Assembly (NCBI RefSeq): GCF_016862075.1
Contig: NZ_BOMG01000041.1
Coordinates: forward strand, 1 to 64,000
DNA length: 64,000 bases
Source of the DNA: Actinoplanes couchii
GTDB taxonomy: Bacteria > Actinomycetota > Actinomycetes > Mycobacteriales > Micromonosporaceae
Reading direction: 5' to 3'
Shown here one piece after another: positions 1-64,000 of this stretch. The translations under genes and the position numbers were made by a program. Under the pieces are notes generated by a model. That model was not told where the DNA came from and made no database searches. It was given only the letters and a program-made list of their open reading frames with translations. The first letter of the stretch is position 1. The number at the start of each line of letters is the position of its first letter.

Positions 1-3000
1 ATTCCAGGTCGCGGCGGTTCCGCCGACCACTGTCGAGAGCGTGATGCGGGGGTTCGCCCACGCGTTCGGCACCGTCGCGGCGGCGCTTGCGGGTCTTATC
101 GCCTTCATCGATCTGGTCGGTGTCGACGGTGCGGGGCCGGTGATCCGGGCCGGCGCGGTTCTGCAGCTGGTACCGATCGCCCTGATGGCCTGGACGGTAT
201 TGTCCCGGCTCACCGTGGCTCGGCGGATCACCTCCGCACTGCTCGTGGTGACCGCAGCGGTAGTCGGCTTCCGCTGGGTGGTCGAGATCAAGATCGGAGC
301 AGACAATTCCGGTTGGCTGCTGACGAGGTTCGCCCTGGTAGCGCTCTTGATCGCCGTCGTCGGCGCCTATCTGCGGCCGCGCCCCTCGCTGGCCGGAGCT
401 ACTTCAACAGCCACCGGCACGATGCCCACGCCCGCAGGTGAAAACGGAGACCACGCCTCAGAAGACGGCAGCGTCCCACGCGCAAAGGCCAACCCCGACG
501 CCATCGATGGCGAAGATCGACCTAGCAGCGAAAGCCAACCTAGCGGTGGCACCCGAGCTAGCAGTGACACCCAAGCTAGCAGTGACACCCGAGCTAGCAG
601 TGACACCCGAGCTAGCGATGAAAGAAAATCTAGCAACGAAAGCCCAGCTAGCGCTGCTGGCGAAGGACACGGAGAGGGCAGAGGTAACGCTCAAGGCGAA
701 GCAGTTGGAGACGGTGAAGCCGATAGGAGCGGCGACAGCGACGCCGCGGCTGGAACTGGTGCGGCTGGAACTGAGGCGGCCGGAACTGAGGCGGCCGGAA
801 CTGGTGCTGGAACTGCAACGGCGCTAACGGGGGCGGCGGGTCCGGCGCGCCCGGCAGGACCGGCAGGGACGGCAGGGACGGCAGGGACGGCAGGGACGGC
901 AGGAGCGCCGCGCCCGGCAGGACCGGCAGGGACGGCAAGTGCGCCGCGCCCGGCAGGACCGGCAGGGACGGCAAGTGCGCCGCAGCCGACGGGGGCGGCG
1001 AACCCGGCAGGTGCAGCAGGCCACGCAGGTGCAGCAGGGCCGGCAGGTGCGGCAGGGCCGGTGCGGGCGGTAGGCGGTTCGCGTGGGGGGCGTGGGCTGT
1101 TGGGGGCTGTTCGGCGGGGTGGTGGGGAGGGGCCCTGGGTGGGGGCGCTCGTTGCTGGGGCGCTTCCGGTTGTGGGGCTGTTTGTTGCTGTTGTTGCCTC
1201 GATGGGACGTAGCTTCGAGATCGCCCGGCCGCTGCTTGATGCTTCGGGTGGGGTGGTTGGTTACGGGCCCGGGGCGGACTCTGTTGTTGCGCTACTCGTG
1301 ACGGCTGTGGCCTATGCGCTGCTTGTTCCTCGGCGGGTGCATGGGGATCTTGCGCTGGGTGTTCTTGGTGGGGTGGGGCTGCTGGTTCCGGCGTCGTTCG
1401 GGCTTGTCTGGTGGTCTGCCGCTGTTGCCGGGATGCTGGTGGCCGCCGTTGCCCTGGGGCGGGCCGCCTGGTCCCGTACCCCTACCGAGTCGGTCTTCCG
1501 GGTTCTGCTCAGTGGCGCGTTCGTCTCCTACGCCGTCCTGATCGGTGCCGGGCGGGCCGAGGTGGTGGCGGCGGTGCTCGGGTCGGTGGTGCTGCTCGGG
1601 GTCGGTGTGGCGCTGGCGGTTCGGGCCGGTGCGCGTGGGCGGGACGTCGGGGCCGGGTCGCTCGTGGTGGGGCTGGTCGCGCTGGGGCCTGCCGTGTGGC
1701 TGGGTCTGCTGGCCGCCGACGCCGACGTGACCACTCAGGTTCGGGCCTCGCTGCTGGTCGCCGTTGTTCTGTGCCTGGTGGCGCATCTGATTGCCCGGGC
1801 GGTTCCGGGGTACGGATTCTATGCGCTCGGGGTCGCCGTGGCCGTTGTGGTCAGTGCTCCGTTGTGGTCGCTGCCCGGGTCGGATCCGGTGGTCTACTAC
1901 GCCGCCGCGGCTCTGGTGCTTGTCGTCGCGCTGATGCCTGCCCCGACGGTTCGTGCCAACGGGCCGGCTGTCGTGCTGGTTCCGGCGATTCTTCCGGCTC
2001 TGGCCCTGCTGGGGCTGACCTTCACGGACGTCGCCGTCGTCGTCTTCGAGCCGTGGACGGCCGCTACCGACATCTGGTCGGATGTCGCGCCGGTGCAGTC
2101 GCCGGTGGCCTGGTCGAGCGTGATCGCCATCGCGGTGGCGGGAGTCGCGGTCGCTCTGGCCCGGCTGCTGACTTTCCCGAGGCCGGCGACGCAGAAAGCG
2201 ACGGCAGAGGAAGCAGTAGCGGAGAAAGCAGCGGCGGCGGAAGCGGGGAGAGCGACGGCGCCTCGGGGCGGCGTACTGGCAAGGACTTTGGCTCCGTTTG
2301 TTGCTCTGCTCGTGCCGTTGGTGCTGGCCGCGGCTGCGGTGCCGTGGCCGGCGATGCCGATTGCGGCCCTGGTCTGCGGGCTGCTCGGGGTGACGGCGGC
2401 GGCGCTGACCTCGGCCCGGCGGATCTCGACGGATCTGGCCGCGGTGCTGTGCGGTGTGCTGGCGGCGGCCGGGGCTGCCGGGTCGCTGGCGGGGCACGGG
2501 GCCACGATCGCGGCGTTCGCGCTGGTCGTGGTGGCCTCCGCGGTGGTCGGCGTGGCCGGTGCCGGTGCGGTGGCGCGGGTGACGGGCTGGACGGCCGGGT
2601 CGGTCGCGCTGGTCGTCGTGGCGTACACCGTCGGTGATCTGATCGATCGCGGTCCGGCCGCTCCGGTGTCCGTCCTGGTGGCGGGCGCCCTGGTGGTGGC
2701 CCTGGAGGCGGTGTTGCGGAGCCGGCGCCCGGCCGAGGCGGACGCCCCGTTCGTGGTGGCGCACTCGGCGGCGCTGATCGCGCTGCTGCTCGCCGATTCG
2801 ACGAGCTGGGCGGCGCACGTGTTGCGGCTGTGGGCGCTGGTGCTGGTGGTGCGGGCGCTGCGGCCGCGGGAGAGCCGGGCGGTCCGGTCCGGGTACGGTC
2901 TGGCCGCGTCCGCGCTGACCCTGATCAGCTGGTGGCTGCTGTTGTGGGAGCGGGACGTGGAGACCGCCGAGGCGTACACGCTGCCGGCGGCCCTGCTGGC

Positions 3001-3397
3001 GCTGGCGGCCGGCTGGCTGGCCCGGCGCGGTCGTCCGGAGCTGCCGTCGTGGTCGGCTTACGGCCCGGCCCTGGCGGCGACGTTCCTGCCGTCACTGGCG
3101 GTGATCGCGTACAGCGCCAGTGACGATCCGCAGTATCTGCGGCGGCTGCTGCTCGGGGTCGGCGCCCTGGTGGTGCTGCTGCTGGGGGCGCGGGCCCGGC
3201 TGCAGGCACCGGTGGTGACCGGTGGCGGGGTGCTGATCCTGGTGGCGTTGCACGAGCTGGTGCAGTTCTGGGATCTGGTGCCGCGCTGGGTTCCGCTGGC
3301 CGTCGGCGGTCTGCTGCTGGTGGGGATCGCGACCACCATCGAGCAGCGCCGCCGGGATCTGGCCCGGTTGAAAGGCGCGATCACCAGGCTGTCATAA
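1..3397 (+). CDS. SCO7613-like giant polytopic membrane protein, 5' end outside window
   Basis: The reading frame is open to base 2, upstream of the first GTG at 41, so the true start probably lies outside the window. The visible 1118+ residues begin with about four membrane segments (residues 1-110). Then comes a roughly 230-residue polar, low-complexity insert rich in Ser/Thr/Asp and then Ala/Gly/Pro, followed by more than 20 hydrophobic segments to the C-terminus. This resembles actinobacterial SCO7613 C-terminal-domain membrane proteins, which often carry an N-terminal zinc ribbon; none is visible here because of the truncation. Function is unknown in the family. A second short hydrophilic Glu/Ala-rich loop (about residues 720-745) splits the transmembrane block. 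Confidence 0.6.
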   Translation, partial: FQVAAVPPTTVESVMRGFAHAFGTVAAALAGLIAFIDLVGVDGAGPVIRAGAVLQLVPIALMAWTVLSRLTVARRITSALLVVTAAVVGFRWVVEIKIGADNSGWLLTRFALVALLIAVVGAYLRPRPSLAGATSTATGTMPTPAGENGDHASEDGSVPRAKANPDAIDGEDRPSSESQPSGGTRASSDTQASSDTRASSDTRASDERKSSNESPASAAGEGHGEGRGNAQGEAVGDGEADRSGDSDAAAGTGAAGTEAAGTEAAGTGAGTATALTGAAGPARPAGPAGTAGTAGTAGTAGAPRPAGPAGTASAPRPAGPAGTASAPQPTGAANPAGAAGHAGAAGPAGAAGPVRAVGGSRGGRGLLGAVRRGGGEGPWVGALVAGALPVVGLFVAVVASMGRSFEIARPLLDASGGVVGYGPGADSVVALLVTAVAYALLVPRRVHGDLALGVLGGVGLLVPASFGLVWWSAAVAGMLVAAVALGRAAWSRTPTESVFRVLLSGAFVSYAVLIGAGRAEVVAAVLGSVVLLGVGVALAVRAGARGRDVGAGSLVVGLVALGPAVWLGLLAADADVTTQVRASLLVAVVLCLVAHLIARAVPGYGFYALGVAVAVVVSAPLWSLPGSDPVVYYAAAALVLVVALMPAPTVRANGPAVVLVPAILPALALLGLTFTDVAVVVFEPWTAATDIWSDVAPVQSPVAWSSVIAIAVAGVAVALARLLTFPRPATQKATAEEAVAEKAAAAEAGRATAPRGGVLARTLAPFVALLVPLVLAAAAVPWPAMPIAALVCGLLGVTAAALTSARRISTDLAAVLCGVLAAAGAAGSLAGHGATIAAFALVVVASAVVGVAGAGAVARVTGWTAGSVALVVVAYTVGDLIDRGPAAPVSVLVAGALVVALEAVLRSRRPAEADAPFVVAHSAALIALLLADSTSWAAHVLRLWALVLVVRALRPRESRAVRSGYGLAASALTLISWWLLLWERDVETAEAYTLPAALLALAAGWLARRGRPELPSWSAYGPALAATFLPSLAVIAYSASDDPQYLRRLLLGVGALVVLLLGARARLQAPVVTGGGVLILVALHELVQFWDLVPRWVPLAVGGLLLVGIATTIEQRRRDLARLKGAITRLS
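521..664 (+). repeat. In-frame 18-bp tandem repeat array
   Basis: About eight 18-bp units, each starting with a variant of CTAGC (first unit at 521). The three central units, at 557, 575 and 593, are nearly identical and contain gctagcagtgacaccc. Each unit adds six residues of the type ASSDTR to the polar insert of the surrounding membrane protein, so length changes by slippage would stay in frame. Confidence 0.85.
841..1070 (+). repeat. In-frame GC-rich tandem repeats (9-bp and 36-bp units)
   Basis: Copies of a 9-bp unit gcagggacg lie near 865-900. They are followed by a 36-bp unit present twice and then partially, starting near 905, and then by degenerate gcaggt-type units. All stay in the reading frame and encode Ala-Gly-Thr and Pro-Ala-Gly-rich sequence. 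Confidence 0.75.
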
Positions 3398-3428
3398 AGC
3401 GATCACCAGGCTGTCATAGAGCCAGGCT
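3377..3428 (+). repeat. 22-bp tandem duplication spanning a stop codon
   Basis: The sequence gcgatcaccaggctgtcata occurs at 3377-3396 and again at 3399-3418, with a third partial copy (ccaggctgtca) at 3422-3432. The stop codon of the membrane protein lies at the end of copy one, and copy two carries another in-frame-looking stop. It looks like a recent slippage duplication at the 3' end. Confidence 0.8.
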
Positions 3429-3429
3429 G

Positions 3430-4074
3430 TCACAGGCCGGGCGGCGGCGGGATCAGTGTCAGGCGATCGAATTCGTCGTGGGTCAGGGCTGGCACCGGTA
3501 ACGGGGTGAGCCCTGGCCGCGCCCGCAGCCCGTCCAGGATCAGGGTGAGGTAGCGCGGGTAGAGGCCGGACCGGACCGGTTCGGCGAAGACGTCGACGAC
3601 CCCGAGCATCATCTCGATGATCGGCAGGTCGGTGGGGGCGGCGTCGGGGCGGAGCACCCCGGCGTCCTGGGCGCGCCGGACGACGGCTTCCATCGCGGGG
3701 ACGAAGCGTTCCCGGATCTGGGCCATCCGGTCGTCGCGGCCGTAGTTGCGGAACACCACCTCGCGCAGGCCCCGGTCGGCGGCCATCTGTTCGCTGAACG
3801 CGGTGACCATGCCGACGAACCCGTCCCAGGTGTCGACCCGGTGCAGGGACGATGTGGCGAAATGCACCATCCGGTCGAGCTGGTCCTCGAACAGCGCCTC
3901 GACCAGCGCCTCCTTGTTGGCGAACCGGCGGTAGGCGGTGCCGACGCCGACTCCGGCGTGCCTGGCGATCTCGTCGAGGGTGACGTCGAGCCCGCGTCTG
4001 GCGAAGACCTCGCGGGCCGCCTGGAGCAGCAGTTCGCGGTTGCGGGCTGCGTCGGCGCGCAGGGGGCGGGGCAT
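3430..4074 (-). CDS. TetR/AcrR family transcriptional regulator
   Basis: 214 residues, ATG start. The N-terminus (residues 10-60) is a typical TetR helix-turn-helix: the DEIARHAGVGVGTAYRRF segment is diagnostic, with the recognition helix near residues 38-50. The C-terminal ligand domain is variable and gives no ligand. It is divergent from the DHA2 efflux gene 91 bp away, with inverted repeats between, the classical arrangement of a local repressor controlling itself and the exporter. Family knowledge: binding of an exported compound releases the repressor. That this protein acts on the adjacent pump is inference. Confidence 0.9.
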   Translation of the reverse strand: MPRPLRADAARNRELLLQAAREVFARRGLDVTLDEIARHAGVGVGTAYRRFANKEALVEALFEDQLDRMVHFATSSLHRVDTWDGFVGMVTAFSEQMAADRGLREVVFRNYGRDDRMAQIRERFVPAMEAVVRRAQDAGVLRPDAAPTDLPIIEMMLGVVDVFAEPVRSGLYPRYLTLILDGLRARPGLTPLPVPALTHDEFDRLTLIPPPPGL

Positions 4075-4092
4075 GGAGACGATCCTAACAAC

Positions 4093-4160
4093 CGGAGACT
4101 TCTTCTCCGCTTAGTGCTAGGTTCGCTTAACCGGAGACGCCGTCTCCACAAAAACGGAGA
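4093..4160. promoter_or_regulatory. Candidate TetR operators in the divergent promoter
   Basis: Two inverted repeats built from the same hexamer lie between the divergent genes: cggaga-N5-tctccg at 4093-4109 and ggagac-N3-gtctcc at 4133-4147. A third direct copy, cggaga at 4155-4160, overlaps the ribosome-binding site of the transporter. The repetition of one half-site and the position suggest repressor binding. No footprint is available, so assignment to the neighbouring TetR protein is inference. Confidence 0.6.
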
Positions 4161-4165
4161 CCCCC

Positions 4166-5674
4166 ATGCCACCCAACTTCCTGCTCGTGTACGCCGCACT
4201 CCTGGTCGCGATGCTGCTCGGCGCCCTCGACCAGACCATCTTCAGCACCGCGCTGCCGACCATCGTCGGCGAGTTGCACGGCCTGGAACACATGGCGTGG
4301 GTGACCACCGCCTACATCCTGGCCGCCACCATCGGCATGCCGGTCTACGGCAAACTCGGCGACCTGATCGGCCACAAGATCGTGTTCGTGGCCGCGATCG
4401 GCTTCTTCGTCGCCGGATCGGTCGTCGCCGCCCTCGCCGGCGGCATGCCCGCCCTGATCACCGGCCGGGCACTGCAGGGCCTCGGCGGCGGCGGACTGAT
4501 GATCATCTCGCAGGCGATCGTGGCCGACCTGGTCCCGCCCCGCGAACGCGCCAAGTTCCTCGCCCCGATGGGCGCCGTCTTCGGCATCGCCTCGGTGGCC
4601 GGCCCGCTGCTCGGCGGCTGGTTCACCGACCAGCACTCGTGGCGGTGGGCGTTCTGGATCAACGTGCCGCTCGGCGCCGTCGCCATCGGCGTCGCCCTGT
4701 TCGCGCTCCGCCTGCCCCGCCGGAACCGGACCGTGCGCCTGGACTACCCGGGCACCGCACTGATGGCCGTCGCGGTCACCTGCACCGTCCTGTTCGCCAC
4801 CTGGGGCGGCACCGAATACGACTGGTCCGACCCGATCATTCTCGGACTCGGAGCCGCGGCGGTCGCCACGTGGGCGGCGTTCCTGCTGTCACAGCGCAGC
4901 GCCGCCGAACCGATCATCCCGCTGCACTTGTTCCGCAATTCGATCTTCGTGGTGGCCACCCTGCTCGGCATGCTGGTGGTCGGCGTGGCGATGTTCGCGA
5001 TCGTCGGTTATCTGCCCACCTACCTGCAGATGGTCTACGGCGTGTCGGCCACCGAATCAGGCCTGCTGATGCTCCCGATGGTGGTCGGCATCATGGCCAC
5101 CGCGCTCACCTCCGGGGCACTGCTCGGACGCACCGGAAAATACAAGATCTATCCCATTGCCGGTACGGGGTTACTGATCGTTTTCGCCGCCCTCGTCTCC
5201 CGGATCGGCATCGACACCCCACTGTGGGTGATCTGCGCCTACCTGGTGATCGCCGGCGCCGGCATCGGCCTGATGATGCAGACCCTGGTCCTGGCCGTGC
5301 AGAACGCCTTCCCGCAGAGCGAGGTCGGCACCGTGACGTCGGCCAACAACTTCTTCCGCGAGATCGGCGCCACCCTGGGCACCGCCGTCGTCGGAGCCGT
5401 CTTCGCCAGCCGCCTCACCGACCGGCTCGCCACCGCCCTCCCGACCGGCGGCGCCCTGACCGACAGCCACTCCCTGACACCGGCCCTGGTCCGGGCCCTG
5501 CCCGAGACGGTCCGCGAAGCCGTGGTCACCGCGTACGCCGACGCCCTGGTCCCGATCTTCGGCTACCTGATCCCGGTGCTGGTGGCCGGCCTGATCCTGG
5601 CCTTCACCCTGAAGGAGAAGCCGCTGGCCACCCGCGCCGAGGACCCGGAACCGGCGGCGCCCCAGCCGGTGTGA
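4166..5674 (+). CDS. DHA2-family (EmrB/QacA-type, 14-TM) MFS drug exporter
   Basis: 502 residues with ATG and ribosome-binding site ggaga 6 nt upstream. Motif C-type and DHA2 signatures are visible: LDQTIFSTALPTI in TM1, GKLGDLIGHK in the TM2-3 loop, GRALQGLGGGG in TM4 and GPLLGGWF in TM5. These are characteristic of proton-coupled drug:H+ antiporters with 14 membrane segments. It lies in the cytoplasmic membrane. Substrate cannot be read from sequence. It is divergent from a TetR gene and convergent with the nitrate reductase gene downstream. Confidence 0.9.
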   Translation: MPPNFLLVYAALLVAMLLGALDQTIFSTALPTIVGELHGLEHMAWVTTAYILAATIGMPVYGKLGDLIGHKIVFVAAIGFFVAGSVVAALAGGMPALITGRALQGLGGGGLMIISQAIVADLVPPRERAKFLAPMGAVFGIASVAGPLLGGWFTDQHSWRWAFWINVPLGAVAIGVALFALRLPRRNRTVRLDYPGTALMAVAVTCTVLFATWGGTEYDWSDPIILGLGAAAVATWAAFLLSQRSAAEPIIPLHLFRNSIFVVATLLGMLVVGVAMFAIVGYLPTYLQMVYGVSATESGLLMLPMVVGIMATALTSGALLGRTGKYKIYPIAGTGLLIVFAALVSRIGIDTPLWVICAYLVIAGAGIGLMMQTLVLAVQNAFPQSEVGTVTSANNFFREIGATLGTAVVGAVFASRLTDRLATALPTGGALTDSHSLTPALVRALPETVREAVVTAYADALVPIFGYLIPVLVAGLILAFTLKEKPLATRAEDPEPAAPQPV

Positions 5675-5722
5675 CGGGCCCGGACACGTCGACGGCTGCG
5701 CCGGCGGAGGAGCCGACCGGCG

Positions 5723-8700
5723 TCAGTAGACGTCGCGGGCGTAACGCTTGTCGGTGGTCAGTTGTTTGACGTAGGTGCGGGCCTCGTCCTCGGACAGGCG
5801 GCCGTGGTTGACGGCTATCTCGTGCAGGGCCCGGTCGACGTCGCGGGCCATCCGGATGGCGTCGCCGCACACGTAGAAGTGGGCGCCCGCCTGCAACCAC
5901 GCCCACAGCTGGGCACCCTTCTCCCGCATCCGGTCCTGGACGTAGACCTTGGTGCGCTGGTCGCGGGAGAACGCCACGTCCAGGCGGCTCAGGATGCCGT
6001 CGTCGCGGAGGGCGGCCAGCTCGGTGGCGTAGTAGTCGTCGGTGCTGCTGCGCTGTTCGCCGAAGAACAGCCAGTTGCCGCCGGGGGCGCCGGTGGCCTG
6101 GCGCTCCTCCAGGAAACCGAGGAACGGGGCCACCCCGGTACCCGGACCGACCATGATCATCGGCGTGTTGGGGTCGGCGGGCGGGCGGAAGTGCGGGGCC
6201 CGTTGCACGTACACCGGGATCTCGGTGCCGGCCGGCGCGTCGGCCAGGTGGGTGGAGCAGACACCCTTGCGGGAGCGGCCGGTCAGGTTGTCGAAACGGA
6301 TCACCGAGACGGTCAGGCTGACCAGGGCGGGATCGGTCAGCGGGGTGGAGCAGATCGAGTACTGCCGGGGCTGCAGCCGTTTCAGCACCCCGGCCCAGTC
6401 GGCGGCGGTGGCGTCGACCCGGTGTTCGGTGAGCACGTCGACGGCCTGCCGGCCCCAGCTCCACTTCGCGAGTTCGCCCTTGTTGTCGGCGCGCAGCAGG
6501 GTCTTGAGCCGGCCGGAGCCGCCCCGGTCGGCCACGAACCGCAGCAGCCCCGGGGTGATCCGGGTGATGTCCAGGTGCCGGCTGAGCGCGTCGGCGAGCG
6601 GCACGGTCCCGACCCGGTCCACCTCGATCGTGGTGTCCCCGTCCAGCCCGGTCACGTCCAGGAACTCCTCGACCAGCGACGGACAGTTGACCGGCCAGAC
6701 CCCGAGCGCGTCCCCGGCCGCATAGCCGAGCTGTCCCCCGGTGTCGAAGGTGAACCGCCGAACCTCCTTCCCGGACCCGTCCCGGCTGAGCAGCCGATTC
6801 CCGACGAGCACCGCGTCGATGGGAGCCGCTTTGCCGGAAGGCGCGAGGGCGGAAGGCGCGAGGGCGGAAGGCGCGAGGGCGGAAGGCGCGAGGGCGGAAG
6901 GCGCGAGGGCGATGGCGGACGCGGGGGTCAGGGCGGACGCGGGGGTCGGGGCAGTCGCGGAGGTCGGGGCGGGCACGGAGGTCAGGGCGGCCAGGACTGA
7001 GGAGAGCCAGCCGTCGGCGGTTTCGGTGAAGTCGGGTTCGCAGTCGGCGCGCGGGGCCAGCCGGACCGCGCCCAACTCGGCCAGGCGTTCGTCGAGTCGG
7101 CGGCCGTGGCCGCAGAAGTCGTCGTAGTTGGAGTCGCCGAAGGCCAGGACCGCGTACCGGCGCCCGTCCAGCCGGGGCGCCGCGTCACCGGCGAGCGAGT
7201 CCCAGAACCCGGTCCCGTTGTCGGGCGCGTCCCCGTCCCCGAAGGTGCTGGTCACCACGAGCAGGTCGGCTCCGGGATCGAGCAGGTCGGCGGCCGGCCC
7301 GTCCATCCCGAGCACACTCACCCGCCGCCCGGTCTGCGCCAGCCGCCCGGCCACGGTGGACGCGAACTCCTCGGCGTTCCCGGTCTGCGAGGCCCACAGA
7401 ACCTGCAGCCGCCCGGCCTCCACACCGGAAGATCCGGAAGATCCAAACCTTTCCCGACCTTGCGCCGGTACGTCGGACAACAGCCCCGCAAGCAACCCGT
7501 TCACCCACATGGCCGTGGCCGGGTCGAACGGCGCCGTCGCGGGAAGCACCGGCGGCCCCGACCGGGTCACCGCCCCGGCCAGCAGCCCGGCAAGGTAACG
7601 CCGCTGCCCTTCATCCAGCACCGGCGGCGAAGGATCAAGCCCGAGCCAGGCGTGCAGCCCCCCGCCGCCCGGAAGAGCAGGCTCCGCCGCCCCACCGCCG
7701 AGGAAAGCGAAGTCCGCCGCCGCGCCGCCAGGGAAGGCAGGATCCGCCGCCCCTCCGCTCGGGAAAGCGAAGTCCGATCCCTCGTCGGTCGAGGAAGCGA
7801 GATTCGGCGTGGTGGGGTTCGGGTGGGTGGGGGCGACCCGGGTCAGGGACACCGCGCACACCTTGAGTTCCGGCTGGTAGGAGAGCGGGTCGACGGCGTC
7901 GCTGGTGACGGCGTTGACACTGACGTACTCGCCGAAGAGGTCGTTCCAGTGCATGGGCGCGAAGCAGTTTCCGGGCATCACCCGGTCGGTGAGCACGGCG
8001 GGCAGCACCGCGCGCCCGCGGCGGGACGCGATCTCCACCTGGTCGCCGGCGACGATGCCGGACGTGGCCGCGTCGGACGGGTTGATCTCCAGGAACGGGG
8101 CCGGGTTCAGCCGGTTCAGTTTGGCGATCTTCCAGGTCTTGGTCATGGTGTGCCACTGGTGCTGGAGACGGCCGGTGTTGAGCACGAACGGATAGTCGTC
8201 GTCGGGCAGCTCGGCGGGATCGGTGTGTGGCCGGGCGAAGAAGACGGCCCGGCCGGAGGCGGTGGCGAATCGCAGGCCGGCGCCGGTGCGGTACCGGATC
8301 GGGTTGCGGGACGGGCCCCCGGCGGCGGCCGGCCACTGGACCGGGCCGCGGTGGAGCCGTTCGTACGTGACGCCGCTCAGGTCGTACCCAGTCGTCGGGT
8401 TGGTGAAGGTTTTGATCTCGTCGAGGATCTCCGCCGCCGAACCGTAGGCGAAGGACGCGCCGTAACCCATTTCGGTCGCGACCCGGGCGATGATCTGCCA
8501 GTCGGGCAGGGCGTCGCCGGGTGCGGGCACGACCGGATGGACCAGAGTGAGATTGCGCTCCGAGTTGATCATGATGCCGTCCGCCTCGGACCACATCGCC
8601 GCGGGCAGCGCGATGTCGGCGTAGGCGTTGGTCTCGGTCTCGGCGAACGCGTCCTGGGTGACGACCAGCTCGGCCGTCTCCAGACCGGCGATCACGGTGC

Positions 8701-9994
8701 GCCGGTTGCCGACCGACGCGACCGGGTTGGTGCAGACGATCCAGCAGGCCTTGATCTTCCCGGCGGCCATCTGTTCGAACATGTCGACGGTGCCCCGGCC
8801 GACCTCGGTGCGCAGCGTCCCGGCGGGCCGGCCCCACGCCTGTTCGGTGAACGCGCGGTCCGCCGGGACCAGCACCGACCGCTGGCCGGGCAGGCCGGGG
8901 CCCATGTAACCCATCTCCCGGCCGCCCATCGCGTTCGGCTGGCCGGTGAGGGAGAACGGCCCGCTGCCGGTACGACAGATCGCGCCGGTCGCCAGATGCA
9001 GGTTGATCAGGGCGTTCGTGTTCCAGGTGCCGTGTGTGCTCTGGTTCAGGCCCATGGTCCAGAGGCTGACCCAGTTGCCCGACGTGCCGATCCACGTGGC
9101 CGCGGTGCGGATGTCCTTTTCGGTCAGGCCGGTGATCTCGGCGACCCTGTCCGGTGGGTAGTCGGCGAGGAATTCCGGCATCGCCGCCCAACCCTCGGTG
9201 TGCGCGGCGATGAAGTCCGGGTCGACGTACCCGGCGGCCAGGAGCAGGTGCAGCAGGCCGTTGAGCAGGGCCAGGTCGGTGCCGGGCCGGATCGGCAGGA
9301 AGAGGTCGGCCTTGTCGGCGGTGGCGGTGCGCCGCGGGTCGACCACGATCAGCCGGGCGCCCGCCTTGACCCGCTCCATCATCCGCAGGAACAGGATCGG
9401 GTGGCAGTCGGCCATGTTCGACCCGATGACCAGGTACGTGTCGGCGTGGTCGAGATCGTCGTACGACCCGGGCGGCCCGTCCGCACCCAGCGACAGCTTG
9501 TAACCGGTGCCCGCACTGGCCATGCACAGTCGTGAGTTGGACTCGATGTTGTTGGTCCCGATGAAGCCCTTGACCAGCTTGTTCGCCAGGTACTGGGCTT
9601 CCAGGGTCATCTGCCCGGACACGTACATCGCGAACGCGTCCGGCCCGTGCTCGTCGACGATCGCGCGCAACCGCCGGGCGGTCTCGGTGATCGCCGCGCC
9701 GATCGGGGCGGGGGCGGGGGCGCCGCCCCGATCGGCCCGGATCAGCGCGCTGTCCAGACGGCCGGGCGCGGCGAGCAGGTCCGCGCTGGTGGCGCCCTTG
9801 GTGCAGAGCCGGCCGGAGTTCGCGGGATGGTCCCGGTCTCCGGCCGCCTTGATCACCGTCAGCCGGCCGTCACGGCGCCCGACGTCGAGCACCATGCCGC
9901 AGCCGACGCCGCAGTAGCCGCATACGGTTCGCACCTGGGTGACATCGGCATCCACGCTCCCGAGCCTAGGAAGACGCGGTTTCCGCCGGGTCAC
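5723..9994 (-). CDS. Fused assimilatory nitrate reductase-diflavin (CysJ-like) reductase
   Basis: 1423 residues. Residues 1-735 form a molybdopterin oxidoreductase of the NasA/NarB type: a 4Fe-4S site from Cys25, Cys28, Cys32 and Cys64, then Mo-bisMGD domains. A repetitive linker follows (about 740-860). Next is a flavodoxin-like FMN domain (about 862-1005, with an SQTGNAEEF phosphate loop), a second Ala-Pro-rich linker, and FAD/NADPH domains of the sulfite-reductase flavoprotein type ending in a C-terminal aromatic Tyr. The architecture would carry electrons from NADPH via FAD and FMN to Fe-S and Mo to reduce nitrate in one chain. Similar fusions are annotated in other actinobacteria. Start is uncertain: GTG at 9994 lacks a clear ribosome-binding site; GTG at 9955 (residue 14) follows gggag closely. 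Confidence 0.88.
6836..6910. repeat. 15-bp tandem repeat, five identical copies
   Basis: The unit ggaaggcgcgagggc is repeated five times without change (6836, 6851, 6866, 6881, 6896). On the minus strand it encodes a five-residue Ala-Pro-Ser-Ala-Leu hinge between the FMN and FAD domains of the nitrate reductase fusion. Slippage would alter hinge length without breaking the frame. Confidence 0.9.
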
Positions 9995-10053
9995 TGTGAA
10001 GTGCGCCGGGGATTACCCCGGCCTCACGTCGTGATCCCCGTCGTTGTGAGCCG

Positions 10054-12549
10054 TCACTTGACGGTGACCGCGGCGGTCGCCGAGTTGTCGCCGTCCGGGG
10101 ACTGGAGCCGGAACTCGTACCGATGGCCGCTGGTCAGCAGTGCGGTCTGGAACCTGCCGTTGCTGGCCGGGAACGGGTCGGTGCGCCAGTCCTCGCCGGC
10201 GGTCGCGTCCCGCAGCTGGACCCGGTAGTTGATCCCGGTCCACGGCTCGCGCCAGGTGACGGTCACCGCGCCCGGCTCGTCGCTGCGCGCGGTGACCCCG
10301 GACGGCAGCGACGACGGCATCCGCTTGCGCACCGGCTTGGACCGGGGGCCCTCGCCGCCGTCCCCGATCGCGGCGACGGCGAAGTCGTACTGATGCCCGT
10401 TGGCCAGGTTGTGCACGAGCGAGCTGGTGCCCTCGACCGGGATCTCCTCCTTGACGAACTCCGTCTGCCCGGCGGTGAGGTCCCGGCGGTAGATCCGGTA
10501 CCACTTAGCGCCGGTGGACTGCCAGCTCAGCGCGACTACGCCGGGCGGGCGCGCCTCCACCCGGAGCCGGGCCGGGGAGTCGGTCGGTGCGGCCACCTCG
10601 GCCCGGACCCGGACCGGTGGGGACTGCTCGCCGACACCGCCGGAGTTGACGGCGGCGACGGTGAACTCGTACTCGTGGCCGTGGATCAGTTTTCCGGTGT
10701 CGAAGCGGGTGTCCTTCGCCAGACCGGGCGGGCCGACCTCGTTGGTGGTGCTCAGGTCCCGGCGGAACACCTGGTACGACAACCCGGGCGCCACCCCGGC
10801 CCAGGTCAGGTGCACGGACCCGTCGGCGCGGGCCTCGGCGACCGGTTGCCCCGGCGCGGGCGGCCGGGCCACCGACGGCACGACCCGGGCGCCGTCCGAC
10901 GGCTTGCTGTCCCCGCCGCCACCGACCGCGACCACGGTGATCTCGTAGTCGTGCCCGTGCACCAGCGGCCCGACGGTGGCGCTCGTCCCCGGGTAGCTGC
11001 CGGCCGGCTCCGGTTTCTCCTGCCCGGCGGTGAGATCCCGGTGGAACACCTTGAACAGCTGCACGAACGGCACCGTGTTCCAGCGGACCGTGACACGCCC
11101 GTCGTCGGAGTGGGCTTTCACGGTCACGCCGGACGGCGCGTCCGGGGGCGGGACGGTGGCCTTCATCAGAGCGACCGCGGACCGTTCGCTCTCGCCGCCC
11201 TCGGTCGTGGCGGTCACGGCGAACTCGTACTCGTGGTCGTTGGTCAGGAAATCGGTCCGGAACTGGGTCGCCGCACCCGGACCGTCGCCCGGCAGGCGTA
11301 CGAAATGAGTCTGTCCGCCTGTCACGTCGCGCCGCCAGACCCGGTAGGTGACGTCGTCGCCGGTGACCGGCTGCCAGCTCAGGCTGGCCGTGCCCGCGCC
11401 GTCGGCGGCCGCGGTCAGCCCCTGCGGAACCGCCGGGGCCTTCCCCGAGGGGCCGGCCGGTGGCCAGGCGGCCTCGACGAACCGGGGCCGGTAGATGCTC
11501 GAGTCGGCGTAGGTGACCGCCTCGTCCAGGTTGTTGACGTTGTACGAGATCAGCAGCCGCCCGTCCGGGGACAGGTCCTGGTGCAGGTCGGCGTCGTAGA
11601 CGATGTGCCCGGAACCGACCTCGGGGGCGCTGAACAAATAATGCGGCCCGGTGAACGGCCCGGCCGGGTTGTCCGCGGTGTAGGCCACGAAGTCGGCGCT
11701 GAAGATCAGGTTGTTCTCGTGCGTGACCAGCACGTACTGATTCCCGACCCGGCGCACGCCGTAGTTGGTGCCGACGCCGCTGAGCAGCCGCGCCGACTCG
11801 GACTCGGTGGTGGACCAGGCGCTGCCGGTCCAGAACTCCCACGCGCCGCCCAGGTCGGTGCCGGCCACCCGGGCCAGGTGGGCGAACTTCATCTTCCCGG
11901 CGACCTCGGTGCCGTAGACGTACGTGTGGCCGCCGTCCGGCATCACCTCGGAGCCCCAGGAGACCCGGTCGCCCAGCGGCAGCTCCCGGACCGGGCCGGG
12001 GGTGAGGGCGTCGGTGCTGAAGCCGGCCAGCACCGTGCCGATCAGCTGGTGGTCCAGCGGGCCGGCGCCGGAGCGGCGGTACCGGTTGGCGAGCACCTGC
12101 ACGGTGTCGCCGGCGCCGGCCACCGCGTCGCCGATCCAGTGGAACTCGTCGGTGGCGGCGGCCGGGACCAGGGCCTCCGGCGCGGTGGCGGTGCCGCCGT
12201 AGAAGAACCGGCCGAGCTTGCCGTCCTGCTGGACGATCGCCGAGTTGTTGATCAGGCCGGACTCCGCGGGCCGGGCGCCGTTCGCCGCGGGCCGGCCGAG
12301 GAAGGTGTCGGAGAACAGCCACAGTGTCCGGCCGCCGGCCAGCGGCACCGAGGCGGTCCGGTCGGCGCCGAGCCAGGTGCCGGAGGTGTTGCCGTAGTCC
12401 TGGAACATCGCGGTCAGGCCGGCCGCCGTGGCGCCGCCCTCGTCCTCTTCGGTGGAGCCCAGCCAGCGGGTGGCGGCGGCCGCCCCCACCGACCCCACGA
12501 TCACGACGGCGGCCACTCCGGCCAGAACCCGTCTACTCACCCTCTGCAA
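10054..12549 (-). CDS. Secreted/anchored propeller-like protein with five fibronectin type III domains
   Basis: 831 residues. A hydrophobic N-terminal segment (about residues 7-30) follows a short basic stretch, so it is exported or membrane-anchored. Residues about 45-360 resemble the DUF4185/DUF5005-type five-bladed propeller family (LWLFSDTFLG is typical of its first blade), related in fold to glycoside hydrolases of the GH43/68 superfamily. Five consecutive fibronectin III modules of about 93 residues follow, each with a Tyr-x-Phe-x-Val strand (for example HEYEFAVTA). No catalytic triad could be assigned. It lies 21 bp downstream of the flippase gene on the same strand, so they are probably co-transcribed and it may act on surface polysaccharide. 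Confidence 0.7.
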   Translation of the reverse strand: MQRVSRRVLAGVAAVVIVGSVGAAAATRWLGSTEEDEGGATAAGLTAMFQDYGNTSGTWLGADRTASVPLAGGRTLWLFSDTFLGRPAANGARPAESGLINNSAIVQQDGKLGRFFYGGTATAPEALVPAAATDEFHWIGDAVAGAGDTVQVLANRYRRSGAGPLDHQLIGTVLAGFSTDALTPGPVRELPLGDRVSWGSEVMPDGGHTYVYGTEVAGKMKFAHLARVAGTDLGGAWEFWTGSAWSTTESESARLLSGVGTNYGVRRVGNQYVLVTHENNLIFSADFVAYTADNPAGPFTGPHYLFSAPEVGSGHIVYDADLHQDLSPDGRLLISYNVNNLDEAVTYADSSIYRPRFVEAAWPPAGPSGKAPAVPQGLTAAADGAGTASLSWQPVTGDDVTYRVWRRDVTGGQTHFVRLPGDGPGAATQFRTDFLTNDHEYEFAVTATTEGGESERSAVALMKATVPPPDAPSGVTVKAHSDDGRVTVRWNTVPFVQLFKVFHRDLTAGQEKPEPAGSYPGTSATVGPLVHGHDYEITVVAVGGGGDSKPSDGARVVPSVARPPAPGQPVAEARADGSVHLTWAGVAPGLSYQVFRRDLSTTNEVGPPGLAKDTRFDTGKLIHGHEYEFTVAAVNSGGVGEQSPPVRVRAEVAAPTDSPARLRVEARPPGVVALSWQSTGAKWYRIYRRDLTAGQTEFVKEEIPVEGTSSLVHNLANGHQYDFAVAAIGDGGEGPRSKPVRKRMPSSLPSGVTARSDEPGAVTVTWREPWTGINYRVQLRDATAGEDWRTDPFPASNGRFQTALLTSGHRYEFRLQSPDGDNSATAAVTVK

Positions 12550-12570
12550 TGCGATGACCCCCGTCAGTCG

Positions 12571-13800
12571 TTATTCGACGGTGAGGTTTTCACCCTGAGA
12601 TCGCGGTTCGGTAACGGCTGCCCGAATCCTCGCTGCGACAAGTACACCAGTCGCGATCAAGGCGGTGATCGATGCGGCGAGCGCGCTCCAGGCGACCCCG
12701 GGAACGGTCCGCGGGGCGACCAGCCACACCGCCGCCACCAGCAGGACGGTGACCACCCACAGTGGTGCCGACGGCCAGCGGGCCCCGGCCGCCACCTGCG
12801 CGTTGACCAGCATGAACACCAGCCCGTAACAGGCGCCGGTGGCCGCGAAGACCGGCGCGTACCGGCCGAGGGACGCGTAGTCCGGGCCACCCGCCAGCCG
12901 GAACGCCAGGTCACCGGCGACCGCGGAGGCCGTCACCAGGATCGCACCGCACGACCCGACCAGGCCCAGCCCGAGCCGCAGCGTGCGCCGGTCGCCCTGG
13001 GCCAGCCGGGGCAGGGCGAGCACCGTCACCACCTGCGGGGCCCACAGCGCGCCCTTGGTCAGGATGGTGCCGACCGCGTAGGCGCCGGAGACGTCCGCCG
13101 GCAGGAAACGGCGGGCCAGGAGGAAGTCGGCGTACGACACGACCAGGGTCGCCAGGGTCGCGGCGCCGGCGGTGAAGATCGCCCGGACGGCCAGCGGCTC
13201 GCCGGTCAGGTGCTGCTCGTCGCGGGGCCGGCGGGCCAGCAGGTGCAGCGCGGGCAGGGCCAGGATCGCGGTCGCCGCCCCGGCCAGCAGCGCGGTGGTC
13301 AGGCTCGCGCCGGCGGCCAGGCCCAGCACCACGCCGCCGTACCGCCCACCGGCGACCACGGCCAGCCCGGCCGCCAGCGGCAGGAACCGTTCGTCGCCCT
13401 GCATCTCGCCGAGCCAGCGCCCGGCGGCCACCACACCGATCGTGGAGACGGCGGCCAGCGCGGTCGCGGTCACCGGCAGCCGCAGCACGGACACCGCGAT
13501 CGGCAGCACCAGCAGCAGCGCGCCCGCCGACGCGGCCACCGTGAGCAGCGCCGAGCGACCGGCCGGGACCGGTCCGTTACGGGCCCGGTGCACGGCGATC
13601 GCGATCTGCAGGCCGGTGCTGGCCACCCCGACGATCGCGGTCATCGCCAGCAGGGTGGCGAGCACGCTCAGGTCGGCGGGGCTCAACTTCCGGGCGGCGA
13701 CCACCGGGACCACGTACGCCAGCCCGTTGGCCAGAACCCCCGCCGCGGTGACCGCGAGACCCGCCGTACCGATGCCACTCCGCTTCGCCATGCCGGTCAC
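12571..13800 (-). CDS. Polysaccharide flippase-like membrane protein (MOP superfamily)
   Basis: 409 residues with about 12 hydrophobic segments and small basic loops. The N-terminal stretch around VVAARKLSPADLSVLATLLA is characteristic of Wzx/RfbX-type lipid-linked oligosaccharide flippases. It sits in the plasma membrane. It is divergent from the GT-C-like protein (35-bp gap) and upstream of the fibronectin III protein in one transcription unit. The context of AftD and other glycosyltransferases supports a role in moving lipid-linked glycans. The specific substrate is unknown. Confidence 0.75.
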   Translation of the reverse strand: MTGMAKRSGIGTAGLAVTAAGVLANGLAYVVPVVAARKLSPADLSVLATLLAMTAIVGVASTGLQIAIAVHRARNGPVPAGRSALLTVAASAGALLLVLPIAVSVLRLPVTATALAAVSTIGVVAAGRWLGEMQGDERFLPLAAGLAVVAGGRYGGVVLGLAAGASLTTALLAGAATAILALPALHLLARRPRDEQHLTGEPLAVRAIFTAGAATLATLVVSYADFLLARRFLPADVSGAYAVGTILTKGALWAPQVVTVLALPRLAQGDRRTLRLGLGLVGSCGAILVTASAVAGDLAFRLAGGPDYASLGRYAPVFAATGACYGLVFMLVNAQVAAGARWPSAPLWVVTVLLVAAVWLVAPRTVPGVAWSALAASITALIATGVLVAARIRAAVTEPRSQGENLTVE

Positions 13801-13835
13801 ACTAGGGTCATCGGTCGGACACGAGGAGGCCCGCC

Positions 13836-15380
13836 CTGCGACGGCTCGCCCTGCCGATCACGGCAACGATCGTCACCGCGCTGGTGCTGGCGCCGCTGGC
13901 CGCGCCCGGCTACGTCCTCTCCTACGACATGGTGTTCGTGCCGTCGCAGCCGCTGCGCGCCGATCTGGTGCTGCCGTCGGCGACCCTGCCCCGGGCGGTG
14001 CCGCTGGACGCCCTGGTCTCGACGGCCACCCAGGTGATGCCCGGCTGGCTGCTGCAACGCCTGGTGCTGGCCGCGATCCTGCTGCTCGCCGCGCTCGGGG
14101 CGGGGCGCCTGGTGCCGGCCGAGCGGACACTGACCCGGCTGGTGGCGGCGGTGACCTACGCCTGGGCGCCGTACCTGGCCGAGCGGCTGCTGCTCGGGCA
14201 GTGGGGGCTGTTGCTGGCGTACGCCGCGCTGCCCTGGCTGGCCGCGGCGGCGCTGCGGGTGCGGGCCGGGGAGCGTCGCGCGCTGCTGCCGCTGGCCGGC
14301 TGGGCCGCGCTCGCCGCGATCACCCCGACCGGCGGGGTGATCGCCCTGGTCACCGCCCTGCTGCTGGCGCCACGCTGGTCGACCGCCGGGGTGACCCTGC
14401 TGCTGAACTCCCCGTGGCTGGCCGCCGCCGCGCTGACCGACGCGGACGGGCGCAGCGATCCGGCCGGGGTGGCGGCGTTCGCGGCGCGCGGCAACGACTG
14501 GACCGGGCCGCTGGGCGCGCTGCTCGGCACCGGCGGGACCTGGAACGCGCAGACCGTGCTGCCCAGCCGGGCATCGGTGCTGGCCCCGATCGGGACGCTG
14601 ATCCTGCTGGTGGTGGCCGGGTACGGCATCCGGGTGCTGTGGCGACGGTGGCCGTCCGGCGCGGCGGCCCGGCTGACCGTGGCGGCCGCGGGCGGTCTCG
14701 TGCTCGCGATGCTCGGGGTGCTGCCCGGCGCGCGCACACTGCTGGAGTGGCTGGTCGGCACGGTGCCCGGGGCAGGGCTGCTGCGCGACGGGCAGAAGTT
14801 CGTGATGCCGTACGCCCTGCTGCTCGCGCTGACCGTGGCGCTCGGCGCGGAGTACGCCGCGGCCCGGCTCGCCGACCGCCGGGCCGGCCGGGTGGTGCTG
14901 TCCGGGATGCTGCTGCTGCCGGTGGCGGTGCAGCCGGATCTGGCGTTCGGGGCCGGGAACCGGTTGCGCCCGGTGGCGTACCCGGCGGACTTCGCGACGG
15001 TCGCGGAGCTGGTGGCCGCCGATCCCGGCCCGGTGCTGTCGCTGCCGCTGTCGGCGTATCACACCTACTCCTGGAATCACGGCCGTACCGTCCTGGATCC
15101 GTTGCCGCGCTATCTGGACGCCGAGGTGCTGACCGACGACCGGCTGGTGGTCGGGACGATCGTGGTGCGGGGCGAGAACGCGCGGGCGGCGGCGGTGCGG
15201 CGGGCGCTCGCGGAGGGTTCTCCGCTGGCCGCTCTGGACGTGCGCTGGGTGGTGGTTCAGCACGTCATCGGGGGTGCGGCGCCCCCGGCCGCGGCTCTGG
15301 CCGGATTACGGCAGGTGCACGACGGGCCGGACCTGGATCTGTTCGAGAACACCCTTCGCAGGGAAGTTACTACGTGGTAG
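13836..15380 (+). CDS. GT-C-like polytopic membrane protein, probable CTG start
   Basis: Multi-spanning protein of 514 residues if started at 13836. The first ATG/GTG in frame is GTG at 13884, but that start has no ribosome-binding site and removes half of TM1. CTG at 13836 follows a perfect gaggagg (13823-13829) by 6 nt and yields a normal basic-then-hydrophobic N-terminus (xRRLALPITATIV). The nearest upstream in-frame stop is at 13803, with no ATG, GTG or TTG between. The segment around YLAERLLLGQWGLLL is typical of large GT-C-fold glycosyltransferase-like proteins. The C-terminal 120 residues are soluble. Likely part of envelope glycan assembly; donor and acceptor are unknown. Confidence 0.7.
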   Translation: MRRLALPITATIVTALVLAPLAAPGYVLSYDMVFVPSQPLRADLVLPSATLPRAVPLDALVSTATQVMPGWLLQRLVLAAILLLAALGAGRLVPAERTLTRLVAAVTYAWAPYLAERLLLGQWGLLLAYAALPWLAAAALRVRAGERRALLPLAGWAALAAITPTGGVIALVTALLLAPRWSTAGVTLLLNSPWLAAAALTDADGRSDPAGVAAFAARGNDWTGPLGALLGTGGTWNAQTVLPSRASVLAPIGTLILLVVAGYGIRVLWRRWPSGAAARLTVAAAGGLVLAMLGVLPGARTLLEWLVGTVPGAGLLRDGQKFVMPYALLLALTVALGAEYAAARLADRRAGRVVLSGMLLLPVAVQPDLAFGAGNRLRPVAYPADFATVAELVAADPGPVLSLPLSAYHTYSWNHGRTVLDPLPRYLDAEVLTDDRLVVGTIVVRGENARAAAVRRALAEGSPLAALDVRWVVVQHVIGGAAPPAAALAGLRQVHDGPDLDLFENTLRREVTTW

Positions 15381-15426
15381 CGTGCCGCGCACGCAGAGCA
15401 AATGACCCCAAGGAGGCGTCACCCCT

Positions 15427-15588
15427 ATGCGCAAGTCCCTACCCCTGATCCTCGCCGGGATCGCCGCCCTGGCTCTGGGCGTCCTCGGCACGGCGGCCCT
15501 CGCGTCGAGCGTGAAGAGCTCGCCGACCGAAGCCGCGGCCGGCGTCGACGAGGCCGCCCTGACGACGGGTGTCTACGGCACCAGGTGA
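15427..15588 (+). CDS. DUF2613-like small membrane/secreted protein (53 aa)
   Basis: ATG start with ribosome-binding site aaggagg 10 nt upstream. The peptide has an Arg-Lys start, one long hydrophobic segment (residues 5-28) and a short polar tail ending ...GVYGTR. Length and layout match the DUF2613 family of actinobacterial small membrane proteins, which are often found next to arabinosyltransferase genes. It follows the GT-C-like gene by 46 bp, so they are probably co-transcribed. Its last 16 bp overlap the 3' end of the convergent glycosyltransferase gene. Function is unknown. Confidence 0.7.
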   Translation: MRKSLPLILAGIAALALGVLGTAALASSVKSSPTEAAAGVDEAALTTGVYGTR

Positions 15589-16769
15589 GTTCGCGGTCCC
15601 GGCGAAGGTGCCGGGACCATCACCGGCCGCATCACCAGCGCGGCGAACTTCTCCCCCGCCGCCGGCCAGGTGAAACTGGCGGCGTGCGCACGGGCGGCAC
15701 TGCCCATCCCGGCCCGCAGGACGTCGTCGCACAGCAGCCGGCGCGTCTTGGCGGTGAAGTCGGCCTGGTCCTCGGCCAGCATCCCGGTCCGTCCGTCGAC
15801 CAGGGACTCCTCCACGCCGCCGGCGCCCCGGAACGCGATGTTCGGGGTGCCGACCGCGCTCGCCTCGACGATGGTCAGTCCCCAGCCCTCCTTGAGCGAC
15901 GGGGTCAGCGCCACCCAGGCCCGGCTCATCAGGACCCGCTTCTCCTCGTCGCTGACAAAACCGGCGAACCGCACCCGCTCGGCGATGCCCAGCTTCACCG
16001 CGTACTCCCGCAGCTCGTCCTCCCACCAGCCCTGACCGGCCACGGTCAGGGTCAGTTCGGGAAGCTCATCGGTCAGAGCGGCGACGGTGTCCAGCGCCAT
16101 CTCCACCCGCTTGTGCGGGACCAGCCGGCCGACCACCACCAACGACGGTTCGGCGGTACGGGCCACCGGCTCGGCGGGCGCCATCTCCGGCGTGCCGTTG
16201 TGGATGATCGTGACCCGCTCCGCGTCGACGCCGAGCACCGCCAGCTCGTCCCGGGTGGCCGCGGAGACCGTCACGTAGCGGCACCGCCGGTACACCCGCG
16301 GGGCCAGCCACGACTCGATCCACCAGCCGATCCGGGCCAGCCGTGGAGTCAGCACCACCGGCCACTGCTCGCGGTGCACGTGGTGCACAAGCGCGATCAC
16401 CGGACAGAAGGCCCAGAGCGGGGAGAGGAACGGCAAACCGTTGCCGACGTCCACGATCACGTCGGGGCGGGCGCCGCGCCGCCGGCTCAGCGGGCCGAAG
16501 CCGAGAGCGCCGATCAGGTAGAGCCAGGCGGCCTGGAGATAGACCGTGTGCCGGCCGCCGCGGCGCAGCACCCGGAGCCCGGACGGAGCGGTCTCCTCGG
16601 CCGGGCCCTCGCTGTGAGCTGCACAGAGAAGGGTCGCGGTGTGACCACGGCGGATCAGTTCCGCGGCGATCTTCTCCACGTACACTTCTGATCCGCCACC
16701 GTGGGGGTTACGCGTGTCCCGCCAGTTGAGGAACAAGACTTGCCGAGTGGCGGCGGCCGGTATGTCCAC
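15573..16769 (-). CDS. GT4-family glycosyltransferase (GT-B fold)
   Basis: About 398 residues. The N-terminal Rossmann half contains NPHGGGSEVYVEKIAAEL, the glycine-rich acceptor-side loop. The C-terminal half has VVVGRLVPHKR and the EX7E nucleotide-sugar motif in PSLKEGWGLTIVEASA. It is a cytoplasmic retaining glycosyltransferase. An in-frame GTG at 16775 exists, but GTG at 16769 follows gaggtgat and is preferred. It is divergent from AftD and convergent with the DUF2613 gene. The neighbourhood suggests a step in arabinan or lipoglycan assembly; the sugar is not predictable. Confidence 0.88.
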   Translation of the reverse strand: MDIPAAATRQVLFLNWRDTRNPHGGGSEVYVEKIAAELIRRGHTATLLCAAHSEGPAEETAPSGLRVLRRGGRHTVYLQAAWLYLIGALGFGPLSRRRGARPDVIVDVGNGLPFLSPLWAFCPVIALVHHVHREQWPVVLTPRLARIGWWIESWLAPRVYRRCRYVTVSAATRDELAVLGVDAERVTIIHNGTPEMAPAEPVARTAEPSLVVVGRLVPHKRVEMALDTVAALTDELPELTLTVAGQGWWEDELREYAVKLGIAERVRFAGFVSDEEKRVLMSRAWVALTPSLKEGWGLTIVEASAVGTPNIAFRGAGGVEESLVDGRTGMLAEDQADFTAKTRRLLCDDVLRAGMGSAARAHAASFTWPAAGEKFAALVMRPVMVPAPSPGPRTHLVP

Positions 16770-16857
16770 AATCACCTCTACTAGCGAGTAGCATTCGCGG
16801 GTCGCGTCACACTATGGGGTTGTCCAGTAACTCCGCAATGGCGGAACAGGGAGAAAC

Positions 16858-19800
16858 ATGCTCGAGCCCGCTCCGGCCGCCCCCGCAGCGGCCGCCGTCT
16901 GGCGGATGCGTCTGGTCACCGTCTGTCTCGGCCTCACCGCGCTCGCGTTTCTCCAGGACCCGGGACAGATCGTCATCGACACCAAGGTCGACCTCGCGGT
17001 CGATCCGGCCGGGTGGCTGAGCCGGGCGCTCAGCGTCTGGGATCCGAGCGGGACGTTCGGGCAACTGCAGAATCAGGCGTACGGCTACCTCTGGCCCATG
17101 GGTGCCTTCTTCCTGGCCGGCAAGACCGCCGCCCTGCCCGCCTGGATCATCCAGCGCCTGTGGTGGTCGGTCGTGATGATCATGGCCTGCACCGGTGTGG
17201 TGAAACTGGCCGAGCGCCTGAACATCGGCTCGCCGTGGACCCGGCTGCTGGCCGGTGTCGCGTTCGCCCTCTCCCCCCGCATGATCACCGAGCTGGGCCC
17301 GATCTCGGTCGAGGCCTGGCCCAGCGCGATCGCCCCGTGGGTGCTGATCCCGCTGGTCGGGCTGGCGCACGGTAAGCCGATCATCCGGGCGGTGACCTGC
17401 TCGGCGGTCGCGGTGGCCTGCGCCGGCGGGGTGAACGCGACGGCGGTGCTGGCCGTGGTGCCGCTGGCCGGGCTGTGGCTGGCCGGGCTGCACCCGTTCT
17501 CCCGGCGGGTCAAGGCGCTGCTGGCCTGGGGTGTCGCGGTCGCCTGCGCCACCGCCTGGTGGCTGATCCCGCTGCTGGTGCTGGGCCGGTACAGCCCGCC
17601 GTTCCTGGACTACATCGAGACCGCGGACGTGACCACCGCGCCGACCGACATGGTGTCGGTGCTACGCGGGGCGTCGCACTGGCACGCGTACCTGTCCAGC
17701 TCGTTCGGCGCCCCGTGGACGGCCGGCTGGCGGATCGCCACCGAGCAGTCGCTGATCCTGGCCACCCTGGTCGTCGCCGGGCTGGGTGTCGCCGGACTGG
17801 CCCGGCGCGGGATGCCGCACCGCTGGTTCCTGATCACCGGCCTGCTGTGCGGGCTGGCCCTGGTCGGGCTGGGGCACGTCGGCGCGGTCGCCGGGTTCCT
17901 GCCCGAGGCGCAGCGGGCGTTCCTGGACGCCGCCGGGGCGCCGCTGCGCAACGTGCACAAGTTCGACGTCGTACTCCGGCTGCCGTTGATCCTCGGCATG
18001 GCCCACCTGCTGGCGCTGGCCGGCCGGGCCGCGGCCACCGCCCCGGCCCCGCAGCTGCGGCTCGCCCAGCTGCGCGCGGTCGCGGTCACCGGCGTCGCCG
18101 CCGTGGCGATCCTCGGCGTGGCCGCCCCGGCGCTCGGCGGCGGGCTGGCCGCCCAGGGCAGTTTCGCCAGTGTGCCCGGGTACTGGCGGGACGCGTCCGC
18201 GTGGCTCAACAAGAACCTGGACCAGGAGCACGTGCTGGTGGTGCCCGGGTCACGGTTCCCGCGGTACCTGTGGGGCAGCCCGAGCGACGAGATCACCCAG
18301 CCGCTGCTGGACAAGCGCTGGGGTGTGCGCAGTTCGATCCCGCTGACGCCACCGGCCACCGTCCGGGTGCTGGACGCCATCGAGCAGACCCTGAGCAGTG
18401 GTTCCGGATCGCCGGGGCTGGCCGAGTACCTGCGCCGTTCCGGCGTGCGCTACCTGCTGCTGCGCTCCGATCTGAACTACGGCCGGTCCGGCGCCACCCA
18501 GCCGGTCATCGTCAAGCAGGCGCTGTCCCGCTCCCCGGGGCTGCGTCAGATCAAGTCGTTCGGCCCGTCGGTGGGCGGCGGTCACCTGCCCGGCATCTAC
18601 GTGGACAACGGCTTCGACGTGCAGGTGCGGACGCTGGAGATCTGGGAGGTCGGCGAGGAGACCGATCCGGTGGTGGCGTACGACGCGTCGGCCCTGACCA
18701 CGGTGGTCGGCGGGCCGGAGTCGGTGCTGGCCGCGGCCGCCGCCGGGGTGCTGCCGGCGGGCCCGGTGGTGCTGGCCGGGGACCGCACCGAGGAGACCCC
18801 GGACGGCCCGGTGCTGACCACCGACGGGTTGCGTCGCAAGGAGGTGGCCTTCGGTCTCGCCCACGACAGCGCCTCGGCCACCATGCAGGCCGGTGACCAG
18901 GCCCGCCTCGGCGCACCGGCCCGGGACTACCTGCCGGAGTGGGCCGACGGCCACGAGACGGTCGCCGAGTACCGGGGCATCGAGGACGTGGTCGCGTCCA
19001 GCGCCTTCTCCGACGCCCAGCCGCTGACCGGATCGAGGCCCGGCTACCTGCCGTACGCGGCGGTCGACGGCGAGCCGGGCACGTCCTGGCGGTCGGCGCC
19101 CGGGACCATCGCCACCGAGCAGTGGTTCGAGGTGCGGTTCACCACGCCCCGGGTGGTCCGGTCCGCCCGGATCACCTTCGACCTGGGCACCGACTCGGTG
19201 CCGGCCCGGATCACCGTGACCGCCGGGCAGAACGCGCCGGTCAGCCGCAACGTCGGCACCAACGCCCCGACCAACGTCGTGCTCAGCGGCACCGTCCCCA
19301 CCGACCGGCTGCGGATCTCCTTCGACGAGGTGTTCGACAGGCGCCTCGGCTTCGGCGGGGTCGGCATCAGCGAACTCGTGCTGCCCGGCATGTCGGCGGA
19401 ACGTGTCCTGCGGACCCCCGCGTCCCCGCTCGCCGGGACCGCGCCGGGCATGGTGTTCACCGCCGCCCCGACCGTGCCTGCCTGCTACTTCGACGAGGAC
19501 GACCGGGCCGTCTGCAACGGTGACCTGGCCCGGACCTCGGAGGACGGCTCGGAGCTCAACCGGGTCACCACCCAGCCGGTGGCCGGTTCCTACGACCTGA
19601 CGGTACGGGCCCGGCCACGTCCCGGCGCGGCGCTGAACGCCCTGCTCGACGCCGGTGGCAAGGCGGCCGTCGCGCGGGGCATCCGGCCCACCGTCACCGC
19701 TTCCAGCGTCGGCGTGCCGGAGCCGGCGGCCCGGCCCGGCGCGGTCTCCGACGGCGACCCCGGCACCACCTGGTTCGCCTCCGACGAGGACCGGGAACCC

Positions 19801-21138
19801 TGGCTGCGGCTGGTCTGGCCGGCCCGCCGGGAGATCCGCGGGGTACGCCTGACCCTCACCGAGGGCACCGCGGCGGCCCGCCCGTGGAAGGTCACCGTGA
19901 TCGGCGACAGCGACATCCGGACCGGTTTCCTGGACGAGGGCGGCACCCTGGTCTTCAACCCGCCGATGACCTCCGACGAGATGACCGTGGTCATCTCCGA
20001 CTCGGTGCCGGCGGCCACCTACGACCCGTACCGCAACGTCCAGCGGGTCCTCCCGGTCGGGGTCAGCGAGTTCACCGCGCTGCCCGACCAGGTGCCGGTC
20101 CAGAACCCGGCGATCGCCCGGGTCGAGCTCGGCTGCGGCAGCGGGCCGAAGGTCACCGTCGACGGCACCGTCCGGCAGACGTCGCTGGTCGCCAACCGGC
20201 GGGACCTGCTCCAGCTGCGGGAGGTGGACGCCGTGGTGTGCGGCGCCGGCGCCACCGCCGCGGTGCCGGTCGCCGCCGGGGAGACCCGGGTGCTGGCCAC
20301 CCCGTCGGCGGTGGCGGTGCCGATCCAGGTCGCGCTCACCCCCCGGGCCGCGAAACCGGCCGCTGCCGGCGCGGCCAACGGACTGCGCCCGGCGCGGTAC
20401 GCGGTCACCACCGAGCCGGTCCGGACGCCGGTACGGATCGACACGTGGTCGGCGACCGAGCGCCGGGTCAACCTGAGCCGGTGGTCGCAGCAGCGGGTGC
20501 TGGCGCTGCGGGAGAACACCAACCCCGGCTGGGTGGCCACCCTCGACGGCAAGCGACTGCCGAGCCTGGTGGTGGACGGCTGGCAGCAGGCCTGGATCGT
20601 GCCGGCCGGCGCGTCCGGTGAGGTGGAGATGCGCTTCGCGCCGGACCGGGTCTACACCCTGGCGATGGGCGTGGGCGCCGGGTTGCTCGCCGGGGTGGTG
20701 ATGGTGGCGCTGCTGTCCGGATCACGCCGCTGGCCCGGGAACGGGACCACGGTTCCGGTGGTCCGGGTACGGCGGCGTCTGGTCGTACCGGCAATCTTCG
20801 GTGGGGTGGCCCTGCTCCTGGTCGGTGGGGTCGCGGCGGCGGGACTGGCCGCGATCACGGTGGCCGGGCTGCTGATGCTGCGGGTGCTGCGGCCGTACTT
20901 CGGGACGTACGACCGCAGCCGGATCACCTGGCTCAGCCGGCTCACCGCGTGGCTGCTGCCGGTGGTCTTCTTCGCCGCCGCGGGCTGGTCGGCGGTGCGC
21001 CTCGGCGGGCACACCGCCGCCCTGCCTCAGCTGACCGCGCTGGGCTGCGCCGTGCTGCTCTGGCTCTCGGTGCTGCTCAACCGCGGCGGGCGCGGCCAGC
21101 GGTGGCTCAAGCGCTGGCAGGGCTCCTCGATCAGGTAG
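16858..21138 (+). CDS. AftD-like alpha-(1->3)-arabinofuranosyltransferase (DUF3367)
   Basis: 1426 residues. ATG start follows an agggaga ribosome-binding site. The N-terminus has about ten membrane segments of the DUF3367 GT-C type (GQIVIDTKVDLAVDPAGWL is typical of the first extracytoplasmic loop with its acidic residues). A large extracytoplasmic region follows with two discoidin/F5-8C-like modules (about residues 730-830 and 955-1030, each with DGxPGTxW). Several C-terminal membrane helices end the protein. In mycobacteria AftD transfers arabinofuranose from decaprenyl-phospho-arabinose onto arabinan. The last 112 bp overlap the convergent acyltransferase gene. Confidence 0.88.
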   Translation: MLEPAPAAPAAAAVWRMRLVTVCLGLTALAFLQDPGQIVIDTKVDLAVDPAGWLSRALSVWDPSGTFGQLQNQAYGYLWPMGAFFLAGKTAALPAWIIQRLWWSVVMIMACTGVVKLAERLNIGSPWTRLLAGVAFALSPRMITELGPISVEAWPSAIAPWVLIPLVGLAHGKPIIRAVTCSAVAVACAGGVNATAVLAVVPLAGLWLAGLHPFSRRVKALLAWGVAVACATAWWLIPLLVLGRYSPPFLDYIETADVTTAPTDMVSVLRGASHWHAYLSSSFGAPWTAGWRIATEQSLILATLVVAGLGVAGLARRGMPHRWFLITGLLCGLALVGLGHVGAVAGFLPEAQRAFLDAAGAPLRNVHKFDVVLRLPLILGMAHLLALAGRAAATAPAPQLRLAQLRAVAVTGVAAVAILGVAAPALGGGLAAQGSFASVPGYWRDASAWLNKNLDQEHVLVVPGSRFPRYLWGSPSDEITQPLLDKRWGVRSSIPLTPPATVRVLDAIEQTLSSGSGSPGLAEYLRRSGVRYLLLRSDLNYGRSGATQPVIVKQALSRSPGLRQIKSFGPSVGGGHLPGIYVDNGFDVQVRTLEIWEVGEETDPVVAYDASALTTVVGGPESVLAAAAAGVLPAGPVVLAGDRTEETPDGPVLTTDGLRRKEVAFGLAHDSASATMQAGDQARLGAPARDYLPEWADGHETVAEYRGIEDVVASSAFSDAQPLTGSRPGYLPYAAVDGEPGTSWRSAPGTIATEQWFEVRFTTPRVVRSARITFDLGTDSVPARITVTAGQNAPVSRNVGTNAPTNVVLSGTVPTDRLRISFDEVFDRRLGFGGVGISELVLPGMSAERVLRTPASPLAGTAPGMVFTAAPTVPACYFDEDDRAVCNGDLARTSEDGSELNRVTTQPVAGSYDLTVRARPRPGAALNALLDAGGKAAVARGIRPTVTASSVGVPEPAARPGAVSDGDPGTTWFASDEDREPWLRLVWPARREIRGVRLTLTEGTAAARPWKVTVIGDSDIRTGFLDEGGTLVFNPPMTSDEMTVVISDSVPAATYDPYRNVQRVLPVGVSEFTALPDQVPVQNPAIARVELGCGSGPKVTVDGTVRQTSLVANRRDLLQLREVDAVVCGAGATAAVPVAAGETRVLATPSAVAVPIQVALTPRAAKPAAAGAANGLRPARYAVTTEPVRTPVRIDTWSATERRVNLSRWSQQRVLALRENTNPGWVATLDGKRLPSLVVDGWQQAWIVPAGASGEVEMRFAPDRVYTLAMGVGAGLLAGVVMVALLSGSRRWPGNGTTVPVVRVRRRLVVPAIFGGVALLLVGGVAAAGLAAITVAGLLMLRVLRPYFGTYDRSRITWLSRLTAWLLPVVFFAAAGWSAVRLGGHTAALPQLTALGCAVLLWLSVLLNRGGRGQRWLKRWQGSSIR

Positions 21139-22229
21139 TAGGAGAGGGCGGCGAGCACCAGCCCGCCGCCCACGGTCAGCGCGAACGTCTCGGCGAACGA
21201 GCCGGTGAACTCCGGCCGCCCGGTCACCCAGTAGATCGACTCCAGCACGAAGGGGTGCCAGAGGAACAGGCCGTAGGAGACCGCACCGAGCCAGCGGACG
21301 GTCCCGCCGCCGAGAACCTGCTTGGTCCGGGTCGGCGGGCCGAACGCCAGCGGCACCACGATCAGCACCGCCAGCAGCATGTACAGGGCCAGTTTGACGG
21401 CGAACTCACCGGCGCTCGGCTCGCTCAGCCCGAACGGGCCGGCCACCGGGGTGGTGGAGATCGCGAACAGCGCCACCGAGGCCGTCCAGCAGGCCAGCGG
21501 GGCGGCGGCCATCGCGTCCAGGAACGCCCAGCGCCGCATCCGGCCGTCCTGCAGCGCCACGTGCACGGTGGCCAGCAGCATGCCGGCGCCGAACCAGGTG
21601 GCGTAGGCCGGCAGCCACATCGTGTGCGGGGTCGGTGTGAACGTCCCGTTCCCGATCAGGCCCACCCAGACCCCGGTGACCAGCACCGAGACGACCACGA
21701 TCGCCCACGGCCGGCCCGGCGTCCGCGGCTTGCCGGCCGTCAGCAGCAGGCCGAACAACGGCAGCAGCAGGTAGAAGACGACCTCGGTGGCCAGGCTCCA
21801 GGTCTGGCTCAGGCCGTGCTTGAGGTCGCCGGCCTGGTAGATCTGGGTGAACGTGAAATGCTGGATCCAGTCGGTGCGGTCGACGTCCGCGTTGCGCGGC
21901 AGGACGAGCAGGCAGACCGTGACGGCCACCCAGTAGGCGGGCAGGATCCGCATGGCCCGGCGCCACAGATACCTTCCGGTGGCCGGGCGCGCCTTTCCGG
22001 TCGTTTTCCCGTGCACCCACGGACGGAACAACAGGAATCCGGAGAGTACGAAGAACACGGCGACGCCGGCGTCCAAGCGCGCCAGCCAGCCGCCCCAATC
22101 GCCGCCTGAGGTATTGACGCCGGTCGCGAAGCCGACGTGATGTCCGACTACCGCCACCGAACCGATCACCCGGACCACATCCAGGGCCGGGACACGATGC
22201 AGGGTAGGCGTAGAAATCGGTGCAGACAT
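21027..22229 (-). CDS. Acyltransferase-3 family (OafA/YrhL-like) membrane protein
   Basis: 400 residues with ten or so membrane segments. The N-terminal PALDVVRVIGSVAVVGHHVGF carries the conserved His pair region of the family (usual R/H catalytic residues), and FFVLSGFLLFRPW is the family's second motif. The protein ends in the family's conserved YLIEEP motif followed by a Ser-rich tail. It would acylate extracytoplasmic glycans using a cytoplasmic acyl donor. The Ser-rich tail lies in the 112 bp shared, antisense, with the end of the AftD gene. It is divergent from the DUF3068 gene. Confidence 0.88.
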   Translation of the reverse strand: MSAPISTPTLHRVPALDVVRVIGSVAVVGHHVGFATGVNTSGGDWGGWLARLDAGVAVFFVLSGFLLFRPWVHGKTTGKARPATGRYLWRRAMRILPAYWVAVTVCLLVLPRNADVDRTDWIQHFTFTQIYQAGDLKHGLSQTWSLATEVVFYLLLPLFGLLLTAGKPRTPGRPWAIVVVSVLVTGVWVGLIGNGTFTPTPHTMWLPAYATWFGAGMLLATVHVALQDGRMRRWAFLDAMAAAPLACWTASVALFAISTTPVAGPFGLSEPSAGEFAVKLALYMLLAVLIVVPLAFGPPTRTKQVLGGGTVRWLGAVSYGLFLWHPFVLESIYWVTGRPEFTGSFAETFALTVGGGLVLAALSYYLIEEPCQRLSHRWPRPPRLSSTESQSSTAQPSAVS

Positions 22230-22255
22230 GTGCCGTCCAAGGGTTCCGAAAGCAT

Positions 22256-22272
22256 GTAACCGGCGAGTAACC
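22256..22272 (+). promoter_or_regulatory. Direct hexamer repeat GTAACC-N5-GTAACC
   Basis: Two identical hexamers at 22256-22261 and 22267-22272, 11 bp apart (one helical turn), in the 109-bp divergent region between the acyltransferase and DUF3068 genes. Tandem sites of this spacing are typical of OmpR/PhoB-type response regulators. They resemble the GTNAC-containing direct repeats described for actinobacterial MtrA, a regulator of envelope genes. The identity of the regulator is inference. Confidence 0.45.
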
Positions 22273-22338
22273 TCCGGTCATTATCGGCGACGGCGCCCTT
22301 GATGGGGACAGCGGTCGGCCGTCTGGATAGGAGGATCA

Positions 22339-23430
22339 GTGAAAGCTCGTCTGGGTGCCGTGCTGTTCGGCATCGGCTTTTTCGCCGTGGTGTTGGCGGC
22401 GGGTGTCGCGTTCTACGTGGCGCCGTCGGCGGCCCGGCTGCCCTACGACCTGAAATTGTGCACCCCGGAGGTCACCGAGGACTGCCTGAAGCCGAGCGTC
22501 GCGGAGGCCAAGAACGCCCGATTCCTGAACACCGAGGGCGGGACCACCCCGGTCGTCGAGATCGCGACGGGCACCCTCCAGTCCACCACCGAGATCAAGC
22601 CGCTCGTGGACACCACGAACAACGAGATCAAGAACGGCGCCATCGATGACAACACGGTCATCTGGAACGCGTTCGGCACGGTGATCTGGACCGAGAAGGA
22701 CAAGGTCGTCAGCGCGTACGAGGCACGCCTGGCCCTGGACCGGCAGACCGCGGGCGCCATCAAGTGGCCCGGCCAGGAGCTCGACGACGTCGCCAAGGGC
22801 CTGGACACCACCGCGGAGGTCGAGACCGTCGGCTTCAGCGGGCAGCTCTACAAGTTCCCGTTCAACACGGAACAGAAGACGTACCAGTACTTCGACCGGG
22901 ACCTGAAGCGGACCTTCCCGATCGAGTTCAAGGGCATCGAGTCGATCCAGGGTCTGGAGACCTACAAGTTCGAGCAGGCCATCCCGGAGACGGCCCTCGA
23001 CTTCGACGAGGACCGGATCAAGTCGCTGCTCGGCGCGTTCGCGGGCCCGGACGCGACGAGCGGTCAGGTCGTCTACTCCAACACCCGCACCATCTGGGTC
23101 GAGCCGGTCGGCGGCACCTTCATCAAGGTGCAGGAGCAGCAGAACAAGAAGCTGGTCCCGAGCACCGGCCAGCCGACCGAGCTGCTCAACGGTGTCTTCG
23201 TGTACACCGACCAGACCGTCGCGAACAGTGTCGAGTCGGCGAGCGCGACCAAGGCGCAGGTCCTGCTGATCAGCCGGTACGTGCCGATCGGCCTGTCCAC
23301 GCTCGGCGTGATCCTGCTGATCGTCGGCCTGCTGCTGGTCACCTCGGCCCGCACCGCCTCTCCCCGGCACGCCGCGGGCAGCCGCACCGAGGAGATCACC
23401 GGCCAGCCCGCCTCCACCTCGGCGAGCTAG
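22339..23430 (+). CDS. DUF3068 (PorA-family) membrane-anchored protein
   Basis: 363 residues. GTG start has ribosome-binding site aggagga at 22330-22336. One N-terminal membrane helix (residues 5-28), a large exported domain and one C-terminal helix (about residues 310-333) followed by a short Ser/Thr-rich tail. The DUF3068 signature region includes NAFGTVIWTEKDKVVSAYEAR and YFDRDLKRTFPI. Some databases call the family PorA porin, but true porin activity is not established for it. It is next to envelope polysaccharide genes and is followed by a strong hairpin, so it ends its own transcript. Confidence 0.8.
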   Translation: MKARLGAVLFGIGFFAVVLAAGVAFYVAPSAARLPYDLKLCTPEVTEDCLKPSVAEAKNARFLNTEGGTTPVVEIATGTLQSTTEIKPLVDTTNNEIKNGAIDDNTVIWNAFGTVIWTEKDKVVSAYEARLALDRQTAGAIKWPGQELDDVAKGLDTTAEVETVGFSGQLYKFPFNTEQKTYQYFDRDLKRTFPIEFKGIESIQGLETYKFEQAIPETALDFDEDRIKSLLGAFAGPDATSGQVVYSNTRTIWVEPVGGTFIKVQEQQNKKLVPSTGQPTELLNGVFVYTDQTVANSVESASATKAQVLLISRYVPIGLSTLGVILLIVGLLLVTSARTASPRHAAGSRTEEITGQPASTSAS

Positions 23431-23442
23431 TCACCACCGTGG

Positions 23443-23485
23443 AGAGAGCGGCCCCTGGAACCGTCGGTTCCGGGGGCCGCTCTCT
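23443..23485 (+). terminator. Strong hairpin terminator after the DUF3068 gene
   Basis: A 20-bp stem (23443-23462 with 23466-23485) closed by a 3-nt loop, with a single G-U pair. It starts 13 bp after the stop codon. No T-run follows, as is common for actinobacterial terminators. The orientation fits termination of the DUF3068 transcript before the peroxidase gene. Confidence 0.85.
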
Positions 23486-23652
23486 AACGTCCTACCGACG
23501 GGTCGGTTGCGGGCGTTGCCCCGTCGGAATCGAAGGCTGACGTGTCGGTTTAACCCGTCCAGTCGGTATTGGCCGCTTGTCGCCGTCTTGTATCGCAATA
23601 TCTGCCGATGTCTGGCTACCTTCCTGGGCACCCGAGCCATCTAGGAGCCCAC

Positions 23653-25179
23653 ATGGCTGACATGACCATCGAGCGCCGCACCGTTCTCGCCGGAAGCGCG
23701 GCGGCTGCCGTCGCGGCTTCCGCCGTCTCCGCGGGGGGCTGCCCCTTCGGTGGCGCCGCCGCCCATGCCGCGCCCCGTGCGCCGCGCGACTGGAAACACG
23801 CGGTCGCCGCCGTCACCCGCGGATGCGACATCGCCGTCCGGAGCGGGGGCGGCCGGAGCCGGGAGGGCCGCTTCGGCGTCATGTTCAAGAACGCCCCCGC
23901 CTTCCAGCCGCCGGAGGATCTGCTCCGCTCGCTGGCCGCGCAGATGGGCGAGCCCACCGGGCCGAACCCGGTCGACTTCGACAACCCGCGGATCCCGGCC
24001 GGTTTCACGTTCCTCGGCCAGTTCATCGACCACGACATGACCCTGGACCGGACGCCGCTCGCCGAGGCCCGGGCCGACCCGCTGGCCCTGGTCAACTTCG
24101 ACACCCCGCACTTCGACCTGGGTTCGCTCTACGGTCGCGGTCCGCGGCTGGACCCCGACCTCTACGAGGCCGACCGGACCCGATTGCGTGTCGTACGCAA
24201 CGCCAACGGTGTCGACGACCTGCCGCGCCGGGCCGACGGCGCCGCCTACCTGGGTGATCCCCGCAACGACGAGAACCTGATCGTCGCCCAGCTGCACGTG
24301 GCGTTCGCGAAGTTCCACAACCGGCTGCTGGAGCGGCGGATCGCCCGCAACCTGGCCGACGCCCAGCGGCTGACCCGCTGGCACTTCCAGTGGATCATCG
24401 TGCACGACTTCCTGGAGAAGGTGGTCGGCACCGAGGTGATCGGCCGCTACCTGGGCCGGCTCGGCCGGGTCCGCAACGAGCACTACCGGCCGCGCAACCG
24501 GAACCGGCCGTTCATGCCGATCGAGTACTCGGTGGCCGCGTACCGCTTCGGGCACAGCATGGTCCGCTCCGGTTACCTGCTGAACAACCGCACCACCCCG
24601 CCCGGCGCCGCCGCGATCTTCGGCCAGGAGGGTTTCGACCTGCGCGGCAACCGCCCGCTGCCGGCCAACCTGGAGATCGACTGGTGGCACTTCTTCGACG
24701 TGCCCGGCAAACCCGGCACGCCGCGCAACCAGTCCCGGCGCATCGACGGGTCACTGTCGCTGCCGCTGTTCAACCTGCCGTCGACGGTGGTCGACGACGA
24801 GGTGGTCTCGCTGGCCGAACGCAACCTGCTGCGCGGCAGCCGGCTCGGCCTGCCGTCCGGCCAGGACGTGGCCACCCGGATGGGCGTCACCCCGCTCACC
24901 AACGGCGAGCTCGGCCTGCCGGACGCCGCGAACCCGGGCTGGAAGGGCAGGGCGCCGCTCTGGTTCTACGTCCTCAAGGAGGCCGAGCTGACGTACGCCG
25001 GGCAACGGCTCGGCCCGGTCGGCGGCCGGATCGTCGCCGAGGTCATCCTCGGAATCCTCGCCATGGACCGGGCCGGTTACCTGAGCGTGAACCCGTTCTG
25101 GCGGCCGAGCGCGCCGATCGCACCCCTGCTCGGCCAGTTCCGCACCGGTGACCTGCTGAAGTTCGCGCTCAATCTCTGA
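23653..25179 (+). CDS. Tat-exported animal-type haem peroxidase
   Basis: 508 residues. ATG at 23653 is chosen because aggag lies 5 nt upstream; a longer frame from 23569 has no support. The N-terminus MADMTIERRTVLAG followed by a hydrophobic Ala-rich stretch is a twin-arginine signal. The mature part matches the animal haem-peroxidase (peroxidasin/cyclooxygenase) superfamily: distal His127 in GQFIDHDMT, a calcium-site-like segment after it, and the proximal-His motif AAYRFGHSMV. It probably uses hydrogen peroxide outside the membrane; substrate is unknown. It is flanked by terminators and appears monocistronic. Confidence 0.88.
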   Translation: MADMTIERRTVLAGSAAAAVAASAVSAGGCPFGGAAAHAAPRAPRDWKHAVAAVTRGCDIAVRSGGGRSREGRFGVMFKNAPAFQPPEDLLRSLAAQMGEPTGPNPVDFDNPRIPAGFTFLGQFIDHDMTLDRTPLAEARADPLALVNFDTPHFDLGSLYGRGPRLDPDLYEADRTRLRVVRNANGVDDLPRRADGAAYLGDPRNDENLIVAQLHVAFAKFHNRLLERRIARNLADAQRLTRWHFQWIIVHDFLEKVVGTEVIGRYLGRLGRVRNEHYRPRNRNRPFMPIEYSVAAYRFGHSMVRSGYLLNNRTTPPGAAAIFGQEGFDLRGNRPLPANLEIDWWHFFDVPGKPGTPRNQSRRIDGSLSLPLFNLPSTVVDDEVVSLAERNLLRGSRLGLPSGQDVATRMGVTPLTNGELGLPDAANPGWKGRAPLWFYVLKEAELTYAGQRLGPVGGRIVAEVILGILAMDRAGYLSVNPFWRPSAPIAPLLGQFRTGDLLKFALNL

Positions 25180-25182
25180 GAA

Positions 25183-25229
25183 AGACCGGCCCGGATCGCG
25201 CGTCTCGGCGCGCGGTCCCGGGCCTGTCT
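25183..25229 (+). terminator. Hairpin terminator after the haem peroxidase gene
   Basis: An imperfect 20-21-bp stem (25183-25202 with 25209-25229) with a 6-nt loop and one bulge, beginning 3 bp after the stop codon and followed by a short T/C-rich stretch (tctct). Confidence 0.75.
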
Positions 25230-25245
25230 TCTCTAGGGTGATCAC

Positions 25246-26415
25246 ATGAGTACCGGTCTTAACTCCCGCAAGACCAGGAACACGTTGCGGACCTCGGCGA
25301 GCGTCTCGTTGCAGGTGTTGCTGGTCCTGCTGATGGCATGGGTGGCCTTCCAGATCCTGGGGCAGGCCTGGTCGGTGATCTGGCCGATCGTCATCGCACT
25401 GCTGCTGACCACCCTGACCTGGCCACCGGTGCGGTTCCTGCGCAAGCACAACTGGCCACCGGCGCTCGCCGCGGCGCTGGTCACGCTGCTCTTCCTGGTG
25501 ATCGCGATCGGCACCATCGTCGGCATCGCGCTGCCGGTCGGCGCGAAGTCCGGTGAGCTCGCCGATCAGGTGGTCGAGGGCATCGGGCAGGTGCGGGACT
25601 GGCTCAACGGGCCGCCGTTCAACATCAGCGACGCCGAGGTCAACGAATACCTCAACACCGGGGTCGCCAAGCTGCAGGAGAGTGTCGGCAGCATCGCCTC
25701 GGCCACGCTGACCGGGGTCGGCTCGTTCTTCAACGGGCTGCTGAACACCGTACTCGCGCTGTTCCTGATGTTCTTCTTCCTCAAGGACGGCCCGCGGTTC
25801 CTGCCGTGGCTGTCCCGGCAGCTGCCCGGCCGGCTCTCCCGCGACGTGCCCACCGTGGCCGGCCGCAGCTGGGACGTGCTCGGTTCGTTCGTCCGATCCC
25901 AGGCGATCGTCGGCCTGCTCGACGCGGTCCTGATCGGTCTCGGTCTGCTGGTGCTCGGGGTGGACCTGTGGCTGCCGCTGGCGGTGCTGACCTTCGTCAC
26001 CGCGTTCGTGCCGATCGTGGGTGCGCTGTTCGCCGGGTTCGTCGCGGTCATCATCACCTTCGTCACCGACGGCTGGACCGACGCGCTGATCGTGCTGGCC
26101 ATCATCGTGATCGTCCAGCAGCTGGAGGGCAACGTCTTCCAGCCGATGCTGCAGAGCCGCAGCCTGGGCCTGCACGCCGGTGTGGTGCTGCTGGCGGTGA
26201 CCCTGGGCAGCAGCCTGTACGGGATCGTCGGCGCGCTGCTCGCGGTTCCGGCGGCGGCGATCGTCGCGGTCTTCTGGATCTACCTGCGTGAGCAGCTCAC
26301 CGATCCGGGGCCGCCCGTCGAGGGCCCGGCCGAGCCGGGGTCTCCCCCGCCCGCGCCCACGCCCTCTCCGGCGTCCTCCTCTTCTTCGGACGGTCCGGTT
26401 CCCGATCCGGCCTGA
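25246..26415 (+). CDS. AI-2E / PerM family permease
   Basis: 389 residues with about eight membrane segments. The arrangement (paired N-terminal helices, a central amphipathic region at residues 95-160, then helices around FLMFFFLKDGPRFL and VQQLEGNVFQPMLQSRSLGL) is diagnostic of the AI-2E/PerM (UPF0118) family. Members export or import varied solutes; autoinducer transport is proven only for a few, so that role should not be assumed. The C-terminal 35 residues are Pro/Ser-rich and cytoplasmic. Its stop codon abuts the convergent phosphotransferase stop (tgatca). Confidence 0.85.
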   Translation: MSTGLNSRKTRNTLRTSASVSLQVLLVLLMAWVAFQILGQAWSVIWPIVIALLLTTLTWPPVRFLRKHNWPPALAAALVTLLFLVIAIGTIVGIALPVGAKSGELADQVVEGIGQVRDWLNGPPFNISDAEVNEYLNTGVAKLQESVGSIASATLTGVGSFFNGLLNTVLALFLMFFFLKDGPRFLPWLSRQLPGRLSRDVPTVAGRSWDVLGSFVRSQAIVGLLDAVLIGLGLLVLGVDLWLPLAVLTFVTAFVPIVGALFAGFVAVIITFVTDGWTDALIVLAIIVIVQQLEGNVFQPMLQSRSLGLHAGVVLLAVTLGSSLYGIVGALLAVPAAAIVAVFWIYLREQLTDPGPPVEGPAEPGSPPPAPTPSPASSSSSDGPVPDPA

Positions 26416-27324
26416 TCAGTGCCACCAGAGGCGGTCCACGACGATCTCGCTCAAGCCGCGTAGCCGGGCTCCCAGGAGCCCGGCCTCGCGCCCCTCGAGC
26501 ACGGTGAGCGCCAGCAGGATGTCCGAGGCCACGTGCGTCGCGTGCCGGACCTCGCACTCGTAGCGGATCAGTTCGGGCGCGGTCCCGGTCTCGCCGGCGA
26601 CGACGTCCAGGACCACGTCCCGGTGCGGCCCGCTGGTCCCGATCACGAAGAACCAGTCGTCCATCGGTACGCCGAACCGGGCCCACTCGAAGTCCAGCAG
26701 CACCGTGACCTGATCGCCTTCGGCCAGCCAGTTCCCCCAGTGGCTGTCGGCGTGCACCGGCACGATGGTGTCCGAGTGCAGCGGCGCGCCCTCGGCGATC
26801 CGGTCCAGCCCGTCCAGCAGCGCCGGTTCGACCACACCGTCCCGGTCGGCGTCCCGGATGTTCTCGATCAGGGTGAACAGTCCCGCCCGGTTGACGAACC
26901 CGCCGTGCTCGATCGTCTCCCGCAACGTCGCCGCGGCGGCCTCCCCGGGCGTCCAGCGGTGCAGCATCCCGAGCCGGTGCACCGCCTGCACGGCCAGGGC
27001 CCGCGCGGTCCCGGCGTCGACACCCGGCAGGTCCATGCCCGGCGCGGTCCCCGGCATCCGGGTGTAACAGGCGTACCGGTACCCCTGGTGGTTGCCACTG
27101 ACCAGCAGCGGTGCGGTGATCCCCTCCGGCAGGAACGGCGCCAGCGCGATCTCCCGCTCCAGCCGCGTGTGCTGCCCTGCGTCGATGACTTTCACCACGA
27201 CGTCCGGGCTGAGGAACACATGATGGGAGAGGCTGTCCACAGCGGACAGCACTCCGGGATCACGGTCCAGAACCGTGGTGGCAACGGTCCGGGCGATGTC
27301 GGGCGCGCGGTTCAACTCGGTCAC
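26416..27324 (-). CDS. APH-family phosphotransferase (aminoglycoside/choline kinase fold)
   Basis: About 302 residues. The Brenner-type catalytic motif is VHADSHWGNWL (family HxDxxxxN) and the metal-binding motif is LLDFEWARFG (family hDxD/E). The N-lobe lysine is in VVVKVIDAG. It is an ATP-dependent small-molecule kinase-like protein. No evidence in the context points to antibiotic resistance. GTG at 27324 with aagga upstream is preferred over GTG at 27345. It lies 8-30 bp behind the GGDEF-EAL gene on the same strand and could be translated from the same mRNA. Confidence 0.82.
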   Translation of the reverse strand: MTELNRAPDIARTVATTVLDRDPGVLSAVDSLSHHVFLSPDVVVKVIDAGQHTRLEREIALAPFLPEGITAPLLVSGNHQGYRYACYTRMPGTAPGMDLPGVDAGTARALAVQAVHRLGMLHRWTPGEAAAATLRETIEHGGFVNRAGLFTLIENIRDADRDGVVEPALLDGLDRIAEGAPLHSDTIVPVHADSHWGNWLAEGDQVTVLLDFEWARFGVPMDDWFFVIGTSGPHRDVVLDVVAGETGTAPELIRYECEVRHATHVASDILLALTVLEGREAGLLGARLRGLSEIVVDRLWWH

Positions 27325-27353
27325 GCCGTAATCCTTCCCCAGCACCGCCCGCC

Positions 27354-29708
27354 CTACCCTCCCGCCCGCACACCATCGGGGGCAGACTCACCGTCACCGG
27401 CGGTGGCGGCGTCCTGGTCCGTGGCCGGGTCCGGGTGGATGGTGTCGGTGTCGGTGTCGGCCAGCAGGGCGGTCAGGTGGGCGGCCGGGATCGGGCGGGC
27501 GAAATGGTAGCCCTGGCCCCGTTCGCAGCCCAGGTCCCGGAGCAGGTCGGCGTGGTCGGCCGTCTCGACGCCCTCGGCGACCGTGGTCAGGCCCAGGCCG
27601 GCGGCCAGGTCGACGATCGCCCGCACCAGGGCCGCCTGCTGGGTGTCGGTGTTGTCGGACGGCATGAACGAGCGGTCGATCTTCAGTACGTCGATGGGCA
27701 GATCGCGCAGGTAGGCCAGCGACGAGTAGCCCGTACCGAAATCGTCGATGGCGACCCGGACCCCCTCGGACCGCAACGCGGACAGGTGCAGCAACGCCTG
27801 GTGGGCCTCGGGCCCGGCCTTGACCAGGACCCCCTCGGTGATCTCCAGGGTGAGGGCCTGCGGCGGCAGGCCGCTGTCGCGGAGCGCGGCCAGCGCCTTC
27901 GTGGTGAACTGCGGGTCCACCAGCTGGCGCGGGGACACGTTGACGGTGAGGGTGGTGCCCCAGCGGCGGTGCCAGGCGACCGCGTCGGCGCAGGCCTGCC
28001 GGAGCACCCATTCGCCGAGGACGACGATCAGGCCGCTGTCCTCGGCCGCCGGGATGAACCGGTCGGGGCTGATCGGGGGACGGCCGGGCGGGGTCCAGCG
28101 GACCAGGGCCTCGACGGCTACCGGACGGTCGTCGTCGAGGGACACGATCGGCTGGTAGTGCACGGCGAACTCGCCCGCGTCGACGGATTCACGGAGGCGT
28201 TCCAGCAGGCGCATCCGTTCGGCCTGCTCGACGCGCAACGCCACGTCGTACAGCGTGGCCTGATCCTTTCCGGCCGCCTTGGCGGCGTAGAGCGCCAGGT
28301 CGGCGTCGGCGAGCACGGAGACCGGGTCGGCGGTGCGGTCGAAGACGCGGATCCCGGCGCTGGCGGTCAGGTGCAGGGTGTGGCCGGCCGCCTCGATCGG
28401 CTCGCGCAGACGGGACAGCAGGCAGGCCGCCCGGTCGGTCGCCGAGAGCGTGCCGACGGCCGGGATGAGCAGCGCGAACTCGTCGCCGCCGAGCCGGGCC
28501 GCGGTCTCGCCGGCGGCGGTCACCTCGCGCAGCCGGGCGGCGACCACCGTCAACAGGGCGTCGCCGGTGGGGTGGCCGAACCGTTCGTTGACGTCCTTGA
28601 AACCGTCCAGGTCGACGGTGATCAGGGCGCCGGCGTACGTGCCGGTCAGGTGCCCCTCCAGCGCGGCGCGGTTGGGCAGCCCGGTGAGCGCGTCGTGGCG
28701 GGACCGGTGGGTCATCTCCCGCTGGGCCTCGCGCAGTTCGGCGGCCCGCCGGCCGGCCAGCCCGCCGGTGTGGATCAGGCGCAGGACCAGCAGCAGGGCG
28801 GTGCACGCGGTGGTGGTCAGCGGCAGGACCAGGTCGACCAGGTCGAGGGGTGACTGCTGCTGTTCGGTGAGTTTCAGCCAGACGGTGGCGGCCGGGCCGA
28901 GCAGGACCAGCCCGACGTCGCCGGCCAGGCTGAGGCGGCTGCGGCCGTGGGCGCGGCGGTCCGGGACGGCGACGCCGGCGGCTTCCGGGTGCCAGGCGGC
29001 CGCGGCGATCAGCAGGAAGGCGAGCAGCCAGCCGGTGGCGCTCCAGCCGGACCCGGACCAGGAGCCGCCGGTGGCGGTGGAGACGAAGTAGACGACGTCG
29101 GCGACGGTCAGCACCGACACCGCGGCCAGCAGAGCGCGGTCCGGCCAGGTCAGCGTCCGGCGCACGGCGATCATGCGGGTCGCGGCGGCCAGGACCAGGA
29201 GATCGAGCAGCGGGTACGCGAGGACGCTCACCGCTCCGGGCCACGGCCCCGAGTCGTCGACGAACGGGTTGTAGAGCAGTGTCCACGCCAGCACCGTCCC
29301 GGTGCAGAGCATGATCCCGGCCTCGGTCATGCCGGTCCAGCCGAGCCGGCGGGAACCCACCGGCATCGCCAGCAGACCGGCCGCGAGCAGCGGGTACATC
29401 GCCAGGTAGACGACGTCGACCACGGTCAGCTGGTCGGGCACCGGCATCCCGGCGGCCATTCCGGCGCCCCAGATCGCATTGGCCACCACCGAGCACAGCA
29501 TCGCCGCGCCGAGTGGCCACCACGCCCAGCGCCGCGACCGCGGATAGCGGCGCAGCCCGTTCCGGACAGCCGTCAGCGCCGTCGCGGAGACCGCCACGTA
29601 GGCGGCCTGCCGCGCCGTGCCGGAGAGCAGGGGCGCGGCCAGGGCCAGCAGCACCCCGGCGAGCAGCAGCCGGCGCCGGCCACGGTTCCCGTCCAACCAC
29701 AAGGTCAC
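27354..29708 (-). CDS. Membrane-bound GGDEF-EAL cyclic-di-GMP enzyme
   Basis: 784 residues. Residues 1-310 hold about nine membrane segments, a sensory module not matched to a named family. A GGDEF domain has an intact RLGGDEF at residues 405-411. An EAL domain begins with EALVRW at 533 and contains DFGTGYSSLAYLRDLPIDVLKIDR. Both active sites look complete, so it could make and degrade c-di-GMP. The usual RxxD product-inhibition site upstream of GGDEF is absent (the positions read TAAGETAARL). In filamentous actinobacteria c-di-GMP controls development through BldD; a link here is inference. Confidence 0.92.
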   Translation of the reverse strand: MTLWLDGNRGRRRLLLAGVLLALAAPLLSGTARQAAYVAVSATALTAVRNGLRRYPRSRRWAWWPLGAAMLCSVVANAIWGAGMAAGMPVPDQLTVVDVVYLAMYPLLAAGLLAMPVGSRRLGWTGMTEAGIMLCTGTVLAWTLLYNPFVDDSGPWPGAVSVLAYPLLDLLVLAAATRMIAVRRTLTWPDRALLAAVSVLTVADVVYFVSTATGGSWSGSGWSATGWLLAFLLIAAAAWHPEAAGVAVPDRRAHGRSRLSLAGDVGLVLLGPAATVWLKLTEQQQSPLDLVDLVLPLTTTACTALLLVLRLIHTGGLAGRRAAELREAQREMTHRSRHDALTGLPNRAALEGHLTGTYAGALITVDLDGFKDVNERFGHPTGDALLTVVAARLREVTAAGETAARLGGDEFALLIPAVGTLSATDRAACLLSRLREPIEAAGHTLHLTASAGIRVFDRTADPVSVLADADLALYAAKAAGKDQATLYDVALRVEQAERMRLLERLRESVDAGEFAVHYQPIVSLDDDRPVAVEALVRWTPPGRPPISPDRFIPAAEDSGLIVVLGEWVLRQACADAVAWHRRWGTTLTVNVSPRQLVDPQFTTKALAALRDSGLPPQALTLEITEGVLVKAGPEAHQALLHLSALRSEGVRVAIDDFGTGYSSLAYLRDLPIDVLKIDRSFMPSDNTDTQQAALVRAIVDLAAGLGLTTVAEGVETADHADLLRDLGCERGQGYHFARPIPAAHLTALLADTDTDTIHPDPATDQDAATAGDGESAPDGVRAGG

Positions 29709-29758
29709 CGGCTCACGATCGCGCGGCCCGGGTGCGCGACGGTTGCCGGCCAGGATCC

Positions 29759-30487
29759 TTACAGTGAGGCGGCGAGTTTCTGCAGGGCCTCACGGGCGCC
29801 GGTGGTGAGCGGTTCGCCGTGGCCGGGCAGGATCGCCTTGACGTCGAGGGCGGACAGTTTCTTCACCGACGCGGCGGCCCGGGCCTGGTCGGCGGTGTAC
29901 TCCGGGGCGGAACCGGCCAGCCCGTCCTGGTTGCGCAGGGCGTCGCCGGTGACGAGCACCCCGGTCGCCGGTTCGAAGATCGAGACGTGTCCGAGGGTGT
30001 GCCCGGGCGTACCGATGATCTGCAGTCCGAAGATCTCGTCGCCGTCCTTGACCGCCCGCAGTTTCCGGCCGCCGCCCGGGTCGGCGATCCCGGCCACGTC
30101 GGCCTCGCCGGCGTAGAGGGCCGCGCCGGTCAGCGGCAGCATGTCGGCCAGGCCACCGGCGTGGTCCTGGTGCTGGTGGGTGAGGATGACGTGCTTGACC
30201 GCGGACCAGCCCAGCCCGGCCGCCTTCAGCCCGTCCTCGACCGAGGCGGCCGATCCCGGGGTGCCGGTGTCGACCACGGCCACCTCACCGCCGCGGACCA
30301 GGAGATAGACGGAGACGAAGTCGAGGTTGACCCGCTGCCAGCCGCCGGTCACCGCGTTCGGGTTCGCGGAGGCCGCCGTGCTGGTCGCGGGCGCCGTCTC
30401 ACCCTTGGGGGAGCACGCGGTGATCGTGTTGAGGACGGTCACCCCGAGTACACCGGAGCCCGCGGTGAGCAACAGTCGTCGATTCAT
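29759..30487 (-). CDS. Exported MBL-fold metallo-hydrolase
   Basis: 242 residues. N-terminus MNRRLLLTAGSGVLGVTV with a Cys at residue 25 in a lipobox-like TITAC suggests a lipoprotein, perhaps Tat-routed. The mature part is a complete metallo-beta-lactamase fold: THQHQDHAGG (HxHxDH, zinc site), GTPGHTLGH, VTGDAL and PGHGEP. Members hydrolyse thioesters, lactones or other esters; substrate is not predictable and there is no reason to call it a beta-lactamase. It is divergent from the alpha/beta hydrolase, with a 50-bp gap. Confidence 0.85.
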   Translation of the reverse strand: MNRRLLLTAGSGVLGVTVLNTITACSPKGETAPATSTAASANPNAVTGGWQRVNLDFVSVYLLVRGGEVAVVDTGTPGSAASVEDGLKAAGLGWSAVKHVILTHQHQDHAGGLADMLPLTGAALYAGEADVAGIADPGGGRKLRAVKDGDEIFGLQIIGTPGHTLGHVSIFEPATGVLVTGDALRNQDGLAGSAPEYTADQARAAASVKKLSALDVKAILPGHGEPLTTGAREALQKLAASL

Positions 30488-30537
30488 CTTTCATCAATAG
30501 CGCGTTTCGGCCGGGCCGGGGTGGGCACTGCGCATTC

Positions 30538-31365
30538 GTGGCTCATCCCGAACCGCCGGCTCCGGTGATCGATGCGATCGTCGCCGAGCATCCCGGATTC
30601 CGGCCGCTCACGCTCGACCTGTTCCGGCCCGCCGGCCCGGGCCCGTCTCCGCTGGTGATCTGGGTGCACGGCGGCGCCTGGCGGTTCGGCAGCAACAAAC
30701 ACGACGGGCCGCAGCTGGCCCCGGCCGGCATCGGCCACCGGATCCTGGCCGAGGGGTACGCGCTGGCCCGGGTCACCTACCGGCTCAGCGGCGAGGCCAC
30801 CTTCCCGGCCCAGCTGGACGACGTCAAGGCGGGGGTGCGGTGGCTGCGCCGCAACGCCGCCGACCTGGGGCTGGACGAGCGGCGGTTCGCGATCTGGGGC
30901 GAGTCGGCGGGCGGGCACCTGGCCTCGCTGGTGACCCTCACCGGCGAGGACCCGGCCGAGGCGGTCCGGGCCGGAGTCATCTGGTACGGGCCGAGCGACC
31001 TGCTCACCATGGCGACCCAGAACCATCCCGAGGGCCTGCAGGACCACGATTCCCCGGAGTCGCCGGAGAGCCGGCTGGTCGGCGGGCCGGTCCAGGAGAT
31101 GGCGAAGGAGGCGGCGGCCGCGAGCCCGGTCCACTACGTCTCCCCGGACGCGCCGCCGATGTTGATCGTGCACGGTGACCAGGACCGGGTCGTCCCGGCC
31201 GGGCAGAGCCGCGAGTTGTACGGCCGCCTCACCGCGGTCGGGGCCCCCGCCGAACTGCGCATCGTCCCCGGCGCCGACCACTGTTTTGTCGGCGCCGACC
31301 TGGGGCCGCTGGTCCGGGAGGGCCTGGACTTCCTGAACCGGGTGCTCAGCGTTTCCGCAGGGTGA
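30538..31365 (+). CDS. Alpha/beta hydrolase (HSL/BD-FAE-like esterase)
   Basis: 275 residues, GTG start. Oxyanion-hole motif VHGGAW (residues about 43-48), nucleophile elbow GESAGG, acid in HGDQDRV and catalytic His in GADHCF make a complete Ser-Asp-His triad. The layout matches carboxylesterases of the hormone-sensitive-lipase/BD-FAE group. There is no signal peptide, so it is cytoplasmic. Its last 20 bp overlap the end of the convergent MFS gene. Confidence 0.87.
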   Translation: MAHPEPPAPVIDAIVAEHPGFRPLTLDLFRPAGPGPSPLVIWVHGGAWRFGSNKHDGPQLAPAGIGHRILAEGYALARVTYRLSGEATFPAQLDDVKAGVRWLRRNAADLGLDERRFAIWGESAGGHLASLVTLTGEDPAEAVRAGVIWYGPSDLLTMATQNHPEGLQDHDSPESPESRLVGGPVQEMAKEAAAASPVHYVSPDAPPMLIVHGDQDRVVPAGQSRELYGRLTAVGAPAELRIVPGADHCFVGADLGPLVREGLDFLNRVLSVSAG

Positions 31366-32512
31366 TCGCCAGCAGGATCATCGCGACCAGCTGGGCGACC
31401 GCGAACACGATCGCGAGCAGGGTCAGCGACTGCTCGTAGAGGGCGCCGGCGACGATGCCGCCGCCGAGCGCGGCCACCCCTTGGACGGCGGCGAACACGC
31501 CGTACGCGGTGGCCCGGCGCGGGGCCGGCACCAGGTCGGCGACCAGGGCCTTGACGGTGGAGTCCTGCACGCCGACGGCGGCGCCCCAGAGCAGCGTGCC
31601 GGCCACGATCGCGGCGGTGCCGCCGGAGAGGGCGAGCGCGGGGGTGGCGGCGGCGAGGACCGGCAGCGCGTAGAGGACCCGGGCGCCCCACCTGTCGTAC
31701 AGGTGGCCGCTGGCCAGGGCGGACAGGGCGCCGGCGGCCATCGCCCCGGCGTACAGGACCGGCACCAGGGCCAGCGGGATCAGGCCGGTCCGGCTGGCGT
31801 GGAACGAGATCAGCCCGAACGTGACCAGGCCGCCGGTGGCCAGCCCGGCCGAGGCGGCGAACCAGTGGAACCGGGCCGGGAGACGACCCTCGCCGGCGAC
31901 GTCCGACCTGTGCACGGCGGCCGGCGCCGGGAAGCGCGGCCGCAGCCACACCAGCAGGATCATCGACGCCACCCCGGGGATCGCGAGCAGGGCCGGCGCG
32001 GGCCAGATCACCCCGGCGGTGAGTGCGACGACACCGGCCACGATCAGCGGGCCGGCGAACGCCCCGACCTGGTCGAGGGCCTTGTGCACGGCGAATCCGC
32101 GGCCCCGCCCGACGGCTCCGGCCGCCTCGGCGAGCAGTGCCGACTTGGCCGGTGAACGGACCGCCTTGCCGATCCGCTCCGAAATGATCAGAACGGCGGC
32201 CACGGCGAGCCCGGCGCCGCCGAGGAACGGGGCGACGGCCAGCAGCGGCACACAGATCGCGGTCAGCCCGTACCCGAAGATGGTCAACGCCCAGTAGCGG
32301 GCGGTGCGGTCCGCGAGCGGGCCGGAGACCAGCCGGAACAGCAGCGCGGCCGCCTCTCCCGCCCCGGTGATCAGGCCGACGGCCAGCGCCGACGCGCCGA
32401 GCCCGGCGAGCAGCGGGCCGGTGATCGAACGGGCGCCTTCGTAGACCATGTCGGCGGCGAGACTGACAAACCCGAAGGCCAGGACGGCTCGCCACGGGGT
32501 GAGGTTTGGCAC
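31346..32512 (-). CDS. MFS transporter (12-TM)
   Basis: About 388 residues with twelve hydrophobic segments and a weakly conserved MFS loop (SGPLADRTARYWAL) between TM2 and TM3. A longer frame begins at 32533, but GTG at 32512 is preferred because an aaggtg ribosome-binding site lies within that extra segment, 7 nt upstream, and the protein then starts VPNLTPWRAVLAF. Substrate is unknown. It is divergent from the riboswitch-TerC unit. Confidence 0.82.
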   Translation of the reverse strand: MPNLTPWRAVLAFGFVSLAADMVYEGARSITGPLLAGLGASALAVGLITGAGEAAALLFRLVSGPLADRTARYWALTIFGYGLTAICVPLLAVAPFLGGAGLAVAAVLIISERIGKAVRSPAKSALLAEAAGAVGRGRGFAVHKALDQVGAFAGPLIVAGVVALTAGVIWPAPALLAIPGVASMILLVWLRPRFPAPAAVHRSDVAGEGRLPARFHWFAASAGLATGGLVTFGLISFHASRTGLIPLALVPVLYAGAMAAGALSALASGHLYDRWGARVLYALPVLAAATPALALSGGTAAIVAGTLLWGAAVGVQDSTVKALVADLVPAPRRATAYGVFAAVQGVAALGGGIVAGALYEQSLTLLAIVFAVAQLVAMILLAITLRKR

Positions 32513-32552
32513 GTGCGCACACCTTACGCACACCGGTTACCCACAGGTTGGC

Positions 32553-32582
32553 CTGGCAGATCGGCCCGGGGCTGGCTATTGT
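32553..32582 (+). promoter_or_regulatory. Candidate promoter for the riboswitch-TerC transcript
   Basis: ctggca (32553-32558) and tattgt (32577-32582) separated by 18 bp each match the housekeeping consensus at 4 of 6 positions. A start 6-7 nt downstream would fall at the first base of riboswitch stem P1. Supported only by spacing and position. Confidence 0.35.
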
Positions 32583-32588
32583 GCGGGG

Positions 32589-32713
32589 CGAGGGGAGTAC
32601 CTCCTAAAAGAACGCGGCGGTCATCACGGGCACGACATGAGTGCCCTCGTCCGTTCGCCCATCCGGTCGCCGGGCGGGTGAGGGAGACCTCGGACGATCA
32701 CACGTGTCCGAGG
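32589..32713 (+). ncRNA. yybP-ykoY (Mn2+) riboswitch with expression platform
   Basis: Conserved elements of the yybP-ykoY aptamer are present in order. The 5' strand of P1 plus loop is cgaggggagta (32589-32599), then gtcatcac (32620-32627), an internal hairpin gggcac/gtgccc (32628-32633 with 32641-32646), a second stem cgccc/gggcg (32656-32660 with 32672-32676), and the 3' element gggagacctcg (32682-32692). P1 pairs cgagg 32589-32593 with cctcg 32688-32692. The same cctcggac (32688-32695) is perfectly complementary to gtccgagg (32706-32713), which runs into the ribosome-binding site. Either P1 or the sequestering hairpin can form, not both. Mn2+ binding should therefore free the site and switch translation on. 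The downstream TerC family is a standard target of this riboswitch. Confidence 0.85.
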
Positions 32714-32723
32714 GGGCTCCACC

Positions 32724-33698
32724 GTGTCAAACCTGCCATCCATCGCGTCTCCACAGCTGTGGGCGATCAGCATCGCCGTGCTGCTGGCGCTTCTCGCGAT
32801 CGACTTCGTCATCACCCGGCGCCCGCACGCGGTGGCGATGCGCGAGGCGGTCGGCTGGTCGGTGTTCTACCTCGCGCTTCCGGCCGCGTTCGGGGTGCTG
32901 ATCTGGCAGCTGTACGGCGGGACTCCGGCGATGGAGTTCTACACCGGGTACGTGGTCGAGAAGTCCCTCTCGGTGGACAACCTGTTCGTCTTCATGCTGC
33001 TGCTGACCGCGTTCGCGGTGCCGCCGGAGCTGGCGCAGCGGGTGCTGCTCTACGGCATCGCCGGCGCCCTGGTGCTGCGGGCGATCTTCATCGCGGCCGG
33101 CGCGGCGGTGCTGCAGAGCGGCACGTGGGCGTTCCTGCTGTTCGGCGGGATCCTGCTGCTGACCGCGGTGAAGGTGTTCCGCGAGGCGATGCGGCACGAG
33201 GAGCAGCAGGTCGACATCGACAGCATGCGCAGTGTGAAGTTCATGCGGCGGCTGATGCCGGTGACCGGGACGTACCAGGGCGGCAAGCTGACCGTGCTGG
33301 AGAACGGCCGTCGCGCGCTGACCCCGATGGCCCTGGTGGTGGTCGCCGTGTTCGTGACCGACCTGGTGTTCGCGGTCGACTCGGTGCCCGCGGTGTACGG
33401 CGTGACCGAGGACCCGTACCTGGTGTTCGCCACCAACGCGTTCGCGCTGCTCGGCCTGCGGGCGCTCTACTTCGTGCTGCACAGCGTGCTGGACAAGCTG
33501 CGGCACCTGAACTACGGGCTGGCGCTGATCCTGGCGTTCATCGGGGTGAAGCTGCTGCTGCACTGGGCGCACGGCATCTGGGCGGGTGTGCCGGACATCC
33601 CCACCGCGGCGTCCCTGGGCGTCATCGGCGTCACGCTGGCCACGGTCACCGCGACCAGCCTGTACGCCGACCGCAAGGAACGCGCCCTCACCTCGTGA
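32724..33698 (+). CDS. TerC/Alx-family membrane protein (probable Mn2+ exporter)
   Basis: 324 residues, GTG start with gaggggg 7 nt upstream. About nine membrane segments with the family's acidic intramembrane motifs: [13 protein letters not shown] and [16 protein letters not shown]. These two DN/DS signatures define the TerC group, and homologues such as E. coli Alx take part in manganese export. The start lies behind a yybP-ykoY riboswitch, which strongly supports a role in Mn2+ homeostasis. The 3' end overlaps by 11 bp the remnant Hpt reading frame of the convergent kinase gene. Confidence 0.92.
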
Positions 33699-34250
33699 CC
33701 GGGGCGCGGCGCAGCCGGACGGCGGCCGCCCGGGCCGTGGTGATCGCCGGGCGGGCGTCGGTGAACGAGGCCACCGCCGCGGCCAGGTCGCCGGCCCGGG
33801 CGTCGGTCTCGACCCGCCCGCAGGCGGCCGCCGCGTCGGTGGCGCCCAGGTTGGCCAGTACGCCCATCAGCTGGTGCGACTCGACCCGCAACCGGTCGGC
33901 GTCGTCGAAGGCGAGGGCCTGCTGCATCCGGTCCAGATGCTCGGGGATCTTGCCGGTCAGGGTGGTGAGCAGCCCGTCCAGGGCGTCGGCGGTGGCCGCC
34001 GGGTCGGGGCCGCGCAGCTGGGTCCAGGCGCCTGCCGATCTGGGCGGCCACCGCGGCCACGTCGCCGCCGGGAGCCGAGCGGGCCCACCGGTCCAGCACC
34101 CGGGAGACGTCCGCCGGGATCAGCGGTTTGGCCAGGTGCTCGTCCATTCCGGCAGCCAGGCAGCGGGCCCGGTCCTCGGCCAGGGCGCTGGCGGTCAGCG
34201 CGATGATCGGCACGTGCCGGCCGGGTGGTTCGCGGCGGCGGGGTTCCGGT
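33688..34250 (-). pseudogene. Broken REC2 and Hpt remnants of the upstream hybrid kinase
   Basis: Downstream of the kinase's first receiver, sequence typical of a second receiver resumes in another frame: about 68 residues containing [32 protein letters not shown] and a C-terminal helix (about 34245-34036). Its first 60 or so residues, including the phospho-Asp, are missing. At about 34030-34037 the frame changes again. An Hpt-like domain then reads from there to a stop at 33688, with [12 protein letters not shown] carrying the candidate phospho-His. Neither piece can be translated in frame with the kinase. This points to an internal deletion plus a small indel. Confidence 0.8.
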
Positions 34251-35954
34251 GGGTGTGCCGGCGGACCGGTCGGCGGCCGGCTGGCTGAGCACCCCGACCA
34301 GGGCGTCGTAGAGCTGGGACTGCCGCAGCGGCTTGGTGAAGGCGGCCGACATCCCGGCCCGGGTGGGTTCGCCGGGCAGGTGCCGGGGGTCCTCGGCGAG
34401 CATGATGGTCTTCGGGGCCGGGCAGCCGGGCGGCACGATCGCCACGGTGTCCCCGGGCATGGTGTGCTGGTCGACGATGAGCAGGTCGATCGGCTGGCCG
34501 GTGGCCGCGGCGTCCTTCATCACGGCGACCGCGCCGATCGTGTCGGGCACCCCGACGGCATCCATCGACCAGGCGCTGAGCTGCTCGGCGAGGTCGGTCC
34601 GGTCGTCGGGGTCGCGGTCCACGATCAGCACCCGCAGGCCGTCCAGCGAGTGCCGGTCGGACAGGTCGAGGTCCTCGCGGGCGCTGCGCAGGGTGGCGGT
34701 GAACCAGAACGTGCTGCCCCGCCCGGGTGCGCTCGCCACCCCGATCCGGCCACCCATCAGGCCGACCAGGTCCCGGCTGATGGCCAGGCCCAGCCCGGTC
34801 CCGCCGAAGCGCCGGGTGGTGCCCGCGTCGGCCTGGGTGAACGCCTCGAACAGCTCCTCCCGCTGGTGCTCGTCGATGCCGATGCCGGTGTCGCGGACCT
34901 CGAACCGGACCGGCACCTCCCCCGGCCCGCACCCGTGTGTGGTGTCCAGCACCGCGGTGACGGTGACCTGCCCGGCCGGGGTGAACTTGACCGCGTTGCC
35001 GGCCAGGTTGAGCAGCACCTGGCGCAGTTTGGCCGGGTCGCCGCGGACGGTCCCGGGCAGCAGCGGGTCGCAGCTGCCGGTGACGGTGAGCCCGTCGTGG
35101 GTGTCCGGCGGGGCGACCAGCGCCACCACGTCGTCGATCAGCCGGAGCAGCGGGAAGTTCGCCTCCTCCAGCAGCACCTTGCCGGCCTCCAGTTTGGAGA
35201 AGTCCAGCACGTCGTTGATCACCGCGAGCAGGGCCGATCCGGCGGCGCCGATGCCCTCGGCGTACCGGCGCTGGCGTTCGTCGAGTCCGGTGCCGAGCAG
35301 CAGCCCGGTCAGCCCGATGACGCCGTTCATCGGGGTGCGGATCTCGTGGCTCATCGACGCCAGGAACTGTGACTTCAGGGCGGCCGTCTCCAGCGCCTGG
35401 TCCCGGGCCTGGGCCAGGGCCTGCGCGGTCTGCCGCCGGGCGGTGATGTCCCGGACGAAGCCGTGGAAGTGCGGGCCGGTGTGGTTGCGCAGGCACCAGG
35501 TGGTCAGCTCGACCGGGATCTCGTGGCCGTCGATCTCGTGGCCGTCGCGGTGCGTGGCGGCCATCTCGGTGGGCCGGTCGAGCAGCCACTCCAGCCGTCC
35601 GCCGAGCAGCCGGTCCAGCGACGGGCGGTAGCGGGGCGGCAGGATGGTGCCGGTCACCGGACGGCCCAGGATCTCCGCCCGGGTCCAGCCGAAGACCTGC
35701 TCGGCCTGCCGGTTCCACTCGGTGACCCGGCCGGCGCCGTCCATGGTGAAGAACGGGTCGCTGGCCGCCTGCATGATCATTTCGAGCTGTTCGCGTTCGG
35801 CACGGTGGCGGTGATCGGCCCGGACCCGGGCGGTGATGTCGTGCGCGACGGCGGAGATGTCGATCACCGCGCGGCGGGACCGGCGGCCGGCCAGCACCGC
35901 GGTCCCGCCGAGGGCGGCTCCGGCCAGCAGGTACACGGCCTTGCCCAGAAACAC
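33957..35954 (-). CDS. Hybrid sensor histidine kinase, C-terminus frameshifted
   Basis: 665 residues as read. One N-terminal membrane helix (about 5-23), a PAS domain (about 58-172), HisKA with phospho-acceptor His203 in [12 protein letters not shown], and HATPase_c with DTGIGI and [11 protein letters not shown] first receiver-like domain (about 435-550) has Asp in [12 protein letters not shown]. After about residue 560 the sequence becomes Arg/Pro-rich and unlike any domain, because the frame leaves the ancestral second receiver. The kinase core and REC1 look intact, so the protein may still signal. It is divergent from a second hybrid kinase 111 bp away. Confidence 0.85.
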
Positions 35955-36065
35955 GCCACCCCCGCGGGATCCGAATCCGATTCAGCATCACGGTACCTGC
36001 GACCTTTCTCTGCTTTAGCCTTATTAGGGACATAGCACCCTCAGGCCCGCGGCAAGGGAGTCTCC

Positions 36066-38084
36066 GTGGCGACAGTGATGGTCGTCGACGACGTGGCGGT
36101 CAACCGGGACATCGTGCGCATGCTGCTCGGTATCCGGGGACACGACGTCATCGAGGCACACGACGGAGCCGAGGCGCTCCTGCTCGCCCACACCCACCAC
36201 CCCGACGTGGTGGTGTCGGACGTCCTGATGCCCGGGATAGACGGCCTGGAGCTGGTCCACCGGCTGCGCGCCGACCCCGACCGGGAGGCCGCGCAGGCGC
36301 CGGTGATCTTCTACACCGCCAACTACCTGGAGCCGGAGACCCGGCCGATCGCCGAGGCGTGCGGGGTGAGCCAGGTGGTGCTGCGCTCCCAGGACCCGGA
36401 CGCGCTGCTCGACGCGATCGACACCGCCCTGGCCGGCGGGCCGGTCGACGTCAACGCCACCGCGGACGAGGAGTTCGCGCAGACCCACCTGCAGACGGTC
36501 AACGCCAAGCTGATCGAGAAGGTGCGCAAGCTGCACGACACCGAGCGGCTCTTCGAGGCGATGGCCGTCGCCTCCCCGGTCGGCATCGGGATCATCAACC
36601 GGGACGGTGACGCCGACTACGTCAACCCGCGGCTCGCCGAGATCGTCCAGCAGCCGGTCAGCCGGCTCGTCGACCGCGGCTGGCTGGTCTGCCTCGGCGA
36701 CAACGCCCAGGAGGCCGCCCTCCGGCTGCTGCGCGGCGACGGCGACGTCACCGAACTCCGGTTCACCCACCGGATCACCTGGTCCGACGGCAGCGTCCGG
36801 TCGCTGCGCATCCACCTGCGGCAGACCCACGGCGAGGACGACGGGCTCAGCGGCGGGGTGCTGATGATCGACGACGTCACCGACGTGACCCTGGCCGAGG
36901 CGCGGCTGCTGGAGGAGACCCGCCGCCGCCAGGACGAGGCCCGGCACCGCGACGCCGAGCGCCTGGTCAGCCTGCGCCGGATGGCCGGCGGGACGGCCCA
37001 CGACTTCAACAACATCCTCGGCGCGATCCTCGGCTACACCAACCTGGCCATCGAGACGATCCAGGACGGCCGGGACGACGGCACCATCCCGCCCGGCGTC
37101 GTCGAGTCGCTGATCGGCGACCTGGAGCAGGTGGTCAAGGGCGGTGAACGGGCCAAGACCCTGACCCAGAAGCTGCTCGCCTTCGGCCGTCGTGAGGCCA
37201 ACAAGCCGGTCCCGGTCGACGTCAACGCGATGATCACCGAGGACACCGTCTCGCTGGCCGCGGCCGCCGGGCCGCAGAACCAGCTGTTGCTCCGGCTGGC
37301 CCCCGGCTCACCGCAGGTCAAGGCCGACCCCAAGCAGCTCTCCGAGGTGCTGCACAGTCTGGTCCGCAACAGCGGCGACGCGATGCCGGACGGCGGCCCG
37401 ATCACCGTCCGCACCGCGATCCGCGACGACGGGCTGGTCATCGAGGTCCACGACACCGGCACCGGCATGCCGCAGGAGGTTCTCGACCGGGTCTTCGAAC
37501 CGTTCTTCAGCACCAAGTCCACCACCGGCACGGTCGGGCTCGGCCTGTCCACCGCGCACGGCATCGTCAGCCAGGCCGGCGGGCAGATCGTCCTGGAGTC
37601 CGAGGTCGGCCGGGGCACCACCGTCACCATCACGCTCCCGGTGGTGGCCGGCAGCGCTCCGCCGCCACCCGTCCCGGTCCCGGTGATCACGGAGAAGGGC
37701 GGTGGCGAGACGCTGCTGCTCGTCGACGACGAGGACGCCGTCCTGCAGGTGACCGCCCGGATGCTCGGCGGCGCCGGGTACCGGGTGCTGACCGCCCCGG
37801 ACGCGGCCGAGGCCCTGCGGCTGCTGGAACGGCACGGCGGCGAGGTGGCCGCGCTGGTCACCGACGTGATGATGCCGGGCATGGACGGCCGCCAGCTCGC
37901 CCGGATCGCCTCCGGGCGACGGCCCGACCTGCGGGTGGTGTTCGTCTCCGGTTTCGCCGAGTCGCTGTTCGACGAGAACGGCAACAACCTGGAGCCGGGA
38001 TCGACGATCCTGGCGAAACCCTTCGACCGCGACAAGCTGGTCACCACGGTACGAACCGCGCTCGGAGCCGGGCAATCCGCATGA
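36066..38084 (+). CDS. REC-PAS-histidine kinase-REC hybrid signalling protein
   Basis: 672 residues, GTG start with aagggag 5 nt upstream. Order: N-terminal receiver (Asp52 in SDVLMPGIDG), a short helical linker, PAS (about 165-285), HisKA with the HDFNN variant H-box (His312), HATPase with DTGTGMP and GLGLSTAHG, a Pro-rich linker, and a C-terminal receiver (Asp600 in TDVMMPGMDG). There is no membrane segment, so it is cytoplasmic. The HDFNN-type kinase flanked by two receivers resembles phosphorelay regulators. It is divergent from the other hybrid kinase, and the two may interact; that is inference. Confidence 0.92.
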   Translation: MATVMVVDDVAVNRDIVRMLLGIRGHDVIEAHDGAEALLLAHTHHPDVVVSDVLMPGIDGLELVHRLRADPDREAAQAPVIFYTANYLEPETRPIAEACGVSQVVLRSQDPDALLDAIDTALAGGPVDVNATADEEFAQTHLQTVNAKLIEKVRKLHDTERLFEAMAVASPVGIGIINRDGDADYVNPRLAEIVQQPVSRLVDRGWLVCLGDNAQEAALRLLRGDGDVTELRFTHRITWSDGSVRSLRIHLRQTHGEDDGLSGGVLMIDDVTDVTLAEARLLEETRRRQDEARHRDAERLVSLRRMAGGTAHDFNNILGAILGYTNLAIETIQDGRDDGTIPPGVVESLIGDLEQVVKGGERAKTLTQKLLAFGRREANKPVPVDVNAMITEDTVSLAAAAGPQNQLLLRLAPGSPQVKADPKQLSEVLHSLVRNSGDAMPDGGPITVRTAIRDDGLVIEVHDTGTGMPQEVLDRVFEPFFSTKSTTGTVGLGLSTAHGIVSQAGGQIVLESEVGRGTTVTITLPVVAGSAPPPPVPVPVITEKGGGETLLLVDDEDAVLQVTARMLGGAGYRVLTAPDAAEALRLLERHGGEVAALVTDVMMPGMDGRQLARIASGRRPDLRVVFVSGFAESLFDENGNNLEPGSTILAKPFDRDKLVTTVRTALGAGQSA

Positions 38085-38156
38085 TCGCTTGATCTGCCCG
38101 TGATCAGCGGCGATTAGAGTTTCCGGCCCGCCGCCCACGACCTCCGAGGAGGCCTG

Positions 38157-39911
38157 GTGACCACCGCCAGTGACCGCCAGCCGACAGTACGGTTGCCGCA
38201 ACAACCAATTCCCACACATGACGACATCGAGCCGTCACCGCCCGTGACCCCACGGTCGAGGCGTGGACGCCGGCTCGTGATCATCGGCGGCATCATCGCT
38301 GTGACGCTGGCCGCAGGCACCTTCTACGTCTTCCGCGGCGACATCCCGTACGGCACCACCGTGCTCGGCGCCGATCTGGGCGGCCTGAGCCGTACCGAGG
38401 CCGCCGACACGATCCGCACCCGGCTCGCCGCCGACGCGCGGACCACCGCCGCCGTCGACATCCAGGTCGAAGGCCGTGGCGCCACCCTGCGGCCCGCCGA
38501 CATCGGTCTCGCCGTCGATGTCGACGCCACCGTCGCCGGGGCCGCCGCCGGCAGCCCGAAACTGTTCGGCGAACGTGTCGTCGCCCCGGTCGTGACCGTC
38601 GACGCCGAACGGCTCGACACCGCCCTCACCGAGGCCGTCGGCACCGTCGGCACCCCGATGAAGGCGCCGGCCATCACGTTCACCGGGCTCACCCCGAAAG
38701 CCGTCCACCCGGAGGCCGGGCGTGGACTCGACCCGCGGAGGACCGCCGACACCGTGAAAGCCGGCTGGCTCAGCGGCGGGCCGGTCATCGTGCCGCTCGT
38801 CGAGACCCACGCGGCCACCACCGCCGCCGAGGTCGACCAGCTCGTGAAGACCGTCGCCGAACCGGCCGTCGCCGCGCCGCTCACCATCAGGTCCGGCGCC
38901 GGCACCGTCACCGTGCCGCCGGCCGCCATCGCCAAGAGCCTCGTCCTCACCGCCGACAAGACCGGGCTGATCACGCCGCGGATCGACGCCGGGAAGCTGC
39001 GGACCGCGATCGCCGGCCGGCTGGCCAAGGTCGAGACCGCGGCGACGGACGCGAAATTCACGTTCTCCGCCGGCAAACCCAAGATCGTCGAAGGGAAGGA
39101 CGGCAAAGGGCTGGACCTGGCCGCGCTGGCGCCGTCCCTGCTCACCGCGGCACAGAGCGGCGATTCTCGTACGATCGACGCGACGCTGACCACCGCCGCG
39201 CCCGCCCTCGGGGCCGCCGAACTGGAAAAACTCGGCGTCCAGGAGAAGGTGTCCACGTTCACCACCAAATTCCCCGGTGGTCTGTCGTCGCCGCGCAGCC
39301 AGAACATCGTCACCGCCGCCAAGCACGTCCGGGGTGCCCTGGTCCTGCCCGGCAAGACGTTCTCGTTGAACAAGTTCACCGGCGAGCGCGGGTACGCCCA
39401 GGGGTACAAGGACGCACCGGTGATCGTCGGCGGTCACCTCACGCCCGGGGTCGGCGGCGGGGTCTCCCAGTTCACCACGACGCTCTTCAACGCCACCTAC
39501 TACGCCGGGTTGAAGGACGTGGAGCACAAGCCGCACTCGTACTACTTCGACCGTTACCCGTCGGTCATCGAGAGCACCATCTTCTGGCCGGACCTCGACT
39601 TCAAGTTCAAGAACGACAGCCCCCACGGCGTCCTCATCGACACGGCCTGGACCAGCAGCACCATCACCGTCTCGGTGTGGAGCACCAAGGTGTGGGACGA
39701 GGTGACCACCGAGTGGAGCAAACGGCGCGACATCACCTCCCCGTCCACCGTCACCAAGCCGGCCGGCCCCAGCTGCATCTCCACCAGCGGCCTGAACGGC
39801 TTCACCCAGGACGCGTGGCGCCTGTTCCACAAGGACGGCAAGGTCGAGAAGCGGGAGAAGTTCACCTGGAAGTACGACCCGGAGCCCCGCTTCGTCTGCG
39901 GGGCTCCCTGA
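38157..39911 (+). CDS. VanW-family exported protein
   Basis: 584 residues, GTG start with gaggagg upstream. Cytoplasmic N-terminus of about 40 residues, one membrane helix (about 41-60), then two repeats of the YoaR-type PG_binding_4 fold (about 65-360). The VanW domain (about 375-530) has SQNIVTAAKHVRGALVLPGKTFSLN and TPGVGGGVSQFTTTLFNA. VanW proteins are cell-wall associated and of unproven biochemical role; the name does not imply vancomycin resistance. It is convergent, with a 5-bp gap, with the LRR-like gene. Confidence 0.9.
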   Translation: MTTASDRQPTVRLPQQPIPTHDDIEPSPPVTPRSRRGRRLVIIGGIIAVTLAAGTFYVFRGDIPYGTTVLGADLGGLSRTEAADTIRTRLAADARTTAAVDIQVEGRGATLRPADIGLAVDVDATVAGAAAGSPKLFGERVVAPVVTVDAERLDTALTEAVGTVGTPMKAPAITFTGLTPKAVHPEAGRGLDPRRTADTVKAGWLSGGPVIVPLVETHAATTAAEVDQLVKTVAEPAVAAPLTIRSGAGTVTVPPAAIAKSLVLTADKTGLITPRIDAGKLRTAIAGRLAKVETAATDAKFTFSAGKPKIVEGKDGKGLDLAALAPSLLTAAQSGDSRTIDATLTTAAPALGAAELEKLGVQEKVSTFTTKFPGGLSSPRSQNIVTAAKHVRGALVLPGKTFSLNKFTGERGYAQGYKDAPVIVGGHLTPGVGGGVSQFTTTLFNATYYAGLKDVEHKPHSYYFDRYPSVIESTIFWPDLDFKFKNDSPHGVLIDTAWTSSTITVSVWSTKVWDEVTTEWSKRRDITSPSTVTKPAGPSCISTSGLNGFTQDAWRLFHKDGKVEKREKFTWKYDPEPRFVCGAP

Positions 39912-39916
39912 CAGGT

Positions 39917-40885
39917 CTACTCGCTCACGCTGATGTAACGGTCGCCGTCCTCGTCCGGGGTCTGCCGGTCCGTCGTGTTCACCTCCACGCCGGGCAGGGA
40001 CTCCTCCAGCCAGGCCGCGATGTCGTCCGACAGGTAGTTGTGGGTCAGGTTCAAGGACTTCAAGTGGGTCAGCGGCTGGCCCGCCAGCAGGGCCTGGGCT
40101 CCGTCGTCGGAGAGGATGCCCAGGGACAGGTCCAGGTCCTGCAGCGTTGCCACCACGGGGGCGGACGCCACCGCCGCGGCCACCTCGTCGGCCAGCTCGG
40201 CGTTGCGCAGGCCCAGGTACGTCAGCGCCGGGAGCCGTGCGCCGGCCAGGACCGCGGTCAGGTCGTCCACGATGGTGGCGCTGCCGCCGTAGTGCTCGGT
40301 GCCCAGCCACAGCTCCAGGTGCTCCAGTGCGGGCAGGTCGGAGGCGCCCACACCCCGGGCCACGCCGGCGGGCAGGCCACCTCCCTCGAAGACCAGGCGG
40401 CGCAGCTTCTCGTGGCGGAGGCCGGTGAACTCCAGGCCCTCGGAACCCCGTACCTGCAGATGCTCGAGGTTCGGCGCGGCGGCCAGCACCGGTGTCACGT
40501 CGGCCTGATGGACCCAGGAGATCTGGGCCTCCCGATCCATCACGTCACCCAGGAACAACGCCCGCAACCGCGGCATCCGGGTGATGGCCTCGATGATCCG
40601 CTCGTAGTCGGGGGCGTCGTCGTCACCGTCCGAGATGATCAGGGTGGTGGCCCGGTCGCCCCACTCGGTGACGAAGCCTTCCAGGTCCATGCCGCAGGTG
40701 CGCCCGGCGATCTCGGGGCGCCGTCGCCGGTCCTCCTCGCATGTCGAGCAGGGGCAGCCGCCGGTCCACATGCCGCCCCAGCTGAGACGCCAGGCGACCG
40801 CGGCGGGGTCGGCCACCGGCAGGCCCGAGTAGTACTCCAGGGCGGGCAGGCCGGCGAACGAGGAGAGATGGTCGTCGTTGTCCAT
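39917..40885 (-). CDS. STM4015-like leucine-rich-repeat protein
   Basis: About 322 residues from ATG at 40885; an in-frame start at 40903 adds six residues. Contains about six leucine-rich-repeat-like strands (PNLEHLQVRGS, PALEHLELWLG, PALTYLGLRN, LQDLDLS, LKSLNLTHNYLSD). A CPCSTC cysteine cluster lies near residues 44-49 and could bind a metal. The family has no known biochemical function. No signal peptide is present. Alone between convergent VanW and the F420 enzyme gene on the same strand. Confidence 0.7.
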   Translation of the reverse strand: MDNDDHLSSFAGLPALEYYSGLPVADPAAVAWRLSWGGMWTGGCPCSTCEEDRRRRPEIAGRTCGMDLEGFVTEWGDRATTLIISDGDDDAPDYERIIEAITRMPRLRALFLGDVMDREAQISWVHQADVTPVLAAAPNLEHLQVRGSEGLEFTGLRHEKLRRLVFEGGGLPAGVARGVGASDLPALEHLELWLGTEHYGGSATIVDDLTAVLAGARLPALTYLGLRNAELADEVAAAVASAPVVATLQDLDLSLGILSDDGAQALLAGQPLTHLKSLNLTHNYLSDDIAAWLEESLPGVEVNTTDRQTPDEDGDRYISVSE

Positions 40886-40904
40886 GGGGCGGCACGTTAG
40901 CAAC

Positions 40905-41333
40905 TCACCGCACGGCGCTGCGGGTCAGCTCCAGGACGGGGATGGTGCGGATGCCGGCGGTCTTCTGCTCGTACTCGGCGAAACCGGGGTAGCGGGTCGC
41001 CTGCTCGCGGTAGCGGTCGTCGCGTTCGGCGCCGGTCAGCTCGCGGACCTCCACCGGGTAGCTGCCGGTGCCCCGCTCCACACTGCCCACACCGGCCGAG
41101 GTCAGGTTGTGGTACCAGCCGGGGTTCTCCGGGGCGCCGGCCTTGGACGCGAACACGTAGATCGTGTCGCCGTCGGTCTCGTGCGGCAGGTACATCATCG
41201 GGCTGACCATCTCCCGCCCGGACTTGCGGCCGGTGTGGTGCACCAGCACCATCGGCGCGCCGGCGAACGGCCCACCCACCTCGCCGCCGTTGGCCCGGAA
41301 CTCGGCGATGATCTTGTCGTTCCAGTCGCTCAT
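40905..41333 (-). CDS. DDN-family F420-dependent oxidoreductase
   Basis: 142 residues from ATG 41333, with gagggg 7 nt upstream. The sequence has the split-beta-barrel deazaflavin-dependent nitroreductase pattern: MVLVHHTGRKSGREMVSPMMYL near the start and KAGAPENPGWYHNL in the middle. Members use reduced cofactor F420 to reduce quinones or nitro compounds, often at the membrane in mycobacteria. It is divergent from the P450 (34-bp gap), and a shared promoter region is likely. Confidence 0.9.
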   Translation of the reverse strand: MSDWNDKIIAEFRANGGEVGGPFAGAPMVLVHHTGRKSGREMVSPMMYLPHETDGDTIYVFASKAGAPENPGWYHNLTSAGVGSVERGTGSYPVEVRELTGAERDDRYREQATRYPGFAEYEQKTAGIRTIPVLELTRSAVR

Positions 41334-41367
41334 CAAAAGCCCCTCGCTGGACGATAGCGTTTCGGGT

Positions 41368-42537
41368 GTGCCGATCGATTTCGCGGATCCCGGGTTCCTC
41401 GCCGACCCGTACCCGATGCTGGGAACGCTACGCGACCGCGGGCCGCTGGTGTTCGATCCGGGCAGTGGGCGGTGGCTGGCCGCCGGGCACGCCATGGCGG
41501 GGGCGGTGCTGCGGGACCGGCGGCTGGGCCGGTTCTGGCGGGACGTCGCGCCGGCCGGGGAGTTCGAGCCGTTCAACACGCTGCACCGCAATCAGATGAT
41601 GGAGAACGAGCCGCCGGATCACACCCGGCTGCGGGGGCTGGTGGCCACCGCGTTCGGGCGTGGGCACGTGGAGCGGCTGCGCCCGGCGGTGGCGGCCGAG
41701 GCGAAACGGCTGCTGGCGCTCGCCGGGGACGGGTTCGACCTGCTGGCGGACTTCGCCGAGCCGCTCGCGGTCAGTGTGATCGCGGAGTTGCTGGGGGTTC
41801 CGGCCGGCGAGCGGGACCGGCTCCGGCCGTGGTCGGCGGCGATGGTCCGGATGTACGAGATGGGCCGCACGCCGCAGACCGAGGCGGCAGCCGTGCGGGC
41901 GTGCCGGGAGTTCGCCGGGTACATGGCCGAGCTGGCCGCCCGCCGGGCCGCGGAACCCCGCGACGACCTGGTCAGCCACCTGGTGTCGGTGCGCGACGGA
42001 TCCGACCGGCTCAGCGGCGAGGAGCTGGTGGCGTCGGCGATCCTGCTGCTCAACGCGGGGCACGAGGCGTCGGTGAACGGGCTCGGCAACGGGATCGTGG
42101 CGCTGCTGGAGCATCCCGGTGAGCTGGCCCGGGTGCGGTCCGACCGGGGGCTGGTCGCCGCCACGGTGGAGGAGATGCTGCGGTACGACTCGCCGTCGCA
42201 GTTGTTCACCCGTACCGCCGCGGTCGATGTCGATCTGGGTGGGGTGACCGTGCCGGCCGGGGGCGAGGTGGCCGCGCTGCTCGGGGCGGCCAACCGGGAT
42301 CCGGCGGCCTTTCACCGGCCGGACCGTTTCGACGCCGGACGCGATCCGAACCCGCACCTGAGTTTCGGGGCGGGACTGCACTTCTGCCTCGGCGCGCCGC
42401 TGGCCCGCATCGAACTGCAGGCCGCCGTCGGCGCCCTGCTCGACCACGGGCCCCGGATGGAGCTGGCCGCCGACCCCGTACGCAATCCGGGCTTCGTTCT
42501 GCGCGGTTATGCCTCCGTGCGCCTCAGCTTCCCGTGA
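41368..42537 (+). CDS. Cytochrome P450 with Ala in the I-helix Thr position
   Basis: 389 residues from GTG 41368. Haem-binding loop FGAGLHFCLGAPLAR (Cys340 ligand), ExxR in EEMLRY, and the PERF-like PDRFDAGRDP segment are intact. The I-helix oxygen-activation motif reads AGHEAS (residues 230-235), so the conserved Thr is Ala234. Soluble, class I bacterial P450 needing ferredoxin partners that are not encoded nearby. Substrate unknown. The same substitution occurs in a few natural-product P450s such as EryF, where substrate or water replaces the alcohol in proton delivery. Confidence 0.92.
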   Translation: MPIDFADPGFLADPYPMLGTLRDRGPLVFDPGSGRWLAAGHAMAGAVLRDRRLGRFWRDVAPAGEFEPFNTLHRNQMMENEPPDHTRLRGLVATAFGRGHVERLRPAVAAEAKRLLALAGDGFDLLADFAEPLAVSVIAELLGVPAGERDRLRPWSAAMVRMYEMGRTPQTEAAAVRACREFAGYMAELAARRAAEPRDDLVSHLVSVRDGSDRLSGEELVASAILLLNAGHEASVNGLGNGIVALLEHPGELARVRSDRGLVAATVEEMLRYDSPSQLFTRTAAVDVDLGGVTVPAGGEVAALLGAANRDPAAFHRPDRFDAGRDPNPHLSFGAGLHFCLGAPLARIELQAAVGALLDHGPRMELAADPVRNPGFVLRGYASVRLSFP

Positions 42538-42560
42538 TCTCCAGCAGATAGGGTCGGCCG

Positions 42561-43490
42561 GTGCGGACGAAGCAGGAGCTGACCGAGGACATCCGGGCGA
42601 AGCGGAGGGCCGCGCTGGTGGTCAACGCGCGGTCACGGCGGGGCCGCCAGTTGTACGCGGACGCCCGTGACCGTCTCCGCAACGCCGGGTTCGACCTGCT
42701 CGGAGCGTACGCGGTCGATCGTCCCGGCGAGCTGGAGAACTCGATGCGGGCCGCGCTGGCGTTGCGGCCGGACCTGCTGGTGGCCGGTGGCGGCGACGGC
42801 ACGATCAGCACGGCGGGCCGGATGCTGGCGCACCGGGACATCGCTCTCGGGCTTCTTCCGCTGGGGACCACCAACAATTTCGCGCGTACGGTCGGCATCC
42901 CGCCGAGTCTCGACGAGGCGATCGCCACCATCGTCGAGGGCAAGGTCATCGACGTGGACCTGGGCATCGCGGGTGACATGCCGTTCACCAACCACGTCGG
43001 GGTCGGCCTGTCCGCCGAGATCATGATCAACGTGCCGAGCCGGCTGAAACGGATCATCGGGCGGATCGCGTACCCGATCACCGCGCTCGGGCTGCTGTCC
43101 CGGCACCAGCCGCTGAAGGCCACGCTGCGCGCCGAGGGCCAGGAGATCGTTTTCACCACCCACCAGGTGTACGTGGCGAACGGCGGTTTCCACGCCGGGC
43201 GCCCGATCACCGCGGACGCGCACGCCGACGACCGGCTGCTGGTGGCGTACCCGGTGGGCGGCGGCCCGAAGCGGGAGCTGATCCGGGAGACGGCCCGCAA
43301 CGCGCTCACCGGCCACCGTCGTACGCTGCGGGAACGCCCTTTCATCGCGGTCGGCGAGCTGTGGCTGGAAACCGACCGCCCGGCCCACGTCGAGGTGGAC
43401 GGCGAACCGTGCGGCTCCACCCCGCTGCGGATCGCGGTGGACGCCAACGCGCTGCGGATCATGGCCTCGCAGGAGACCCCGGACCACTAG
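42561..43490 (+). CDS. Diacylglycerol kinase-family lipid kinase (YegS/LCB5-like)
   Basis: 309 residues, GTG start, 23 bp after the P450 stop, so possibly co-transcribed. Signature motifs: VVNARSRRG at the N-terminus, AGGGDGTIS (nucleotide-binding GGDGT) and PLGTTNNFA. These define ATP-dependent lipid kinases of the DAGK/sphingosine kinase group. The C-terminal beta-sandwich contains the HVEVDGEPC segment. Acts on membrane lipids at the inner leaflet. Substrate lipid is not predictable. Confidence 0.9.
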   Translation: MRTKQELTEDIRAKRRAALVVNARSRRGRQLYADARDRLRNAGFDLLGAYAVDRPGELENSMRAALALRPDLLVAGGGDGTISTAGRMLAHRDIALGLLPLGTTNNFARTVGIPPSLDEAIATIVEGKVIDVDLGIAGDMPFTNHVGVGLSAEIMINVPSRLKRIIGRIAYPITALGLLSRHQPLKATLRAEGQEIVFTTHQVYVANGGFHAGRPITADAHADDRLLVAYPVGGGPKRELIRETARNALTGHRRTLRERPFIAVGELWLETDRPAHVEVDGEPCGSTPLRIAVDANALRIMASQETPDH

Positions 43491-43495
43491 GTTCG

Positions 43496-44419
43496 CTACC
43501 AGCCGGTGACCCAGCCGGCGGTGGTTTTCACCCGCCAGGCGCCGGCGGCGCGGTGCCAGAGGTGGCAGCCGAGGGCGGCGCGGGCGAACGGCGCGGCGGT
43601 GCTGTGGACACAGCGGCGGATCCGGGTGGCGGTGTACGGGTCGTAGCCGGCCGGGTCGCCGGCCCGGCGGATCGCCTGGTACCAGCGCCACGACATCTTC
43701 AGATAGCCGTAGCGGTCCGGGTGCACCAGGTCGCTGAGGTCGAGTCCGCCGATGTCGCGCATGTCGACGACGTGGAACCGGGGGCCGGCCGCCGCGACCA
43801 GGCCGGGGATGGCCCGGTTCAGGGTGTCGGTCCCCCGCTGCCGGGCGGCGCCGGGGCTCTTCGGGCCGTAGTACTGCACGCCGATGATCTGGGCCACGAA
43901 GACCTCGGCGTCCGGCGCGTTCCCGGCGATGGTGGCCAGCAGTTCCCGCATCCGGGCGGGTGCGGCGGCCGCCTCGGCCGGGCTGCGCATGTCGTTGGTG
44001 CCCAGGTGCAGCAGGACGACGTCCGGCCGGTAGGTGGCCAGCCGATCGGCCACGATCGTGGTGACGTCGGCGATCGTGCAGCTGGGGTGGCCCTCGTGGT
44101 CGCCGTCCGGGCCGGTGCCGTCGGTTCCGGCGCCGACCATGTCGACCTTCCAGCCGGCGTGGGCCAGCCGGGAGCGCAGGTCGGTGCGGTAACCGTCGAG
44201 CGGGATGGTCCCGATGCCGCGGGTGATCGAGTCACCGAGCGGCATGATCCGCACGGTGTCCGGGTCGGCCGGCGGGGTGTAGGCGGGTGCGTGCGGGCGC
44301 TCACCGGCCCGGCAGGGGACCATCGCGTCCGCCGGGGTGCCGGGGATGTTTCCCGCAGCGAGCACGGTCACCGCGAGTACGGCGGTGGCCAGGATCTTCC
44401 GGGCGGCGGTGAGGGTCAC
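43496..44419 (-). CDS. Secreted SGNH/GDSL-family hydrolase
   Basis: 307 residues. Signal peptide at residues 1-32 (cleavage near PADA). Blocks of the SGNH fold: MPLGDSITRG (nucleophile Ser), the Gly region around GTDGTGPDG, LGTNDMR (Asn) and DLVHPD (Asp and His). The extra C-terminal 55 residues contain two Cys that may be bridged. Likely an esterase acting on carbohydrate or polysaccharide esters outside the cell. Ends 5 bp from the convergent lipid kinase gene. Confidence 0.88.
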   Translation of the reverse strand: MTLTAARKILATAVLAVTVLAAGNIPGTPADAMVPCRAGERPHAPAYTPPADPDTVRIMPLGDSITRGIGTIPLDGYRTDLRSRLAHAGWKVDMVGAGTDGTGPDGDHEGHPSCTIADVTTIVADRLATYRPDVVLLHLGTNDMRSPAEAAAAPARMRELLATIAGNAPDAEVFVAQIIGVQYYGPKSPGAARQRGTDTLNRAIPGLVAAAGPRFHVVDMRDIGGLDLSDLVHPDRYGYLKMSWRWYQAIRRAGDPAGYDPYTATRIRRCVHSTAAPFARAALGCHLWHRAAGAWRVKTTAGWVTGW

Positions 44420-44493
44420 GCTCGGACCGTTCGGCGCCGTCCGGGCCGCGGCGAGTCCGGATCGGGTGCGGCGACGGAGGGAATCGGTTGCGG

Positions 44494-44517
44494 CCGGGGC
44501 CTCCTGGGAGGCCCCGG
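44494..44517. terminator. Perfect 11-bp hairpin, probable terminator
   Basis: The palindrome at 44494-44517 has two 11-nt arms separated by 2 nt. It lies between the GDSL gene (start 44419) and the TSUP gene (end 44603), both on the minus strand. It fits termination of the TSUP transcript, but works equally in either direction. Confidence 0.6.
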
Positions 44518-44576
44518 CTCACCGTGTCACACAGGCCGAGCTCACCGTGTCACAAAGGCCGAACTCACCGTGTCAC
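44518..44576. repeat. Three 23-bp intergenic direct repeats
   Basis: The core ctcaccgtgtcac occurs at 44518-44530, 44541-44553 and 44564-44576, exactly 23 bp apart, with related spacers (acaggccgag, aaaggccgaa). The array sits directly between two hairpins. It is non-coding in both gene frames nearby. Confidence 0.85.
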
Positions 44577-44597
44577 GGGCCAGGCGACCCGTGACAC
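44570..44597. terminator. Perfect 10-bp hairpin overlapping the last repeat
   Basis: gtgtcacggg (44570-44579) pairs with cccgtgacac (44588-44597) across an 8-nt loop. The hairpin begins 6 bp beyond the TSUP stop codon on the minus strand and is probably its first terminator. Its left arm is the third copy of the direct repeat. Confidence 0.65.
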
Positions 44598-44602
44598 GCG
44601 GG

Positions 44603-45553
44603 TCAGGCGCCGATCGGGGCCTTGTCCTTGTCGTCGCCGTCCGAGATGCCGGCTTCCGCGGAATCGGCGATGATCTGCCGCTCCTCGGCCGCGTTCTTGC
44701 GGTACTGGAGCACCGAGTAGACGATCGCGGCGGCCCAGGCCACGTAGATGACGCCGTAGAAGACGTAGCGGACGGCGTCCGGGGCGTCGATCCAGTCACT
44801 GCGCAGCAGCGAGCGGGTGTTGGTGAGGATGATGACACCGCCGACCGCGGCGCCGAGGACCCGCGGCGGGATGTGCCGGACCAGCCAGGCGGCCACCGGT
44901 GCGGCGATCACGCCACCGATCAGCAGGGCCAGGACCCAGCCGTAGTCGATGTTCTCGCTGCCGATGCCCCAGATGAAGCCGAGGCTGGCGGCGACCGCGA
45001 CCAGGAACTCGCTGGTGTCGATCGAACCGATGGTCTTGCGGGGCTCGAGCCGGCCGCTGGCCAGGATCGCCGGGGTGCCGACCGGGCCCCAGCCGCCGCC
45101 ACCTGTCGCGTCGACGAAGCCGCCGACCAGGCCGAGCGGGGCGAGGAAGCGTTTGCGCAGCGGCTTGCCGAGCTGGCCCTTGGGCAGGCCCTGGAAGGTG
45201 AAGCGCAGGAACACGTAGAGGCCGAGGGCCAGCAGGATGATCGCCATCAGCGGGCCGGCGGTCTCGGTGGAGATGCTGGAGAGGAAGGTGGCTCCGGCGA
45301 AGGCCCCGATCGCGCCCGGGACGCCGATCTTGAGGACGACCTTCCAGTCGACGTTGCCGAACTTCCAGTGGGAGAGGCCGGAGACCAGGGTGGTGCCGAT
45401 CTCGGCCAGGTGCACGGTCGCCGAGGCGGCCGCCGGGTTGGTGCCGATCGCCAGGAGGAGGGTCGTCGAGGTCACGCCGTAGGCCATGCCCAGGCTGCCG
45501 TCGACCAGCTGTGCGCCGAGCCCGACCAGAGCGAGGAGGAGGAGTTTCTGCAT
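44603..45553 (-). CDS. TSUP (TauE/SafE) sulfite/sulfonate exporter-family permease
   Basis: 316 residues with about eight membrane segments in two homologous halves. Family marks are LGAQLVDGSLGMAYGVTSTTLLLAIG at the N-terminus and GLVGGFVDATGGGGWGPVGTPAIL at the second half (the paired Gly-rich DGxxG and DATGGGGWG loops). Exports sulfite, sulfonates or other small anions. A charged 30-residue C-terminal tail is cytoplasmic. Upstream, between 45554 and 45668, there are AT-richer stretches that likely hold the promoters for this gene and the divergent YjbR gene. Confidence 0.9.
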   Translation of the reverse strand: MQKLLLLALVGLGAQLVDGSLGMAYGVTSTTLLLAIGTNPAAASATVHLAEIGTTLVSGLSHWKFGNVDWKVVLKIGVPGAIGAFAGATFLSSISTETAGPLMAIILLALGLYVFLRFTFQGLPKGQLGKPLRKRFLAPLGLVGGFVDATGGGGWGPVGTPAILASGRLEPRKTIGSIDTSEFLVAVAASLGFIWGIGSENIDYGWVLALLIGGVIAAPVAAWLVRHIPPRVLGAAVGGVIILTNTRSLLRSDWIDAPDAVRYVFYGVIYVAWAAAIVYSVLQYRKNAAEERQIIADSAEAGISDGDDKDKAPIGA

Positions 45554-45668
45554 GTGCCGACCGCCAGGGACGCAGGGGAATTCCTATTTCTTGGATCGGA
45601 GAATAGAAGCCTACCTGGTCAATAGGCAAGGCATCGATTGCTACGTGGGATGACAGAGATGTTGCAGA

Positions 45669-46055
45669 ATGGCCACCGTGAGTGACGCTGACGACGTACG
45701 ACGGCTGGCCCTGTCCCTGCCGGGGGTCGAGGAGATCGACAGTGCCGGATTCGACTTCCGGGTCGGTGGGAGGGGATTCGTCTGGTCATATCCGGAACGT
45801 CTACCCGGGAAGCCGCGAGTGATCCGTACGGATGTGGCGGTTTTGTTCGTCGGGGACGAGGCCGAGAAGCAGGCGCTGCTCCTCGGCGAGCCGGAGATGT
45901 TCTTCACCACACCGGGATACGACGGACTACCCCTGGTGATGGTGTGGCTGGAGAAAGTTTCGCCCGAACGGCTGAGTGAACTGATCACCGACGCCTGGCG
46001 GATGCGGGCCCCGGACGAACTCGGGGCCGGTCTGGTGGCCGGCCCCGAGTCGTGA
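45669..46055 (+). CDS. MmcQ/YjbR-family protein
   Basis: 128 residues. The sequence DVRRLALSLPGVEE at the N-terminus and FFTTPGYDGLPLVMVWL in the middle match the small MmcQ/YjbR fold, which resembles CyaY. It has been called DNA-binding, though function in most members is unproven. Start uncertain between ATG 45669 and GTG 45678; neither has a good ribosome-binding site. It ends 4 bp from the convergent YcnI gene. Confidence 0.85.
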   Translation: MATVSDADDVRRLALSLPGVEEIDSAGFDFRVGGRGFVWSYPERLPGKPRVIRTDVAVLFVGDEAEKQALLLGEPEMFFTTPGYDGLPLVMVWLEKVSPERLSELITDAWRMRAPDELGAGLVAGPES

Positions 46056-46059
46056 CCCG

Positions 46060-46773
46060 TCAGGCGCTGGGCGCAGCGGCCTTGCGGTAGGCGAGCAGGC
46101 CCAGGACCAGGCCCACCAGACCGGCGACCAGGCCCGCGATGCCCCAGGCCGAGCCGCCTCCGCTGCCGCCGTCGCTCTCCGGGGCGGCTGCGGTGTCCGC
46201 GGTCCCCTCGACGGCGGTGGTCTTCTCGACCCCGGCCGCGGTCAGCTTGAGGACCGGGGCGGGCGACTCCGGCTCGGTGCCGTCGGTGCTGGGCTCGTCG
46301 ATCCAGCGCACGACCGTACCGTCGGTGTAGGTCTGCAGGGCCTTGAAGACGATCTGCTCGGTGGCCGGCAGCGGGCCGAGCTGCAGGTCGAACTCCTGGA
46401 AGGTGCCCGGCTTGATCTCCGAACCGGCCGCCGCCGTCCAGGTGATCTTGGTGACCGCCTCGGTGATCTCGCTGTCGTGCACCTTGACCGGGGTGGCCAG
46501 CTTCGACTTCTCGGTGGCCGCGGTCCAGCCCGGCGTCGGCTTGAGCGACACCGACCCGATCGGGGCCTCGACCGGCAGGTTGATCTCCAGCTTGTTGGTC
46601 GACTCGGTGTCGCTCTCGTTCGGCACCCGGAAGGTCACCTTCGAGTAGCCGCCCTGGGTCGCCGTGTCCGGGTTGACGGTCACGTGCGCGGACGCCGGGC
46701 CGGCCAGGCCGAACACGAACGCGGCCGCCACCGCGGTCACGGTGGCGGCTCGGCGCAGGGCTGTCTGCTTCAT
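46060..46773 (-). CDS. YcnI-family (DUF1775) copper-binding exported protein
   Basis: 237 residues from ATG 46773 (agagg upstream); an earlier ATG at 46788 forms an ATGA overlap with copC. Signal peptide ends ASA, and the mature protein starts with His (HVTVNPDTA). In YcnI homologues this N-terminal His and a conserved Trp bind copper; here TPGWTAATEKS carries a suitable Trp. An exported beta-sandwich domain (to about residue 170), a variable linker and one C-terminal membrane helix (about 205-230) follow. It is last in a copper operon with CopC, DyP peroxidase and PCu(A)C. Confidence 0.9.
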   Translation of the reverse strand: MKQTALRRAATVTAVAAAFVFGLAGPASAHVTVNPDTATQGGYSKVTFRVPNESDTESTNKLEINLPVEAPIGSVSLKPTPGWTAATEKSKLATPVKVHDSEITEAVTKITWTAAAGSEIKPGTFQEFDLQLGPLPATEQIVFKALQTYTDGTVVRWIDEPSTDGTEPESPAPVLKLTAAGVEKTTAVEGTADTAAAPESDGGSGGGSAWGIAGLVAGLVGLVLGLLAYRKAAAPSA

Positions 46774-46784
46774 GGGGGAACCTC

Positions 46785-47351
46785 TCATGCTTTACGACGC
46801 TTCAGGAACAGGAAACCGGCGACGGCGGCCACCGCAACCACGACGCCGACGATGATGCCGATGAGGGTGGAGCCGGAAGAATCTGACTCATCCGATTTCT
46901 CGGCAAGAGTCGGGGCGACGCTGGGCGCCTCCGTGGTGGGGGCCACGGACGGTTCCTCCGACGGCGCCTCTGAGGGCGCGGCGGTCGCGGTCGGGTTCGC
47001 GACGGTGAACTCGTAGGAACCCTTCACCGTGTGCCCGTCGGTGGAGACCACCTGGTAGGCGACCGTGTAGACGCCGTTGGCCAGCTCCTCCTCGATGGTG
47101 ATCACACCGGTGGTGCCGTCCACCTTCGGCTCCGACGCGGCCACCTTCCGCTTGGTGGAGTCGCTGACCGCGATGATGGTGTACTCCGGGTCCAGCTTCT
47201 GCAGGAACCGCAGCTTCACCTCGGCCGGCGCCTCCTTCAAAGTCGCCTTCTTGTCCGGGCTGGCCTCGGCGAGCGCGTTGTGCGCCCACGCCGGCGCCCC
47301 CGGCACCAGCACGAACAGCATCGCGGCGAAGGCCAGCAGGGCACGGGTCAG
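46785..47351 (-). CDS. CopC-domain copper protein, CTG start overlapping DyP stop
   Basis: 188 residues if begun at CTG 47351. A signal peptide (LTRALLAFAAMLFVLVPGAPAWA) precedes a mature N-terminus HNALAEASPD, giving the first His of the CopC Cu(II) site; GHTVKGSYEFTV is the C-terminal CopC strand with the second His. A Pro/Thr/Glu linker and a final membrane helix with an Arg-Lys tail anchor it. An ATG at 47435 would add 28 Arg-rich residues wholly inside the DyP coding region, so it is less likely. CTG overlaps the upstream TGA as CTGA, paralleling GTGA at the previous junction. Confidence 0.82.
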   Translation of the reverse strand: MTRALLAFAAMLFVLVPGAPAWAHNALAEASPDKKATLKEAPAEVKLRFLQKLDPEYTIIAVSDSTKRKVAASEPKVDGTTGVITIEEELANGVYTVAYQVVSTDGHTVKGSYEFTVANPTATAAPSEAPSEEPSVAPTTEAPSVAPTLAEKSDESDSSGSTLIGIIVGVVVAVAAVAGFLFLKRRKA

Positions 47352-48526
47352 GCGAGCACCCGCTCGCCGATCCAGCCGCCCTCGGCGCAGCCCGGAGGAA
47401 CGGCGAAGACCGCGGATCCGATCGGTGTTGTCCATTCGTTCAACAGGTCCTTCTCGGCTAGCCGCCGCTGGATGGGGAGGTACTGGCGGACGATGTCAGC
47501 TTGGTACGACGCGAAAACCAGCCCGCTGTCGGGTCGGCCCTGTGCGTCCGGCGCCTCGTCGTAGTTGAACGGCCGCCGCAGGATCTTCAGCTTCGGATCG
47601 GTGACATGTGCCCTGGTCACGTGCGAGAAGTTGGGCATCACCGGCAGCCCGGTCGAGTCGGTCCGCTCGAAGTCCGGCTCGTCGTGCTCGGCCTCGCCGG
47701 TCAGCGGCGCCCCCGACTCCATCCGCCGGCCGGTCGAGTTCTCCTTGTCGCCGACGCTGAGCAGATCCCACGTCTCGATGTCGGTACGGACCCGGCGGAC
47801 CACCAGCTGGGTGCTGTGGTCGGCGTTCCAGACCGCGGCCGCCATCTCGGCGTCCTTCGGATTGGCCGTGCCGTCGAGCTGGCCGAAGACGTTGCGCTGA
47901 GTGAACCCGGCCTTGTGCACCCCGGCGCTGCGCCGGAACCCGCGCTGCACCCAGCGGACCGCGCCGAACGGCCGGGCGTCCTTGATCAGCATGCGCTGGG
48001 TGTGCGTGACGGTGAGCGCATCGTCGGCACAGATCTGCATCACCAGATCACCGCCGGACCAGCGGTCCTGCAGCCGGTCGATCGAGAAGACCGGCAGGTC
48101 GGCGACCGGCGACTCCAGGCCGGCCGCCCGGTAGAGACCGGGGCCGAACCCGAACGTCACGGTCAGCCGGGCCGGGTGCCGGGCCAGTTCGGCGTCGGTG
48201 TCGCCGAGCGCCGGCTCGCCCCGGGTCAGGCGCACGGCGTCGTCGGTGAGCAGCCGCATCATCCGGCCCAGGGCGGCCCGGTCGGTGCCCTTGGCCAGGG
48301 TCAGCGCCACGAACGAGCCGTGCGCGGGCGGCTCGTCGGTGATCCCGGACTGCCGCTCGCCGTGGAACGGGATGATCCCGGTGCCGATGTCCTGGAAGTC
48401 GGCGACCGGAACCGCCGCCACCGAGGGGGTGGCGGCGGGTGCGGCGGCGAGATAGCCGGCCGCGGCGGCCGTGCCGAGCCCGGCCACCGCGCCTCCGGTC
48501 AGCACCGCCCGGCGACTGACGGTCAC
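47348..48526 (-). CDS. Tat-exported DyP-type haem peroxidase (EfeB/DtpA-like)
   Basis: 392 residues, GTG start overlapping the PCu(A)C stop codon (GTGA). N-terminus TVSRRAVLTGGAV is a twin-arginine signal. GQLDGTANP carries the catalytic GxxDG Asp, and the proximal His candidate is in MPNFSHVTRAH. Exported DyP peroxidases oxidise bulky substrates or release iron from haem. In Streptomyces the DtpA homologue works with a PCu(A)C-type chaperone in copper trafficking, which this gene order matches closely. No EfeO/EfeU partners are present, so an iron-uptake role is less likely here. Confidence 0.92.
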   Translation of the reverse strand: MTVSRRAVLTGGAVAGLGTAAAAGYLAAAPAATPSVAAVPVADFQDIGTGIIPFHGERQSGITDEPPAHGSFVALTLAKGTDRAALGRMMRLLTDDAVRLTRGEPALGDTDAELARHPARLTVTFGFGPGLYRAAGLESPVADLPVFSIDRLQDRWSGGDLVMQICADDALTVTHTQRMLIKDARPFGAVRWVQRGFRRSAGVHKAGFTQRNVFGQLDGTANPKDAEMAAAVWNADHSTQLVVRRVRTDIETWDLLSVGDKENSTGRRMESGAPLTGEAEHDEPDFERTDSTGLPVMPNFSHVTRAHVTDPKLKILRRPFNYDEAPDAQGRPDSGLVFASYQADIVRQYLPIQRRLAEKDLLNEWTTPIGSAVFAVPPGCAEGGWIGERVLA

Positions 48527-49059
48527 GAGTGCCCCGGCGCGTAGCTCTCCTGAGCACCGGCGAACGGCTTCGCCACCGCGGTGAAGTCGACCGTCCCACC
48601 ACCGGTCAGCTTCAGCGTGAACGACAGCTCGTCACCGGCCTTGATCGGCGCGGACGGCTTCATCAGCATCAGGTGGTCGCCGCCCGGGGACAGCTCGTGG
48701 CTGCCACCGGCCTTGATCACGAAGCCGCCCTCCTTCGGCTCCATCACCATCGCGCCGTCCTTCATCGTCATGGTGTGCAGCTCCATCGGCGAGGCCGGGG
48801 AGGTCGCCGCCTCGACCGTCACATCGGCGCCGGTGTTGTTGACCAGGGTGGCGAACGCCGCGGTCATCCCGCTGTCGGCGGCCTTGACCCACGGGTCACG
48901 CACGGTCAGCGCGGCGGCCGGGGCCGCGGACGACGCCGAGGTCGAGGTCGAGCCGGCCGCCGGGGCGCCCGACGAGGCGGTGGCGTCCGACGACGAGCCG
49001 CAGCCGGCCAGGGTGGTCAGGGCGAGCGCCGCGACGGCGACGACAGTGCGAGTCAGCAT
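48523..49059 (-). CDS. PCu(A)C-domain copper chaperone lipoprotein
   Basis: 178 residues from ATG 49059, with ggga 6 nt upstream. The lipobox is TLAGC (Cys20). A Ser/Ala-rich linker is followed by the PCu(A)C domain, with the His-Met copper ligands in SPMELHTMTMKDGAMVM and HLMLMKP (family HX10MX21HXM pattern). It delivers Cu(I) to extracytoplasmic cuproenzymes. First gene of the operon continuing into DyP, CopC and YcnI. Confidence 0.93.
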   Translation of the reverse strand: MLTRTVVAVAALALTTLAGCGSSSDATASSGAPAAGSTSTSASSAAPAAALTVRDPWVKAADSGMTAAFATLVNNTGADVTVEAATSPASPMELHTMTMKDGAMVMEPKEGGFVIKAGGSHELSPGGDHLMLMKPSAPIKAGDELSFTLKLTGGGTVDFTAVAKPFAGAQESYAPGHS

Positions 49060-49082
49060 CACATTCCCAAAGATCGTTTCTC

Positions 49083-49094
49083 CCCCGTACGGGG
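49083..49094. promoter_or_regulatory. 12-bp palindrome CCCCGTACGGGG upstream of the copper operon
   Basis: A perfect 12-bp palindrome 24 bp upstream of the PCu(A)C start codon, between the start and a candidate promoter. G/C-block palindromes with an AT-like centre are bound by CsoR-type copper repressors in actinobacteria, so an operator is plausible. No CsoR gene is in the window and the match is not exact. Confidence 0.45.
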
Positions 49095-49103
49095 AACGAC
49101 CGT

Positions 49104-49131
49104 TAGTCGCCACCACCGGCATCGAAGTTCC
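49104..49131 (-). promoter_or_regulatory. Possible ECF-type promoter of the copper operon
   Basis: On the minus strand GGAAC (49127-49131) and CGACTA (49104-49109) are separated by 17 bp. That resembles the GGAAC -35 element of ECF sigma factors, though the -10 is not the usual CGTC/CGTT. Weak evidence based on motif and spacing only. Confidence 0.25.
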
Positions 49132-49151
49132 CGAGATCTTCCAAATATCGA

Positions 49152-49865
49152 TCAACACGCGGCGAGGGCTGCGTGGCGGCCGTGGCGCCACAGGGCTCCG
49201 GCCTCGGGGAAGCCCGCCGCACGGGCCGCCGCGGCGTGCCAGGAGAGGGCCGGGGTGAACTCGGCCGGTGGGCGGGAGCGGAAGATCTCGGTGCGGCGGT
49301 CCATCAGCGGGGCGAACTCGGGGGCCGAGGCCAACTGGGACCACCAGTGCGACCAGGCCTGGCCCGGCGGGGCCTCCAGGGCCGTCATCAGCGCGGGCAG
49401 GCCGTCGTCGGGCATCACGTCGGCCACCACCAGCAGGCCGCCGGGGGCCAGGATGCGGCGGATCTCCGCATACAAGGACCGGATGGCGGCGGGGTTCAGG
49501 TAGTGGACCGTCATCACCGCCGTCACCAGGTGGTAACCGGTGCCGGTGGTGGCGGGCCAGGACGGGTCGGTCAGGTCGGTCTCGACCGTCGTCACCGTGG
49601 TGGGCAGGGCCGCCCGGGCCAGGGCCAGCAGCACCGGGTCCAGGTCGGCCACGGTGATCCGGGCGGCGGGCCAGCGGGTGGCCAGGCGTTCGGCGAACAG
49701 GCCGGGGCCGCCGCCCAGGTCGAGGATGCGGGCGGGTGGGCCGGTGCGGCGCTCGGCGGCGGTGGTGATCACCTGTTCCAGGTCGGCCAGGCCGGGCAGG
49801 TAACCGGTCATCACGCTGTTCCAGGCCGCGCGATGGCCGGTGGGGTCGAGTGCGGTGGACGGCAT
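49152..49865 (-). CDS. Class I SAM-dependent methyltransferase
   Basis: 237 residues. AdoMet-binding motif I is ILDLGGGPGLFAERLA, motif II acidic end VADLDP, and motif III-like LAPGGLLVVADVM. Small-molecule methyltransferase type; substrate unknown. It lies 81 bp downstream of the three-gene PLP operon on the same strand but is separated from it by an inverted repeat, so it may have its own promoter. A functional link with the PLP enzymes is possible but unproven. Confidence 0.85.
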   Translation of the reverse strand: MPSTALDPTGHRAAWNSVMTGYLPGLADLEQVITTAAERRTGPPARILDLGGGPGLFAERLATRWPAARITVADLDPVLLALARAALPTTVTTVETDLTDPSWPATTGTGYHLVTAVMTVHYLNPAAIRSLYAEIRRILAPGGLLVVADVMPDDGLPALMTALEAPPGQAWSHWWSQLASAPEFAPLMDRRTEIFRSRPPAEFTPALSWHAAAARAAGFPEAGALWRHGRHAALAAC

Positions 49866-49878
49866 CAGCTACCTCGGG

Positions 49879-49919
49879 CACGACTGGTCAGCAACGACAA
49901 TCGTTTCTAACCAGTCGTG
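49879..49919. promoter_or_regulatory. Nested inverted repeats between PLP operon and methyltransferase
   Basis: An outer perfect 10-bp inverted repeat, cacgactggt/accagtcgtg (49879-49888 with 49910-49919), encloses an inner aacga-N3-tcgtt palindrome (49893-49905). The outer arms could form a terminator stem for the PLP operon. The inner palindrome, 28 bp from the methyltransferase start, could be an operator. Function undecided. Confidence 0.45.
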
Positions 49920-49946
49920 GGCCCCGATGGTCACGTTTCCCGGGAC

Positions 49947-51110
49947 TCAATGGTCCAGACGGGCCAGGGCGTCCAGGAGGCGGTCCACCTCCTCGACGGT
50001 GTTGTAGACGTGCAGGCTCACCCGTACCGACGCGGTCTTCTCGCCCTGGGCGCCCTGGCAGTGACCGTCGGCCCGGACCAGCAGCCCGTCGCCGGCCAGG
50101 ATGAAACCGAGGTCGTTGGACCCGATCGAGTGGTGCCGGAACGTCACGATGCCGTGCCGCTGCTGCACCAGCGAATCCGACGTCAGGCTGCGCTGGCAGC
50201 CCAGCACCTCGTAGGCGGCCATCTTCGACAGGCCCTCGGTCAGCCGGACACCGAGCGCCTGGTTCCACTGGGCGATCTTCGTCAGGTCCGCTTTCTCCAG
50301 CCAGTCCATCGCGGCGGCCAGGCTGATGATGCCGCTGGTGTTCGGCGAGCCCTGCCAGCCGGCCGGGGTGTAGGCGGGGCCGCGCTGGTTGCGGGCCCAG
50401 AGGGCGCCGGTGCCGGGCAGGGCCATCGCCTTGTGCCCGGAGAAGGCCACGAAGTCGACGTCGAGTTCGCGGACCGAGACCGGGATGTGGCCGAAGCTCT
50501 GTGCCGCGTCCAGGCAGATCGGCACGTCGGGGGCGATCGCCCGCAGGCGCTGCACGTTCATGTCGTTGCCGTAGACGTGGTGCACGTGGGTGAGCGCGAT
50601 CAGCCGGGTCCGCGGGGTGACGGTGAAACGGCGGTGGTCGTAGTCGTGGGCGCTGTCGTAGGGGATGGCCCGCACCGCGATCCCGGACAGCGACGCCGCC
50701 TCCACCCAGGGCACGCTGTTGGCGTTGTGGTCGGCGAACGGCACCACGATCTCGTCGCCGTCGCGCAACTGCGGGAGCAGCCAGTCCCGGGCGACCGCCC
50801 GCAGTCCTTCGGTGGTGCCGCTGACGAACTGGACCGTCGACTGGTCGGGCAGCGGGTCGTCGAGGAAACTCTTCAGCCGGTCGCGGGCCTGGTCGATGCG
50901 GGCGGTGGTGCGGTTGGCCCACGGGTAGGTGCCCCGGGAGGCGTTGGCGTTCCCGGTGGTCAGATAGGTGATCACGGTGTCCAGCACGGACTGCGGCTTC
51001 TGCGAGGTGGCGGCGCTGTCCAGATAGGCCACGTCCGGGTTGGCCTCGATCATCGGGAACTGGTCCCGGAGCACGCGCTGCCAGACGGCGAGGTCGTCGA
51101 GTGTGGTCAT
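49947..51110 (-). CDS. SufS-like class V aminotransferase/cysteine desulfurase homologue
   Basis: 387 residues, fold-type I PLP enzyme. The PLP lysine is in FVAFSGHKAMALPGTG and the Asp-Gln binding pair in CLDAAQSFGH. The N-terminal YLDSAATSQKPQSVLD is as in SufS. A Cys in VRADGHCQG aligns with the active-site Cys region of SufS/CsdA, but the flanking motif (usually RAGHHCAQP) is altered. It could be a specialised desulfurase or a lyase. No suf assembly genes are nearby. Third gene of the PLP operon, only 2 bp after the cysteine synthase-rhodanese gene. Confidence 0.82.
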   Translation of the reverse strand: MTTLDDLAVWQRVLRDQFPMIEANPDVAYLDSAATSQKPQSVLDTVITYLTTGNANASRGTYPWANRTTARIDQARDRLKSFLDDPLPDQSTVQFVSGTTEGLRAVARDWLLPQLRDGDEIVVPFADHNANSVPWVEAASLSGIAVRAIPYDSAHDYDHRRFTVTPRTRLIALTHVHHVYGNDMNVQRLRAIAPDVPICLDAAQSFGHIPVSVRELDVDFVAFSGHKAMALPGTGALWARNQRGPAYTPAGWQGSPNTSGIISLAAAMDWLEKADLTKIAQWNQALGVRLTEGLSKMAAYEVLGCQRSLTSDSLVQQRHGIVTFRHHSIGSNDLGFILAGDGLLVRADGHCQGAQGEKTASVRVSLHVYNTVEEVDRLLDALARLDH

Positions 51111-51112
51111 GG

Positions 51113-52420
51113 TCAGTCCCGGACCAGTTCGAGGCCGGCGTCACGCCAGGCGATGATCCCGCCGTCGAGCGAGCGGGCGTCCGGGTGGCCCATCCGGGTG
51201 AGCAGGGCGGCGTAGGCGGCCGAGCGTTCGCCGACCGGGCAGACCAGCAGGATCGGGCGGCGGCGGCTGAACGGGAGTCCGGCCTGGAGCATGTCGGCGA
51301 ACACCTCGTCGGCGATGTTGATCGAGCCGTCGATGTGCAGGGCCTGGTAGGCATAGGGGTTCCGGATGTCGATCACCAGGGCGTCAGCAGCGAAAGCCGG
51401 CGCCGCGGAAACCGAGATGGACGAGAAGTCCGGATTGTCCGGCAGGGACGAGAGGTCGTTCGCCCGCGGCGGCCGCCCGAACAACGATGGCCGACGATCC
51501 TTGAAGTAACTGAGATACGACTCGACCCGGTCACAGACGATGAAAACCGCGGACCGACGGGACGAAAGCGAAGCGTCGATCGTACGCAAATAGTGAAGTG
51601 AGCCTTGAAAAGCACCTCCCCCCGTCGGCCCGGAGAGGATCCCGCATCGGCGGACCAGGGTGAGCACCCCGTCGACGGCGTCGTCCGCACTGACGGAGCG
51701 GATCTCGTCGTAGACGGTGGGTTCGAACAGCCCGACCTCGTGCACCTCGTCGATGGTCCGGATGCCCGGGATGAAGTCGTTCTTGGCCGCGACCAGCCCG
51801 ACGACACGGGTGTCCGGGTTCTGCTGGCGCAGCGCGCGGGCCACCCCGGTGGACGATCCGGCAGTTCCGACGCAGGCGATGAAATAGTCGGGCGCGTTCC
51901 CGTCCAGATCTTTCACGATCTCGGCGCCGGTGCCGTTGAAGTGCGCGTCCACGTTGCGGGAGTTGAAGTACTGGTCGGTGTGGACGTACCCGCCGCCGTC
52001 GGCGTTGAGCCGCTGGTACATCCGGGTGAGCGGGTCCTCGGTGTCGCTGGGGTCGAGGCACTCGGACCGGCCGGGCAGCTCGTCGATCTCGGCGCCGAGC
52101 AGGAGCAGCAGGTCCTTGATCTCGGGAACCCGCATCCGGTTGGTGACGCTGCGGAATTTCAGTCCGTGCATGCCGGCGATCAGCGCCAGTGCTTTCGCGG
52201 TGTTGCCGCTGGAGAGTTCCACCACGGTGTCGCCGCGGTCGACGGCGCCGGGCAGCAGCGGGCGGACCATGTTCCACGCGGCCCGGTCCTTGACCGAGCC
52301 GAACGGGTTGAGCAGTTCGAGCTTGGCGTAGAGGTCGATGTTGGCCAGGCCGTGCACCGCGGGTTCGATGCGCACCAGCGGGGTGTTGCCGATGGACTCG
52401 GTGATGTCGTCGAATCTCAT
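51113..52420 (-). CDS. Cysteine synthase-like PLP enzyme fused to a rhodanese domain
   Basis: 435 residues from ATG 52420 (ggag upstream), overlapping the preceding gene by ATGA. Residues 1-310 form a fold-type II beta-synthase: Lys44 in NPFGSVKDR, SSGNTAKAL substrate loop and SGPTGGG phosphate loop. The C-terminal 100 residues are rhodanese-like, with catalytic Cys in LLVCPVGERSA. It resembles Rhizobium Y4xP and the SbnA group, which make beta-substituted alanines from O-phosphoserine or similar. The fused rhodanese suggests the incoming nucleophile is a persulfide sulfur. That reaction is inference. Confidence 0.82.
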   Translation of the reverse strand: MRFDDITESIGNTPLVRIEPAVHGLANIDLYAKLELLNPFGSVKDRAAWNMVRPLLPGAVDRGDTVVELSSGNTAKALALIAGMHGLKFRSVTNRMRVPEIKDLLLLLGAEIDELPGRSECLDPSDTEDPLTRMYQRLNADGGGYVHTDQYFNSRNVDAHFNGTGAEIVKDLDGNAPDYFIACVGTAGSSTGVARALRQQNPDTRVVGLVAAKNDFIPGIRTIDEVHEVGLFEPTVYDEIRSVSADDAVDGVLTLVRRCGILSGPTGGGAFQGSLHYLRTIDASLSSRRSAVFIVCDRVESYLSYFKDRRPSLFGRPPRANDLSSLPDNPDFSSISVSAAPAFAADALVIDIRNPYAYQALHIDGSINIADEVFADMLQAGLPFSRRRPILLVCPVGERSAAYAALLTRMGHPDARSLDGGIIAWRDAGLELVRD

Positions 52421-53844
52421 GGGGGCTCCGAGGGCGGGTGGATGGGCCAATACTGTTCGTCGAGGCTCCATTGCCACGACCCGCCCGACCGGAAGGCGGC
52501 AACCTTCCGGCCGAGCGGTTGATGAAGGGCCGAGGTGGCGGTCAGGTCCATGAAGTAACCGGCCGCGTTGACGAAGACCAGCAGGTCTCCGGTCGCGGGC
52601 CGGGCCGGCAGGTGGACCTTGCGCCGGGTGATCAGGTCGGATTCCAGGCAGAGATTCCCTAGAAGATAAACGCCGACCGGGTCAAAATGAAAATCATTCC
52701 GCCGTACGAGCACCGGGTCCATCAGGACGCCGTGCTCCTCCAGGCCCACGTCCCGGGCGTTCAGCCCCAGCCGGACCAGGGTGTCGTCGCCGTCGTCGCG
52801 GACCTCGAGCACCTCGGCGACGACCACACCGCAGTCGTCGAGCAGGGCCCGGCCGGGTTCGACGTCCAGGTCGTACATGTGGTCCAGCAGCAGCGATCCG
52901 AGGGCCGGCGTGCCGGTGCCGAGCAGCGCGTCCAGATAGTCCGCACCGAAGATCCCGCGGTACGCCGGATAGAGCGCGAGTGAGCCGCGCAGCGTGCCGG
53001 ACTCGGCGCGCAGACCGTAGCCGTAGCCGTTCCAGGTCATCGGCGGGCGGTTGCCGAGCACGGCCTGGGCCAGCTCGGAGGTGTACCGCTCCCACTCCCC
53101 CTCGTCGGCCAGATAGCCCAGGCCGAAGCCGCCCCCGACGTCCAGGGTCCACGGCCGCAGCCCCCGGGCCCGGCAGCGCTCCAGCGCGGCCAGGCAGCCC
53201 TCCAGGGCGACCGCTTTCTCGGCGAGGGCCATCGTGTCCAGGTGGTAGGCGACCCCGGCCGGCTCCAGCTCGCGCTCGTGTTTCTGGATCAGGTCGAGCA
53301 CCGTCTCGAACTCGGCGAACGGCACCCCGAACCGGCTGCGGCGGCTCATCACCCGGACCCCGGCGGCTTCGAAACCCGACAACCTGACCATCGTCCGTAC
53401 GCGGGGAAGCCCGTGCTCGCGGACCAGCACCGCCAGCTCGGCCAGCTCGGCCACCGAGTCCGCGTTCACCGTCACCCCGGCGCGCGCGGCCAGCCACAGA
53501 TAGGCGCGGTCCTTGGGCCCGGTGGCCATGATCCGCCCCGGGGCGAACCCGGCGCCGAGGGCGTGCTGCAGCTCGCCGAGCGAGGCGACGTCCACTCCGG
53601 CCTCGGTGGCGGCCAGCTCACGCAGCAGGGCGGCGGACCGGTTGGCCTTGTGCGCGAAGTGGACCCGCCCGCCCAGACGGTGCCGCCGGTGCACGGCGCG
53701 GAAGGCCGCGACGTTGGCGTGCACGGCCTGGGGCAGGACCACGTTGACCGGGGAACCCAGGCCGGTCACCAGCTGTCGCAGCAGGTCGCCCTCGGCGAGC
53801 AGGGACTGCGTGACCGGGCCGATCCTCGGCGTCAGGGGGAGCAC
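52417..53844 (-). CDS. Y4yA-family PLP decarboxylase-like enzyme (fold type III)
   Basis: 475 residues, GTG start. Alanine-racemase/decarboxylase fold with PLP Lys66 in VHFAHKANRS, a DVGGGFG phosphate-binding loop and a C-terminal CLESD segment comparable to the active-site CDxxD of ornithine/diaminopimelate decarboxylases. Homologues are called Y4yA after a Rhizobium gene next to y4xP; no reaction is established. First gene of a three-gene operon (ATGA overlap with the next). Its start codon lies in a hairpin loop. Confidence 0.82.
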   Translation of the reverse strand: MLPLTPRIGPVTQSLLAEGDLLRQLVTGLGSPVNVVLPQAVHANVAAFRAVHRRHRLGGRVHFAHKANRSAALLRELAATEAGVDVASLGELQHALGAGFAPGRIMATGPKDRAYLWLAARAGVTVNADSVAELAELAVLVREHGLPRVRTMVRLSGFEAAGVRVMSRRSRFGVPFAEFETVLDLIQKHERELEPAGVAYHLDTMALAEKAVALEGCLAALERCRARGLRPWTLDVGGGFGLGYLADEGEWERYTSELAQAVLGNRPPMTWNGYGYGLRAESGTLRGSLALYPAYRGIFGADYLDALLGTGTPALGSLLLDHMYDLDVEPGRALLDDCGVVVAEVLEVRDDGDDTLVRLGLNARDVGLEEHGVLMDPVLVRRNDFHFDPVGVYLLGNLCLESDLITRRKVHLPARPATGDLLVFVNAAGYFMDLTATSALHQPLGRKVAAFRSGGSWQWSLDEQYWPIHPPSEPP

Positions 53845-53850
53845 TCCCCC
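53835..53850 (-). promoter_or_regulatory. Hairpin enclosing the Y4yA start codon and ribosome-binding site
   Basis: ggggga (53835-53840) and tccccc (53845-53850) form a perfect 6-bp stem whose 4-nt loop contains the GTG start codon (53842-53844). On the mRNA the upstream arm is also the only ribosome-binding-like sequence and directly abuts the start. The arrangement could limit initiation. Confidence 0.5.
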
Positions 53851-53897
53851 AACGTATCCGTCGTCACCACTCTCCGCAAAGGAGTGAACACTCAGAG

Positions 53898-54995
53898 TCA
53901 GATAGTACGCAGGTCAAGGGTGTGCCAGACGGCTGCCTCCTGCGATCCCGTCGACCACCACAGCACACCGTCCTTGGTGGCGGCCAGATCGGCGGCCACC
54001 GCGAGCGGCACGTCCCGGCCGGTCGCCAGATCGTGCACCAGCAGGGCGGCGGTGCCGGTCAGGTCGGCCTCCGGGCCGGGCACCGAGAGGATCTCGAACC
54101 GGTCCAGCACCGCCACGTCGTTCACCGCGGCCTGGGTGTCGGTGCCGGCCACCCGTCGGCGCTGGGTGCCGTCGGCGTGCATCAGGTCGATCCGGGCGGT
54201 GCCCTCCCCGGTCATCACGCTGACCCGGCACCAGACCGGCCCGCACATGCCCCACTCGGCGCCGGTGAACGGCACCTCGATGGTGGCGCCACTGTCCATG
54301 TTCGACATCCGGATCCGGCCGGACTGCCCGCCGGTGTCGTCGGTGATCCACGGCCAGGCGGACATCGCCCACTGGCCCTTCTCCTCCCGGACGGTCACCG
54401 CGCCGCCGGTCAGCGCCACCGACCGGATCTGGGTGGTGGCGTCGCCCTCACCGGCCACCCAGTGCACCCGGCCGCCGGCGATCACCAGGTCGTGCTGGTT
54501 GCCGTAGAACAGGGTGTTGCCGGTGTCCGCGGTCAGCATCCGGGGCTTCGCGCCGTCGGTGCCCACCGACCAGATCTCGACCGGCTTGCCGTTGACCGAT
54601 TCGGCCCAGACCAGACGGTTGTCGGCGGCGGTCATGCCCTCGAAGCGGGGGTCGCCGTCGGCCGGCAGGTCCCGCAGCTCACGGGCGATGCCGTCCTTCT
54701 CGATCAGCAGCTTCACCCGGTCGCCGGCGGTGATCGTGCCGACCGCGGTGGTGGCGTCCAGGAAGTGCACCGGCTCGACGGTCAGGTCCCGCAGGTCGGC
54801 GCGGTCGGCGTCCGGCCAGGCCTGCTCGACGGTGATCCGGGTGCCGGTGCCCGCCTCCGGCACCGGCGGCTCCGGGACGGTGCCCGCCAGCAGCGCCCCG
54901 GCCGCGACCAGGGCCGCGCCGAGCCCGAGATACGCCCTCGGATTTGCCGGTCGCCGGCCGGAGGTCCCGGCCTCGCCACGTCGGAGAGGGTTCAC
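53898..54995 (-). CDS. Membrane-anchored beta-propeller-like protein
   Basis: 365 residues from GTG 54995, which overlaps the TIGR03943 stop as GTGA; a longer frame to 55118 is unsupported. Short basic N-terminus, one membrane helix (about residues 20-42), then an exported domain with repeated Trp/Gly-Asp strands (for example RLVWAESVNGKPVEIWSVGTDG and VHWVAGEGD). These look like the blades of a TolB/PD40-like propeller. No enzymatic motif seen. Likely co-transcribed with the permease and TIGR03943 genes. Two Cys (GPVWCRV region) could be bridged. Function unknown. Confidence 0.6.
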   Translation of the reverse strand: MNPLRRGEAGTSGRRPANPRAYLGLGAALVAAGALLAGTVPEPPVPEAGTGTRITVEQAWPDADRADLRDLTVEPVHFLDATTAVGTITAGDRVKLLIEKDGIARELRDLPADGDPRFEGMTAADNRLVWAESVNGKPVEIWSVGTDGAKPRMLTADTGNTLFYGNQHDLVIAGGRVHWVAGEGDATTQIRSVALTGGAVTVREEKGQWAMSAWPWITDDTGGQSGRIRMSNMDSGATIEVPFTGAEWGMCGPVWCRVSVMTGEGTARIDLMHADGTQRRRVAGTDTQAAVNDVAVLDRFEILSVPGPEADLTGTAALLVHDLATGRDVPLAVAADLAATKDGVLWWSTGSQEAAVWHTLDLRTI

Positions 54996-55759
54996 TCGTA
55001 CTGCTGCTTCGGTGCGGCGACCGGCTTCCACTGTTCGACCTCGAGGTAGGCGATGTCGGCCTGGTTGACCGGGTCCTTGCCGCGCTTGGCGCTGAGTCTG
55101 CCGGTGACCTCCAGCCACGTGCCGGCCGGGACGTCCACGACCGGGCCGCCGTCGAGACCGACCTTGATCGGGCGGCCGTCGGCGGCACAGCAGCTCACCA
55201 CGATCCGGGCCAGCATCACGCCCTCCGGCCCGGTGGTGACAAAACCGGTCAGCGCGAGACGGCGGCCGGTGACGCTGCGGCCCTCGTCGTAGATCACCCG
55301 GGAGGCGTAGTCGAGCAGGCTCACCCGCACCGGGTCGCCCTCGGGCAGCGGGGCGTAGTCCGAGTCGGCGCTGACCTGCACGGTTCCGGACTGGCCGGCG
55401 GTGTAGGAGCCGAGCGCGGGCGGGGCCACCAGCAGCAGGCCGAGGACCGGCAGGATCAGCAGCCAGCCGACCCGCGGCTCGTGGTGTGCGTGGCCGTGAT
55501 CGTCGGCGTGCTCGTCGCCGCCGTGCTCGCCGTCGCCCTCGGCGGAATCGGCACCGGAAGAGGCGGCCCCGGACGCGGCGGGCTTGCGGAATTCGTACCA
55601 GAGAGTCATGACAGCGGCCGCGACCAGTGCCAGACCCGCGGCGATCAGGAACGGCCGCAACCCCTCCTTGACGTAGCGCAGGTAGAGGTCGCCGAGCGAC
55701 GCCTTCAGCACCGCACCGCCGAAGAGGAACAGGATCACCGCCTGGGCCTGCCGGTTCAC
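54992..55759 (-). CDS. TIGR03943-family membrane protein
   Basis: 255 residues, GTG start overlapping the permease stop (GTGA). Two N-terminal membrane helices, a His/Asp-rich loop (HGGDEHADDHGHAHH, about residues 78-92) suited to metal binding, a third helix, then an exported domain with SCCAADGRPIKVGL and the OB-like GTWLEVTGRL segment. Pairs with the CEC permease throughout Gram-positive bacteria (YcgQ/YcgR). The His-rich loop suggests a metal-related role for the pair; substrate unproven. Confidence 0.85.
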   Translation of the reverse strand: MNRQAQAVILFLFGGAVLKASLGDLYLRYVKEGLRPFLIAAGLALVAAAVMTLWYEFRKPAASGAASSGADSAEGDGEHGGDEHADDHGHAHHEPRVGWLLILPVLGLLLVAPPALGSYTAGQSGTVQVSADSDYAPLPEGDPVRVSLLDYASRVIYDEGRSVTGRRLALTGFVTTGPEGVMLARIVVSCCAADGRPIKVGLDGGPVVDVPAGTWLEVTGRLSAKRGKDPVNQADIAYLEVEQWKPVAAPKQQYE

Positions 55760-56733
55760 AGCAGCACCGCCCCGAAACCGACGGCCACCAGAATCGCCAC
55801 CACGAAGGTCGCCGGGGCGAACCGGGTGGCGAAGCCGCGACCGAAAACGCCCGCCTGCATCGAGATCAGCTTGAGATCGACCATCGGACCCACCACCAGG
55901 AAGACCAGACGCGACGTGAGCGAGAACTGGGACAGCGACGCGGCGACGAAGGCGTCCGCCTCACTGCAGATCGAGAGGAGTACGGCGAGAACCGCGAGCG
56001 CCAGCACGGACAGCACCGGCTGCGCGGCCAGGGTCTGCAGCCACGCCTCCGGCACGATCACGTTGATCGTCGCGGCGGCGGCCGCCCCGACCACCAGGAA
56101 CCCGCCGGCGTGCACCACGTCGTGCCGGCACGCCGACCAGAACGCCCGGCCCTTGGAGGCGCCGTCCAGGTCGGGCCGGTGCGGCAGCTTGATCCACTCG
56201 GCTCTGCCGATGCGCAGCCACAGCCAGCCCATCAGCACCGCCACCACCAGGCTGGCCAGGCCGCGGGCGACCACCATCTCCGGGTTGTCCGGGAAGGCGA
56301 CCGCGGTGGCGACCAGCACGATCGGGTTGATCGCGGGAGCGGCCAGCAGGAACGCCAGGGCCGCCGCCGGGGTGACGCCGCGGCGGATCAGCGAGCCGGC
56401 GATCGGGACCGCACCACACTCGCAGCCGGGCAGGACCACCCCGGCGACACTGGCCGCCGGGACGGCCAGGGCCGGATGTTTCGGCAGGGCTCTCGCCCAG
56501 AACGAGCGCGGCACGAACACCGCGATCACCGCGGACAGGATCACCCCGAAGACCAGGAACGGCACCGCCTGGACCAGCACCGAGACGAACACCGTGGTCC
56601 AGGTCTGCAGGCGTTCGCCCTCGACCAGACCGGCGATCGTGTCCCGGAAGACCACCAGGAGCACCAGCAGGACGGCGAGGATCTCGACCTCGACGGACCT
56701 GGTTCTGGTTTTCGTCTTCAGGGCGTCCGTCAC
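55756..56733 (-). CDS. YcgR-type permease (PF03773) with CEC motif
   Basis: 325 residues with about eight membrane segments. GCECGAVPIAGSLIRRG carries the family's conserved Cys-Glu-Cys, and the repeat ICSEADAFVAASL holds a second Cys-Ser-Glu site. Family members are annotated only as permeases; Cys/Glu pairs imply soft-metal or metalloid handling. First of a three-gene unit with TIGR03943 and the propeller-like gene, joined by 4-bp overlaps. A separate ion exchanger gene lies 83 bp upstream. Confidence 0.87.
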   Translation of the reverse strand: MTDALKTKTRTRSVEVEILAVLLVLLVVFRDTIAGLVEGERLQTWTTVFVSVLVQAVPFLVFGVILSAVIAVFVPRSFWARALPKHPALAVPAASVAGVVLPGCECGAVPIAGSLIRRGVTPAAALAFLLAAPAINPIVLVATAVAFPDNPEMVVARGLASLVVAVLMGWLWLRIGRAEWIKLPHRPDLDGASKGRAFWSACRHDVVHAGGFLVVGAAAAATINVIVPEAWLQTLAAQPVLSVLALAVLAVLLSICSEADAFVAASLSQFSLTSRLVFLVVGPMVDLKLISMQAGVFGRGFATRFAPATFVVAILVAVGFGAVLL

Positions 56734-56816
56734 GCGAAGGAATCTACCCGGCGCGGTCGATCACGGACTTCCGGCTTCGTCCCGGACACCCGGCCTCCGC
56801 GCGGACGCCGGCTCCG

Positions 56817-57896
56817 TCACGGGCTTCCGGCCAGGAAGAGGAAGACCGCCAGGAGGCTGAGGTGCAGTCCGCCCTGCAGGATGTTGGCCCGGCCCGGCAC
56901 CACGGTCAGGGTGCCGACCGCGACGGTCAGGGCCAGCAGCACCATCTCGGTGCCGCCGAGGCCGAGCAGCAGCGGCCCCTCCAGCCAGATCATCGCCACC
57001 GCGATCGCCGGGATGGTCAGGCCGATGCTGGCCATCGCCGAGCCGAGCGCCAGGTTGAGGCTGGTCTGCATCCGGTCCCGGGCGGCCGCGCGGACCGCGG
57101 CGATGGTCTCCGGCAGCAGCACCAGCATGGCGATCACCACGCCGACTACGGCTTGCGGCAGACCGGCCCCGGCGACCGCCGACTCGATCGTCGGCGACAC
57201 GCCCTTGGCCAGGCCGACGACCGCGACCAGGGCGACCAGCAGCAGCCCGAGGCTCTGCAGGGCGGTCCTGGACGACGGCGGTTCCAGGTGGTCCTCGCCC
57301 TCGATCACCTCGCCGTCGGTGGTGATCGGCATGAAGTAGTAGGTGTGCCGTTTCGTCTGCACCGCCACGAACAGCAGGTACAGGCCGAGCGAGACGACCG
57401 CGGCGAAGGCCAGTTGGGCCGGGGTGAACTGCGGGCCCTGGCTGCTCTTGGTGAACGTGGGCAGCACCAGGCTGAGGGTGGCGATCGCGGTGACCGTGGC
57501 GAAGGCGCCGCCGGTGCCCTCCGGGTTGAACACGGCATAGCGCCGGCGCAGGGCGCCGACCAGCAGACTGATGCCGAGGATGCCGTTGCAGGTGATCATG
57601 ACGGCGGCGAAGACGGTGTCCCGGGCCAGGGACTGCGCCTTCTCCCCGCCGCTGACCATCAGGGTGACGATCAGGGCCACCTCGATCACGGTGACCGCGA
57701 CGGCCAGGATCAGGGAGCCGTACGGTTCACCGACGCGGTGCGCCACCACCTCGGCGTGGTGCACGGCGGCCAGCACCGCTCCGGCCAGCAGCAGCGACAC
57801 CACTATCACCACGGGGGTGTTCAGGTCGCGGCCGAAGGTCGCTATCAGGGCGGCCAGAGCCGCGAGGGGGATGTACAGAGTCCAGCGGGAGATCAC
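56817..57896 (-). CDS. CaCA-family cation/proton exchanger (ChaA/y4hA-like)
   Basis: 359 residues with about eleven membrane segments in two inverted halves. The alpha-repeat motifs are GEPYGSLILAVAVTVIEVALI and PETIAAVRAAARDRMQTSLNLALGSAMASIG, containing the acidic residues that coordinate the cation. Expected to exchange Ca2+ (or Na+/K+) for protons at the plasma membrane. GTG start overlaps the Rdx gene stop by 4 bp, so the two are translationally coupled. Confidence 0.9.
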   Translation of the reverse strand: MISRWTLYIPLAALAALIATFGRDLNTPVVIVVSLLLAGAVLAAVHHAEVVAHRVGEPYGSLILAVAVTVIEVALIVTLMVSGGEKAQSLARDTVFAAVMITCNGILGISLLVGALRRRYAVFNPEGTGGAFATVTAIATLSLVLPTFTKSSQGPQFTPAQLAFAAVVSLGLYLLFVAVQTKRHTYYFMPITTDGEVIEGEDHLEPPSSRTALQSLGLLLVALVAVVGLAKGVSPTIESAVAGAGLPQAVVGVVIAMLVLLPETIAAVRAAARDRMQTSLNLALGSAMASIGLTIPAIAVAMIWLEGPLLLGLGGTEMVLLALTVAVGTLTVVPGRANILQGGLHLSLLAVFLFLAGSP

Positions 57897-58222
57897 CCGT
57901 CCGACTCTGCCAAACTCGGGGCGGACTCGCCGGGCTTGTGACCATCACTGTGGCCCAGCGAACGTCCCGGGGCGATCCGGTCGCGGACCAGGCGCTTGAG
58001 ATGGGCCAGCTCGGGGAAGCCGCTCTCGGCCTTGCGCGACCACAGCGTCTCGTCGCCGAGCCGCACCTCGAAGACCCCGCCGACGCCGGGCACCAGGGCC
58101 ACCTCGCCCAGGTCGGTGGTGAACGTGGTGAGCAGCTCCTGGGCGGTCCAGGCGGCACGCATCAACCACCGGCACTGCGTGCAGTACTCGATCTCCAGCC
58201 GGGGTTCCCGTGCTCGCGTCAT
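57893..58222 (-). CDS. SelT/SelW/SelH (Rdx)-family redox protein
   Basis: 109 residues from ATG 58222; in-frame starts at 58258 and 58264 exist and none has a clear ribosome-binding site. CxxC motif in IEYCTQCRWL at the end of strand 1, then a thioredoxin-like fold with VPGVGGVFEVRLGDETLW. Bacterial Rdx proteins with Cys in place of selenocysteine are thiol-redox proteins of unclear partner. The charged 25-residue tail is variable. Coupled to the cation exchanger gene by GTGA overlap. Confidence 0.85.
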   Translation of the reverse strand: MTRAREPRLEIEYCTQCRWLMRAAWTAQELLTTFTTDLGEVALVPGVGGVFEVRLGDETLWSRKAESGFPELAHLKRLVRDRIAPGRSLGHSDGHKPGESAPSLAESDG

Positions 58223-58295
58223 GAACGGAAAGTATGCCGGAAGAGCGGGATCGGGCATGATCACGGGGATCCGGGCACATTTCGAAGGAGTTGTC

Positions 58296-59123
58296 GTGAA
58301 GGCACGTCAGACCACAGCCGCGCTGTTGTTCGCGGTGGCCCTGGGCGTCAGCGGCTGCGGAGGCGGCGGCGAGGCGGAGCAGGACGCCGCGACGAAGGTG
58401 GTGGCCACCGACTTCGTCGCGCTCGGCGACTCGTACGCGGCCGGTCTGGGCGCCGGGAACTACGGCGACGACAAGCAGTGCCGGCAGAGTAGGGACGGCG
58501 GGTACCCGCAGCTGTTCGCCAAGGAGCAGGCCACCCCGTTCACCAAGGTCACCGACGTGGCGTGCAGCGGCGCGGTGATCAACGACGTGCGGTACAAGCA
58601 GCTTCCCGCCCTCACCGAGACCACCGGCGTGGTGACGCTGACCGTCGGCGGCAACGACGCGGGCTGGACCGGGAGCCTGCAGGACTGCCTGTTCGGTGAC
58701 GACGCCGGTTGTGCCACGTCGGTCGAGACGTCGGTGAAGAAGGCCGAGGGCACACTGCCGGCCGCGCTCGACGATCTGTACAAGGCGATCCGGACGGCCG
58801 CGCCGAACGCGAAGGTGTACGTGCTGGGCTACCCGCACCTGGTGGCCGAGCCGGGCAAATCCGGTGTCACCTGCCAGCAGCTCAACGACGCCCGCCGCAA
58901 GTCGCTGAACGAGGGCGCCGACTCGCTCGTCGACCTGATCAAGGGCCGGGCCGAGGCGCAGGAGGGTTTCACCTTCGTCGACGTGCGGGAGGCCTTCAAG
59001 GGTCACGAGGCGTGCACCAAGGAGCCGTGGATCCACGCGGTCGGCGACGACATCTCCGAGACGTTCCACCCGAACGCCGACGGCTACCAGGCGTACCTGA
59101 AGGCTCTGGTCGCCGCCGCCTGA
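58296..59123 (+). CDS. SGNH-family lipase/esterase lipoprotein
   Basis: 275 residues from GTG 58296, with gaaggag 5 nt upstream. Lipobox VSGCG (Cys21). The SGNH blocks are intact: VALGDSYAAGLG (Ser), CSGAVIND, VGGNDAGW (Gly/Asn) and SETFHPNADGY (His). Closest in pattern to Streptomyces scabies-type GDSL esterases/lipases, with six Cys likely forming disulfides. Surface-anchored. Followed by a hairpin that separates it from the phosphate transporter operon. Confidence 0.9.
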   Translation: MKARQTTAALLFAVALGVSGCGGGGEAEQDAATKVVATDFVALGDSYAAGLGAGNYGDDKQCRQSRDGGYPQLFAKEQATPFTKVTDVACSGAVINDVRYKQLPALTETTGVVTLTVGGNDAGWTGSLQDCLFGDDAGCATSVETSVKKAEGTLPAALDDLYKAIRTAAPNAKVYVLGYPHLVAEPGKSGVTCQQLNDARRKSLNEGADSLVDLIKGRAEAQEGFTFVDVREAFKGHEACTKEPWIHAVGDDISETFHPNADGYQAYLKALVAAA

Positions 59124-59140
59124 CGTTTACGTGGATGAAT

Positions 59141-59182
59141 GCCCGGCGAACAGTGCCCTCCTCCGGAGGCGGTTCGCCGGGC
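59141..59182 (+). terminator. Hairpin terminator after the lipase gene
   Basis: Perfect 11-bp arms (59141-59151 with 59172-59182) enclose a second palindrome cctccggagg (59160-59169), starting 17 bp after the stop codon. It probably ends the lipase transcript ahead of the PiT gene. Confidence 0.7.
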
Positions 59183-59201
59183 CCGGCGTGACGATGCGGG
59201 A

Positions 59202-60401
59202 GTGACAGAGACAACCGTCATTCTCCTTCTGGTCGTCGTCACCGCCCTCGGTTTCGACTTCACCAACGGCTTCCACGACACCGCCAACGCCATGGCGACG
59301 TCGATCGCGACCGGGGCGCTGCGCCCCAAGGTGGCGGTCCTGCTCTCCGCGGTGCTGAACCTGGTCGGCGCGTTCCTCTCGGTCGAGGTGGCGCTGACGG
59401 TCACCAACGCGGTCATCCGCATCCAGAACTCCGACGGCACCCCCAAACCGGACCTGATAGCCGACGGCGGCAGCGCGCTGCTGCTGATCGTGCTGGCCGG
59501 CGTCATCGGCGGGATCCTGTGGAACCTGCTGACCTGGCTGCTCGGCCTGCCGTCCAGTTCGTCGCACGCGCTGTTCGGCGGCCTGATCGGGGCCGCGATC
59601 GCCGGTCTCGGCTGGTCCGGGGTGAACTGGTCCGGCAACGGCGAGAAGCTGGACGGCGTACTCGGCAAAGTGGTCCTTCCGGCTCTGATGTCCCCGGTGA
59701 TCGCCGGGGCGGTGGCCGCGGCCGGCACCTGGATCGTCTACCGGATCACCGTCGGGGTGGCCGCGAAGTTCACCGACAACGGGTTCCGGTGGGGACAGAT
59801 CGGCAGCGCCTCGCTGGTGTCGCTGGCGCACGGCACCAACGACGCGCAGAAGACGATGGGTGTCATCACCCTCGCCCTGATCGCGTCCGGCGAGTGGTCG
59901 GACACCGGCAACATCCCGCTCTGGGTGAAGATCAGCTGCGCGCTGGCGATCGCGCTCGGCACCTATCTGGGCGGCTGGCGGATCATCCGTACCCTCGGCA
60001 AGGGTCTGGTGGAGATCGCCCCGCCGCAGGGTCTGGCCGCCGAGTCCGCGGCCGCCGCGGTGATCCTGTCGTCCAGCCATCTCGGGTTCGCGCTGTCCAC
60101 CACACACGTCGCCACCGGGTCGATCCTGGGCAGCGGCGTCGGCCGGCCGGGCGCGAAGGTCCGCTGGGCGGTGGCCGGCCGGATGGTGACCGCCTGGCTG
60201 ATCACGCTGCCGGCGGCCGCGGTCACCGGCGCGCTGATGTGGTTCGTGGCCGACCTGATCGGCGGGGCCGGCGGCGCGGCGCTGATCTTCGCGGCGCTGC
60301 TCGGACTGGCCGGTTACATGTGGCTGCACTCGCGCAAGGCGCCGGTCAACCACGACAACGTCAACGACGAATGGGAAGCCCCGGTCGGGAGTGCGGTATG
60401 A
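59202..60401 (+). CDS. PiT-family inorganic phosphate transporter
   Basis: 399 residues from GTG 59202. The two PiT signature motifs are present: GFDFTNGFHDTANAMAT in TM1 and SLAHGTNDAQKTMGVITL in the second half; the linking loop is short. About ten membrane segments. Low-affinity phosphate (as metal-phosphate):H+ symport. ATGA overlap with the next gene makes a three-gene unit with the small membrane protein and DUF3349 gene, the same order as the pitA region of mycobacteria. Confidence 0.93.
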   Translation: MTETTVILLLVVVTALGFDFTNGFHDTANAMATSIATGALRPKVAVLLSAVLNLVGAFLSVEVALTVTNAVIRIQNSDGTPKPDLIADGGSALLLIVLAGVIGGILWNLLTWLLGLPSSSSHALFGGLIGAAIAGLGWSGVNWSGNGEKLDGVLGKVVLPALMSPVIAGAVAAAGTWIVYRITVGVAAKFTDNGFRWGQIGSASLVSLAHGTNDAQKTMGVITLALIASGEWSDTGNIPLWVKISCALAIALGTYLGGWRIIRTLGKGLVEIAPPQGLAAESAAAAVILSSSHLGFALSTTHVATGSILGSGVGRPGAKVRWAVAGRMVTAWLITLPAAAVTGALMWFVADLIGGAGGAALIFAALLGLAGYMWLHSRKAPVNHDNVNDEWEAPVGSAV

Positions 60402-60655
60402 ACAACCTGATGCTGGCTCTGGACGGGGCCTGGAAGGTGCTGGCCACCAGCCTGATCCTCGGGGCGGGTCTGCCGGCGCTGTTCGCCGCCGGGGTCCGGT
60501 CGCTGGCGTCGCGCCGGACCGCGCCGCTGGGCTACCTGTGTTTCGCGGTGGTGCTGATCGGGGTGGGACTGGGTATCACGTTCATCGTGGCGAGCGGCTT
60601 CGGCAAGGAGCTGAACTTCGACAACGTGTATCCGACAGTCGTGGACAAGGGGTGA
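60398..60655 (+). CDS. Small two-helix membrane protein of the PiT operon (85 aa)
   Basis: 85 residues, ATG overlapping the PiT stop codon. Two membrane helices (about residues 8-32 and 45-68) with a short basic loop (RSLASRRTAPLG) between. It corresponds in position and size to the Rv0544c-type protein beside mycobacterial pitA; function unknown. Likely a partner or regulator of the transporter by position only. Confidence 0.8.
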   Translation: MNNLMLALDGAWKVLATSLILGAGLPALFAAGVRSLASRRTAPLGYLCFAVVLIGVGLGITFIVASGFGKELNFDNVYPTVVDKG

Positions 60656-60659
60656 TGAC

Positions 60660-60968
60660 GTGAGCCAGCCGCGGTCCAACTTCGTGACCCGGGCCGTCGA
60701 GTGGCTGCGGGCCGGCTACCCGGAGGGGGTGCCCCGGCAGGACTACGTGGCCCTGCTCGGGCTGCTGCGCCGCAAGATGACCGAGGACGAGGTCCGCAAG
60801 ATCGCGGCGTCGCTGGCGGTGCGGGACGACGGCCCGATCACGCCGGCCGACATCGAGGAGATGGTCGCGTCGACGCTGCTGCAGGAGGCGTCCCCGGAGG
60901 ACATGGTGCGGGTGTCGGCACACCTGGCCGCCGGTGGCTGGCCGCTGGCCGACCCGCCCGCCGACTGA
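60660..60968 (+). CDS. DUF3349-family protein
   Basis: 102 residues, GTG start with ggggtgatgac upstream. All-helical, with LRAGYPEGVPRQDYVALLGLLRRKMTEDEV and ITPADIEEMVAS typical of DUF3349 (the Rv0543c family). Cytoplasmic, function unknown. Third gene of the phosphate transporter unit, 4 bp after the preceding stop. Confidence 0.88.
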   Translation: MSQPRSNFVTRAVEWLRAGYPEGVPRQDYVALLGLLRRKMTEDEVRKIAASLAVRDDGPITPADIEEMVASTLLQEASPEDMVRVSAHLAAGGWPLADPPAD

Positions 60969-61017
60969 TCCACCCCGGCCCGCCACCCCGCGCTCACCGG
61001 GTGTCCACCTGCGCGGG

Positions 61018-61845
61018 GTGGGATGGGCCGTGCACCACGCCAACCACTACTACGGGCATTCCCACGTGCTGGCCCGCTACTGCGGGTACGAGTCGGACCT
61101 GCCGCTGCTGCGCGGTTATCTGCAGCACGGCTGGAACATCGGCGACGGAATGGCCCCGGACCACGAGTTCACGCCGGGCATCCCGTCGTTCGTGTGGAGT
61201 GAGCGGACCCGCCGGCGGGCCTGGTCGATGGGGCGGCGGCAGCTGTACGTCACCGGTTCCCCGTGGGCGTACCTGGTCGCCATGGAACCCGATGAGCCGC
61301 AGACGCGTGAGGGCACCATCTACTACCCCTTCCACGGCTGGGAGGGACAGCACGTCCAGGGCGACCACGACCGGCTGATCGACGAGATCAAGGCGACCGA
61401 GACCGGGCCGGTGACGGTCTGCCTGTACTGGCAGGAGTTCCGGACACCACGGGTGCGCCGCCGGTACGAGGAGGCCGGGTTCCGGGTGATCTGCCACGGT
61501 TACCGGGGCGGCTGGTGGAAGGACCTGGACCCGCAGTTCCTGGCCCGGCAGCTCGCCGAACAGCGCAGACACCAGCGGGTGGCGTCGAACCGGCTGTGCA
61601 GCGCCGTCTTCTACGGGGTGCTGGCCGGCTGCGAACCGGCCGTCTACGGCGATCCGATGCAGCTGGACGGTGAGAAGGACCTGTTCGGCGGCCGGGGCCG
61701 GATCCGGCGGCAGTGGGCGGACCTGCACGGCGCCGAGGTCGACCCGGACACCGCCCGCGCGATCACCGTCGAGGAGCTCGGCGCGGACCGGCTGCTCTCC
61801 CCCGCCGAACTCCGTCACCTGCTGAACTGGAAAAAAGACGCATGA
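61018..61845 (+). CDS. Conserved hypothetical protein of surface-polysaccharide type neighbourhood
   Basis: 275 residues from GTG 61018; the frame reaches upstream to 60934 without a better start. No family was recognised with confidence. Soluble, no signal peptide. It has a His/Tyr-rich start (VHHANHYYGHSHVLARYCGY), a TIYYPFHGWEGQ segment, then VTVCLYWQEFRTPRVRRRYEEAGF and VICHGYRGGWW, then NRLCSAVFYGVLAGCEPAVYGDP. The order of two Rossmann-like beta-alpha units with a late Ser/Asn-Arg and VYGDP resembles the C-terminal half of GT-B sugar or polyol-phosphate polymerases; this is only a fold guess. ATGA overlap with the next gene. Confidence 0.5.
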   Translation: MGWAVHHANHYYGHSHVLARYCGYESDLPLLRGYLQHGWNIGDGMAPDHEFTPGIPSFVWSERTRRRAWSMGRRQLYVTGSPWAYLVAMEPDEPQTREGTIYYPFHGWEGQHVQGDHDRLIDEIKATETGPVTVCLYWQEFRTPRVRRRYEEAGFRVICHGYRGGWWKDLDPQFLARQLAEQRRHQRVASNRLCSAVFYGVLAGCEPAVYGDPMQLDGEKDLFGGRGRIRRQWADLHGAEVDPDTARAITVEELGADRLLSPAELRHLLNWKKDA

Positions 61846-63197
61846 CTGCCTTGTTGCTCGGCGGCGAGATGCCGCACTGGTCCGACTCCTCACCGGTCGG
61901 CGGTGACGTGCTGCGCGAGGTGCTGCGCACGGTCGGCGGGGACACCCTGGTGGTCGGCCCGCACGATCCGGAGCTGGTGGCCGCGATCGGTTCCCGGCAG
62001 GTGACGGTGCTGCTGCGGGGGGCTCTGGACGCTGAGGCGTACGAGGGCCTGCCGGGGGTGCAGGTGTGCTGCGGGAGCCTGGAGAAGCTGGCATCGGTCC
62101 CGGCGTACGACACGGTGGTCGCTCTGGACGGCCTGGACCGCACCGCCTCCACCGAGGGCGCCGACCTGTCCTGGTCGGAAGGGCTGGACCGGCTGCTGCG
62201 GGTGCTGCGCCCGGGCGGCCGGCTCCTGCTCGGGCACGCCAACCCGCTGGGCCTGCACCGGCTGTACGGCACCGCCGCGGCTGCCGGGGACGCCGACTGG
62301 GTGGTGACCGCCGGGGACACCACCCGCCCGGCCGGGTTGTTCGAGTTGTGCGAGCGGCTGCACGCGTCCGGGCTGACGGTGTCACGGGACTACGCGGCGT
62401 ACCCGGATCCGGTCCGCCCGACGACCCTGCTGAGCCGGACCGCGCTGGCCGACCCGGAGCGGCACGGTGTCCTGACGTCGGCGCTGCGCCGGGCCGGGCT
62501 GCCGGCCGGTCCGCTGCTGGCCGACCCGCGCCCGCTCGCCGCCGAGCTGCTGCGGCACGGCCTGGCCACCGCCCTGGCCCCGTCGTGGCTGGTGGTGGCC
62601 GCTTTTCCGAGCCATCAGGCGCCGCCGTTGCCGGCGATCCTGCCGGCCGGGCCGGAACCGGCGGGCCGCTGTCTGCACGACGAGTTGCTGACCGCCGCCC
62701 GCCGCGGTGACCGGCCGGCGATGCGGGCGATGCTGACCGCCTGGCAGTCCGGGGACGCCGCCGGGGTGCCGGCCGACGCGATCGTGGTGGACGCCGCCGG
62801 AAGGCTGCATCCGCTGACCGGCCCGGCGAAGGATCCGGTGCTGCACCGGCTGGCCGACGCGCTGCGTGACGAGGGCCAGGGCGACGAGACGGCCGAGTTG
62901 CTGGCGGCGATGGCCGGCACCGAGGTCGCGCCGCTGCCGGTCGCGGTTCCGGAGACCCTGCGCGAGGGCAGCGCGGCGCACGACCGTCTGGCGGCCCGGG
63001 TCACCGACCTGCAGAGCCAATTGCTGTGGTACGAATCCCGCACGGCGACCCTGCAGGCCGACCTGGCCCGCGCGAACCGCATCATCGCGGTGCTGAAGGC
63101 GACCCCGGGCGGCCGGGCGGCCAAGGCGGTGCTGGACGGCGCCCGGACCGGCAAACGCCTGGCCCGGGCCGCCGTGCGCCGCATCAAGGCGAAGTGA
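61842..63197 (+). CDS. Methyltransferase-like protein with C-terminal coiled coil
   Basis: 451 residues, ATG overlapping the previous stop. Residues 1-180 follow a class I methyltransferase pattern, with VLRPGGRLLLGHANPLGL as the post-motif-III region, but motif I (usually a Gly-rich loop) is degenerate, so AdoMet binding is doubtful. Residues about 190-375 are helical and unrecognised. A coiled coil (about 385-425) with LQSQLLWYESRTATLQADLARAN and a basic tail end it. The two-gene unit and the convergent GT4 suggest a role in surface glycan synthesis, perhaps as a chain-length or scaffold factor; that is inference. Confidence 0.5.
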   Translation: MTALLLGGEMPHWSDSSPVGGDVLREVLRTVGGDTLVVGPHDPELVAAIGSRQVTVLLRGALDAEAYEGLPGVQVCCGSLEKLASVPAYDTVVALDGLDRTASTEGADLSWSEGLDRLLRVLRPGGRLLLGHANPLGLHRLYGTAAAAGDADWVVTAGDTTRPAGLFELCERLHASGLTVSRDYAAYPDPVRPTTLLSRTALADPERHGVLTSALRRAGLPAGPLLADPRPLAAELLRHGLATALAPSWLVVAAFPSHQAPPLPAILPAGPEPAGRCLHDELLTAARRGDRPAMRAMLTAWQSGDAAGVPADAIVVDAAGRLHPLTGPAKDPVLHRLADALRDEGQGDETAELLAAMAGTEVAPLPVAVPETLREGSAAHDRLAARVTDLQSQLLWYESRTATLQADLARANRIIAVLKATPGGRAAKAVLDGARTGKRLARAAVRRIKAK

Positions 63198-64000
63198 CGG
63201 CGCTCTTCCCGGCGGTCACTTCGTCGTAGAGGTCCTCCAAGCGCCGGGTCTGCGTCGCCAGGTCGAAGTTCTCCGCGACGTGGGCCCGGGCCGCGGTGCC
63301 GATCCGGTTGCGCAGGCCGGCGTCGCCGAGCAGCCGGGTGATCGACGCGGCCAGCGCGGCCGGGTCGCCTTCCGGGCTGAGCAGTCCGGTCTGCCCGTCC
63401 AGGACGGCTTCCGGGATGCCGCTGTGCCGGGTCGCCACCACCGGCAGGCCCAGCGCGGCGGCCTCCAGGATGGTGGTGGGCAGGCCCTCGGTGTCGCCGT
63501 CCGGCGCGGTCTTCGACGGCGCCGCCAGCATCCGGGACTCGGCGAGGTGCCGCTGCACCGACTCGGGCGGCTGACCGCCGACGAAGGTGGCGTCCACCCC
63601 GAGCTGTTCGGCGAGCTCCCGCATCCGCGGCAGCAGCGGCCCGTCCCCGATCAGCAGCGCCCGCGGCCGCGGCGAGTCCACCGCGGCCAGGGCGGTGAGC
63701 AGGTCGTCGACGCCCTTCTTGGCCACGAACCGGCCGACGAACACCACGTCCCAGCGTTTCGGGGCCATCGGGACGGTCGGCGGCACGGTGACACCGGTGT
63801 GGTGCACCCGCACCTTCGCCGGGTCGGCGCCCCAGCGCACGGCCTGTTCCCGGATCACCCCGGACACCGCGACGACCAGGGCGGCCCGGCCGAACACCGC
63901 GCGCAGGTTCCGGCGGTAGCGCACCCCGTGCAGGCCGGGGCTCTGCGGCTGGCGGGTCACGTCGTGGCCGTGCACGGTGACGATCAACGGCACCCCCAAC
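63184..64000 (-). CDS. GT4-family glycosyltransferase, N-terminus cut by window end
   Basis: The frame is open to the window edge, and the first visible codon (TTG at 63999) need not be the start. 271 residues are visible. The N-terminal domain part includes VTVHGHDVTRQPQ, then VVFVGRFVAKKGVDDLL (start of the C-terminal Rossmann half) and the EX7E motif in DGDTEGLPTTILEAAALGLP. Retaining nucleotide-sugar glycosyltransferase, cytoplasmic. Overlaps the convergent methyltransferase-like gene by 14 bp at the 3' end. Confidence 0.88.
   Translation of the reverse strand, partial: LGVPLIVTVHGHDVTRQPQSPGLHGVRYRRNLRAVFGRAALVVAVSGVIREQAVRWGADPAKVRVHHTGVTVPPTVPMAPKRWDVVFVGRFVAKKGVDDLLTALAAVDSPRPRALLIGDGPLLPRMRELAEQLGVDATFVGGQPPESVQRHLAESRMLAAPSKTAPDGDTEGLPTTILEAAALGLPVVATRHSGIPEAVLDGQTGLLSPEGDPAALAASITRLLGDAGLRNRIGTAARAHVAENFDLATQTRRLEDLYDEVTAGKSAVTSP

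Follow-up and report, generated by a model that had tools for sequence, protein, structure and literature searches.

Two characterized enzymes, both fungal, were found to join a CysM-like PLP domain to a C-terminal rhodanese-like domain. Aspergillomarasmine A synthetase (PDB 8h4h/8h4q) forms C-N bonds from O-phosphoserine. Fda4 of Fusarium poae, a PLP and rhodanese protein acting on O-phosphoserine (OPS) and L-Ala, also builds a C-N bond from O-phosphoserine, and the marasmins are described as metal-chelating (PMC12751119); the accessible sections of that paper mention no Y4yA, SufS, or Zur in these systems. In actinomycetes, [S,S]-EDDS (aes) of Amycolatopsis japonicum is a zincophore under Zur, made in a manner unlike the NRPS and NIS pathways (PMC4993170, in part). 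The ethylenediamine core of EDDS could derive from a decarboxylated diaminopropionate unit. We know of no SufS-like enzyme in the EDDS pathway, and to our knowledge few bacterial zincophores have been described.

In staphyloferrin B biosynthesis, the PLP decarboxylase SbnH acts on a diaminopropionate-type conjugate. A fold II enzyme, SbnA, working on O-phosphoserine accompanies the PLP decarboxylase in that pathway (excerpts of PMC12414870), a pairing that resembles the locus described below; the context there is iron rather than zinc, and the present operon has a SufS-like enzyme instead of the SbnB-like dehydrogenase, with no NIS synthetase seen. The rhizobial cluster y4yB-y4yA-y4xP-y4xO-y4xN-y4xM places Y4yA next to a cysteine-synthase-like gene, Y4xP, which is called cysteine synthase in the part of PMC3973906 consulted. 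The gene lists in the available portion of PMC10970691 give a putative oxidoreductase, a putative siderophore biosynthesis protein, and an MFS-type transporter as neighbors in place of SufS and rhodanese. The passages on y4yA mutants in reviews report no effect and assign the family no reaction. The parallel drawn with Rhizobium in the original prediction is a loose one. Among the matches listed, the plasmid Y4yA proteins of rhizobia are about 30-32% identical to the one studied here.

Three PLP enzymes in one operon

The window analyzed, a stretch of 64,000 nucleotides from Actinoplanes couchii, carries end to end on the minus strand (49947-53844) a Y4yA-type fold III enzyme, a CysM-like fold II enzyme fused to a rhodanese, and a SufS-like fold I enzyme. 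The ATG of the CysM-rhodanese gene (52420-52418) overlaps the Y4yA stop codon TGA as ATGA, and the SufS-like ATG lies 2 bp past the preceding stop codon; the coordinates, the three folds, and both junctions of the original prediction were confirmed on the sequence. A de novo motif derived from the upstream regions gave a conserved, promoter-like candidate -10 element, TACGTT (53851-53856, minus strand), with the Y4yA start codon 6 nt after it, and the trio transcript is possibly leaderless. A sigma-70 consensus scan returned no site within 49000-54500.

The Y4yA-type protein (52417-53844, minus strand; 475 aa, GTG start) is decarboxylase-like (PF02784; Pfam Orn_Arg_deC_N, 4.5e-24). The Lys in FAHKANRS, the Cys in NLCLESD, located through alignment to diaminopimelate decarboxylase, and EPGRAL hardly vary, each being shared by no fewer than 97% of the 109 sequences aligned. 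The SufS-like protein (49947-51110, minus strand; 387 aa) is a class V fold I PLP enzyme (Pfam Aminotran_5, 3.5e-74) in which K227, H128, R346, C351, and R363, which we take to be catalytic, were invariant in 36 aligned sequences. It shares fold and catalytic residues with SufS/CsdA and differs from them in its shortened segments and in standing beside Y4yA and CysM-rhodanese in the loci compared. An altered Cys motif had been proposed for this protein; the surrounding loop and the segment preceding it are indeed shortened, but the Cys itself is kept (C351, codon 50058-50060), aligning with that of Bacillus subtilis SufS.

The central enzyme (51113-52420, minus strand; 435 aa, PLP Lys K44) matched Pfam PALP (2.1e-53) and Rhodanese (1.2e-15). 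Its rhodanese domain (PF00581; about residues 331-435, 51113-51430, minus strand) holds the predicted catalytic Cys of LLVCPVGERSA as C394 (codon 51239-51241), invariant in 34 aligned sequences. By the NCBIfam models, no member of the trio is an ordinary housekeeping copy, because the scores fall far under the cut-offs for LysA (111.8 of 297.9 bits), CysM (173.3 of 413), CysK (138.2 of 350.95), SbnA (145.3 of 349.95), and SufS (255.6 of 475.1).

The structure of the CysM-rhodanese protein was modeled with AF2 (mean pLDDT 82.1). Foldseek ranked aspergillomarasmine A synthetase first, filling the top four rows, and SbnA was also among the fold matches. A second aligner matched the two-domain architecture at full length (8h4q_N, 414 residues, model positions 1-434, Z 27.7, rmsd 19.7), and among the 50 matches that it listed this was the only entry pair aligned end to end; in the PDB, the entry is named "Rhodanese domain-containing protein." The rmsd indicates that the two domains are placed differently relative to each other in the synthetase, and the fungal enzymes are 23-25% identical to the trio protein. 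In a profile search, bacterial CysM (O-acetylserine sulfhydrylase B) came out on top (1.1e-43), while 8h4q scored 2.8e-31 over profile positions 26-374 only; in this search the PLP domain appears closer to CysM than to the aspergillomarasmine synthetase.

Gene order, methyltransferase, and zinc-linked neighbors

The three genes follow one another in this order in 77 of the 80 named loci from Streptomyces and Micromonosporaceae and likewise in 27 of the 29 homologous loci that were fetched, while the flanks vary; these 27 include L038, with a stop inside Y4yA, and L040, with Y4yA and SufS each in two pieces. Of the remaining two, L039 is a divergent version of the locus into which a further gene is inserted, and L041 has only a decayed Y4yA, standing alone. 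Persistence of the order despite the differing flanks shows that the arrangement is not a chance one, and it supports the original view, drawn from the junctions, that the three genes form a unit. The search for a constant fourth member that had been suggested yielded a class I SAM-dependent methyltransferase (49152-49865, minus strand; 237 aa), identified by Pfam and neighborhood comparison, which lies directly downstream on the same strand in 74 of the 80 named loci, across two families. The four-gene locus was found across Streptomyces, Actinoplanes, and Micromonospora, type and collection strains among them. In many soil actinomycetes, the trio and the methyltransferase are passed on as one unit, which is linked to genes for zinc shortage. 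Neither the methyltransferase nor the zinc link figured in the original prediction.

The gap between the SufS-like gene and the methyltransferase contains a Zur-type palindrome, CAACGACAATCGTTTCTAACC (49892-49912). Its score of 15 of 23 (p about 0.06) is weak on its own, and the box stands at the same place in relatives. Where this gap was found (21 of 32 loci), the best scores were 15-20, with a mean of 16.7 against 12.2 for dinucleotide shuffles, and p was at most 0.04 in 18 of the 21 (100 shuffles each); ahead of the ZnuA-type gene, a box reached p ≤ 0.03 in nine of nine. For the named loci, 46 of 74 methyltransferase gaps scored at least 17, compared with 0.3% of letter shuffles and none of 80 coding controls. 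That cut-off was passed by 40 of 47 gaps in Streptomycetaceae and by 6 of 27 in the window's own family. Upstream of the trio, a Zur-like box was present at p ≤ 0.03 in 6 of 32 loci and at a score of at least 17 in 6 of 79, with strong examples in L031, L035, L036, and L043 (Streptomyces plasmid) and none in the window itself. Since most trio promoters have no Zur-type box, only the methyltransferase is clearly Zur-linked, and it is a putative member of the Zur regulon.

The pattern of the window box, allowed up to two mismatches, matched the organism's own 11.46-Mb genome four times, at three sites. One is the window; the next precedes a CobW/COG0523 GTPase and is the sole additional site that stays within one mismatch of the window box; the third, matched on both strands, lies upstream of a second, decayed Y4yA found in a different zinc region of the same genome. 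The reversed pattern gave no match in this genome. The znuA genes of this genome are preceded by boxes that fit the published motif and were missed by the window-derived pattern.

Of the 80 loci, 38 were flanked by zinc-linked genes and 42 held no zinc gene in the fetched stretch; among the control stretches, 1 of 20 had such neighbors (Fisher p 0.0003). Leaving out the weakest transporter matches gives 35 of 80 (p 0.0012). Some loci include a ZnuA-type importer in the same array, and some are adjoined by L31-type ribosomal protein and COG0523 genes. Among the genomes of the genus that were compared, six have the trio, and four of these (G001, G003, G006, and G007) have one of their few ZnuA-family genes in this array. 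A binding-protein fragment matched both Mn (MntC) and Zn (AztC) models, below the cut-offs and with only a fragment as query. A neighboring Fur-family protein scored 81.4 bits with NCBIfam Fur and 50.7 with Zur, both below cut-off, and is at most a candidate Zur. No exporter was prominent among the gene clusters compared.

A possible zinc-ligand pathway and its rivals

Gene order, conservation, the kept catalytic residues, the Zur-type boxes before the methyltransferase, the zinc-gene neighbors, and the fold match together point to a compact operon for a small zinc-binding metabolite, a zincophore or zinc-buffering ligand, under zinc shortage, a reading to which we give a probability of roughly 0.55. 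The genes look like a metallophore pathway of the marasmine, EDDS, or staphyloferrin B type with SufS as a new element, rather than a general sulfur pathway. The substrates, step order, product, and metal are what we infer. The CysM-rhodanese enzyme would form a PLP-aminoacrylate from O-phosphoserine, which the amine of an amino acid would attack to give a diaminopropionate-type conjugate, as with aspergillomarasmine A synthetase, Fda4, and SbnA; the attacker could possibly be a sulfur nucleophile. Y4yA would then decarboxylate the conjugate, as SbnH does. In the least certain step, the SufS-like enzyme would pass a persulfide from cysteine to the fused rhodanese, adding a thiol or other sulfur ligand. 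The methyltransferase, made at low zinc once Zur leaves its box, would complete the ligand, and in part of the relatives the ZnuA-type ABC importer comes next in the same orientation. Only tentatively do we combine all of these steps into a widespread zincophore class with a sulfur-bearing ligand, built by three PLP folds and no NRPS or NIS enzyme: a diaminopropionate or marasmine backbone from CysM-rhodanese, decarboxylation by Y4yA, a SufS-to-rhodanese persulfide relay, and Zur-gated methylation. If the product held no sulfur, the invariance of the SufS and rhodanese cysteines would lack an explanation.

No description of the trio pathway was found in the open literature searched, in agreement with its proposed novelty. 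If the zinc-ligand reading is true, the locus would provide a first biochemical setting for the Y4yA family, and it would put to the test whether a fused rhodanese transfers sulfur or has a structural role alone. With few zincophores known and a recurrent four-gene locus, the product is directly searchable by zinc-starved metabolomics.

The pathway originally proposed was one of sulfur installation, in which the SufS persulfide travels via the rhodanese to the CysM aminoacrylate, a C-S bond forms, and Y4yA decarboxylates the sulfur amino acid. On this view the methyltransferase may S-methylate, and the product would be an amine containing sulfur or a thiol ligand, perhaps again for zinc. The invariant pair of cysteines makes such a relay chemically possible; across the bacterial Y4yA loci compared, the rhodanese fusion and SufS come together, both being absent from the 16 other clusters, and the SufS-partnered Y4yA proteins form one side of the tree (support 96/92). 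The co-occurrence may, however, be one inherited event. Reading the fused rhodanese as a sign of sulfur installation is not supported: Fda4 and aspergillomarasmine A synthetase, the two characterized enzymes of this architecture that were found, form C-N bonds, and the Fusarium cluster is given without a named SufS in the portion of PMC12751119 consulted. Making cysteine from cysteine sulfur would moreover achieve nothing if both the electrophile and the desulfurase substrate were the usual ones. We consider this route rather unlikely.

It is less probable still that the trio serves zinc sparing, substituting for a zinc-dependent sulfur step (for example, SufS-SufU transfer or a step toward a thiol cofactor) in zinc starvation with no secreted chelator. 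The L31-type and COG0523 genes near part of the loci would fit, as would a SufS-like desulfurase with the rhodanese as a possible acceptor; against this stands the ZnuA-type importer in part of the arrays. Elsewhere, moreover, Y4yA, which a fold II partner adjoins in all 16 clusters without SufS, occurs with that partner beside genes for an SbnB-type ornithine-cyclodeaminase and MatE and, in a single case, beside those of an iron ABC transporter; such a setting is metallophore-like. Least probable of all is that the link to zinc is confined to the methyltransferase and the transporter, with the trio a separate pathway upstream by happenstance. The box after the trio, the trio's own promoter-like motif, and the rarity of Zur-like boxes upstream of it agree with such a separation, but they have to be set against a methyltransferase adjoining the trio in two families, the strong boxes at some trio promoters, and the decayed Y4yA in a second zinc region of the genome.

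Gene content and conservation of the locus

In the window, the trio is encoded on the minus strand. It opens with the gene for a fold III PLP enzyme of Y4yA type (52417-53844), continues with that for a CysM-like fold II enzyme to which a rhodanese domain is fused C-terminally (51113-52420) and closes with that for a SufS-like fold I enzyme (49947-51110). The original prediction of a three-gene PLP operon with a fused rhodanese is confirmed by the coordinates, by the Pfam matches, which bear out three PLP folds plus rhodanese, and by the junctions: an ATGA overlap between the Y4yA and CysM-rhodanese genes and a 2-bp gap between the CysM-rhodanese and SufS-like genes. A class I SAM methyltransferase gene (MT, 49152-49865) is found directly downstream on the same strand. 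A terminator scan gave one site and no excess over shuffled sequence.

A Y4yA-like protein was found in 27 of the 60 genomes searched, the window's own genome included, and the trio was in the same order in 27 of the 29 homologous loci fetched (L-numbers denote such loci). Two of these 27 are imperfect, with a stop inside Y4yA (L038) or two genes in pieces (L040). The exceptions are L039, a diverged trio variant with an extra gene inserted, and L041, from elsewhere in the genome of the window, where a decayed Y4yA stands alone and the rest of the trio is absent. Variant clusters with an extra protein of ~425 aa between SufS and Y4yA (L039:5022-6311, L132:8271-9548 and a matching gene in L133) were present in 3 of 394 genomes of the class; the extra protein of L039 carries a C-terminal heavy-metal-associated (HMA) domain. 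In the same even draw, with Y4yA alone scored, 27 of 394 genomes gave a match at E <= 1e-25.

A contig scan yielded 268 relatives, of which the best 80 are referred to as the named loci; as all 80 belong to the Micromonosporaceae or Streptomycetaceae, spread beyond these two families is under-sampled. The search for the same gene order across genomes and for a constant fourth member, suggested with the original prediction, was borne out in this set: among these best 80 of 268, the trio was present in 77 and the MT was directly downstream on the same strand in 74. Matches to the MT were missing from L057, L059, L060, L070, L074 and L125, and to SufS from L057, L087 and L107. Collection strains with the locus include Streptomyces coeruleorubidus (L082) and Actinoplanes utahensis (L048). 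Since the flanks otherwise differ between loci, the trio and the MT travel as a unit. For the same reason a copper link, considered for the CopC/DyP/PCuAC genes of the window, was held incidental. This copper-type block (46060-49000; DUF1775, CopC, Dyp peroxidase and PCuAC) adjoins the operon, and the sister locus L013 has some of these genes at another place and in another orientation. Upstream of the operon (53898-56733) are genes for a DUF1980_C protein, an ArsP_1-type permease and a protein without a Pfam match; the same three proteins recur within the 20-kb loci L013, L024, L031 and L037.

The trio proteins score well under the NCBIfam cut-offs for LysA, CysK, CysM, SbnA and SufS, and by these models they are therefore not ordinary copies. 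Assignment as ordinary CysK, SufS and LysA was rejected on scores ~2-3 times below the cut-offs and on the presence of a conserved operon of their own. The SufS-like enzyme was also rejected as an encapsulin-cargo desulfurase (206.1 of 800 bits). All three enzymes look catalytically competent from their alignments. K227, H128, R346, C351 and R363 are invariant in 36/36 SufS-like proteins (34 of the 80 named loci, the window and L039), and K44 and the rhodanese C394 in 34/34 CysM-rhodanese proteins (32 of the 80 named loci, the window and L039). The altered Cys motif ascribed earlier to the SufS-like enzyme holds for the loop, which is shortened, but not for the catalytic cysteine itself, which is kept: C351 aligns on the Cys of B. 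subtilis SufS. The Lys of AHKAN, the EPGRAL motif and a CLE-D motif Cys are near-invariant in an alignment of 109 Y4yA proteins, and this Cys aligns with that of plant diaminopimelate decarboxylases. The roles assigned to these active-site residues are those generally known for the enzyme families.

Zur-type boxes and zinc-linked neighbors

The regions around the genes were scored with a published actinobacterial Zur motif (PMC5472717; maximum score 23). A recognizable SufS-MT gap was present in 21 of 32 loci (the window and L013-L043), with best scores of 15-20 and a mean of 16.7, versus 12.2 in shuffles that kept dinucleotides. The match had p <= 0.04 in 18 of the 21; L020, L033 and the window itself gave p ~0.06-0.07. 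Each of the 9 ZnuA-type genes found within the arrays had a match with p <= 0.03. Across the 80 named loci, the gap scored >= 17 in 46/74, a score reached in 0.3% of shuffles keeping letters only, in 0/80 coding controls and at 14 sites on both strands of 388,000 bases of control stretches. These gaps were found in 40/47 Streptomycetaceae and 6/27 Micromonosporaceae, the window's family, where the best match is similarly placed and less canonical in sequence.

The window box (49892-49912, before the MT) scores 15 of 23, which is weak alone. Its pattern, with up to two mismatches, occurs at only three sites in the 11.46-Mb genome: in the window itself, directly 5' of a CobW/COG0523 GTPase gene (one mismatch) and upstream of the decayed Y4yA. 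The reversed pattern, used as a control, occurs nowhere in that genome. A point against it is that the window-derived pattern misses the boxes in front of the znuA-type genes of this genome; those boxes fit the published motif well. COG0523 proteins are described as common Zur targets (PMC6103462).

A significant box upstream of the trio was found in only 6/32 loci and 6/79 named loci, and none lies ahead of the trio in the window, so that a Zur box before Y4yA is not supported as a general rule; a distinct conserved promoter-like motif precedes the trio instead. Judged from these motif matches, the MT is clearly zinc-linked through a putative Zur box, and the trio mainly by association.

Zinc-linked genes, taken as those for a ZnuA-type binding protein, a His-rich protein, an ArsR/SmtB-family or Fur-family regulator, a COG0523 protein or an L31-type ribosomal protein, were found in 38/80 named loci versus 1/20 control stretches (Fisher p 0.0003), the controls being 19.4-kb stretches at round-number positions in ten genomes, arbitrary rather than a formal random draw. 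Score cut-offs were our own and the same for loci and controls, and ATPase matches were left out. Without the weakest transporter matches, on which alone L080, L085 and L090 had been counted, the figure is 35/80 (p 0.0012), and without the His-rich protein as well it is 30/80 (p 0.006). No Pfam family matches the His-rich protein, and the Fur-family protein reaches neither the Fur nor the Zur cut-off of NCBIfam. An ABC ATPase was rejected as a zinc transporter, its closest model being an F420-0 type transporter. Each genome of the genus that was searched had two to four pieces matching the ZnuA family; of the 6 with the trio, 4 have one such match inside this array.

Behind the MT in L097, L101 and other Streptomyces loci come genes for the small His-rich protein and a regulator of the ArsR/SmtB family, ~3.5-4.4 kb past the CysM start; in L101 the Fur-family gene is next. 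Several Zur-like boxes are found in the region of L041 (G000:C64:191000-210900, in the window's own genome), where a metal ABC transporter of anchored-repeat-like type and GTPases of CobW type, both assigned by eye and by cluster, are close to the decayed second Y4yA.

A proposed metallophore pathway

We propose that the locus encodes a metallophore pathway for zinc limitation, with substrates, step order and product all inferred. The CysM-rhodanese protein would couple O-phosphoserine to an amine or sulfur nucleophile, Y4yA would decarboxylate the O-phosphoserine-derived conjugate, SufS and the rhodanese may add sulfur, and the MT would finish the ligand at low zinc. When the CysM-rhodanese protein was modeled with AlphaFold2 (mean pLDDT 82.1), the first four Foldseek matches of the model were aspergillomarasmine A synthetase. 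Two entries of this enzyme were the only end-to-end alignments (414 residues, Z 27.7, rmsd 19.7) among the 50 second-aligner matches listed, which cover mainly model residues 3-318, so that the absence of other families there carries no weight. At the level of the predicted model, the shared architecture is settled; judged on sequence, the PLP domain is closer to CysM, so that membership of the synthetase family is only tentative.

The main alternative keeps the zinc role and has a C-S bond made, as in the original prediction, where a SufS persulfide passes through the rhodanese to the beta-synthase before Y4yA acts. The invariant SufS and rhodanese cysteines favor such a route, although transfer of sulfur from cysteine to cysteine would be futile, which counts against its simplest form. 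According to a 2025 study (PMC12751119), Fusarium Fda4, a PLP enzyme with a rhodanese-like domain, condenses O-phosphoserine with L-alanine, aspergillomarasmine A synthase condenses it with L-aspartate, and marasmins are metal-chelating. A fused rhodanese alone does not, therefore, imply sulfur chemistry. In the portions of the open literature searched, among them work on zincophores with desulfurases, rhodaneses or synthases and on zincophore gene clusters and Zur in Streptomyces since 2019, no paper could be tied to this locus. The interest of the locus is that it makes the product search simple.

Y4yA clusters of other types

All 16 of the other Y4yA clusters compared contain a fold II cysteine-synthase-like enzyme, which lacks a rhodanese, and none contains SufS. 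Further partners, in the clusters scanned for them, are an ornithine-cyclodeaminase-family (SbnB-type) or FAD/NAD(P)-binding protein and, in many cases, a MatE exporter. SufS-partnered Y4yA proteins form one side of the tree (support 96/92). In rhizobia, y4yA and y4xP are grouped with genes for an oxidoreductase, an MFS-type transporter and a protein of siderophore biosynthesis (PMC10970691). PMC3973906 reports unchanged Nop secretion in y4yA, y4yB and y4xP mutants, and better nodulation of one soybean by the y4xP mutant of one strain. The picture is consistent with Y4yA proteins being decarboxylases of diaminopropionate-type metallophore pathways, in which the third partner would have been swapped for SufS in this lineage.

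Clusters without SufS are not put forward as a Zur-regulated class, as sites scoring >= 18 were found in only 5/18 loci scanned (L134, L140, L145, L045 and L046), those of L140 lying close to its zinc genes and to a second copy of SufS type. In L140 (G220:C6:283000-302900), two neighboring Y4yA clusters differ in type and are separated by genes for L31-type ribosomal protein and COG0523; Zur-like boxes are at 10073, 13881 and 19501. On a Mycobacterium avium plasmid, a Zur-like site (L046:16789-16809) is upstream of genes for a second cysteine synthase and an MFS transporter, close to a cluster of Y4yA, ornithine-cyclodeaminase and MATE genes. In another cluster without SufS, a TauD-family dioxygenase gene (L138:6480-7577) precedes the ornithine-cyclodeaminase, Y4yA, CysK-like and MatE genes.
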